NCBI GenBank assembly: GCA_030613245.1
Contig: JAUWMI010000047.1
Location: 1 to 33,464 of the forward strand
Length of the DNA: 33,464 bases
DNA from: Candidatus Sumerlaeota bacterium
Lineage (GTDB): Bacteria > Sumerlaeota > Sumerlaeia > MWCT01 > JAUWMI01
Reading direction: 5' to 3'
The notes under the pieces were generated by a model, which saw only the letters and a list, made by a program, of their open reading frames with translations, was not told the DNA's origin and ran no database searches. Shown one piece after another: positions 1-33,464 of the stretch. Every line of letters starts with the position of its first letter. Position 1 is the stretch's first letter. The position numbers and the translations under genes are program-made.

Positions 1-501
1 AGGCGATGAAGCAAACGTTGTAATCGCTGCGGCACATGAAACAAATGGCGAGAACCAGCGTCTGCACGTCCGATAAAGAATCAAAACGCCAGCGTACCCA
101 TACCAGACCCCTGCCAGCGAGATAGCCACACAGAAGAGAAATGCGTAGCGATCAACCGGGCCAGCAAGTCCCAGGATCTCTGCCAGGTGGGCAACCACGA
201 ATGCGACGAGCATAAATGGGGCAACGAGCAACGCAATACCCGGAGCATACACATTCTGCGTGTAGCCGTTTTGAGTCAACAGCGTTGCCATGCCAACCGA
301 GTATTGAACTTGATTGTTCGAGGCGAGCAGATCGTTTGCGAATCTCAGATCACCATCAAAGAGAGGCGATGAGAGGTAGGCGTAGTAGAAACAAGGATCG
401 CCTCCCGTGCCCATCCAGGGAGTGAATAGGAAAAGGAAGAGGAGAAAGTAAAGAGTGGTAAGAATCCAGATGGCTTGGCGATCGTTACATGTGGCTGGCA
501 T
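1..501 (-). CDS. GT39-like polytopic membrane glycosyltransferase, N-terminal part (runs off left edge)
   Basis: The minus strand is open from an ATG at 501 to the window edge: 167 codons with no stop, so only the N-terminus is visible. A short charged/polar N-terminus leads into a hydrophobic helix (residues about 8-27), then an extracytoplasmic loop with GGDPCFYYAYLSSPLFDGDL (residues 33-52), then two further membrane segments (about 88-107 and 122-145). The acidic 'GD..YYAYL.S..FDGDL.F.N' loop followed by 'Y.PG.ALL.APF' is the pattern I associate with the GT39/ArnT-like family of polyprenyl-phosphate-sugar-dependent transferases, which act at the outer face of the inner membrane. Substrate cannot be inferred. 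The start is the first ATG after the palindrome at 537-565; no strong Shine-Dalgarno is visible. It lies on the same strand as xylB, 125 bp downstream of it. The family call is moderately sure; the existence of the gene is very likely. Confidence 0.72.
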   Translation of the reverse strand, partial: MPATCNDRQAIWILTTLYFLLFLFLFTPWMGTGGDPCFYYAYLSSPLFDGDLRFANDLLASNNQVQYSVGMATLLTQNGYTQNVYAPGIALLVAPFMLVAFVVAHLAEILGLAGPVDRYAFLFCVAISLAGVWYGYAGVLILYRTCRRWFSPFVSCAAAITTFASSP

Positions 502-536
502 TCTCTTAGAAAGGTCTCGAAGTTTTTTGATATATT

Positions 537-565
537 GTAGGGGCAGTTCATGAACCTGCCTCTAC
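537..565. repeat. GTAGGGGC-type dispersed palindrome, copy 1
   Basis: An imperfect inverted repeat: GTAGGGGCA at the left and TGCCTCTAC at the right flank a GTTCATGAAC palindromic centre, with one unpaired base. It lies between xylB and the membrane-protein gene, both transcribed leftwards. It is one of six related copies in this window (see 10175, 14179, 31442, 31891 and 33292). It could fold in RNA and act as a transcription attenuator, but no T-run follows. Confidence 0.8.
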
Positions 566-626
566 CTATTCATCGTAAATAGATTCGAAATACTAACGGC
601 GCATTGGCACCCCTCGCGCCTGAACT

Positions 627-2156
627 TCAGCGTTCAATCCTGGCCACTTGCGCAAAGCTGCTCTTCAGTTGCTTATACAAGGAGCAGTATACGCGATAAT
701 AGCGGTCGTAGAGAGGCACGTGTGCGGTAATTGGGCTTATCCTGTCAGTGACGCGAATAATGCGTTCGGCAGCCTCTTTGAAGGTGCGAAACACACCAGT
801 TCCGACGCCGGCGATAATTGCTGCGCCGAACGCTGGCCCCTCGTCCACGTTAATCGTCACAACTTCGTGATTGAAGATGTCCGCTTGAATCTGGCGCCAC
901 AGCCGGCTTTTCGCTCCCCCGCCTGTTAGCCGAATCTCGCGGATTGGTACCCGCATTGCGCGGATGATTTCTAGCGAATCGCGCAACCCATAAACAACAC
1001 CTTCAAGCACTGCACGGATAACGTGCGCACGCGTGTGATGCGTGGTCACGCCAAACAGCACCCCTCGTGCGTTTGCATCCAAATGTGGTGTTCGTTCGCC
1101 TTGAAGATATGGCAGCCATATAAGCCCCCTGCTTCCTGCGGGAACTCGTTCGGCTTCTTTGCTAAAATAATCGTAGGCATCCCCGCCAGTGTAATTAGCC
1201 ATCGCCTTTTCGACAGCGCCAAAGTGATCGCGATACCATTTTAACGATAGCCCCGCAGCCTGCATCACTCCCATGAGATACCAGAGCATGGGAACTGAGT
1301 GGTTAAACGTATGCACGCGGCCCAAACGATCGCGCCGCACATTCTTTGTCGGCGCAATTACAGTGCCCGACGTCCCGATGCTCACTGCCACCAATCCCTC
1401 TTCAATGATGCCATTGCCCACGGCTGCACAGGTATTATCTGCACCTCCATACACAATGGGTAATCCGCTGGGAAGTCCGGTAGATCTTGCTGCCGAGGGT
1501 GTCAGTTTGCCAGCAATCTCAATGGATTCGTGTACGTTGGGGAGGAAATCGAGGGGAATGTCTAGCTTCTTGAGCAGTGCCATTGACCACGTACGTTTCG
1601 TGACATCAAGCATTAATGTTCCCGCAGCATCCGAGACCTCCATTCCCATGACGTCAGTCAGCCGATAGCGTACGTAATCTTTGGGCAGCAGAATTTTCGC
1701 AATCCGTTTATAATTTGCCGGCTCATGCTCGCGAACCCATTGAAGTTTAGGTAAGGTAAAGCCCTCAAGCGCAGGATTGCAGGTCAAGCGAATGAGCTGT
1801 GTTGCTCCAACGATGCGTGTGATGGACTGGCATTGCGCCGTAGTGCGCTGATCGCACCAGAGTATGGCAGGCCGAATCACGCGCGCCCTCTTGTCGAGAC
1901 AAACCAGACCGTGCATTTGGCCAGACAAGCTCAGCCCTTTCAGCGCTTTCAGGGAGATGCGCGCCTTTGCTGTCAGGTTTTGAAGCGTACGCACAGTCGC
2001 AGCCCACCAGTCTTCGGGATGCTGCTCAGCCCAACCGGGGCGAGGAAGCAAGAGAGGGAATTCCTGGAAATCAGTTGAAATGATTTTTCCACTCTCATTA
2101 ATAAGAACACCTTTCACGCCGGTCGTTCCCACGTCCAGACCAATAAGGTATCCCAT
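627..2156 (-). CDS. xylB: Xylulokinase (FGGY family)
   Basis: A 509-aa FGGY sugar kinase that phosphorylates D-xylulose to D-xylulose 5-phosphate for the pentose phosphate pathway. Visible motifs: N-terminal phosphate-binding GLDVGTTGVKG (residues 6-16), the xylulokinase-type SGQMHG (78-83), AILWCDQRT (97-105), GGADNTCAAVGNG with the probable catalytic base Asp240, SIGTSG (259-264), a C-terminal LPYLQGERTPH and the adenine-pocket LTGGGAKS. The SGQMHG motif favours xylulokinase over glycerol or ribulose kinase. The start is the ATG at 2156, preceded at 8 nt by AGGAGG; the frame stays open upstream into the MATE gene, but that extension is not protein-like. It sits 26 nt downstream of the MATE gene, so the two are probably cotranscribed. 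No xylose isomerase is in the window. Confidence 0.95.
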   Translation of the reverse strand: MGYLIGLDVGTTGVKGVLINESGKIISTDFQEFPLLLPRPGWAEQHPEDWWAATVRTLQNLTAKARISLKALKGLSLSGQMHGLVCLDKRARVIRPAILWCDQRTTAQCQSITRIVGATQLIRLTCNPALEGFTLPKLQWVREHEPANYKRIAKILLPKDYVRYRLTDVMGMEVSDAAGTLMLDVTKRTWSMALLKKLDIPLDFLPNVHESIEIAGKLTPSAARSTGLPSGLPIVYGGADNTCAAVGNGIIEEGLVAVSIGTSGTVIAPTKNVRRDRLGRVHTFNHSVPMLWYLMGVMQAAGLSLKWYRDHFGAVEKAMANYTGGDAYDYFSKEAERVPAGSRGLIWLPYLQGERTPHLDANARGVLFGVTTHHTRAHVIRAVLEGVVYGLRDSLEIIRAMRVPIREIRLTGGGAKSRLWRQIQADIFNHEVVTINVDEGPAFGAAIIAGVGTGVFRTFKEAAERIIRVTDRISPITAHVPLYDRYYRVYCSLYKQLKSSFAQVARIER

Positions 2157-2182
2157 CTGCGTAGCCTCCTGTGCGCTTCTAC

Positions 2183-3523
2183 TCAGATTTTCACGCGCTT
2201 CCAATCCCCACGGCGGAATTTTATCAACATGACGGACGCAAACAAGACAATATAGATAAGCAGGGCAAGCCAGGTGCCTAGTACGTTCAACTTCAACAGC
2301 ACGCCTAGAACATAAGCAGATGGCAGAAAGATAACCCAGTTGATTACAACTTCCACTAGCATGACGAAGCGAGTGAGTCCAGCACTTTGTAGGGCCTTGG
2401 AGAGAATGATGCCGCATGCGTCGAATATCTGAACTGCGCCAACGATTTTCAGCACCAGCGCACCAGAGTGTATGACGGCGGGATCCGAAATGTAGGCCTG
2501 CATAATAAGGCGACCAAAAAGAATATATACTATGCCCAGGGTTCCCATGCAAACGCACCCAAGTACGAGCGAGGCCCACGTTGCCTGTTCAGCCTGACGA
2601 GGTTCACCAGCGCCCATGCGCTGACCCAGCAGCGTTGCAGCAGCTACGCCAAATCCTATGGCTGGCATAAAGCTAAACATCAGTATTTCCAGAACAATGT
2701 TGCTCGTTGCTAACGCCTCCACTCCTATCGCCTCGTTAATGTAGAGAAAGATAAGAAATCCAAGATGAACAAAAAATCCCTGAATTGCCATCGGTGCTGA
2801 TAGCTTGACCAAAGCCTTGATAATTCCTATATCTACGTTCCCTTTGCGAAAGATCTTATACTGTCGGGTATAGTGTGCGGTGAGCGTATAAGTGATGATA
2901 AGCAGAGCCATAAGAATTACTGCCAGACTGGAGCCTAGCGCCGCACCAGCCACGCCCATGCGCGGTGCACCGAATTTTCCAAAGATTAGCATATAGTTGA
3001 ATAGAACGTTCGCGGCGTTGGCGATCACCATGCATACCATTGGCACTTTGGGTTTGCCGATGCCGTAGTAAAAACCGTTGAGACCAAAGACCAGCATGGA
3101 AAAGGGAAGCCCGATCAGGCGGTATTGTAAGTAGCCAATCCCGAGGGTACGCACCGTTGCATTCTGCGGACTTATCAGTCGGGGTGTAAAGTTGTACATT
3201 AGAGCAAAAAAGGTGATGCCCAGAATCACGCCCAATGCTATTGCGGTGCAGCATGTCTGGCCGCACTGCTCAAATTGCTTCTCCCCGAACCGCCGGGCAA
3301 CTATCGCTTGCGTTCCCGTTTCCAGCGCCTTGAACGTCAGATACACGACCAGAAACACCCAGCTCGCCAGCCCGGCTGCAGCAACGGCTTCTTTGCCCAG
3401 CCGGCCCACCATGATAATATCCACATTCGCCATGATTGTAACGGACAACATCGAAAAAATTATGGGGTAGGCCAGCTGCAGGACTTCTCTATATAGCTTT
3501 TTATCTCTGGGCCAGTTGATCAT
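2183..3523 (-). CDS. MATE-family multidrug/toxin efflux transporter
   Basis: A 446-aa integral membrane protein with about 12 hydrophobic segments in two homologous halves, the normal MATE size. The start MINWPRDKKLYREVLQLAYP then PIIFSML, followed by VDIIMVGRLG (residues 35-44), is typical of MATE/NorM transporters. Other family-like stretches are GTQAIVARRFGE in the first half and GVAAATLLGQRMGAG opening the second half. Members use Na+ or H+ gradients to export cationic drugs, metabolites or, in MOP relatives, lipid-linked material; substrate is not predictable here. An AAAGGAA ribosome site precedes the ATG. It is the upstream gene of a likely two-gene unit with xylB (26-nt spacing); the functional link with a sugar kinase is unclear. 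Confidence 0.92.
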   Translation of the reverse strand: MINWPRDKKLYREVLQLAYPIIFSMLSVTIMANVDIIMVGRLGKEAVAAAGLASWVFLVVYLTFKALETGTQAIVARRFGEKQFEQCGQTCCTAIALGVILGITFFALMYNFTPRLISPQNATVRTLGIGYLQYRLIGLPFSMLVFGLNGFYYGIGKPKVPMVCMVIANAANVLFNYMLIFGKFGAPRMGVAGAALGSSLAVILMALLIITYTLTAHYTRQYKIFRKGNVDIGIIKALVKLSAPMAIQGFFVHLGFLIFLYINEAIGVEALATSNIVLEILMFSFMPAIGFGVAAATLLGQRMGAGEPRQAEQATWASLVLGCVCMGTLGIVYILFGRLIMQAYISDPAVIHSGALVLKIVGAVQIFDACGIILSKALQSAGLTRFVMLVEVVINWVIFLPSAYVLGVLLKLNVLGTWLALLIYIVLFASVMLIKFRRGDWKRVKI

Positions 3524-3640
3524 AGCATTCCTTTGTGGCGTAATAGGCTTTGGGCGATTGATGGCTCCACGTGTGGAAGCATTCGATGCTCACAAGAAAT
3601 TCGGGGAGCCAACTTGACGGGCCTGAAGAGCGGCAGCACG

Positions 3641-5128
3641 CTACCGATTTTGGATAATGCCTTCGTCGGCACAACTATAGTAGCGCTTTGCTCCGATTAT
3701 GATGTGATCAAGCAGGCGAATCCCAATAAGATCCCCAACCTCTTTGAGCCGGTGGGTGATCGCAATATCGTCTTGGCTGGGTTTAGGATCACCACTTGGA
3801 TGATTATGTACAAAAATGACGGCAGCCGCCGATTCTTTAATCGCTTCCTTGAAGACCTCGCGCGGATGCACCAGGCTGCTGGAGAGATTGCCTTTCGAGA
3901 TCATGATTTCCTTGATGACCTGGTTTTTGGTGTTCACGAGCAGCATAAAGAATGTCTCTTGCCTGATGTTGACGAAGCGCAGACGATAGCTTTTGTATAT
4001 ATCCATGCTACAAGTGATTTTCTGATCAGAAGCAATAGGGCGGTTAAGCAAACGTTTGCCCAGCTCAAGCGCCGCTTTAATCTCAATCGCCTTGGCCTCG
4101 CCTATTCCTTTGATGCTGCATATCTCAGTGAGCGACGTGTTGTCCAGTCCTTCAAGATCCTTGAACTTTTGCAGCAGACGTCTTCCCAGATCAATGGCCG
4201 ACGTCTCCCCTGTGCCGGCCCGGAGAATGATTGACAAAAGTTCCGCATTACTCAGCTTGAGTGCCCCGAATTTTTTATATTTTTCTCGCGGCCGATCATC
4301 CTCTGCCCATTCCTTAATCGGTACACGTGGCACTCTGGCCGGCGCCGCCTGATAGCGATGGTACGCACAGTAAGCCGCCGCAACGCAGCGAGGACAGCGC
4401 GGCTTGCGAATGCAGATCGCAAGCCCAGGCACTTCGCTTCGTTCTGCTCCACTATACAGCCCGAGCATACGATTCATACTGAGCAGCGATTCTCCGGTGA
4501 GCTGCGCCACCTTGTCGCACACACGGAAAAACTCCTGATAGCACGCTGCGGATTTTCCTTTGCTCGGAATCCATCCCAGGCGATACAAGAACTGCTGGCG
4601 GGCATGGTCGGGAACCACCACAGGATAGTTGATCGCCTGGAGGAACTTGTACGCCCGCAACCCATGCAAGAGGGAAAACTGCTCCTCCAGAAATGCAACG
4701 GCTGCTACCAGAGTTGCACAGCTGCGCAGCCGTGCTCCGAAGCTGTTATCCACAGACCCGGATGTCTGAGCAAAACTATCGAATCTCTCAAACTCACGCT
4801 TTAGCGCTTCCCGCTTCGGCATTGGAAGCGATTGATAAAGCACATCCACGTGCTCACTGACTACCGATTCGTCGAGAACATCCGGTGTGTTGCCAGATGG
4901 CTCCTCAATGGAAGAGAAGATCTTACGCAGTTTGCGCTTTCCCGACGATGTCTGGTCGTTAATATTTAATACTGTTGCGAGAAACTGCGTCTTGTAAAAC
5001 GAAAGCGCTCGATCCTCGAAACTTGTTTCTTTCAGCCGGATCAGCTCTGGCTCCAATAAGGGTGCTTGCTGAAGCAGGTATTCCTTGAGCTTTTCGATCA
5101 CGTCTATGGCCTGAATTTCGTCAAGCAT
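3641..5128 (-). CDS. radC: RadC JAMM-domain protein fused to an endonuclease III-like Fe-S domain
   Basis: A 495-aa protein, about twice normal RadC length. Residues 268-495 are a complete RadC: WAEDDRPREK and SNAELLSIILRAGTG, a helix-hairpin-helix (IKGIGEAKA, 339-347), then a JAB/JAMM metalloprotease-like fold with HNHPSGDPKPSQDD (His441, His443, Asp454). Residues 1-260 resemble an HhH-GPD DNA glycosylase: helical, a hairpin-like LHGLRAYKFL (154-163), VVVPDHARQQFLYRLGW (170-186), where Asp174 matches the endonuclease III catalytic Asp position, and a terminal C-x5-C-x2-C-x5-C cluster (Cys239, 245, 248, 254) like the [4Fe-4S] loop of Nth/MutY. The usual catalytic Lys of LPGVGRKTA is not clearly conserved. 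RadC's in vivo role is unsettled. The start ATG has GAGGAA about 9 nt upstream. The gene is divergent from the transporter operon. Confidence 0.9.
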   Translation of the reverse strand: MLDEIQAIDVIEKLKEYLLQQAPLLEPELIRLKETSFEDRALSFYKTQFLATVLNINDQTSSGKRKLRKIFSSIEEPSGNTPDVLDESVVSEHVDVLYQSLPMPKREALKREFERFDSFAQTSGSVDNSFGARLRSCATLVAAVAFLEEQFSLLHGLRAYKFLQAINYPVVVPDHARQQFLYRLGWIPSKGKSAACYQEFFRVCDKVAQLTGESLLSMNRMLGLYSGAERSEVPGLAICIRKPRCPRCVAAAYCAYHRYQAAPARVPRVPIKEWAEDDRPREKYKKFGALKLSNAELLSIILRAGTGETSAIDLGRRLLQKFKDLEGLDNTSLTEICSIKGIGEAKAIEIKAALELGKRLLNRPIASDQKITCSMDIYKSYRLRFVNIRQETFFMLLVNTKNQVIKEIMISKGNLSSSLVHPREVFKEAIKESAAAVIFVHNHPSGDPKPSQDDIAITHRLKEVGDLIGIRLLDHIIIGAKRYYSCADEGIIQNR

Positions 5129-5449
5129 TCCTGCTCTTCCTCACAGGAGAAGCTAATCGAGACCCTTTATGATAGCAAGCAGCGACACAGGGATTAAAGG
5201 GTTTTCCTGCTACTAATTCAAGCTTTTTTCGCTCCCCCCAAAAACCTTATAGCAAAGCCATGCCTTGTTGTACACAATGCGCGATATTTAACAAAATTCT
5301 GCGGGACTTCCCTCATATCTCTTGACAAGCGTCCCTCTGTTCTCAATATTGCTTTTGCCTTTCTTTGGGCTACTGGCCTAAGTTTCATTGGCCATTGCCG
5401 GTCCAAGCCATTTCCTTTGACCTTGCTGCAACGGGGAGAGCATCGTCAT
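5129..5449. other. Divergent intergenic region between radC and the transporter operon
   Basis: About 320 bp without a credible gene. It holds the radC ribosome site at its left end, a sigma70-like promoter for the plus-strand operon (separate entry), and on the minus strand a possible extended -10 (TGCTATCAT, -10 at 5169-5174) for radC with no good -35. No repeats or RNA structures were recognised. Confidence 0.5.
5322..5350 (+). promoter_or_regulatory. Putative sigma70-type promoter of the 5450-9550 operon
   Basis: A perfect -35 TTGACA (5322-5327), a 17-nt spacer and AATATT (5345-5350, 4 of 6 matches to TATAAT). It lies about 100 bp upstream of the transporter start in an otherwise gene-free divergent region. 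The -10 is weak, so this is an inference from sequence only. Confidence 0.45.
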
Positions 5450-7222
5450 ATGCTGGTACAGTTTCTAGACTATTTACCTGGCATGATCATGATCTTTATC
5501 TTTTTGGTCATGATGGTGCTCATGTACCTGCGAAAAATTTCTGCATTGCTCGCGCTTCCGCTCATGGCACTGCTCTTTTCGCTGGTTGGCATTGTGGATT
5601 ATAGCCAGTTTTTCCATATCATGGCCAAGGAGATGGGGTGGGCCGCTTTCCATACGTTTTGTTTACATGGAGGCATTGGTGCAGCCCTGGTCTTAGGATT
5701 GGCTGTGCTCGCTGGTCGGCAGCTTGTTAAGGTCCACATCGTGGTGCTCGGTTGTTTGGTGATTCTGGGTGGGTTGATTTTGCTCAACTTTGAGGCAATA
5801 GGACGCCTGCTCAGTCTTGCGGTAATTGGTAAGCTGCTTGGCGCTGCGCAAGCGCATGAAATTGTTGATACGGTGATTCACGACGGCGCATTGAAGCTGC
5901 ACGACGCATACACGGTGGCCATATTCGGGGGTATACTGGCTGTCCTCGTCCGTGAGAAGAAGATTGCGGAGACATTTATCAAGTATGCGGCGGAACTGGC
6001 AGGTGATAATCCGTTTGTTGTAGGTATGGTGATGATGTTCGTCACCTTCGTGCTGTTCACTACGTTGGGCGGATTAGGCGCGATTATTATGGTCGGCACG
6101 ATCATTCTCCCCATCATGCTCTCGCTCGGAATTCCTGCCCTGGTGGCTGCGGGTATTTTTCTGGTCGGTATATGTGCTGGGGGAACCTTCAACCCGGGCA
6201 ACTGGGCCCTTTATGAAAGTTCACTGGGCATCGCCCGCGAGAAGGTCCAGACCTTTGCACTTCTCATTATCGTGCTCTATTTGGTAACCGGCATGATCTT
6301 TATAGGCCTGAACCTGTTAACCAGAAGACGGCGGCACTACTGGAGCGTGGCCTCCAAGGCCAGGCTCGAAGAACCGGCAAGGCGTGCGCCGCTCATCTCC
6401 CTCTTGTCTCCTGTGATTCCGATCATCCTCGTGTTCAAACTCACGAACTTCTCGAACCTGTTCAGCTATATAAAAGGCTACGCCCTGTGGCTGGACCAGG
6501 CGATTGAAATTTTCACACGCTTTGCTACGTTCTGGGATCTCAACATCGGGGCCTGGGATTTTATTCCGGCATTCATCGCTGGCCTTGCATTTTGTCTGAT
6601 TACCACTTGGGAAAAAGACAATATCAAAATCCTGACGAAATCTGCGATTGAAGGGGCCGAAAGCGTCATGCCTGCTGTACTCCTCATGTTCGGCATCGGA
6701 ATGCTGTTGCAGGCCGTGCGCCACCCGGACGTCTCAGTCCACCTCACGCCGATTGTAAAGCAGTTTATTCCCTCTGGCCCGCTGCTCTATATAATCGGGT
6801 TTGGTCTGTGCGCCCCGCTTGCCCTATATCGCGGCCCGCTGAATATCTGGGGCCTTGGACTGGGCATTGCCGCCTTGTTTCTTGATTCCGGGCGCTTGTC
6901 TGCTCCCCTGGTTATGGGTGTATTCATGTCGGTCGGTGCGATTCAGGGTGTGTGCGATCCAACCAACACTCACAACGTCTGGATCGCTTCCTATCTTAGT
7001 GAAGATGTGATCAGGATTATGAAAAAGATGCTCCCGTTTATCTGGGTTCTGGCCTTCGCAGGATTGTTCGTGTCAAGTCTGATTTTCTATAAAGATTTTA
7101 CCCCGCATCAAAAGTCAGCTCTGACGTCGCAAGATGCACCGGCCAGCCAGATAATCTCTTCTTCCCATCCAACAGGCGTTAGTACACAGATGGAGTATCT
7201 ACCCGATTCATCGCGCATATGA
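5450..7222 (+). CDS. Ion-transporter-superfamily permease (DcuC/CitM-like), substrate unknown
   Basis: A 590-aa, strongly hydrophobic protein with about 14 membrane segments. It carries the conserved half-repeat signature of the IT superfamily: TTLGGLGAIIMVGTIILPIM (residues 204-223) followed by LVGICAGGTFNPGNWALYES (238-257), and an equivalent second-half stretch ending in GVCDPTNTHN. These hairpins bind anionic substrates and Na+ or H+ in citrate, C4-dicarboxylate and related transporters. I cannot tell the substrate. The start chosen is the ATG at 5450 (GGGGAG upstream); a TTG at 5417 would add 11 residues but has no ribosome site. It is followed after 13 nt by panC and then an antiporter, so it probably heads a three-gene operon. 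The C-terminal 40 residues are polar and poorly structured. Confidence 0.78.
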   Translation: MLVQFLDYLPGMIMIFIFLVMMVLMYLRKISALLALPLMALLFSLVGIVDYSQFFHIMAKEMGWAAFHTFCLHGGIGAALVLGLAVLAGRQLVKVHIVVLGCLVILGGLILLNFEAIGRLLSLAVIGKLLGAAQAHEIVDTVIHDGALKLHDAYTVAIFGGILAVLVREKKIAETFIKYAAELAGDNPFVVGMVMMFVTFVLFTTLGGLGAIIMVGTIILPIMLSLGIPALVAAGIFLVGICAGGTFNPGNWALYESSLGIAREKVQTFALLIIVLYLVTGMIFIGLNLLTRRRRHYWSVASKARLEEPARRAPLISLLSPVIPIILVFKLTNFSNLFSYIKGYALWLDQAIEIFTRFATFWDLNIGAWDFIPAFIAGLAFCLITTWEKDNIKILTKSAIEGAESVMPAVLLMFGIGMLLQAVRHPDVSVHLTPIVKQFIPSGPLLYIIGFGLCAPLALYRGPLNIWGLGLGIAALFLDSGRLSAPLVMGVFMSVGAIQGVCDPTNTHNVWIASYLSEDVIRIMKKMLPFIWVLAFAGLFVSSLIFYKDFTPHQKSALTSQDAPASQIISSSHPTGVSTQMEYLPDSSRI

Positions 7223-7235
7223 GGTTAGGCAAGAG

Positions 7236-8078
7236 ATGGAAATCATTACTGCCGTGGAGGCACTGAAGACGCAATCAAGGCAATGGCGCTCGAAAGGAAA
7301 AACGATTGTGCTTGTGCCGACCATGGGGTATTTTCACGAGGGCCATCTCTCGCTGATACGCGAGGGACGCCGCCAGGGTGACATTCTTGTGGTTAGCCTC
7401 TTTGTCAATCCTACTCAATTTGCTCCGAGTGAAGATTTTGACACGTATCCGAAGGATTTTGAGCGCGATCGCAGATTAGCCGAACAAATTGGCGTGGATG
7501 TCATATTCTATCCCGACAATAACGAGATGTATCCATCAGAGTATAAGACGTACATTGAGGTGAGTGAATTGGGACGTAAGCTATGCGGCGTGTCACGGCC
7601 AACATTTTTTCGCGGCGTTACAACCGTAGTGCTCAAACTCTTTACTATTGTGCAGCCGCATGTCGTGCTCTTTGGCTGGAAGGATGCTCAGCAATTTATC
7701 ATTATCCAGCGGATGGTAGAAGACCTTAACCTTGACGTACAGCTTATTGGCATGCCAATCGTTCGTGAACCCGACGGATTGGCTATGAGCTCTCGCAATG
7801 CCTACCTGAGTTCGCAGGAGCGAAAAGAGGCAACAGTGCTCTACTCGGCGCTCCAGAAGGTGCAATCGCTCATTGGCGAAGGAGTCACTGAGGCCGCACA
7901 ACTGCGGAGTGAGATGGAGACTATTGTGCGAAGCGCCCCGTCGGTACGCATTGATTATATTCACATAGTTTCGCTGCACGATCTCCAGCAACTTGATCAC
8001 GTGGAGCATGGGAAAACGCTCATTGGCCTCGCTGTGTTTATCGGGAATACGCGTTTAATTGATAATATTCGTGTGTAG
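7236..8078 (+). CDS. panC: Pantothenate synthetase
   Basis: A 280-aa cytoplasmic enzyme that joins pantoate and beta-alanine with ATP to make pantothenate, the last step before coenzyme A synthesis. The family hallmarks are present in order: VPTMGYFHEGH (residues 27-37, with the nucleotide-binding HxGH-like His34 and His37), LFVNPTQFAPSEDF, CGVSRPTFFRGVTTVV, LFGWKDAQQ (145-153) and REPDGLAMSSRNAYLS (177-192). Two positions differ from the usual consensus: the FGEKD Glu is Trp148 and the RPGHF Gly-His is Thr-Phe. The length is normal. The start codon follows the transporter stop by 13 nt, with an AGG about 9 nt upstream, so translation is probably coupled. No panB or panD is in the window. Confidence 0.96.
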   Translation: MEIITAVEALKTQSRQWRSKGKTIVLVPTMGYFHEGHLSLIREGRRQGDILVVSLFVNPTQFAPSEDFDTYPKDFERDRRLAEQIGVDVIFYPDNNEMYPSEYKTYIEVSELGRKLCGVSRPTFFRGVTTVVLKLFTIVQPHVVLFGWKDAQQFIIIQRMVEDLNLDVQLIGMPIVREPDGLAMSSRNAYLSSQERKEATVLYSALQKVQSLIGEGVTEAAQLRSEMETIVRSAPSVRIDYIHIVSLHDLQQLDHVEHGKTLIGLAVFIGNTRLIDNIRV

Positions 8079-8134
8079 GTTGCCGGATGGTCGGCACGCC
8101 GCATATTGTGCCTGAAAGGAACGAAAGCAAAACT

Positions 8135-9550
8135 ATGATTCATCGCATTGTCATTCTGATTTGTATGGGCCTTTTCCTGTTTGCGCTGGCGTACGACGCC
8201 TGTGCTGATCAATCAGAGCTGCTGTCAACTGCTGAACCAAATCAGGAGGCGGCATCTTTGGAAGTGGAGCAGGCAGATCATTCCTCCGTGTTTGCCGAAG
8301 TACTCGTTACCCTGATTATCGTGCTCATTGGCGCAAAGCTGGGCGGTGAGCTGATGGAGCGCATCCATCAGCCTGCAGTGTTAGGCGAGTTACTCTTCGG
8401 AGTGATTCTTGGCAATATTGTACTCTTCGGATACCACGGTCTGGAGTATTTAAAGACAGACCTGGTGTTTGAAATCCTCGCGGAAATCGGTGTCATTTTG
8501 TTGCTGTTTGAGGTGGGGCTTGAGACAAACATTCGCGAGATGATGCGCGTAGGCATATCGTCATTGCTCGTGGCGGCCTTGGGCGTGATTGTCCCAATGT
8601 TTTTAGGCTACTGGGTCAGCGTCTGGTTTCTGCCCGAGGCATCGGTTTATGTCCATATCTACATTGGGGCTGTGCTGTGTGCGACAAGCGTGGGGATTAC
8701 GGCGCGCGTCTTGCAGGATTTGGGCAAACTGCAGGCCACTGAGTCGCGGATTATTCTTGGCGCTGCGGTAATCGACGACGTCATGGGTCTCGTGATCCTC
8801 GCAGCAGTGGTAGGCGTCATTGAAGCGGCAAAAACCGGAGGTGAAGGCATTCCTACGCTGGCTATCATTTTCATTATCATAAAGGCGATTCTCTTTTTCG
8901 TGGGCTCCATTGTTATTGGCATGCTGGTTTCGCCCCATCTCTTTCGCATTGCCTCCTATCTGAGGGTCAGGGGAATGTTGCTTATCACGTCGCTCCTGGT
9001 CTGTTTTTTGTTCGCCCTTCTGGCGAAGATTATCGGGCTGGCGTACATCGTAGGGGCTTTTGCTGCCGGGCTGATTATGGAAGATATTCATTACAAAAAC
9101 TTCATGGATCGTGGCGAGCATGGTCTCGAGGAACTCTTGCGGCCCCTTACCATCTTTCTGGTTCCGATATTCTTTGTGTGGATGGGCGTGCGCGTAGACT
9201 TGACGGCGTTTGCCACCATGAACATCCTGGGCTTTGCAGCCATGCTGACCCTTGTCGCCATTGTGGGCAAGCAAGTCTGTTCGCTCGGTGTGCTGGAGAA
9301 AGGGTTGGATCGCATCTCAGTTGGCGTGGGAATGATTCCGCGTGGTGAAGTGGGCCTGATCATCGCGAGTATCGGAACCACGATGATCCTTGGCGGATTA
9401 CCAGTAGTCAATTCCGATACGTTTTCCGCGGCCGTGATTATGGTCATAATTACCACAATGGTGACGCCGCCAGTATTGAAGCACACGTTGGCCGCCGGAG
9501 ACAGACGCAAAGCCAGCCTGCTCGAGCAGCAAGGAAAGAACGACACATAG
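8135..9550 (+). CDS. CPA2-family cation/proton antiporter (KefB/NapA-like membrane domain)
   Basis: A 471-aa protein with a cleavable signal peptide (about residues 1-24, ending DACA before DQ), an acidic linker, and about 12 membrane helices from residue 52. Sequence typical of monovalent cation:proton antiporter-2: GELLFGVILGN (84-94), LLLFEVGLETN (122-132), a crossover helix CATSVGITARVLQDLG (182-197) and the ion-binding double aspartate in AAVIDDVMG (Asp214/Asp215), which suggests an electrogenic exchanger. The late GMIPRGEVGLIIAS motif is also conserved. There is no RCK/TrkA-N domain, so this is the membrane part only. I chose the ATG at 8135 because it begins a good signal peptide; an ATG at 8087 would add 16 residues unlike a leader. 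It follows panC closely and is likely in the same operon. Confidence 0.92.
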   Translation: MIHRIVILICMGLFLFALAYDACADQSELLSTAEPNQEAASLEVEQADHSSVFAEVLVTLIIVLIGAKLGGELMERIHQPAVLGELLFGVILGNIVLFGYHGLEYLKTDLVFEILAEIGVILLLFEVGLETNIREMMRVGISSLLVAALGVIVPMFLGYWVSVWFLPEASVYVHIYIGAVLCATSVGITARVLQDLGKLQATESRIILGAAVIDDVMGLVILAAVVGVIEAAKTGGEGIPTLAIIFIIIKAILFFVGSIVIGMLVSPHLFRIASYLRVRGMLLITSLLVCFLFALLAKIIGLAYIVGAFAAGLIMEDIHYKNFMDRGEHGLEELLRPLTIFLVPIFFVWMGVRVDLTAFATMNILGFAAMLTLVAIVGKQVCSLGVLEKGLDRISVGVGMIPRGEVGLIIASIGTTMILGGLPVVNSDTFSAAVIMVIITTMVTPPVLKHTLAAGDRRKASLLEQQGKNDT

Positions 9551-9560
9551 GGAAAAACTC

Positions 9561-9602
9561 TTCGGCTCTCCATGCGGAGCAGCCGAATTGCCGGATGTTT
9601 TT
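9561..9602 (+). terminator. Possible hairpin terminator after the antiporter gene
   Basis: TTCGGCTCTCC pairs with GGAGCAGCCGAA (one bulged C) around an ATGC loop at 9561-9587, eleven nt after the antiporter stop. The following T5 run is about 10 nt beyond the stem, so intrinsic termination is uncertain; it may instead be a stability hairpin before the phosphatase gene. Confidence 0.4.
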
Positions 9603-9620
9603 CGCTAGAGGCGAGTTCTG

Positions 9621-10112
9621 ATGTTATACAACTTCAGCTTTGTGATTAAGGATCAACTGGCTGGATCAGCATTCCCCGGTTCTTATGGTAAACTCGAGGA
9701 CGCCTTGAACGAAATCAAGACGCAGGGATTCACTGTATTGGTTTCTCTGACCGAAGAGCCATTGCCCCAGCATCTTATTCAGCGCTACGGGTTTGAATAT
9801 CTTCATATTGGGATTCCGAACTTTCACGCACCCAAACTGCCCGAGGCAGATAAATTTGTACAGTTCGTCCAATCGCGCATGGATGAGAACAAGAAGGTGC
9901 TGGTTCACTGTTGGGCTGGTTACGGCCGTACCGGAACCATGCTCGCCTGCTACCTGGTTAGTACAGGTCTTCCTCCGCACAAGGCGATTGAGAGAATTCG
10001 ACGTCTTCGCGCTGGATCAATTGAAACCCACTCCCAGGAACAAGCCGTCTACCACTATTCCGCCTACCTTCACGAAATGGGACGCCTTCCTGAAAACTTG
10101 CAAGACAAATAG
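9621..10112 (+). CDS. DUSP23/VHZ-like dual-specificity phosphatase
   Basis: A 163-aa soluble protein matching the small atypical dual-specificity phosphatase DUSP23 (VHZ) along its whole length. It has an N-terminal NFSFVIKDQLAGSAFPG, VLVSLTEEPLP (residues 39-49), the signature loop HCWAGYGRTG (96-105, nucleophile Cys97, Arg103), LACYLV, and RRLRAGSIETHSQEQAV (127-143). The enzyme class hydrolyses phosphotyrosine or phosphoserine/threonine through a cysteinyl-phosphate. The general-acid position in the IPDF loop (Asp65 in VHZ by my recollection) is Asn67 here (IPNF), so activity may be altered. GAGG lies 9 nt before the ATG. It is separated from the antiporter by 70 bp containing a hairpin and is convergent with anmK. 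Its substrate is unknown. Confidence 0.93.
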   Translation: MLYNFSFVIKDQLAGSAFPGSYGKLEDALNEIKTQGFTVLVSLTEEPLPQHLIQRYGFEYLHIGIPNFHAPKLPEADKFVQFVQSRMDENKKVLVHCWAGYGRTGTMLACYLVSTGLPPHKAIERIRRLRAGSIETHSQEQAVYHYSAYLHEMGRLPENLQDK

Positions 10113-10174
10113 GCGCACAGCAGTGCTGAGCTGTGGCATCGTGCGTCTTGAGTATAGTATGTGCCGGCGTTTTT

Positions 10175-10202
10175 GTAGGGGCGTATTGCTATACGCCCTT
10201 AC
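10175..10202. repeat. GTAGGGGC-type dispersed palindrome, copy 2
   Basis: A nearly perfect inverted repeat GTAGGGGCGTAT-TGCT-ATACGCCCTTAC, located between the convergent phosphatase and anmK genes. Its centre is nearly the same as that of copy 6 at 33292. In this position it could act as a bidirectional transcription-end hairpin, although T-runs are lacking. Confidence 0.85.
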
Positions 10203-10233
10203 CATGTCCTGCGCTGCGGACTCTCTATTTTGG

Positions 10234-11397
10234 CTAGTAGATTTTGCCGAGTAGAACCTGGTGGGAGGCGCCGGTGGCAGAAGGGACGTTTCCCGGGATA
10301 TCGTGTAGCCTCGCCCAGCCGAGCAACGCAAATCCTATTGCCTCTTTTGCATCGCTGTTGATTCCGACGTCTTCGTGCGTAAGTAGCTGAATCTGCTCAG
10401 GCAGGCCGCGCCGCAGCAGTTCCACGAGAAAGGGATTCTGCGCTCCCCCACCTCCGAGAATTACTTCGTCAACCCGCATTCGGGAAAACACAAAATCCCG
10501 GTAGGCGTGAAGGATACTTTCAGCCGTCAGTGCCGTAGCGGTCGTAACCAGGTCCGCATCTGAGATGCGTCGCTCTTTTGCCTGCGCTCTGAGCTGATCA
10601 ACGTAGGCCAGGCCAAAGAGTTCACGGCCTGTGGTTTTTGGCGGCGGCGCTGAAAAATATGGATGTGCGAGCAGGTCTTTCAGCAAGCGTTGATCAACGG
10701 CACCAGATGTAGCAATGTGTGCATCGCGGTCGCACGCTTCGCGTCCGTCAGTCATCCGCACCACAAGCCCATCAATAACCATATTGCCAGGCCCGGTATC
10801 AAAGGCCAGAACATCTGCCAGGGCGCAATTTGCAGGCAAGAGCGTGCAGTTCCCAATTCCACCAATGTTCTGGACGACCCGCCCTTTTGTTTTATCTCTA
10901 AGCAGATGGTAGTCTGCAAAGGTAATGAGCGGCGCACCATTTCCTCCAGCAGCCATGTCGGCTGTGCGAAAATCAGAAACCGTTGGGATGCCAGTCATCT
11001 GGGCAATGATCGAGGCTTCGCCAATTTGAAGCGTTGATGCGGTGTGTTGCTCAGAGGCAGCCATGAGCGGGGGGATGTGATAGACCGTTTGGCCGTGAGA
11101 ACCAATGACGCGGACGTTTGCGGAAGAGATGCTTGCCTGCTTCAAGAGAGCCAGCACGGCATGCGCAAATTCGCGTCCAATCTCAAAGTTCAATTCGCAC
11201 GTGAGACGCAAGGCGCCGGCTTGATCTTCAAAGAGATTGAAAATGCGCTGGCGAAGCGCTGGCGGATAAGGATGGACAAGGAATGCCTTGAGCTCCGCCT
11301 CGACCGAATTATTTGTGGCACGGATCTCCACCAGGGCTGCATCAATGCCATCAACCGATGTTCCAGACATCAATCCTATGATAAGCTCATCATTCAT
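10234..11397 (-). CDS. anmK: Anhydro-N-acetylmuramic acid kinase
   Basis: A 387-aa ASKHA-fold kinase of cell-wall recycling. It converts 1,6-anhydro-MurNAc and ATP to MurNAc-6-phosphate, which implies the cell recovers its own murein. Motifs in order: IGLMSGTSVDGIDAALVEI near the N-terminus, GSHGQTVYHIPP, LQIGEASIIAQMTGIPTVSDF, FRTADMAAGGNGAPL, QNIGGIGNCTLLP, AFDTGPGNMVID, PPPKTTGRELFG and VILGGGGAQNPFL. All are standard AnmK blocks and the length is near the usual 370-390. The start is the ATG at 11397, five residues before IGLMSGTS; a start at 11442 would add 15 residues without a clear ribosome site. A VanY-type carboxypeptidase at 17586 is the only other peptidoglycan gene nearby; no MurQ is visible. 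Confidence 0.96.
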   Translation of the reverse strand: MNDELIIGLMSGTSVDGIDAALVEIRATNNSVEAELKAFLVHPYPPALRQRIFNLFEDQAGALRLTCELNFEIGREFAHAVLALLKQASISSANVRVIGSHGQTVYHIPPLMAASEQHTASTLQIGEASIIAQMTGIPTVSDFRTADMAAGGNGAPLITFADYHLLRDKTKGRVVQNIGGIGNCTLLPANCALADVLAFDTGPGNMVIDGLVVRMTDGREACDRDAHIATSGAVDQRLLKDLLAHPYFSAPPPKTTGRELFGLAYVDQLRAQAKERRISDADLVTTATALTAESILHAYRDFVFSRMRVDEVILGGGGAQNPFLVELLRRGLPEQIQLLTHEDVGINSDAKEAIGFALLGWARLHDIPGNVPSATGASHQVLLGKIY

Positions 11398-11521
11398 GTG
11401 CGTTTGATATGCCTGGCTGTTTCTATCAGCGCCGCCCCACATAGCGACCCGTTGGGGCAGATTATAATCTGTTCCTACAATCCGAGAAACACGATGTATA
11501 TCAGAGAAAAAGCATCATACA

Positions 11522-12520
11522 CTATTTCAGGTCTTTGATTTTCTCAAAACATTCGCCGATGATCTCCCAGACCTTCTCGGGATTGTCGGAGCGGATATAC
11601 GACATGAGGGCGCATCCCTCGAAACTCCACAGCGCCAGATTGCGAATCCCCGCCTCTACTGCAATATCAATTGCAGTGCGCAACTCCTCTTCGCGTCCGG
11701 CAGGCACCTTGAACCCCTGAATCCAGATTTGCCCCTCTAGTTTGGTGCCCTTGCAGAGCTGCGCGACCTTGCGCGAAAAGTGTCCGACGAACTTCCGTAC
11801 TTCCTTCTCACGTCCGTACCAATACGGGTCAGTGCCAAACACGTTGAGCCCGCTGATTGAGGCAAAGGTATCCCAGTGGACCAGCGCGTGTGCGGCATCT
11901 TCCATCGGAAGCAGACACAATGCGTTCTTTTTGCCGAGCGTATGGGTATATACTATCATTTCTTCCAGAAAGTCGCGGATTGACGACTCCTTGAACGCCA
12001 CCACTTCCTCAGTCTCCTCTTTTGGAAATGGTTTTTTAAACTTCGCCTCAAATTTCTGCTGACACACCGCGCAGAGGCATCCCCACGTGTTTTGCCGGCC
12101 ACCCATCCAACTGGGGAGATAGAAATGCGGCTCGTCCCAGAAGAGGCAGTCAGCCCCGGTTTCCACTGCCGCATCAATCCAGTCTTTCATGAAGGCGCGA
12201 AAGTCCGGGTGATTAAGGCACGCCACACCCACAGGTTTCCCGTCTGAGAGCACCTGAAGTGCATGTGGATTGTTCATCACGAAGTCAGAAAACGCCTCGC
12301 CGCCAAATACCTTCCCCACGCCCCAGGGGTCAATGTACACACCAAGGCCAGTGTCGTGGCTTACCTTGACAATTTCCTTCATCGTGCCGCGGTAGAAATG
12401 GAAATCATTCTCACTAAACGTGTGGATTACGTAGTTACAATGGTGATCCACCATATTCTTCATGTCTTGCGCCACGTAGCGAACAATCCGATTGCCAAAA
12501 TAGCTTGCTCCCAGTTTCAT
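11522..12520 (-). CDS. TIM-barrel glycoside-hydrolase-like protein, function unknown
   Basis: A 332-aa protein without a signal peptide. Its alternating hydrophobic strands and helices look like an (alpha/beta)8 barrel. Distinctive points are GVYIDPWGVGKVFGGE (residues 60-75), ADCLFWDEPHFY (123-134, with Asp129/Glu130 at a strand end), a Cys cluster CLCAVCQQKF (148-157) of the kind found after a 'WDEPH' strand in uncharacterised hydrolase-like families, and LALWSFEGC (295-303, Glu301), which may supply a second carboxylate. The paired acids suggest a retaining or inverting glycosidase, but I recognise no named family. A strong AGGAGG lies just upstream of the ATG. Neighbours on the same strand are AnmK (downstream) and the signal-peptidase-like gene (upstream, 96 bp away). 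A carbohydrate role is inference from fold and context only. Confidence 0.75.
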   Translation of the reverse strand: MKLGASYFGNRIVRYVAQDMKNMVDHHCNYVIHTFSENDFHFYRGTMKEIVKVSHDTGLGVYIDPWGVGKVFGGEAFSDFVMNNPHALQVLSDGKPVGVACLNHPDFRAFMKDWIDAAVETGADCLFWDEPHFYLPSWMGGRQNTWGCLCAVCQQKFEAKFKKPFPKEETEEVVAFKESSIRDFLEEMIVYTHTLGKKNALCLLPMEDAAHALVHWDTFASISGLNVFGTDPYWYGREKEVRKFVGHFSRKVAQLCKGTKLEGQIWIQGFKVPAGREEELRTAIDIAVEAGIRNLALWSFEGCALMSYIRSDNPEKVWEIIGECFEKIKDLK

Positions 12521-12616
12521 ATCTCCCTCCTTGAATATGACTGATGTAGTATCATGAGCTCCCGTTGGACTACCAGGACTACGTTGTCTTTAACCATCTC
12601 CCCTTGTCTCAGCTAT

Positions 12617-13723
12617 TTATTGCCCTACTGAAACCAGCTTCGGAAGCAGAAACTTCCGATGCGTTGGCGGATTGTAGACGAAGAGCACCCTGCCGATGAT
12701 TTGTTTCTTTTCCACCAAGCATGCTTCCTTCCAGCCGTAGACAATAATGCCAGGCGCATTTAGACGCGGAGAAGTCCCGCCAAACCCCATAAATCCTGGT
12801 TCATGGGAATGGTGCGTAATGAGAACGAGGTACCGAGCCTCAGGCAAAGGGTCAAATGAAAAATTCTCTGCAATCTGGTCCGTGACCAAGGGGTAAAATG
12901 ATTTGTCTATAGGCTTTCCGTTTACGTAGAAAATGCCATCTTTGCGTTCCACCCTGTCGCCCGGAATGCCCATAATTCGCTCCATACTGTGTCGTTCTCT
13001 GATGAGGTAGACGTCACTGAGGACTCCACCTTTTCGCTCAATCTTGTAGCTGCCGGGATTATAGTAAACGACTTCGCCTTGCCTGGGCTTGCGAAGCCAG
13101 TACGTTACACAATCAACAATCAGCCGATCGCCTTTGCGAATTTCAGGAGCCAGGACATCTTGCGCAATATGCACGAATTTGAACAAAGGGCTAAAGAAGA
13201 ACTGCCCGAACGCAAGGAAAAGGCCGATCGCAAATAAAAGATAGCTGAACGCCGCCAGTGAATTGCGCAGCGACCATAATTGCCCATTGATACGTATCGC
13301 GGTGGCTAACCCGTCATTGTACGAATAAAGAACAAACAGGATGAACGTGCCGAGAATTAAGTTCGAGTAAGGCTTTGTGAGTGTAAGAATCGAAATGGCT
13401 GCCAGCGCACCATATGCCAGAATAAACAACCCTGCCTTTTTGTACTGGTGGTTATAGAGTTGGCCCCCACCAGGCAGGAGCGACAGCCACGCAGCCATCC
13501 ATGGGTAACGATACGGTAGATTCTCTGGAATTGGCGACCGCGCCAGACGAAGCAAGCCATCCCGCACGCGCCAGAAATGCCTCATGACAGTATCTGTGGC
13601 GCCCCAGCGAAATTTCACTGGCCGTTTGACCACCTCTTCGCAATGCTGCAGGATGGTGTCGCACCTCAGGCACCGTTCACGTTCGTCGCGATTATAGAAT
13701 TGGCAAGAGGGACAAACCTTCAA
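12617..13723 (-). CDS. Zinc-ribbon membrane protein with a catalytically dead signal-peptidase-I-like domain
   Basis: A 368-aa protein built from three parts. Residues 4-21 are a four-cysteine zinc ribbon (CPSC-x3-NRD-x4-CLRC). Residues 76-175 hold about four membrane helices beginning with LLPGGGQLYNHQYKKAG, the PGxGQ-type small membrane module. Residues 183-350 follow the S26 signal peptidase fold: APEIRKGDRLIVD (192-204), PRQGEVVYYNPG, RIMGIPGDRVERKDGIFYVNG (249-269) and IIGRVLFVY. The catalytic Ser is replaced by Val190 and the general-base Lys by Glu248; the GDNxxNSxDSR box is also absent. It is therefore unlikely to cleave leaders and may bind or scaffold instead. The only start retaining the zinc ribbon is the TTG at 13723, because an in-frame stop lies three codons upstream. 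It follows the small ORF at 13744 by 20 nt. Confidence 0.85.
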   Translation of the reverse strand: MKVCPSCQFYNRDERERCLRCDTILQHCEEVVKRPVKFRWGATDTVMRHFWRVRDGLLRLARSPIPENLPYRYPWMAAWLSLLPGGGQLYNHQYKKAGLFILAYGALAAISILTLTKPYSNLILGTFILFVLYSYNDGLATAIRINGQLWSLRNSLAAFSYLLFAIGLFLAFGQFFFSPLFKFVHIAQDVLAPEIRKGDRLIVDCVTYWLRKPRQGEVVYYNPGSYKIERKGGVLSDVYLIRERHSMERIMGIPGDRVERKDGIFYVNGKPIDKSFYPLVTDQIAENFSFDPLPEARYLVLITHHSHEPGFMGFGGTSPRLNAPGIIVYGWKEACLVEKKQIIGRVLFVYNPPTHRKFLLPKLVSVGQ

Positions 13724-13743
13724 GATTTTCTACCTATCCCAGG

Positions 13744-13971
13744 CTATGCCCCGGTGAGTTTCTGCTTATCTTTGTCCTTTTCCTTCTCGCTAAGCTTCAC
13801 ACCGGATGGCGGCGCTTCGTCACCCGTGAGCACAGGCTTCACACGGACTGGCCCAATGTTCTCTTCGAACATCTGCTGGTAGTTCTGAACCGTCCGCTTG
13901 CCCAGCTCTTTCATGTCAACAATGATTTCTCCGTTCTTCTTGATAATAATCGTAAATTCTTCCTGTTCCAT
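13744..13971 (-). CDS. Small acidic/lysine-rich hypothetical protein
   Basis: A 75-aa protein starting MEQEEFTIIIKKNGEIIVDM. The first 45 residues look like a small beta-beta-alpha unit (FTIIIKKNGEIIVDM then a helix ending in NYQQMFEEN), loosely reminiscent of the DUF2997-like short proteins, but I do not claim family membership. The tail (SEKEKDKDKQKL) is charged and probably disordered. The ATG at 13971 is preceded at about 10 nt by AAGGA; a GTG at 13980 is too close to that site. Its stop lies 20 nt before the signal-peptidase-like gene, so the two are probably cotranscribed. It could be a partner or regulator of that protein. Confidence 0.65.
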   Translation of the reverse strand: MEQEEFTIIIKKNGEIIVDMKELGKRTVQNYQQMFEENIGPVRVKPVLTGDEAPPSGVKLSEKEKDKDKQKLTGA

Positions 13972-13997
13972 AGGAATCACATCCTTGGAAATAGGTC

Positions 13998-14159
13998 TCA
14001 GGGCATTCGCACCAGGAGATTAGATGTATTCTTACCCGCCATGAGCTTGTTCTGCAAGTCTTTCTTGAACGAAGCTACCAGCGTCTCTATTAGCCTCTCT
14101 GGTATATCTGAGGCAGCGCTCTTTTAGATTAGACGGAAGATATCAGAAATTGATAGACA
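13998..14159 (-). pseudogene. Possible coding remnant upstream of the small ORF
   Basis: One minus-strand frame reads like protein, including DIPERLIETLVASFKKDLQN, but has an in-frame TAA at 14124-14126 and no usable start codon before MAGKNTSNLLVRMP. It ends 26 nt before the small ORF at 13971. It may be a decayed gene end or chance; the evidence is only amino-acid composition and helix-like patterning. Confidence 0.25.
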
Positions 14160-14178
14160 GATAACACACCATTTTTGT

Positions 14179-14201
14179 GTAGGGGCGAGGTTATCTCGCC
14201 C
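14179..14201. repeat. GTAGGGGC-type dispersed palindrome, copy 3 (shorter)
   Basis: GGGCGAG and CTCGCCC pair around GTTAT, with the left outer arm GTAGG intact and the right outer arm degenerate. It lies just after the stop of the ABC permease gene that ends at 14223. Confidence 0.7.
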
Positions 14202-14222
14202 AGAGACGAGGCAACTACGTCC

Positions 14223-15158
14223 TCAGTCTTTCAGGCCTGTTCTGGCAATCCCCTGAATGAAAAACCGCTGCAGGAAAAAGAAGAGTATGATGACGGGAAT
14301 AATAGCGAATGTCGACGCTGCCATGAGAAGATGATATTTTGAGCCGGCCTCTTCAGTGAAGTTCTGGAGGCCGACCATTAACGTGCGCATGTGTGGGCTA
14401 TTTGTAACAATCAACGGCCACAATAGGGAGTTCCAGCTGGCCAGAAAGGTAAAAATTCCGCTGGTAATGAGCACCGGCTTGGAAAGCGGGAGAATAACCA
14501 TTATGAGGTAACGAAACCGCCCCGAGCCGTCAATCTGCGCAGCATCCCACAAATCATCGGGAATTGTCATGAAGAATTGCCGCATAAGAAAAATGCAGAA
14601 CACGCTGGCAAGCCAGGGAACAATCAGGGCTTGATACGTGTTAATCCAGTTGAGAGTCTGGAGAATAATGTAATTGGGTATTAAGAGAACCTGACCTGGC
14701 ACCATCATCATGGCGAGCACAAGATAGAAGAAAAGCCCCTTGCCAATGAAACGCATCTTCGCGAACGCATATGCGGCGAGAGCAGCGGTGGCTAGAGTTC
14801 CGGCTGTTGATGCAACCGCCGTCACGATGCTGACGAAAAAATAGCGTCCAAACGTCAGATCGCCCGGAGGTGCGTTCCATGCATCAAGGAAATTTTGCCA
14901 CCTCCACTCTGTGGGAATCCATGAGGGTGGAAACGCGATGGCTTCTTGCAGACTCTTGAAGGCCGTAATCGCCATCCAGTAGAATGGGAGGATCATGAAG
15001 AGACCGCCAATGACCAGCACGTGGTAGACAATCGCTGAAGTGAGTATCTGCCGCTTCTTTTGCACGATCACCTTATAGCAAACGGTCGCTATGATCGCCG
15101 CATAAATACAAACCAGTAGAATCATCAGATACCCGGAAGATGTGGAGGCTTCATTCAT
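14223..15158 (-). CDS. Carbohydrate ABC transporter permease (CUT1, MalG/LacG-like)
   Basis: A 311-aa inner-membrane permease with six or seven hydrophobic segments. The MalG-type layout is clear: PFYWMAITAFKS after the first helix, a long periplasmic loop with PTEWRWQNFLDAW, and the cytoplasmic EAA-type loop DAAQIDGSGRFRYLIMVILP that docks on the ATPase (Asp replaces the first Glu). It ends with the usual RFFIQGIARTGLKD type tail. It should pair with the permease at 15174 to import a sugar or oligosaccharide. The start is the ATG at 15158 with GAGG 10 nt upstream; a TTG at 15164 is the alternative. The 15-nt gap to the upstream permease means cotranscription. No ATPase or binding protein is in the window. 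Confidence 0.93.
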   Translation of the reverse strand: MNEASTSSGYLMILLVCIYAAIIATVCYKVIVQKKRQILTSAIVYHVLVIGGLFMILPFYWMAITAFKSLQEAIAFPPSWIPTEWRWQNFLDAWNAPPGDLTFGRYFFVSIVTAVASTAGTLATAALAAYAFAKMRFIGKGLFFYLVLAMMMVPGQVLLIPNYIILQTLNWINTYQALIVPWLASVFCIFLMRQFFMTIPDDLWDAAQIDGSGRFRYLIMVILPLSKPVLITSGIFTFLASWNSLLWPLIVTNSPHMRTLMVGLQNFTEEAGSKYHLLMAASTFAIIPVIILFFFLQRFFIQGIARTGLKD

Positions 15159-15173
15159 GCCCAACTTACCTCG

Positions 15174-16160
15174 TTACGCCTCATAGTGAACCCGGCGTCC
15201 GAGAATAACATTCTGGATAATAGTAAGAAGCATAATGATCACAAACAGAATATAGGCAATTGCCGCAGCGTAGCCCAGCAGCCAGAGCCCGCGAAATCCT
15301 TTCTCATAGAGATAGAAGACCATAGTTGATGTCGTATTGTCAGGGCCGCCCGTAGGTGTCATAATTAGAATCGGAACAAACACCTTGAAGGCATTAATCA
15401 TCGAGATAATGAGTAGAAAGAAGGTAACCGGCGACAGAAGAGGAAAGGTAATGTGGCGAAATTTCTGCAACCAGGAAGCCCCATCAATCTCAGCTGCCTC
15501 GTAATAGCTGCGGTCAATATTCTGTAACCCTGCCAGGAAGATGATCATGCAAAAGCCAATATCACGCCATACCGTGGTCAGGATAATCGAGACCATTGCC
15601 AGACTTGGTCCCGCCAGCAATGGCGAGCCAATATCAATTCCTAGTGGAGCGAGCAGCATCTCCACAATACCCCGCGGCTCGCTCAGCCAATTCAGACCGC
15701 CCAGATGCAAGTAGTTCATCAACAGGTGATTTGCCAGGCCGAATTCCCGGTGATAGAAATACTTCCAGACAATTGAAATAGCCACCCAGGTGGTCACAAA
15801 GGGAAGAAAATAGACAGTGCGAAAAATATGCGCACATTTAATCTTCGCGTTTAAGAGCATGGCAATGATTAGCGCCACAACGAGTGTGGTGGGCACACTG
15901 ACAATGACATAGTTGAATGTGTTTAAAAGGGACTTGATGAAGTATTCGTCGCGGAAAGCCCAGAGGTAATTACGCAGCCCAACAAATCTTACCATGTCCA
16001 GGGTGTCAGCACCCTTCCAGTTCGTTAACGACACATATACGGAAAGCACTACTGGGAGAAACCAGAAAACAAGAAGGATAATACCTGCAGGAGCCAGATA
16101 GGCAAAGGCTTCCAGATTTTCTTTAAGGTGTTTCTTTTTGCGGGAGGCCAAATGGTTCAA
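15174..16160 (-). CDS. Carbohydrate ABC transporter permease (CUT1, MalF/UgpA-like)
   Basis: A 328-aa partner permease. A lysine-rich N-terminus precedes helix 1 (AYLAPAGIILLVFWFLP), and LTNWKGA with FVGLRNYLWAFRD is the standard early loop of MalF/UgpA-like subunits. The EAA loop YYEAAEIDGASWLQKFRHIT is intact, followed by the late TPTGGPDNTTSTMVFYLYEK loop characteristic of CUT1 systems. It forms a heterodimer with the 14223 gene. No ATG exists near the N-terminus; the start is taken as the TTG at 16160, with AGGAGG about 13 nt upstream. The gene lies 76 bp after the PHP gene on the same strand. Substrate is unknown; the CUT1 class carries di- and oligosaccharides or glycerol phosphate. Confidence 0.93.
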   Translation of the reverse strand: MNHLASRKKKHLKENLEAFAYLAPAGIILLVFWFLPVVLSVYVSLTNWKGADTLDMVRFVGLRNYLWAFRDEYFIKSLLNTFNYVIVSVPTTLVVALIIAMLLNAKIKCAHIFRTVYFLPFVTTWVAISIVWKYFYHREFGLANHLLMNYLHLGGLNWLSEPRGIVEMLLAPLGIDIGSPLLAGPSLAMVSIILTTVWRDIGFCMIIFLAGLQNIDRSYYEAAEIDGASWLQKFRHITFPLLSPVTFFLLIISMINAFKVFVPILIMTPTGGPDNTTSTMVFYLYEKGFRGLWLLGYAAAIAYILFVIIMLLTIIQNVILGRRVHYEA

Positions 16161-16236
16161 GGAAGCTGTGTTTCCTCCTCGAGGTACACGGAATACGGCC
16201 GAACGCCAAAAGGAAAGGACTTGAAAACCATTATGA

Positions 16237-17082
16237 TCACATACGCGAGGTTGTCTGGCGGCGCAGAGCGAAAAGCTCCTCTGCCACCCAGTCAGGAACG
16301 TTACATTTGCCCATTAACACGTGTCGGTAAAACGTCCCGTGGCAGTCCGAGCCCCCCGTGATACCCATTGAGAGCTTCCGCGCCATCTTTGTATAATACG
16401 TTATCATGTAACGGTCATGACGAGGATGGTAAACTTCAATTGCCATTGCGCCCCACTCGCGATGTGCAAACAACTCAGGCTCTAGCATCATGTCTGCACG
16501 GCCGAGGTATCCTGAATGAGCTATCGCTGGAATCCCGCCTGCATCAAGAATCACTCCGTATGCTTCCTCAGGCGCCATCGCCGTAACATCTACGTATGCA
16601 GGACCCGATGAGCCAATGAATCGGTCGAATGCCTCTTGATTGCTCTGAACATAACCTTTCTTGACCATTGCTCTTGCAATGTGAGGCCGGCCCATACTGC
16701 CACTTCCTGCGATCTCCAGCACCTCGTCCATTCCCAACGGATAGCCGAGCCGGTTAATTCGTTCCACAATCCGACTCATGCGTTCTAGCACCCGGCCGCG
16801 TACCTCTTTAATGCACGCCAGTAGCCTTGGTGATGTAGGGTCAACAAAATAGCCGAGGAGATGGATTTCTTGTTCCTCGTGAGTCGCTGTCAGCTCAATG
16901 CCCGGGATAAAGGGAATGCCCAGCTGGGTGGCGCGCTGTTGCGCCTCCTCGATGCCACTCATCGTATCGTGATCTGTCAGGGCAATGCAGCTCAGCCCGA
17001 TGCGCGCGGCATAGTCAACTACTTGTGAGGGACTAAATCCACCGTCTGAAGCAATGGAATGCAAATGAAGATCAACTGCCAT
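16237..17082 (-). CDS. PHP-domain phosphoesterase (TrpH/RNase AM-like)
   Basis: A 281-aa cytoplasmic metal-dependent phosphoesterase. The PHP motifs are complete: DLHLHSIASDG (His6, His8), ALTDHDT (residues 34-40), IPGIELTA (Glu63), IHLLGYF (His74), an internal IAHSGYLGR, EVYHPRHD and the C-terminal GGSDCHG. This arrangement is that of the TrpH/YciV group, whose E. coli member degrades short 5'-phosphorylated RNA/DNA oligonucleotides, including in rRNA maturation. The size is typical. The ATG at 17082 begins immediately before the first metal-binding His pair; a GTG at 17118 is possible but has no ribosome site. It is upstream of the sugar permeases on the same strand and may lead that transcript. 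Confidence 0.92.
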   Translation of the reverse strand: MAVDLHLHSIASDGGFSPSQVVDYAARIGLSCIALTDHDTMSGIEEAQQRATQLGIPFIPGIELTATHEEQEIHLLGYFVDPTSPRLLACIKEVRGRVLERMSRIVERINRLGYPLGMDEVLEIAGSGSMGRPHIARAMVKKGYVQSNQEAFDRFIGSSGPAYVDVTAMAPEEAYGVILDAGGIPAIAHSGYLGRADMMLEPELFAHREWGAMAIEVYHPRHDRYMITYYTKMARKLSMGITGGSDCHGTFYRHVLMGKCNVPDWVAEELFALRRQTTSRM

Positions 17083-17585
17083 TACCTTCAGTCCTGTTTT
17101 TCGCTCATGGGCTGGCACCCAATCTATACGCGCTATACGACGAAAGGTGCTCCCATGCTTGTTATTACATCAAAGCAGTGCTCAATACAACACCATGCTC
17201 TGATTTAAGGCAAGGAAATTTTGCGCCAATTCGGGTGGCTATGCGCATGGTCTCAATCCGCGCACAGCGCTGGAGAAGGTTCTTAACTCTTTAGCATCAT
17301 AGTCTCTGGGTAGTAATCCAGAGAGGGAGGAATTCGGTGGAGGCTTTGCACTAGGGTGACCATACTCTTGCTAGTCTTAGCAGATTCAGGATGGCGAGGG
17401 AGATTAAGCACTTTTGTGAAAGTAAAAAGCTCAGTAATGCGCTGTCTGCCACAAGGGAAGGATTTTTTAATGGTTGTTTTACAGCCTATTCGTGCCCGGA
17501 ATTCCGTGATAGATGCCAGACAAGGTTGCGAAAAAATAGGCCCCTCCTTTATTGCTTTGGGGCTGCAAGACCTTACTTCTTGCGC
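17083..17585. other. Intergenic region of about 500 bp
   Basis: No convincing gene. Plus-strand frames here (for example from 17391) overlap the carboxypeptidase gene and lack protein-like composition. The region should hold the PHP promoter, but no consensus promoter was found. A weak terminator candidate lies at its right end (separate entry). Confidence 0.4.
17531..17563 (-). terminator. Weak terminator candidate for the carboxypeptidase gene
   Basis: On the minus strand GCCCC and GGGGC (17563-17559 and 17544-17540) enclose a 14-nt loop and are followed after a few bases by six T. It lies 23 nt after the carboxypeptidase stop. The stem is only 5 bp, so the call is tentative. Confidence 0.35.
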
Positions 17586-18404
17586 TCAGGGTTTTCCTAC
17601 GTAGCGCAGATGCCAGGGTTCGTATTTATAGCCTGTTTGGTTCACGTTCTCCTTTTGGTATGGAATCGTAAAGCCATAATTAGCAGTATTCTTAATGAGC
17701 CATTTCCCCTCTGGTGTTTCACCGAAGGCTTCTTTAAACAGCACCTGCAAATCCCTGCCAATTACATCTATGGCTGTTCCCAGCTGATGTTGGCTGTGTC
17801 CTGGTTTAGCTACGCCATTTTGCCCGAGCCCGTGCTTCTCGATGGCTTTCATGTAGAGGTAGCGTTGATTGGTAAACGTGCGATATGATGACACTATCCG
17901 AATATCAAGCGCGGCCTTGCGTGCATTCTGAAGCATCTGAATACAGGCCTCCATTGCTTCTCGACGCAGCTTATGCGGCAAATCATTAAGGCAGTACTGA
18001 GGAGGGATTGGAACTAAATCTGATGGGCGGTAATCAGGCGAAACAGGATGCCCCTTTGCAACATTCTCCAGGCCAATAGGAAGATCAATCCCAGACGAAG
18101 GCGCCTCGCTCATTTGCAGCACAAGTGGCTCGGGAATCCAATACGTCTCCCCCTTGTGCTCGAATGGCAAGAAATCGCACGAGGAGGCGGAGTGCAACGT
18201 GCCCGTTACTCGAATAGTCTGGCGATAGTGCAGGTTGAACCGAGCCTTGGCTGCTTGCAGGGAGGATGAGGTATAGACATCCACGCTATCGGGCAACACC
18301 ATCCATGTTTCGCCATTCTGAGCCGCATAGATGGGGAAGACGCCGCAAAGAACAAGGACAATTACGGAAATTCGTAGCGCTCTACTCTTCTGGTGAAGCG
18401 TAAT
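17586..18404 (-). CDS. Exported M15B (VanY-like) D-alanyl-D-alanine carboxypeptidase
   Basis: A zinc peptidase that trims the C-terminal D-Ala of peptidoglycan stem peptides. The catalytic domain has VSSYRTFTNQRYLY, GHSQHQLGTAIDVIG (zinc ligands His206, Asp213 in the long numbering), TPEGKWLIKNTANYGF, and EPWHLRYVG (Glu262, His265). Before it is a small beta-rich segment of about 65 residues. The first ATG in frame is at 18302 (238 aa), but the frame continues upstream through LRISVIVLVLCGVFPIYAAQ, an obvious signal peptide, to an in-frame TAG just before position 18404. No ATG, GTG or TTG exists there; the best start is ATT at 18404 directly after AGGAGG, giving 272 aa. The enzyme needs export, so I extend to 18404; the start codon remains uncertain. 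Confidence 0.82.
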   Translation of the reverse strand: MTLHQKSRALRISVIVLVLCGVFPIYAAQNGETWMVLPDSVDVYTSSSLQAAKARFNLHYRQTIRVTGTLHSASSCDFLPFEHKGETYWIPEPLVLQMSEAPSSGIDLPIGLENVAKGHPVSPDYRPSDLVPIPPQYCLNDLPHKLRREAMEACIQMLQNARKAALDIRIVSSYRTFTNQRYLYMKAIEKHGLGQNGVAKPGHSQHQLGTAIDVIGRDLQVLFKEAFGETPEGKWLIKNTANYGFTIPYQKENVNQTGYKYEPWHLRYVGKP

Positions 18405-18451
18405 GGCCTCCTACATGCAAGGGCACGTTGGAACGTGCTCCTCCTGAGATA

Positions 18452-19120
18452 TCATTCATTGATAATCAATCCGCCGCTTTGTGAGCGATCAAAACGCGGG
18501 ATAGCAGTGCCAAAATTCGATGGAGCACCAACGCGCACCACGTCTCCATAGCTTACGCTACCATTCGTTGGGTCGTAATCCACACCAACTTCATTTACCG
18601 GCATGCCTTTTACCATAAAGGTAACGCCAACCCAAGCTCCGCCGAACGCAGCCATCTGGTCAGGTCCAACACCTGCCAGACGCCATACTGCCCCACTTGT
18701 AGCCCCTCGGCCCTGAGGGATTGATGCATGGTCATCCCAGTAATCGAATGTATCATAAAAGCGCGGAAAGTTTGGATCTGTGGACGCACTGATCAGATTG
18801 AATCCATCTTTGGGAATCGAAGTCATGTAGGATATAGGTGTTGTAAGAATGAGGAACCGATTGCTCGCCTTTCCTGAGGAACCTGTAGTGGGGTATTTTA
18901 TTGGCCCCAGAGGGCAAACTCTGGCGGGAATATAGTGGTTATGATCGGTCATATACGCCTCAAGCGCAAGTGTGATAGTGCGCATATCTGCCACACAACG
19001 GGCGTACTTCGACCGCACTTGCGCCTCCAGAAAATTCGGAATCGCAATAGCCGCCAATATGGCTATGATCGCAACAACGATAAGAAGCTCAATTAATGTA
19101 AAGCCACGCTTCGGTACCAT
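18452..19120 (-). CDS. Type II secretion/type IV-like pseudopilin (prepilin N-terminal methylation domain)
   Basis: A 222-aa protein with a short leader MVPKRG, a prepilin peptidase cleavage point before Phe7, and the conserved FTLIELLIVVAIIAILAAIA helix (Glu at +5 of the mature protein). IPNFLEAQVRSKYARCVADM then continues the pilin alpha-helix, and ALEAYMTDHNHYI begins the globular domain. The C-terminal 130 residues are beta-rich with Gly/Asn/Tyr, resembling pseudopilins that candidate-phylum and planctomycete-like bacteria carry in many copies. Its role is in a periplasmic pilus or secretion pseudopilus; no secretin, ATPase or prepilin peptidase is nearby. The ATG at 19120 has a GGGGGGTGAG purine-rich site upstream; the open frame extends to 19240, but that part is not leader-like. 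Confidence 0.93.
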   Translation of the reverse strand: MVPKRGFTLIELLIVVAIIAILAAIAIPNFLEAQVRSKYARCVADMRTITLALEAYMTDHNHYIPARVCPLGPIKYPTTGSSGKASNRFLILTTPISYMTSIPKDGFNLISASTDPNFPRFYDTFDYWDDHASIPQGRGATSGAVWRLAGVGPDQMAAFGGAWVGVTFMVKGMPVNEVGVDYDPTNGSVSYGDVVRVGAPSNFGTAIPRFDRSQSGGLIINE

Positions 19121-19181
19121 AATTCTCTCACCCCCCTTCTGACCCCATGATTCTGTTATGGACACTGGGCACATCGCAAGG

Positions 19182-20021
19182 CTAATAGTACACGGCTGCC
19201 AAGTATCCAACGACGTAGCTATCATTAACAGGATTCGCATCGTAAGAGTTTATACGATGAAGAATCTTGATGTTTGTTGCCCCGAGTGCTTTTGCCGTGA
19301 GCATGGTCACAGCCATAGGGCCAGCTCCACATGCCATGTATTTCTCTTGCTCAATTTCTTCCATGAAGACGTTGACATCGAACTTTTCTAGAGCGGTCGC
19401 CAGTTGAGCGTCGCGCGCTTTACATTCATCATATGACTCCCCATGATAAAGATCTGAGCTGGCAACCACCACGGTTCGCTTCATGTTGCTTGCAGAAAGA
19501 ACCTTGACCAGCGTGGCTGCGACGTCCCTGCAATTTGCCAGGCTCTGATCTGCCAGCACGATTGGAACAAGGAGAAACTTGTCCAGAATCATTTGTAAAA
19601 ACGGTAGCTGCACCTCCAGCGAATGCTCGTCCTTATGGGTGCGGCTATGGAAACCAAACAAACTACTTGTTTGGCGCAATGCGCTTACTGTCTCCTGATC
19701 AATTGGAACAGTTCCCAATGGGGTCTCATAGGCCTCGCCGTCATAGATAGAAACCCCAGGAAATGCACAACGGTGGCTCGGCGCAATGACAACAATGCGC
19801 TCATAGCCCTTGTCCTGAAGTTGCTTGTAGGCGTATGCAGCGGTTTGGCCGGAAAAGACGTATCCCGCATGTGGTACAACCAGACCGATAGGATGCGTCA
19901 CGGATGTTTCAATATGGGCCTTATCGCAAAAATTCTGAATCATCTGGCATAGGTCCGTCGGACTCGCAGGATAAAATGATCCCGCATGTGCTGCTTTTCG
20001 AATTCCCTTTCCAGACGCCAT
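19182..20021 (-). CDS. amrB: AmmeMemoRadiSam system protein B (MEMO1 family)
   Basis: A 279-aa protein of the MEMO family, structurally related to extradiol-type dioxygenases. Family blocks: RKAAHAGSFYPA (residues 8-19), VVPHAGYVFSGQTAAYAY (48-65, His51), IAPSHRCAFPG (79-89, His83), YETPLGTVPID, EHSLEVQLPFLQ (132-143), SSDLYHGESYDE and CGAGPMAVTM (Cys231). His51, His83 and Cys231 match the metal/active-site triad described for human MEMO1. In prokaryotes it usually accompanies an AMMECR1 protein and a radical SAM enzyme; neither is in this window. The ATG at 20021 is preceded by AGAAGG at 8 nt. The open frame to 20186 is rejected as an N-terminal extension. It lies 61 bp upstream of the pseudopilin gene. 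Confidence 0.94.
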   Translation of the reverse strand: MASGKGIRKAAHAGSFYPASPTDLCQMIQNFCDKAHIETSVTHPIGLVVPHAGYVFSGQTAAYAYKQLQDKGYERIVVIAPSHRCAFPGVSIYDGEAYETPLGTVPIDQETVSALRQTSSLFGFHSRTHKDEHSLEVQLPFLQMILDKFLLVPIVLADQSLANCRDVAATLVKVLSASNMKRTVVVASSDLYHGESYDECKARDAQLATALEKFDVNVFMEEIEQEKYMACGAGPMAVTMLTAKALGATNIKILHRINSYDANPVNDSYVVGYLAAVYY

Positions 20022-20630
20022 GGTTGTAACCTTCTTTCCGGTTTTCCCAATATTATCACAAGCCGTTGGATTATCCATGAAGATACCATGTGGCAGTATG
20101 TTGTCAATAGTTTTGGAAAAATGACACTCCAAAGAGTATGGAGATGCGCATAATCCTAACCATCCAGTTATGAGCACGTATGGCAATCACCTCTCGTGCT
20201 CTTGAGCCATGCTGCTGCAAGATAATTTTTATTGCATCCGACGATCTGTTTGCTAAATTTATAAATTGCTCTAAGTTGTTTTGTCTAACGACTAGTTCTG
20301 CTTACGTTATGTGTTGAACTCTTAATGGCCGGTTCGCAGAGAAGGCGGATCGTCGCACTATCCTGGCGGAAGATTTCCACCTGAGGAAGCAGCAAACAAT
20401 AAGGCAAAAGATGGGATGCTATCCTTCAAGGTAACGTCATATACTATTTGAGGGGAAAAGAGGTATCTGTAAAACTGGAAACTCGTTCCCACTGATTGAC
20501 CCTGGTTAGACCGCTTTTCTGCTGATTTGTTGATTATACTCCACTCACAATGGCGATACTTTAACCCAGCGGGCCTAAAGGTTATAGGCGCGTCTTGCAG
20601 GGATTACAGGAAATGAGGAGTACGCTGAGG
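20022..20630. other. Divergent intergenic region between the MEMO gene and dus
   Basis: About 600 bp without a credible gene in either direction. On the plus strand TATACT at 20535-20540 could be a -10 for dus, with no matching -35. On the minus strand TTAGAC (20288-20283) with TATAAA (20263-20258) is a poor promoter because of a 19-nt spacer. No repeat, CIRCE or riboswitch pattern was recognised. Confidence 0.4.
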
Positions 20631-21626
20631 ATGCTTCACATTGCGTCATTAAACTTGGGCACACGAGTAGTGTCGGCGCCTTTGTCCGGGATCAGTGACC
20701 GCCCCACGCGTAATATCTGGCGCCAAATGGGGTGTGACCTTGTCTATACGGAAATGGTCAGTGCAGATGGGCTGGTACACAATCGCAAAAAGAGCTTAGA
20801 CCTGCTCGATATTGATGGCGAACAACCTCCGGTGATAGTGCAACTTTTCGGCGCGCGGCCGAATACATTAGCCGAGGCAGCGAGGATTGTCCAGGATTTC
20901 GGTGCAGCCGCCGTGGATCTAAATATGGGATGTCCGGCCAAGAAGGTTGTCCGTAATAATGGTGGTGCGGCGCTCCTGAGGGACCTTCCCTTGGCCACGC
21001 GTATAGTTCGCCAGATGCGCAAAGCCATTATCGTACCGTTTACCGCCAAACTCCGTTCAGGATGGAATCATGATTCCGTGGTCGTCCGCGAAATGGTAAA
21101 CATGTTGCAAGACGAGGGGATCGATGCGATATGTCTGCATCCGCGAACCGCGATTCAGAGATTTGGTGGCAAGGCCAATTGGGCCCTAATTGGTGAAGTC
21201 AAGGCGCTCGCCAGCGTGCCAATAATTGGCAATGGAGACATTCGAACGCCCCACGATGCCCTGCGCATGCTCCAGCAAACCCGCTGCGATGGCGTGATGA
21301 TCGGCCGGGCGGCTGTGGGAAACCCTTGGCTTCTACGAGATGCTATTCGTCTTGTCGCCGATCCTGACTACGCTCGGGCGTTTGCAGTGTCGCCCGTGTC
21401 GCTCCGGGAACGACTCGAGGTTCTGTATGCGCACGGCCAGCAAATGGTTCGTCACAAGGGCGAAGCTCGGGCAATGAAGGAAATCCGTAAACACAGTATC
21501 GCTTACGTCAGAGATTTCCCAAACGCAAAGGTCCTGAGGGCCAGGTTGATGAAACCTACAACCTTTGATGAATTTGCTCGACTTATTTACTCAAAGTGCC
21601 TGTTTTTTGATCCCGGGGAGCCGTAA
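20631..21626 (+). CDS. dus: tRNA-dihydrouridine synthase (DusB-like)
   Basis: A 331-aa flavin enzyme that reduces uridines in tRNA D-loops using NAD(P)H and FMN. TIM-barrel motifs in order: VSAPLSGISDRPTRNIWR (residues 14-31), DLVYTEMVSADGL (36-48), VQLFGARP, AAVDLNMGCPAKKV (93-106, catalytic Cys101), NNGGAALL, TAKLRSGW, ICLHPRTA, FGGKANWALIGEVK, IIGNGDIRTPHDA and GVMIGRAAVGNPWL. The C-terminal helical domain (KGEARAMKEIRKH) is present. It follows the DusB pattern (NMGCPAKKV...GGAALL) most closely, although the archetypal first residues differ. The start is the ATG at 20631 with GAGGAG 10 nt upstream; an ATG at 20613 and a TTG at 20595 are alternatives. It stands as a single gene before the chaperone cluster. 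Confidence 0.95.
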   Translation: MLHIASLNLGTRVVSAPLSGISDRPTRNIWRQMGCDLVYTEMVSADGLVHNRKKSLDLLDIDGEQPPVIVQLFGARPNTLAEAARIVQDFGAAAVDLNMGCPAKKVVRNNGGAALLRDLPLATRIVRQMRKAIIVPFTAKLRSGWNHDSVVVREMVNMLQDEGIDAICLHPRTAIQRFGGKANWALIGEVKALASVPIIGNGDIRTPHDALRMLQQTRCDGVMIGRAAVGNPWLLRDAIRLVADPDYARAFAVSPVSLRERLEVLYAHGQQMVRHKGEARAMKEIRKHSIAYVRDFPNAKVLRARLMKPTTFDEFARLIYSKCLFFDPGEP

Positions 21627-22029
21627 ACAAGAACTCTAGCGCTATAATATATTGTAGTCATGAAAGCGTTCGCTTGGGCGGACGCACTCCAAAGTACTCA
21701 TAATACGCTATGGGCGTTAAAACTGTAAACCGGATTAATTTTCGGACACTTTGAGTTATTAAATGTCTCGCTTCCCAGCTGCCCGGAGAGGGCATGTGCA
21801 AGCGGTTGCGTGAATTGCACGAGGCTTGCGCTGAGGAAAATTTTGCTTGCAATCTCTTACTGCGAGCCATATAAGGTACGGTTGTGATTCAGTAAAGAAA
21901 GTGGAGCACAGGCAGGAAATCGATTGACCTTTTGACTATTGCTGTTCCATAAGTTATAAGAATTGCCGTGGTGTTTCAGAGCAGTACTATGAAGCTCGTC
22001 GTGCGTTTGGACAGCGAGGATTGAACTCA
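21627..22029. other. Intergenic region before the chaperone cluster
   Basis: About 400 bp. It contains an 8-bp hairpin (GCGTTCGC-TTGG-GCGGACGC, 21666-21685), perhaps ending dus transcription although no T-run follows, and a good sigma70-like promoter at 21932-21960. No CIRCE inverted repeat (TTAGCACTC type) is present, so HrcA control of the following genes is not supported. No ORF is convincing. Confidence 0.5.
21932..21960 (+). promoter_or_regulatory. Sigma70-like promoter of the chaperone cluster
   Basis: TTGACT (21932-21937, 5 of 6 matches), a 17-nt spacer and TATAAG (21955-21960, 5 of 6 matches). It lies about 65 bp upstream of the first cistron. It suggests constitutive housekeeping expression rather than sigma32-type heat induction; this is inferred from sequence only. 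Confidence 0.65.
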
Positions 22030-23310
22030 ATGCCCGAGCAAAATGCATACAGGATTCTCAATATTCGTAAAGGGTCTACGGAAAAGGAGATCAAACAGGC
22101 GTACGTTGACCTGGTAAAGAAATACGACCCAGAGCTCCATACTGAGCGCTTCATGGTTATTCAACAGGCCTATGAGAAGCTGCGGGATCCCCATAAACGT
22201 GCGCGTGAGGACATTTTCACCTGCAATTTTGTCCATGGTGAGTTCTCATTCTCTCAGGAGGAGCAATCCGACAAGCCCGAAGCAGAAATTCGCCAACAAC
22301 CTAAGCTTCTTGAGGAGAACCTCAGAAACAATCCGAATGACGAGGTAGCGAAGCGTGAACTCATCCTCTGCTATATGCAGCTGAGCTGGAAATGTGTGAA
22401 TAAAAAGCTGTGGGCAGAGGCTATAGAGCAGTGGACCAAAGTCCTCAACCTTGAGCCTACGCATTTGCGCGCGAAGAATAATATTATTTATTCTTATATC
22501 ACCTTAGGTTATTCATACTCCATGCATGGCCTGAATGTCGAAGCCATTGATTTCTGGGAAAGAGCCCTTCAGATGAATCCAGACAACCCGGACGTTGTTC
22601 ATAATCTTGCCATTGCGTGCGAGCAAAACGGCGAGAAGACACGTGCCGAAAAGTACTGGGCTGCTATCCTCAAGCATTGGAAGTTTCTCCTTGACAGAAA
22701 TCCGGAGGATGAGTACATTAAGTATTGTATTATCGAATTCCATAAGCACCACGGCGGCAAAGCTCTGGACGTCAGCAAGGACAGCGTGTCCGCGCTGGAG
22801 CAGTATCGTGAAATTCTAAAGATTTCTCCAAATGATTTTGACGCCCTTTACCAGATCGCGGCCACACTCATGGAGGAGCAGAAGTGGGACGAAGCGGTTG
22901 AGGAGTTCAAGAAGCTGAATAGATCGTATCCAAAGAATATTGAAGTCCTGAATCTTCTAGGCTGGGCGTTATTGAACGGCGGCCAGGTTGACGGTGCTTT
23001 TAACTCATGGCGTCGAGCTTTGGCCATAGATCCCAAGAACTACTCGATTAAGGACAGTCTCATTCGTGCGCACTTGAGTCTGGGCAAGAAGTTGCGCGAA
23101 AGCGCACTGTATACCCCTGCGCTTGTGCATTTCAAAGCACTCCTGAAATTCTTGCCAAAGAGTGCAGAAATACACTTTGAAATCGGCACGACGTATTTGA
23201 TGAGAGGGGATTATCGATCTGCCTTAAATGAATTTAACATTGTGCTTGAACTCGACCCAAGAAATAAGCTTGCCAAGAAGGCAATTTCGGACATGAAGAT
23301 GCGTCGCTAA
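22030..23310 (+). CDS. TPR protein with degenerate N-terminal J-like domain
   Basis: A 426-aa cytoplasmic protein. Residues 5-62 match a J-domain in layout (AYRILNIRKGSTEKEIKQAY, then FMVIQQAYEKLRDPHKRA), but the Hsp70-activating HPD tripeptide is DPE (33-35, KKYDPELH). Residues 90-425 are at least eight TPR-like helical pairs, for example WAEAIEQWTKVLNLEP, NVEAIDFWERALQMNPDNP, WDEAVEEFKKLNRSYP and GDYRSALNEFNIVLELDP. TPRs bind protein partners, so this may feed clients to the adjacent Hsp70. The ATG at 22030 has GAGGA 9 nt upstream; a TTG at 22021 is less likely. It is the first gene of a four-gene unit with grpE (35 nt downstream), dnaK and a membrane TPR protein. J-like TPR proteins with a DPE motif appear familiar from candidate phyla, but I cannot verify that. 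Confidence 0.9.
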   Translation: MPEQNAYRILNIRKGSTEKEIKQAYVDLVKKYDPELHTERFMVIQQAYEKLRDPHKRAREDIFTCNFVHGEFSFSQEEQSDKPEAEIRQQPKLLEENLRNNPNDEVAKRELILCYMQLSWKCVNKKLWAEAIEQWTKVLNLEPTHLRAKNNIIYSYITLGYSYSMHGLNVEAIDFWERALQMNPDNPDVVHNLAIACEQNGEKTRAEKYWAAILKHWKFLLDRNPEDEYIKYCIIEFHKHHGGKALDVSKDSVSALEQYREILKISPNDFDALYQIAATLMEEQKWDEAVEEFKKLNRSYPKNIEVLNLLGWALLNGGQVDGAFNSWRRALAIDPKNYSIKDSLIRAHLSLGKKLRESALYTPALVHFKALLKFLPKSAEIHFEIGTTYLMRGDYRSALNEFNIVLELDPRNKLAKKAISDMKMRR

Positions 23311-23345
23311 GTGTGCAAGAGAATGGAACCGTATAGGGTAAGAGT

Positions 23346-23885
23346 ATGAAATGGCTGACAAGATGGCTGCTTTCGAATGAATTCATTATTGATGAAGTAA
23401 AGGAAACGATATATATCTCTGCGGCAGAGGAACGTGCAAAATCCGCGGATCTTATGACGCTAATTAGCGATATGGTGGTTGAGAATGAGCCTATTGTCGA
23501 ATTAATGTCCAAGATTAAACAGCAATCTGAGAAGGAAGAGGAAATCACAGAGTTTATCAAAAACATGCTACCATTCTTAGACAGTTTTGAGCGGGTACTC
23601 GGGCTAGCGCGAAATCGTCTCCATTCGCCTGAACTCGACACGTGGCTTAAGAGCGTCGAGGCGATATATTTTCGCATCATGCGTATTCTGGAGAAGTGTG
23701 GACTCCAGCACATGGAAGTGAAAGGGCAGTGCGTTAACCTGGATTATCATGATGTGGTAGAATATCGCTCTACCACGGAACATCCACATAACACGGTGAT
23801 TAAAGAGCGGCAGAAAGGCTACGTCTTTCGAGGGAGATTGATTCGTGACGCCAAGGTTGTCGTGGCATATAATGAAAGGAGATGA
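23346..23885 (+). CDS. grpE: GrpE-like nucleotide exchange factor
   Basis: A 179-aa GrpE homologue, which releases ADP from DnaK. The N-terminal half is a long charged helix (about residues 20-75, EKEEEITEFIKNMLPFLDSF) that in GrpE forms the dimer stalk. The C-terminal half carries the four-helix/beta-domain signatures WLKSVEAIYFRIMRILEKCG, a YHDVVEYR block equivalent to HxAV/HEVV, HPHNTVIKERQKGYVFRGRL and LIRDAKVVVA. The N-terminus (MKWLTRWLLSNEF) is unusual and slightly hydrophobic rather than acidic. AGGG lies 8 nt before the ATG. It is 35 nt after the J-like gene and 8 nt before dnaK, so it is almost certainly cotranscribed and dedicated to that Hsp70. Confidence 0.92.
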   Translation: MKWLTRWLLSNEFIIDEVKETIYISAAEERAKSADLMTLISDMVVENEPIVELMSKIKQQSEKEEEITEFIKNMLPFLDSFERVLGLARNRLHSPELDTWLKSVEAIYFRIMRILEKCGLQHMEVKGQCVNLDYHDVVEYRSTTEHPHNTVIKERQKGYVFRGRLIRDAKVVVAYNERR

Positions 23886-23893
23886 AGTGAGCA

Positions 23894-25651
23894 ATGGCGA
23901 GAATTATGGGGTTAGACCTAGGGACCACAAACTCTGTCGTAGCGGTGATGGAGAAGAATGGTCCGTTTGTTGTGCCTAATAGTCTGGGTGAGCGTCTGAC
24001 GCCCTCAGTTGTGGGCTTCACCAAGAGTGGCGAGATTCTGGTAGGAAAGAAAGCCAAGCGTGGCGCCATTATGAACGTGGGGAGAACTGTCTTCTCCATT
24101 AAGAGACACATGGGCACAAACTATCGCGCCAAAATAGAGGGCAAGGATTATACCCCCCAGGAAATCTCGGCCATGATCCTGCAAAAGCTCAAACAAGATA
24201 CCGAGGAGTACTTTGGGGAGGAAATTTCACAAGCAGTGATTACTGTGCCGGCTTATTTCACCGACGCGCAACGCCAGGCGACCAAAGACTCAGGGGAAAT
24301 CGCGGGCCTGAAAGTACGCCGCATCATTGACGAGCCCACAGCTGCGGCCCTGGCCTATGGCCTGGATAGGGAAGAAGATCAGGTGCTGATGATATATGAC
24401 CTGGGCGGTGGTACGTTTGACGTATCTATCATTGAGGTCATCTCGGGCGTCTTTCAAGTCCTGGCCATCCAGGGCAATACGCACCTGGGCGGCGATGATT
24501 TTGACAAACGCGTTGTTGAACACCTGTGTGATGAGTTCAAGAAGCAGCATAACATTGACCTCACCGAGGATCCCATTGCAATGCAGCGGCTAAAGGAGGC
24601 GGCTGAGGAAGCAAAAATTGAGCTATCAGAACTCAAAGAAACTCACGTCATTGTGGAAGCTATCACAATGACCGACAAGGGACCGCTAACGCTTGATACA
24701 ACACTTACACGCAAGAAGTTCGAATCGTTGATTGAGGATCTGGTCAAACAAACTATTCCCCCAATTGAACAGGCTATTGAAGACGCTGATCTGACGGCCG
24801 AAAAGATCAATACGATCCTGCTTGTCGGAGGAAGCACCAGGATTCCTATGGTTCAGCAGTTGGTGAAAGAGATCATGAAGAAGCAGCTCCATCGGGATAT
24901 TTCCCCAGAGGAAGTTGTGTCAATGGGTGCCGCAGTGCAAACGCTCGTTCTGGCCCCGATCGAGGGCGAGATTGAAGATACCCTTGCCACGCGCTATGGC
25001 AGGGAAAAGCCGGTCATCATTCATATGACTCCCTTTTCCCTTGGCGTGGGCCTGATCAATGACCAGTATGGCGTCATCATTGAGCGTAACTCAACCTATC
25101 CCACCGAGGCGAAGGATATTTTTACCACCACGCGAGATTTCCAGGAGGCAATCTCCTTCCCGATCTATGAGGGTGAAGAGGCTATTGCCTCAGAGAACAC
25201 CTTCCTCGACCTGCTGCGCATTGAAGGAATCACGCCAGCACCACGCGGGGTGCCGCGAATTGAAGTGACATTTAAACTAAATCCCGATCGGATTTTGGAA
25301 GCCCGGGCGGAAGACCTTGCGACGGGTGCGGAAAAACGCATAACGATCGCTGCTACGGATACCCGTCTAAATGAGACCGAAAAGGCTCGCATGATTAAGG
25401 AAGCAAAGGAGCGCGTGACCAAGCTGCTGCGCGCCAAAATTAAAGAGACCCGCGGCGATGAGATGCGCAGCGTCATTGAGCGAGCAGAAAAGGCGATTTC
25501 CGCTGCCGCAAGCCATCCGTTGGCCAACGACCTCAGAAGCAAGACGGGAGAACTACAAAAAGTGATCCAAGCGGGCGACCAGGCCAAAGCGGATGAGCTC
25601 TTGGATGAGCTGATTCGCATGCTTGCCGAAGTCGAAGCAGCCGCTAGCTAA
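23894..25651 (+). CDS. dnaK: DnaK-like Hsp70 chaperone with altered interdomain linker
   Basis: A 585-aa Hsp70. The ATPase domain is complete: MGLDLGTTNSVVAVME (residues 5-20), Lys70 in FSIKRH, ITVPAYFTDAQRQATKDSG, RIIDEPTAAALAYG, DLGGGTFDVSI (169-179), NTHLGGDDFD and LLVGGSTRIPMVQ. The substrate domain keeps TPFSLGVG, GITPAPRGVPRIEVTF and LEARAEDLATG. The segment joining them (residues 354-378, ending YGREKPVIIHM) is about 13 residues longer than the usual TGDVKDVLLLDV linker and lacks its hydrophobic LLL core. The lid is short and ends ELIRMLAEVEAAAS without the long disordered tail of canonical DnaK (about 640 aa). GGAG precedes the ATG by about 14 nt. It may be a specialised paralogue serving the neighbouring TPR proteins. 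Confidence 0.96.
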   Translation: MARIMGLDLGTTNSVVAVMEKNGPFVVPNSLGERLTPSVVGFTKSGEILVGKKAKRGAIMNVGRTVFSIKRHMGTNYRAKIEGKDYTPQEISAMILQKLKQDTEEYFGEEISQAVITVPAYFTDAQRQATKDSGEIAGLKVRRIIDEPTAAALAYGLDREEDQVLMIYDLGGGTFDVSIIEVISGVFQVLAIQGNTHLGGDDFDKRVVEHLCDEFKKQHNIDLTEDPIAMQRLKEAAEEAKIELSELKETHVIVEAITMTDKGPLTLDTTLTRKKFESLIEDLVKQTIPPIEQAIEDADLTAEKINTILLVGGSTRIPMVQQLVKEIMKKQLHRDISPEEVVSMGAAVQTLVLAPIEGEIEDTLATRYGREKPVIIHMTPFSLGVGLINDQYGVIIERNSTYPTEAKDIFTTTRDFQEAISFPIYEGEEAIASENTFLDLLRIEGITPAPRGVPRIEVTFKLNPDRILEARAEDLATGAEKRITIAATDTRLNETEKARMIKEAKERVTKLLRAKIKETRGDEMRSVIERAEKAISAAASHPLANDLRSKTGELQKVIQAGDQAKADELLDELIRMLAEVEAAAS

Positions 25652-25709
25652 TGTTTCCTGCCAGCCCTCATCTGGCTCCAACATCGAACCGCTGATAGGG
25701 CCCCAGCGA

Positions 25710-27383
25710 ATGATCTGTCCTTTTTGCAATACCCAGAATCGTGACGATCAGGACACTTGCTACCATTGTAGTAAAGATCTGGCCATGTTGCGTCTGATCG
25801 TCAACAAGGCCAAACATCACTATAACCTCGCGCTGGAACACGCTGAACGGAATCGCTATTATGAAGCCATCACCGAGCTTCAAAACGCACTCGATCTGGA
25901 TAAGAGCTACGTTGATGCCCGCGTCGTACTAGGCACGATCTACGCCAAGCAAAACAATCTTGACAAAGCGGCCGCAGAATGGGAAGCCGCCCTGGCAACT
26001 GATAGTCACTTCTATAAAGCCCACCAGTACCTGCTCAAGGCCCAGAAAATGGGCGAAGTTCTCCCCGTGTTCAAGTGGGTCAAAATCCTTGGGGCGACTC
26101 TGGTCATAACTATCCTGCTGGTTATCACCGTTTTTATTTATTATAATCGCCCCCACCCAAATGAGGCATTGCTGCGCGATGCGTGGTCTTATTATCAAGG
26201 GAATAATTATCGCCAAGCATTGACGGCTCTCGACCAAATTCAGGAAAAGGCTTCTGACCAGAACCTTATCCTGTCAGCAACGATTTTACGAGGCGAAATT
26301 ACCACAATCCTGCGCACTCAAATCGCCACCGTGAAGAGTCTCCTCACCAACCAGGATTACCTAGGGGCTATTGAAGCCGCGCAGAGCTTACAGAAGGTTA
26401 ATCCTGACGACGAGACTTCAGTACTTCTTGCTGATATGCTTGAGCAGGCAAAGGCCAGCGCCGTCCAGAAAATTGAACAGCTGATCCAGCAATACGAGAA
26501 AAGCGGGACTGGCTACGATGAGCTGATGACCCAAAGCCAGAAGATTATTGCGCTTCTTGGCGATAGCCGTGATGCCCAGTTGCTGAGTACAGGGATCGCA
26601 CAGGTTGAAGAGCAACGGCTCAAACGCGCTTTTGAGAAACTGCAAAAGGAGTATAAACGAACGCGTGACACAAAGACCGCGCTTGCCGCGGCCCAGGAAC
26701 TTCTCGATGTAAATCCCGGGGCTTCCTTGCGTGATCAGATTCAGAGCTTCATGGATAGCGCCCACATGAGTAGCGTCGAATACCTGCTGGGAACCGCTAA
26801 ACGCCAGGTCGAGCAACGTGCCTTTGATAAAGCCAGGGCCACGCTTGATCGCATCCTGCAGTCTCGCAACATTTCCAAAGCCCTACGCGATGAGCTGGCT
26901 ACCGTGAAAGCTATGTATGATAGTGAACAGGCTGATGATCTGATCAAACGCCTGAAGGCTTTGAATGCAAAAAAGGAGTATGCCCAGGTTATCAAACTCG
27001 CTACCGAGGCGAGCCAATTTAACTTGACTGCCGAGGACCGCAAGGTCATTGACCGCGAGACCGCGTTAGCCAGGCGGCGCTATGCTATTGAGACATACAA
27101 GTGGATGCTTGCTCGAGATCCGAAATTTGAAGAATGTCGTATCAGTGTGGAAGAGGCACAAAAAACCGTTGATAATCGCCAGATCGTTCTCGACTATCTC
27201 CCCAGGAAAGCCTATGGCTATGCGTTTGATGAAGTGACCTTCTATATCGGCTCAGCATTTATGAGGCTGGGCCAGCACGAGAAGGGAAAGGAATTCTTCC
27301 GCAAACTGCACTCCGAATACTCCTCAAGTTCGTACAACAAGGACGCCCAGTTTGTCCTGAAGAAATTCAAGACCAGCCTCTAG
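25710..27383 (+). CDS. Membrane-anchored zinc-ribbon TPR protein
   Basis: A 557-aa protein. Residues 3-20 form a zinc ribbon CPFC-x3-NRD-x4-CYHC with the same spacing and NRD as the protein at 12617. Residues 35-115 hold two TPR units (YYEAITELQNALDLDKSY and LDKAAAEWEAALATDS). A single transmembrane helix, ILGATLVITILLVITVFIYY, spans residues 126-145. The remaining 400 residues are helical repeats, TPR-like or coiled (NNYRQALTALDQIQEK, DYLGAIEAAQSLQKVNPDDE, HEKGKEFFRKLHSEY). With the zinc ribbon in the cytoplasm the C-terminal repeats would be periplasmic. I chose the ATG at 25710 (AGGG 10 nt upstream), which begins the zinc ribbon; the frame opens at 25623 inside dnaK, but that part is not conserved-looking. 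It is the last gene of the chaperone cluster, 58 bp after dnaK. Confidence 0.88.
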   Translation: MICPFCNTQNRDDQDTCYHCSKDLAMLRLIVNKAKHHYNLALEHAERNRYYEAITELQNALDLDKSYVDARVVLGTIYAKQNNLDKAAAEWEAALATDSHFYKAHQYLLKAQKMGEVLPVFKWVKILGATLVITILLVITVFIYYNRPHPNEALLRDAWSYYQGNNYRQALTALDQIQEKASDQNLILSATILRGEITTILRTQIATVKSLLTNQDYLGAIEAAQSLQKVNPDDETSVLLADMLEQAKASAVQKIEQLIQQYEKSGTGYDELMTQSQKIIALLGDSRDAQLLSTGIAQVEEQRLKRAFEKLQKEYKRTRDTKTALAAAQELLDVNPGASLRDQIQSFMDSAHMSSVEYLLGTAKRQVEQRAFDKARATLDRILQSRNISKALRDELATVKAMYDSEQADDLIKRLKALNAKKEYAQVIKLATEASQFNLTAEDRKVIDRETALARRRYAIETYKWMLARDPKFEECRISVEEAQKTVDNRQIVLDYLPRKAYGYAFDEVTFYIGSAFMRLGQHEKGKEFFRKLHSEYSSSSYNKDAQFVLKKFKTSL

Positions 27384-27636
27384 AGATTTGAACTAACCGC
27401 TGCCACACCATCATAAGTCTCTTTATCATACAAGTTGGCAAAATAATACTTGAGGCATTGAGTAATCCTAGTGTTTTTAGGTATGGACAACAAATTCTAT
27501 CTTCGGCGTATGTTCGCCTTTCTCTCAACGGCTTGCTTATGAAAATATCTTAGCTGCATTAATTTGCACGTGAGCCTCCGAGATTCCCAATCCCTTCTAC
27601 TTGTGGCTAAAAATCCTTCAAGTATCCGTTCACACT

Positions 27637-27659
27637 TCCTCTCCCCTGGGGGGAGAGGA
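27637..27659. repeat. Pyrimidine/purine-arm hairpin repeat
   Basis: TCCTCTCCCC-TGG-GGGGAGAGGA, a perfect 10-bp inverted repeat, followed by ATCAAGGTGAGGGGGATT. From memory, elements of this 'CTCTCCCC...GGGGAGAGG...GTGAGGGG' form are common dispersed repeats in environmental bacterial genomes. It is the only copy seen in this window. Confidence 0.6.
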
Positions 27660-27847
27660 TCAAGGTGAGGGGGATTGTCGCTCTTCTTAAATGCTCACTG
27701 CTTTGACAAAGAGCCGATCATAATTTCATGCCGATGTAGTTTCTACGGTTTACTTTGGCGCTGGGGCTGGCCGGCAGATAAGTTCTGCCAGTTATAGGCT
27801 AACAGTATCAAGAGATTTTCGCTCCTCTGCAAACATCTGGTTTTCCC

Positions 27848-27875
27848 TTGACAGGTGCGGCTAAAGCTCTATATT
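27848..27875 (+). promoter_or_regulatory. Promoter of the tRNA-Thr/tRNA-Tyr transcript
   Basis: A perfect TTGACA (27848-27853), a 16-nt spacer and TATATT (27870-27875, 5 of 6 matches). It lies about 48 bp upstream of tRNA-Thr, the expected distance for a tRNA promoter. Confidence 0.75.
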
Positions 27876-27923
27876 CATCAATGCTTTAAGGTAAGGGGGA
27901 TTGTTGGGGAAAAGTTATTTCGA

Positions 27924-27998
27924 GCTGGTGTAGCTCAACGGTAGAGCAGCCGCCTTGTAAGCGGCTGGTTGGGGGTTCGATTCCCTTCACCAGCTCCA
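27924..27998 (+). tRNA. tRNA-Thr (anticodon TGT)
   Basis: A full cloverleaf can be drawn: acceptor GCTGGTG pairs with CACCAGC, the D-arm is GCTC..GAGC, the anticodon stem GCCGC/GCGGC encloses the loop CTTGTAA with anticodon TGT, and the T-loop is TTCGATT. Discriminator T and a genomically encoded CCA end the gene. It is followed after 37 nt by tRNA-Tyr. Confidence 0.96.
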
Positions 27999-28035
27999 TT
28001 TATTCTTCCTCCCGGTAAGCATCTTATCACGTTAC

Positions 28036-28121
28036 GGAGGGGTTCCCGAGTGGCTAAAGGGAACAGACTGTAAATCTGTCGCCGGACGGCTTCGGAGGTT
28101 CGAATCCTCCCCCCTCCACCA
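28036..28121 (+). tRNA. tRNA-Tyr (anticodon GTA)
   Basis: A class II tRNA with a long variable arm. Acceptor GGAGGGG pairs with CCCCTCC, the anticodon stem ACAGA/TCTGT encloses CTGTAAA (anticodon GTA), the T-arm is GGAGG-TTCGAAT-CCTCC, discriminator A, and CCA is encoded. It probably shares a transcript with tRNA-Thr; the order Thr(TGT)-Tyr(GTA) is the same as the start of the E. coli thrU-tyrU-glyT-thrT-tufB cluster. Confidence 0.97.
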
Positions 28122-28427
28122 TTCTTTAAAATAGCGCTCTTCTCTAGTTCTGATGCGGGTTTGCAGACAATGTCAAAAATGCGATCTCTTGGTTTGCACT
28201 TGGTTTCCACCCGGCTAAGAATGGCCTCAAAATTGCACTGAAATTGCATTGCTGACGGAGGGGAAGTTCATCACTTCCCCTCTCTTTTTGCCTGGCATAG
28301 CCGCCGGGGAGTCTGCAAAATGTCAAGATCCGATTGGTCGCCCATTCTCTCAGGCAAGCAGTTTTGCATAACTTATTGGAGTTAATCGACAGCAGTAAGA
28401 TCCTATACCGTATTCGACAACAAGAAG
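28122..28427. other. Intergenic region after the tRNA genes
   Basis: About 300 bp. The only recognised element is the terminator at 28258-28289. Two loosely similar stretches (near 28170-28200 and 28311-28340, both with AATGTCAA followed by GATC) flank that terminator. Minus-strand reading frames across this stretch and the tRNAs are artefacts. Confidence 0.45.
28258..28289 (+). terminator. Intrinsic terminator downstream of the tRNA genes
   Basis: GAGGGGAAGT and ACTTCCCCTC form a perfect 10-bp stem with loop TCATC-like sequence, followed by TCTTTTT. It is correctly oriented to end the tRNA transcript about 135 bp after tRNA-Tyr. Confidence 0.8.
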
Positions 28428-31421
28428 CTACTTCTTCTTTTGAATTTTCAGTCTTGCCTTTACTGGCTTATTCTCCTCGTCAGCTGCCTGGATATTCGTT
28501 AACACCCCAAAGCCACGTCGGCCACGGATCTTCTTTCCAGATGCTTCAAACACCAGATCCATAATCTGCGCATCGCCAGCAGCTATTAGCTCTCCGCTTA
28601 TGGATACCAGAATTACTCTGACCTCATGACCTACCTTATTGAAGTCCACATGAAAGCCTTCAAGGCCCTCGGGAAGTTTAATGGCTCGTAAATTCAATCC
28701 CTCAGGAATATGGGAGATTGTGAAAAATAGCCCTGTAAGGAGCTCTTTGTTGCTCAACTCAATAGGAATGCTCAGGGCATTTTCCGCGCTTTCGATGATT
28801 GATGCTTCTGTCTCGCTTGCTTCTTGATCCTCACGTTCTTCCTTCGCTATGCCAACTAATTCAGATGCACATACACATTCTGTCCTACCTAATATACAAT
28901 CAATCAGTGTCAAGACGTCAAAAAGGTCAACATCACTGTCATCATCCATGTTTCCGGCCCACTGCTCGCAAGGCGTTGGCGGTGGTGGTTTAGAAAGAAC
29001 GATATTAATCTGACGCAAGATGTCAAAGAGGTCGCAATCATCATCACCATCCAGGTCTCCCTTTGTACCTATCTTAAATAATCCGTCAAACGGAATAACT
29101 GGGATGGAATTGGCGTATTCATCTATCGCAATATAGTTAGAAAGCTGCATATCAACGTCTGTACAAACCGTTGCAGTGGAATCAACGTCATAATACAATG
29201 TGCAAATCGGCCCTGTTCCCGGTTCTATCAATGCTGGTACAGGGTCGCCTACAATCACCACTGAAACGCTGATGCCGTCATCAGTGGCCCATACTGAAAA
29301 ATCCTGTGTCCGAGAAGTTATGTTCGCGTCGACAGCAGTGAGCCAGTTAGGTATGTCAGTTAATGTGAATTCCACCTCGGCTACATCCACAGTATTTTCC
29401 AGGCTAATTTGTACTGGTTGGTCTATTGAGCCCGGTGCTCCCCATGCATCTTCAACTATTAAGCTAACCGGCAAAGGTGTAGGAGTAGAAGTTGGTGTAG
29501 GCGTTGGTGTAGAGGTGGGTGTAGGAGTCGGCGTGGGCGTTGGAGTAGGTGTTGGGGTCAGCGTTGGTGTGGGCGTAGGACTGCTCAGAGCAAAATCCAG
29601 AGTTGTCACAGTTCCTGCAGTAATGTTGAAGTTTTTCGCCTGGTCAAGAAATCCTGCTGAAGAAGTAGTTGCAGTGTAATTAGATCCCGGATTGAGTTGG
29701 AGAAATGCGTAGAAGCCAGTTCCGTCTGTGTTACTTGTTCCTGTTACTCCGTTCGAAAGAGTGACGGTAATCCCATCAAGCGCCGAGCCATCGCCTGTCA
29801 CAGTTCCGCGCAAAATACCGAATGTCGGAGTGTCAAGCCATGAAGCGCCCGGGACAGGGCGGCGTTGGGTATAACAATCTGCACGCATTGTATACCAGAA
29901 ATCATCTGCCGGATCCCCATCTCTATTGGTCATGTGATAGACATAGATATTGGTTCCATCAATGCCCGGTAAATCGAGCCCGTATAGTATCTGTGTAATG
30001 CTATTGTGAATGCTATTTAGGTAAACGCCCGGCCCATTAATGGCGTGGCGTCCCGCCTTAGAGGAAGCCAGCAGTTGAGCCCAGTCGCGATAATCAGCTG
30101 CCTGCGAGGAAACATGTTCTCGTTTATAATTCATCAATACGTTTATATCCAGAATACCTTCCGACATAAACCCGACCCAATCCTGAAAGATGCTTGCATA
30201 GGCAGAGCTTTGCGTGAAATCCGCAGGACAACTGCCCCATTGAATGGTTGCTGCAGACATCTTGCAATCCCAGTCAATCGCCTTAACCGCTGCATATGCT
30301 TTCCGCCCTAAGTGACGTATCTGATCACGGCGGAAGTCGCTAAAATCGGGATCGTTGGTCGCGGGTTGTCCAGTCTTTCCATATAAGGCGTTAAAACGTG
30401 CAATTGCCGTTGGATTGTAACCCCATTGTGTTCCCGGATACCGGAAATAGTCAAAATGAATACCATCAACATCATAATTCTGAACGATTTCTGTCACAAC
30501 ATCAATCAGATAATCCAAAACCTCGGGATGACCGGGATCAATGTATTGAGATCCATCCGAGGTGACACCCGTATTGGTTTGGCCTTGCCATTCAGGATGT
30601 TCGCTCAGCACGTGGTCGAGCGGCGGAGTGCCCAGTGAATCTTTCCACACACGGTAAGGAACTATCCAAGCGTGAACTTCAATATACTGTTTGCCACCAG
30701 AGGTGTCGTGCGCCTTGGTAATTATGTCGGCGAGGGGGTCTGTATAACCCGGTGCAATGTTAGACGCGAAAGGCTCTGTTGCACTGATGTAATACGCATC
30801 GCCTACTTTGCGCACCTCGGGAAGGATAGCATTCAGGTAATTTGTGCGCGCTACGGAAATCATATCGTCGGTCTGTGCTTCCGACAAGAACCCAAGACCC
30901 CATGAAAAAATCCACATGCCCTGGTATGCGTCGCCGTAAGTGGTTCCAGTACGGACAAACCGCACTGCATCGGCGATAACCGCTTTCCCGGCCACAGATG
31001 ATAAGTTACTCACCACAACGGAGCCGCCTGATGCAGGAAAACTATACGAGCCAAGAACAACCCACTGCGAACCGCTCGTTGTCTGATCCACATATACTGT
31101 AGATGAGAGACCTCCGGAATGATTAATAGTGAAGTGCGCGTCCGTAGGTCTGTTGATTCCCTGAACATACCACACCGCCACTTCGTACGTCCCTGCCGAC
31201 TCGAAGGTGGGGAACCAGCTGGCACTCGCGGTTGCCGAGCCCGTGACTGTAGCTGTATGCCGATAGTCTGTGACATGATAGCCTGCAAAAGAACCCGTGC
31301 TCCAGCTCCCGGTGATGACGAAATCACCTGATTTGTTGTCTATAATAATCGTTTCTGCCATAGCGCACACGGTAGTCATAATCGCCAGAACACATACAAG
31401 TAACAATTTTTTGTATTCCAT
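28428..31421 (-). CDS. Secreted GHL10 hydrolase-like protein with cohesin-like and dockerin modules
   Basis: A 997-aa modular exported protein. Order: signal peptide (1-22, cleaved after AMA); golvesin-like beta-sandwich (about 24-156, ending AVIADAVRFVR); GHL10/COG1649 TIM barrel (about 163-510, GMWIFSWGLGF and DVDGIHFDYFRYPG at 317-330); a carboxypeptidase-regulatory-like beta domain (536-612, GTVTGDGSALDGITVTLSNG); a Thr-Pro linker (614-651); a cohesin-like domain (about 653-780); a dockerin type I pair (GDLDGDDDCDLFDILRQIN at 788 and GNMDDDSDVDLFDVLTLID at 823); and a second cohesin-like half (about 882-962). GHL10 proteins are predicted polysaccharide or peptidoglycan hydrolases. The start is the ATG at 31421 with AAGGA upstream; a TTG at 31430 adds three residues. 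The basic tail KARLKIQKKK shows no sorting motif. Confidence 0.92.
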   Translation of the reverse strand: MEYKKLLLVCVLAIMTTVCAMAETIIIDNKSGDFVITGSWSTGSFAGYHVTDYRHTATVTGSATASASWFPTFESAGTYEVAVWYVQGINRPTDAHFTINHSGGLSSTVYVDQTTSGSQWVVLGSYSFPASGGSVVVSNLSSVAGKAVIADAVRFVRTGTTYGDAYQGMWIFSWGLGFLSEAQTDDMISVARTNYLNAILPEVRKVGDAYYISATEPFASNIAPGYTDPLADIITKAHDTSGGKQYIEVHAWIVPYRVWKDSLGTPPLDHVLSEHPEWQGQTNTGVTSDGSQYIDPGHPEVLDYLIDVVTEIVQNYDVDGIHFDYFRYPGTQWGYNPTAIARFNALYGKTGQPATNDPDFSDFRRDQIRHLGRKAYAAVKAIDWDCKMSAATIQWGSCPADFTQSSAYASIFQDWVGFMSEGILDINVLMNYKREHVSSQAADYRDWAQLLASSKAGRHAINGPGVYLNSIHNSITQILYGLDLPGIDGTNIYVYHMTNRDGDPADDFWYTMRADCYTQRRPVPGASWLDTPTFGILRGTVTGDGSALDGITVTLSNGVTGTSNTDGTGFYAFLQLNPGSNYTATTSSAGFLDQAKNFNITAGTVTTLDFALSSPTPTPTLTPTPTPTPTPTPTPTSTPTPTPTSTPTPLPVSLIVEDAWGAPGSIDQPVQISLENTVDVAEVEFTLTDIPNWLTAVDANITSRTQDFSVWATDDGISVSVVIVGDPVPALIEPGTGPICTLYYDVDSTATVCTDVDMQLSNYIAIDEYANSIPVIPFDGLFKIGTKGDLDGDDDCDLFDILRQINIVLSKPPPPTPCEQWAGNMDDDSDVDLFDVLTLIDCILGRTECVCASELVGIAKEEREDQEASETEASIIESAENALSIPIELSNKELLTGLFFTISHIPEGLNLRAIKLPEGLEGFHVDFNKVGHEVRVILVSISGELIAAGDAQIMDLVFEASGKKIRGRRGFGVLTNIQAADEENKPVKARLKIQKKK
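29469..29582. repeat. In-frame hexanucleotide repeat encoding the Thr-Pro linker
   Basis: A degenerate 6-bp repeat (GGTGTA/GGCGTT class on the plus strand) of about 19 units inside the secreted GHL10 gene. It encodes (Pro-Thr)n with occasional Ser and Leu, a typical flexible, probably glycosylated linker. Such repeats are prone to length change by slippage. Confidence 0.85.
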
Positions 31422-31441
31422 TCTTCCCAATCCTTTTTATG

Positions 31442-31470
31442 GTAGGGGCAGGTTTCAAACCTGCCCTTAC
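31442..31470. repeat. GTAGGGGC-type dispersed palindrome, copy 4
   Basis: GTAGGGGCAGGTTT-C-AAACCTGCCCTTAC, almost fully self-complementary. It sits 20 bp upstream of the secreted GHL10 protein start. Its centre resembles that of copy 1. Confidence 0.85.
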
Positions 31471-31493
31471 AATCTCTCGCTCAGATGACCTGA

Positions 31494-31727
31494 TGCTCCG
31501 TTGAAAACCTACATATACCTGCATGACAATGGGCGTTTTAGCCCGCCTAAGATTTTATCGCGCCCTTTCAGGGCTTATCGTTGATTGTGTATCAAACCTT
31601 TACCCAGGGCGCCGCCCTGGGACAATGAAATTCTTCCCCATTATACCAGCCCTGTAAGGGCGAAACATATCGAAGATGCGCCTCAGGCGTGTTGGAATTC
31701 GTGCATCTGGAGGTTTTCAACAGAGCA
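31494..31727. mobile_element. MITE-like non-coding element with 17-bp terminal inverted repeats
   Basis: The left end TGCTCCGTTGAAAACCT (31494-31510) and the right end AGGTTTTCAACAGAGCA (31711-31727) are inverted repeats matching at 16 of 17 positions. The 200-bp interior codes for nothing and contains four G/C hairpins: GGGC-GTTTTA-GCCC (31531), GCCCT-TTC-AGGGC (31562), CCCAGGGC-GCC-GCCCTGGG (31603) and GCCCT-GTA-AGGGC (31649). This is the architecture of a miniature inverted-repeat transposable element or a REP cluster moved in trans. No target-site duplication is obvious at the ends. No transposase is in the window. Confidence 0.65.
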
Positions 31728-31890
31728 ATAGTGTATCTTAGTTCTTACACAAGTTTTCTGGCGAGATTTGAACCCAAATTTTGCATTTGAGTTTAAAAAA
31801 AGTGACAAGATAATGATGCAAAATACAGAAAACCCTTGCTTAAAAAGCAGGAGGCTTTATCTGAAAAGAAGCATAAAAAAATGAGCTATT

Positions 31891-31945
31891 GTAGGGGCGA
31901 CCCGCCGCGGCGGGCCGCGCATGGGCGGGGTAACCCCGCCCCTAC
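31891..31945. repeat. GTAGGGGC-type palindrome, copy 5 (compound)
   Basis: The outer arms GTAGGGGCG and CGCCCCTAC enclose two inner hairpins, CCCGCCGCGGCGGG and GGGCGGGGTAACCCCGCCC. It looks like two related elements merged or nested, and is the most GC-rich point of an AT-rich region. Confidence 0.8.
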
Positions 31946-31971
31946 GTCCTTCAATCAAAACAGGACACAAG

Positions 31972-32264
31972 GATAAATCCTATTGATCCTCTAAATCTTG
32001 TAAATCCTGTCCAAAAAAAATTAAGAAGAAGCACAAAAAATGACAAAATTTATTAGACAGGATGAACAGGATTAACACAATAAAAAAATCTAATGAGTCC
32101 CATCAATCCCTGATAAATCCTATTGATCCTGCAAATCTTGTAAATCTTGTAAATCATGTCCAAGAAAAGCTAAAAAGAAGAACAAAAAATATCACAAAAA
32201 TTATTGGACAGGATTAACAGGATGGAAAAATCTAAGGAATGCCGTCAATCCCTGATAAATCCTG
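31972..32264. repeat. Tandem repeat, 140-142-bp unit, two copies plus a partial third
   Basis: Copy 1 (31972-32111) and copy 2 (32112-32253) both begin GATAAATCCTATTGATCCT and end TCAATCCCT; a third start, GATAAATCCTG, follows at 32254. Each unit contains short AAATCCTGT/AAATCTTGT steps at its left and the reverse-complement steps (GGACAGGATTAACAGGAT) at its right, around an A-rich centre, so each unit could fold as a long imperfect hairpin. Confidence 0.85.
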
Positions 32265-32300
32265 CATTACGAAACCCGCTATTAGTCGTAGTATTTTCAA

Positions 32301-33143
32301 CTAAGGCCCCTCGTTTCCTTTGTCCCTCAGCATCTCGCCAATAGCGGTGCCGGTTATGTTGCGCTGGATAATTTCTACCTGCACCACAACCAGACTCTCA
32401 GCGGATTCCCCATAGGGAGCCTCTGCAAGGACATTCCCTCCGGGACCAACTGCCAAAGAGCACCCGATACACTTACGCCCTTTCCATACTCCAGCATTCA
32501 TCCACCCCACGTTGCTGACTCCAACTACGGTTATGTCGTAAAGTTTCGCAAGCGTCGTATACGATTGCTTCCATATATCACCATAAGGCTCCTTCTGATT
32601 ATCATGCTCAGCATCCACTGCCCATGATGATGGGGAGAGCAAGATTTGGGCGCCCATGCGCGCTAACGAGTGCCCCAAGGCCAACGAATCAGGAAAATTA
32701 TCAGCACAGATAGTCATTCCAATTGTCCCCAGGGGTGTTGCGGCAACAGAGAGGGAATCCCCTGTGGAATATATATCCTGAGCAATTGTCAGTATGTTAA
32801 TCTTGCGATGTTTCAGCGCAATGTTACCATCGGGAGAAACAAGTATGGCGGCATCGTAAATTCGCTCTTCACTTCTCTCCGTCAGCCCTCCAGCTATGTA
32901 GATATGCGAATCCTGTGCAGCACGGCACAGTTCATCACTATACTTGCCCGGAATGGGTTGCGCAAGCTCGCGTGCACCTGGATGAGCCCATCCCACATCG
33001 AGACATTCGGGAAGAACCACCAGGTTGCAATCGCGTTTAGCGGCTTCCTTGATCATCTTGGTGGCTCGTCTCAGATTTTGGCTCACCTCTCCACCCTCAA
33101 TGAGCATTTGTGCCATTGCTAGCCTGAATATGATATTTTGCAC
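32301..33143 (-). CDS. Carbon-nitrogen hydrolase (nitrilase superfamily amidohydrolase)
   Basis: A 280-aa cytoplasmic amidase-like enzyme. The catalytic Glu-Lys-Cys triad is visible: Glu46 in LVVLPECLDVGW, Lys114 in LKHRKINIL and Cys146 in IGMTICADNFPDS. Supporting blocks are YIAGGLTERSEERIYDAAIL and VVGVSNVGWMNAGVWKGRKCIGCSLAVGPGG. Members hydrolyse non-peptide C-N bonds such as carbamoyl compounds, omega-amides or beta-ureido acids; the exact substrate is not predictable. The length is normal for the family. The start is a GTG at 33143 preceded by GAGGAAGGAAG; internal ATGs at residues 10 and 13 would shorten the first strand. It is flanked by the repeat island and by a terminator for the next gene, so it is probably monocistronic. 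Confidence 0.93.
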   Translation of the reverse strand: MQNIIFRLAMAQMLIEGGEVSQNLRRATKMIKEAAKRDCNLVVLPECLDVGWAHPGARELAQPIPGKYSDELCRAAQDSHIYIAGGLTERSEERIYDAAILVSPDGNIALKHRKINILTIAQDIYSTGDSLSVAATPLGTIGMTICADNFPDSLALGHSLARMGAQILLSPSSWAVDAEHDNQKEPYGDIWKQSYTTLAKLYDITVVGVSNVGWMNAGVWKGRKCIGCSLAVGPGGNVLAEAPYGESAESLVVVQVEIIQRNITGTAIGEMLRDKGNEGP

Positions 33144-33212
33144 GTTGTATCTTCCTTCCTCAAAACCCTGCAGCTCCTATCAGAGGCTGCCATCTGAGGT
33201 TTTCTTCGACCT

Positions 33213-33254
33213 AAAAAAAGCAGGTAAAAGATGTAAACGCCATCTTTTACCTGC
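33213..33254 (-). terminator. Intrinsic terminator of the right-edge gene
   Basis: GCAGGTAAAAGATG pairs perfectly over 14 bp with CATCTTTTACCTGC around a 7-nt loop (33220-33254). On the minus strand it is followed by seven T (33219-33213). It is well placed to end the gene whose stop codon is at 33359, just before the nitrilase-family gene. Confidence 0.9.
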
Positions 33255-33291
33255 CATGATCATTGTATCCAGTTTTTTCCAGCAAGGCCAA

Positions 33292-33318
33292 GTAGGGCGT
33301 ATTGCAATACGCCCCTAC
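33292..33318. repeat. GTAGGGGC-type dispersed palindrome, copy 6
   Basis: GTAGGGCGTATTGCAATACGCCCCTAC, fully symmetric apart from one base in the outer arm. It lies between the right-edge gene's stop and its terminator. Its inner part is nearly the same as copy 2. Confidence 0.85.
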
Positions 33319-33358
33319 TCGGTATCCCATGGTTCGCTTAATTGCTGTCCTCCACTAA

Positions 33359-33464
33359 TTAAGGAATCGTGACATAATCAATCGCAACAGCTTCCAGGGA
33401 GATGGTACCGCCCTGGGCCGAGCTGAAGTCAAGTATGTCAGTCGTCACGACGAACCCATCCTCT
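33359..33464 (-). CDS. C-terminal end of an unidentified, probably exported protein (runs off right edge)
   Basis: One minus-strand frame is open from the window edge to a TAA at 33361-33359 and encodes 34 residues ending SLEAVAIDYVTIP. The strand-like alternation (GFVVTTDILDFSSAQGG, TISLEAVAIDYVTIP) suggests the last beta-strands of an extracellular beta-sandwich module, but the piece is too short to assign. The strong terminator at 33213-33254 supports a real gene end here. Confidence 0.6.
   Translation of the reverse strand, partial: EDGFVVTTDILDFSSAQGGTISLEAVAIDYVTIP

What the first reader, a model, noticed from the sequence alone, without database searches (positions are those of the whole stretch)
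12617..13723. Signal-peptidase fold without Ser/Lys dyad, fused to a zinc ribbon
The S26 framework is easy to follow (APxxxxGD, GIPGDRV, YVNG, IIGR), yet the nucleophile Ser is Val190, the general-base Lys is Glu248, and the third conserved box is gone. A zinc ribbon and a PGxGQ membrane module are added. A conserved pseudo-peptidase could bind leader peptides, regulate the true LepB or serve another role.
Basis: partly seen in the sequence, partly recalled or inferred. Interest (0 to 1): 0.65.

Follow-up and report, generated by a model that had tools for sequence, protein, structure and literature searches.

The report
Dead signal-peptidase subunit beside DUF2997
This gene encodes a membrane protein whose outer domain is a signal peptidase that has lost its catalytic residues across most of a bacterial phylum, and it appears to belong to an undescribed protein machine that in distant bacteria is encoded next to the motor that retracts type IV pili.

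Summary
Window 12620-13723(-) encodes an N-terminal CxxC...CxxC ribbon, a PGxGQ hairpin, three membrane helices and a type I signal-peptidase (S26) ectodomain with Val at the nucleophile, Glu at the general base, and no GDNR box. It is not isolated decay. At least 24 of 40 Sumerlaeota genomes encode it, the catalytic Lys is Glu/Gln/Gly in every one, S26-part dN/dS is 0.14-0.17, and intact signal peptidases coexist. AlphaFold2 plus Foldseek retrieve SpsB and the known dead homologue SipA. The gene sits 20 bp downstream of a DUF2997-type gene. In five unrelated non-Sumerlaeota families the same protein lies in one operon with a Ycf46-like AAA+ ATPase, DUF1257 (Ycf35-like), DUF2997, a TPR protein and, in four of them, the pilus-retraction ATPase PilT. 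In Sumerlaeota these genes are scattered but co-occur (DUF1257: 26/0/2/12, Fisher 1.6e-8). I read it as the non-catalytic membrane subunit of an AAA+/type-IV-pilus-linked complex. That membership is well supported. What the dead ectodomain binds is inferred, by analogy with SipA. Val is not conserved; a LepB-regulator role has no direct support.

The parts
12620..13723 (-). CDS of the catalytically dead S26 membrane protein (368 aa, TTG start; stop codon 12617-12619)
13661..13714 (-). N-terminal CxxC-x10-CxxC zinc ribbon, residues 4-21; the four Cys are invariant in the 27-row family alignment
13448..13504 (-). PGxGQ-YN membrane hairpin, residues 74-92 (G87, Y90, N91 invariant; Q93 of the following stretch too)
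13193..13444 (-). Three predicted membrane helices, residues 94-113, 120-145, 152-177; an odd number, so the ribbon is predicted cytosolic and the S26 domain outside
   Evidence: topology is inference
12671..13192 (-). S26 (type I signal peptidase) ectodomain, residues 178-351
13154..13156 (-). [quoted passage not shown]
12980..12982 (-). [quoted passage not shown]
13744..13971 (-). Upstream partner, 75 aa, homologous to DUF2997; 20 bp between its stop and the pseudo-S26 start

Best explanation
The protein is the non-catalytic membrane subunit of a conserved, undescribed multi-protein system: Ycf46-like AAA+ ATPase, DUF1257 (Ycf35-like), DUF2997, TPR protein, this protein, and often PilT. Its zinc ribbon is predicted to lie in the cytosol and its membrane helices anchor it. 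Its S26 ectodomain lacks the Ser-Lys dyad throughout the family and is kept by purifying selection. Shown by sequence: the fold, the missing dyad and GDNR box, purifying selection, the DUF2997 pairing, the shared operon in five non-Sumerlaeota families, and co-occurrence across Sumerlaeota. Inferred: the cytosolic ribbon and the DUF2997/AAA+ side couple ATP use to the membrane, and the dead ectodomain acts as a non-cleaving docking surface for an exported peptide or (pseudo)pilin in type IV pilus function, as SipA is thought to do for sortase pili.
For: Family in at least 24 of 40 phylum genomes, while signal peptidase matches occur in 40/40. Lys absent from every pseudo-family row, all intact relatives keep S/K. 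Pseudo and active rows split by one branch, support 93/90. S26-part dN/dS 0.14-0.17, and no Ser/Thr/Cys/His/Lys column reaches 70% conservation in the ectodomain. DUF2997 relation: Pfam hits E=6e-13 and 5e-14 in outside operons, hhalign 95.8% for the window-type partner. Operons: G300 and G311 (AAA-DUF1257-DUF2997-pseudoS26-TPR-PilT), G167 (AAA-DUF1257-TPR-DUF2997-pseudoS26), G257 and G339 (found with a DUF1257 profile, not with S26). Co-occurrence within Sumerlaeota: DUF1257 p=1.6e-8, DUF2997 p=1.3e-6, AAA p=6e-5; TPR in 27/40, nearly the same set. One vote per family: DUF1257 9/0/0/6, p=2e-4. SipA precedent: PMC4049620.
Against: In Sumerlaeota the genes are dispersed and no PilT lies beside the window gene; the pilus link comes from other bacteria and from second-copy operons in two Sumerlaeota genomes. 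G167 lacks PilT in its operon. Residues around the former active site are not conserved across the family, so a shared peptide ligand is not supported. Two operon copies (G027, G016) carry the ribbon/membrane part with no S26 domain, so the ectodomain is dispensable there. No physical interaction was tested.
Confidence: 0.6

Rival explanations
1. The S26 ectodomain is only a structural spacer or assembly surface; the ribbon plus membrane hairpin is the working part, and no peptide is bound.
For: Second-copy operons in G027 and G016 keep ribbon + PGxGH-type hairpin + helices without an S26 domain. Outside-phylum ectodomains are very divergent (four rows with branch lengths of about 2-3). Conserved S26 columns are mainly Gly/Pro/Asp structural positions.
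Against: In close pairs the S26 part is under purifying selection as strong as the rest (dN/dS 0.14-0.17) and the fold is kept even in G257.
Confidence: 0.25
2. It binds signal peptides or regulates the intact LepB.
For: Same fold as LepB, intact LepB genes in the same genome; in several relatives a secG gene lies upstream.
Against: No linkage to lepB was seen; all 40 phylum genomes have signal peptidase matches but about a third lack this protein. The constant partners are DUF2997, DUF1257, AAA+ and TPR.
Confidence: 0.1
3. It is still a peptidase using relocated catalytic residues.
For: Some members have Ser or Thr at the nucleophile column.
Against: No Ser/Thr/Cys/His/Lys column conserved at 70% or more in the ectodomain; the general-base column is E, Q or G in Sumerlaeota; the GDNR box is gone in all.
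Confidence: 0.04
4. Isolated decay or a sequencing/assembly error.
For: The source is a fragmented genome of 97 contigs.
Against: Same state in many independent genomes, open frames, purifying selection.
Confidence: 0.01

Closest known systems
Streptococcus pyogenes SipA (PDB 4n31, 4k8w)
   Same: S26 fold with the Ser-Lys dyad replaced (Asp/Gly in SipA), membrane-anchored, tied to pili (PMC4049620)
   Different: SipA serves sortase-built pili in a Gram-positive and is preceded by one transmembrane helix; this protein has a zinc ribbon, a PGxGQ hairpin and three helices, and its neighbours are DUF2997, DUF1257, AAA+, TPR and PilT
Type I signal peptidase (LepB/SpsB, MEROPS S26)
   Same: Fold, GD and PGD motifs, YVNG motif, membrane anchoring
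   Different: Lacks Ser, Lys and the GDNR box; extra ribbon and membrane module
Intact S26 enzymes fused to a PGxGQ-like module (G061 L040, G303 L155)
   Same: Membrane module of the same kind followed by S26
   Different: S/K dyad and GDNR intact, no zinc ribbon
Cyanobacterial duf2997-ycf35(DUF1257)-fed7 cluster, and Ycf46 AAA+ ATPases
   Same: DUF2997 and DUF1257 partners of the outside operons belong to these families by Pfam; a duf2997-ycf35 cluster is reported in cyanobacteria (PMC4284462)
   Different: The reported cyanobacterial cluster contains a ferredoxin and no ribbon/S26 protein, TPR or PilT. That the AAA+ protein is of the Ycf46 type rests on recalled family knowledge plus a Pfam AAA match

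Membership tests
Type I signal peptidase (S26) | S26 fold | tested here: met
   Pfam/NCBIfam matches and Foldseek
Type I signal peptidase (S26) | Catalytic Ser in box B | tested here: not met
   Val in window protein, variable in family
Type I signal peptidase (S26) | Catalytic Lys in box D | tested here: not met
   Glu here; Glu/Gln/Gly in Sumerlaeota, never Lys in any pseudo row
Type I signal peptidase (S26) | Box E GDNR motif | tested here: not met
   Absent in all pseudo rows
SipA-type dead signal peptidase homologue | S26 fold without the dyad | tested here: met
SipA-type dead signal peptidase homologue | Genetic link to pilus assembly | tested here: inconclusive
   PilT is in the operon of relatives but not near the window gene; no sortase-pilus context was seen
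SipA-type dead signal peptidase homologue | Retained peptide-binding cleft | tested here: inconclusive
AAA+/DUF1257/DUF2997 system subunit | Encoded with, or co-inherited with, AAA+, DUF1257 and DUF2997 | tested here: met
AAA+/DUF1257/DUF2997 system subunit | Physical complex formation | not testable with these tools
   needs co-purification or two-hybrid
DUF2997 (partner gene 13744-13971) | Pfam PF11211 above gathering score | tested here: not met
   The window protein itself has no PF11211 match; outside-phylum counterparts pass; linked to them by hhalign, probability 95.8%

The most novel reading that the evidence does not exclude
A previously undescribed bacterial machine couples a Ycf46-type AAA+ ATPase with DUF1257, DUF2997 and TPR adaptors to a membrane subunit whose dead signal-peptidase ectodomain binds exported pilins or peptides, and it controls type IV pilus retraction through PilT. 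The cyanobacterial and plastid ycf35 and ycf46 genes would be remnants of the same kind of machine.
Probability: 0.25. Interest if true: 0.85.

Novelty: new variant of a known kind. Interest (0 to 1): 0.62.

Why it matters
The dead signal-peptidase homologue with a known role that these searches turned up is SipA of streptococcal pili. This would be a second, architecturally different case, spread over a phylum and at least five other families. It would also give the uncharacterised DUF1257 (Ycf35), DUF2997 and Ycf46-type families a membrane partner and a testable link to type IV pili.

Tried and rejected
Isolated decay was rejected. Relocated catalysis was rejected because no candidate residue is conserved. 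Genome neighbourhood in Sumerlaeota beyond DUF2997 is variable: ABC permeases and PHP in the window's order, Hsp20-Lon and SecG in family f6; I judged these local and not part of the system. A phylum search around G257 added no further operon. Literature searches for DUF1257, DUF2997, Ycf46 and Ycf35 gave no functional account of this gene set, within an open-access library only. One Pfam call failed on a too-short input and was repeated.

Full report
Observation. The ORF at 12617-13723(-) is 368 aa with a TTG start. It matches Peptidase_S26 (E=3.6e-13) and signal peptidase I TIGR02227 above its cut-off. In an alignment with 26 intact signal peptidases of the same phylum, Val190 sits on the catalytic Ser, Glu248 on the catalytic Lys, and the GDNR box is missing. 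The N-terminal four-Cys ribbon and PGxGQ hairpin are real, and their key residues are invariant in 27 homologues.

Fold. AlphaFold2 on the 27-row alignment gives mean pLDDT 87.9. Foldseek's best matches are S. aureus SpsB (E=6e-6) and S. pyogenes SipA (E=7.6e-5, TM-score 0.61 on the target). A distant relative from G257 was modelled separately (pLDDT 74) and retrieves the same structures.

Conservation. Homologues over most of their length occur in 24 of 40 Sumerlaeota genomes at least, one of them (G001) broken at a contig end, with fragments in two more. The phylum is identified from L016, the BRC1 bacterium ADurb.Bin183 contig, whose counterpart G002 lies in the same order as the window's genome. 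The Ser column varies widely; the Lys column is E, Q or G and never K. dN/dS in the S26 part is 0.14-0.17 in the three pairs where dS is measurable; in three more distant pairs dS is saturated. Pseudo and active sequences are separated by one branch, support 93/90, though four outside rows have long branches and their placement is unsure. Signal peptidase matches occur in all 40 genomes, and the window's own genome has two intact enzymes plus a second dead paralogue.

Partner gene. A 75-aa gene lies 20 bp upstream. Its relatives are the next gene upstream of the pseudo-S26 gene in nine further Sumerlaeota loci, and one gene away in a tenth (G006). It has no Pfam match itself, but the genes at the same place in G300 and G311 are DUF2997 (E=6e-13, 5e-14), and profile comparison links the two groups (95.8%).

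Operon in other bacteria. In G300 and G311 the order is AAA+, DUF1257, DUF2997, pseudo-S26, TPR, PilT; G167 has AAA+, DUF1257, TPR, DUF2997, pseudo-S26. A search with the DUF1257 profile, which does not use S26, then found G257 and G339, whose operons also hold TPR, DUF2997, PilT and a ribbon/membrane/dead-S26 protein. In G339 the AAA+ gene is seen only as a start at the contig end. A radical SAM gene is nearby in three of them. Two Sumerlaeota genomes carry a second operon of this form in which the ribbon/membrane protein lacks the S26 domain.

Co-occurrence. Across 40 Sumerlaeota genomes the pseudo-S26 gene matches DUF1257 26/0/2/12 (both, pseudo-S26 only, partner only, neither; Fisher 1.6e-8), DUF2997 24/2/2/12 (1.3e-6) and AAA+ 24/2/4/10 (6e-5). 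Relatedness inflates these values; one vote per family, by majority, gives p=2e-4 for DUF1257 and 0.011 for AAA+. In the window's genome AAA+ is on C41 and DUF1257 with TPR on C26.

Interpretation. The evidence supports a non-catalytic membrane subunit of a multi-protein system. The pilus link rests on PilT in six operons (G300, where it reads as two ORFs, G311, G257, G339, and the second copies in G027 and G016) and on the SipA precedent (PMC4049620); Sumerlaeota are reported to have type IV pilus-dependent twitching (PMC8092238). What the ectodomain binds, and whether it binds anything, is not shown.

Noticed in passing
G000:C59, L014 3620-4495(-): The genome's second intact signal peptidase carries an insert of roughly 60 aa after box B containing DYDDDGDEDLVL, weakly FG-GAP-like (E=0.06); other phylum members carry inserts at the same place.
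   Followed up: partly
G000:C86:89781-90965 (L012 4782-5966): A second dead S26 paralogue with Thr/Glu at the catalytic positions, not next to a DUF2997 gene.
   Followed up: partly
L116, L118, L119, L120, L121, L122: In family f6 the pseudo-S26 gene is followed within a few genes by Hsp20 and Lon, and in four of these six loci preceded by SecG.
   Followed up: no
L156 10034-10933(-), L256 4179-5297(+), L257 4114-5412(+): A radical SAM gene accompanies the AAA+/DUF1257/DUF2997 operon in three outside genomes.
   Followed up: partly
window 14223-17118(-): Two ABC permeases and a PHP-domain gene upstream of the pair; the same order occurs in other members of the window's order.
   Followed up: no
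window 18452-19240(-): A protein with an N-terminal prepilin methylation motif.
   Followed up: no
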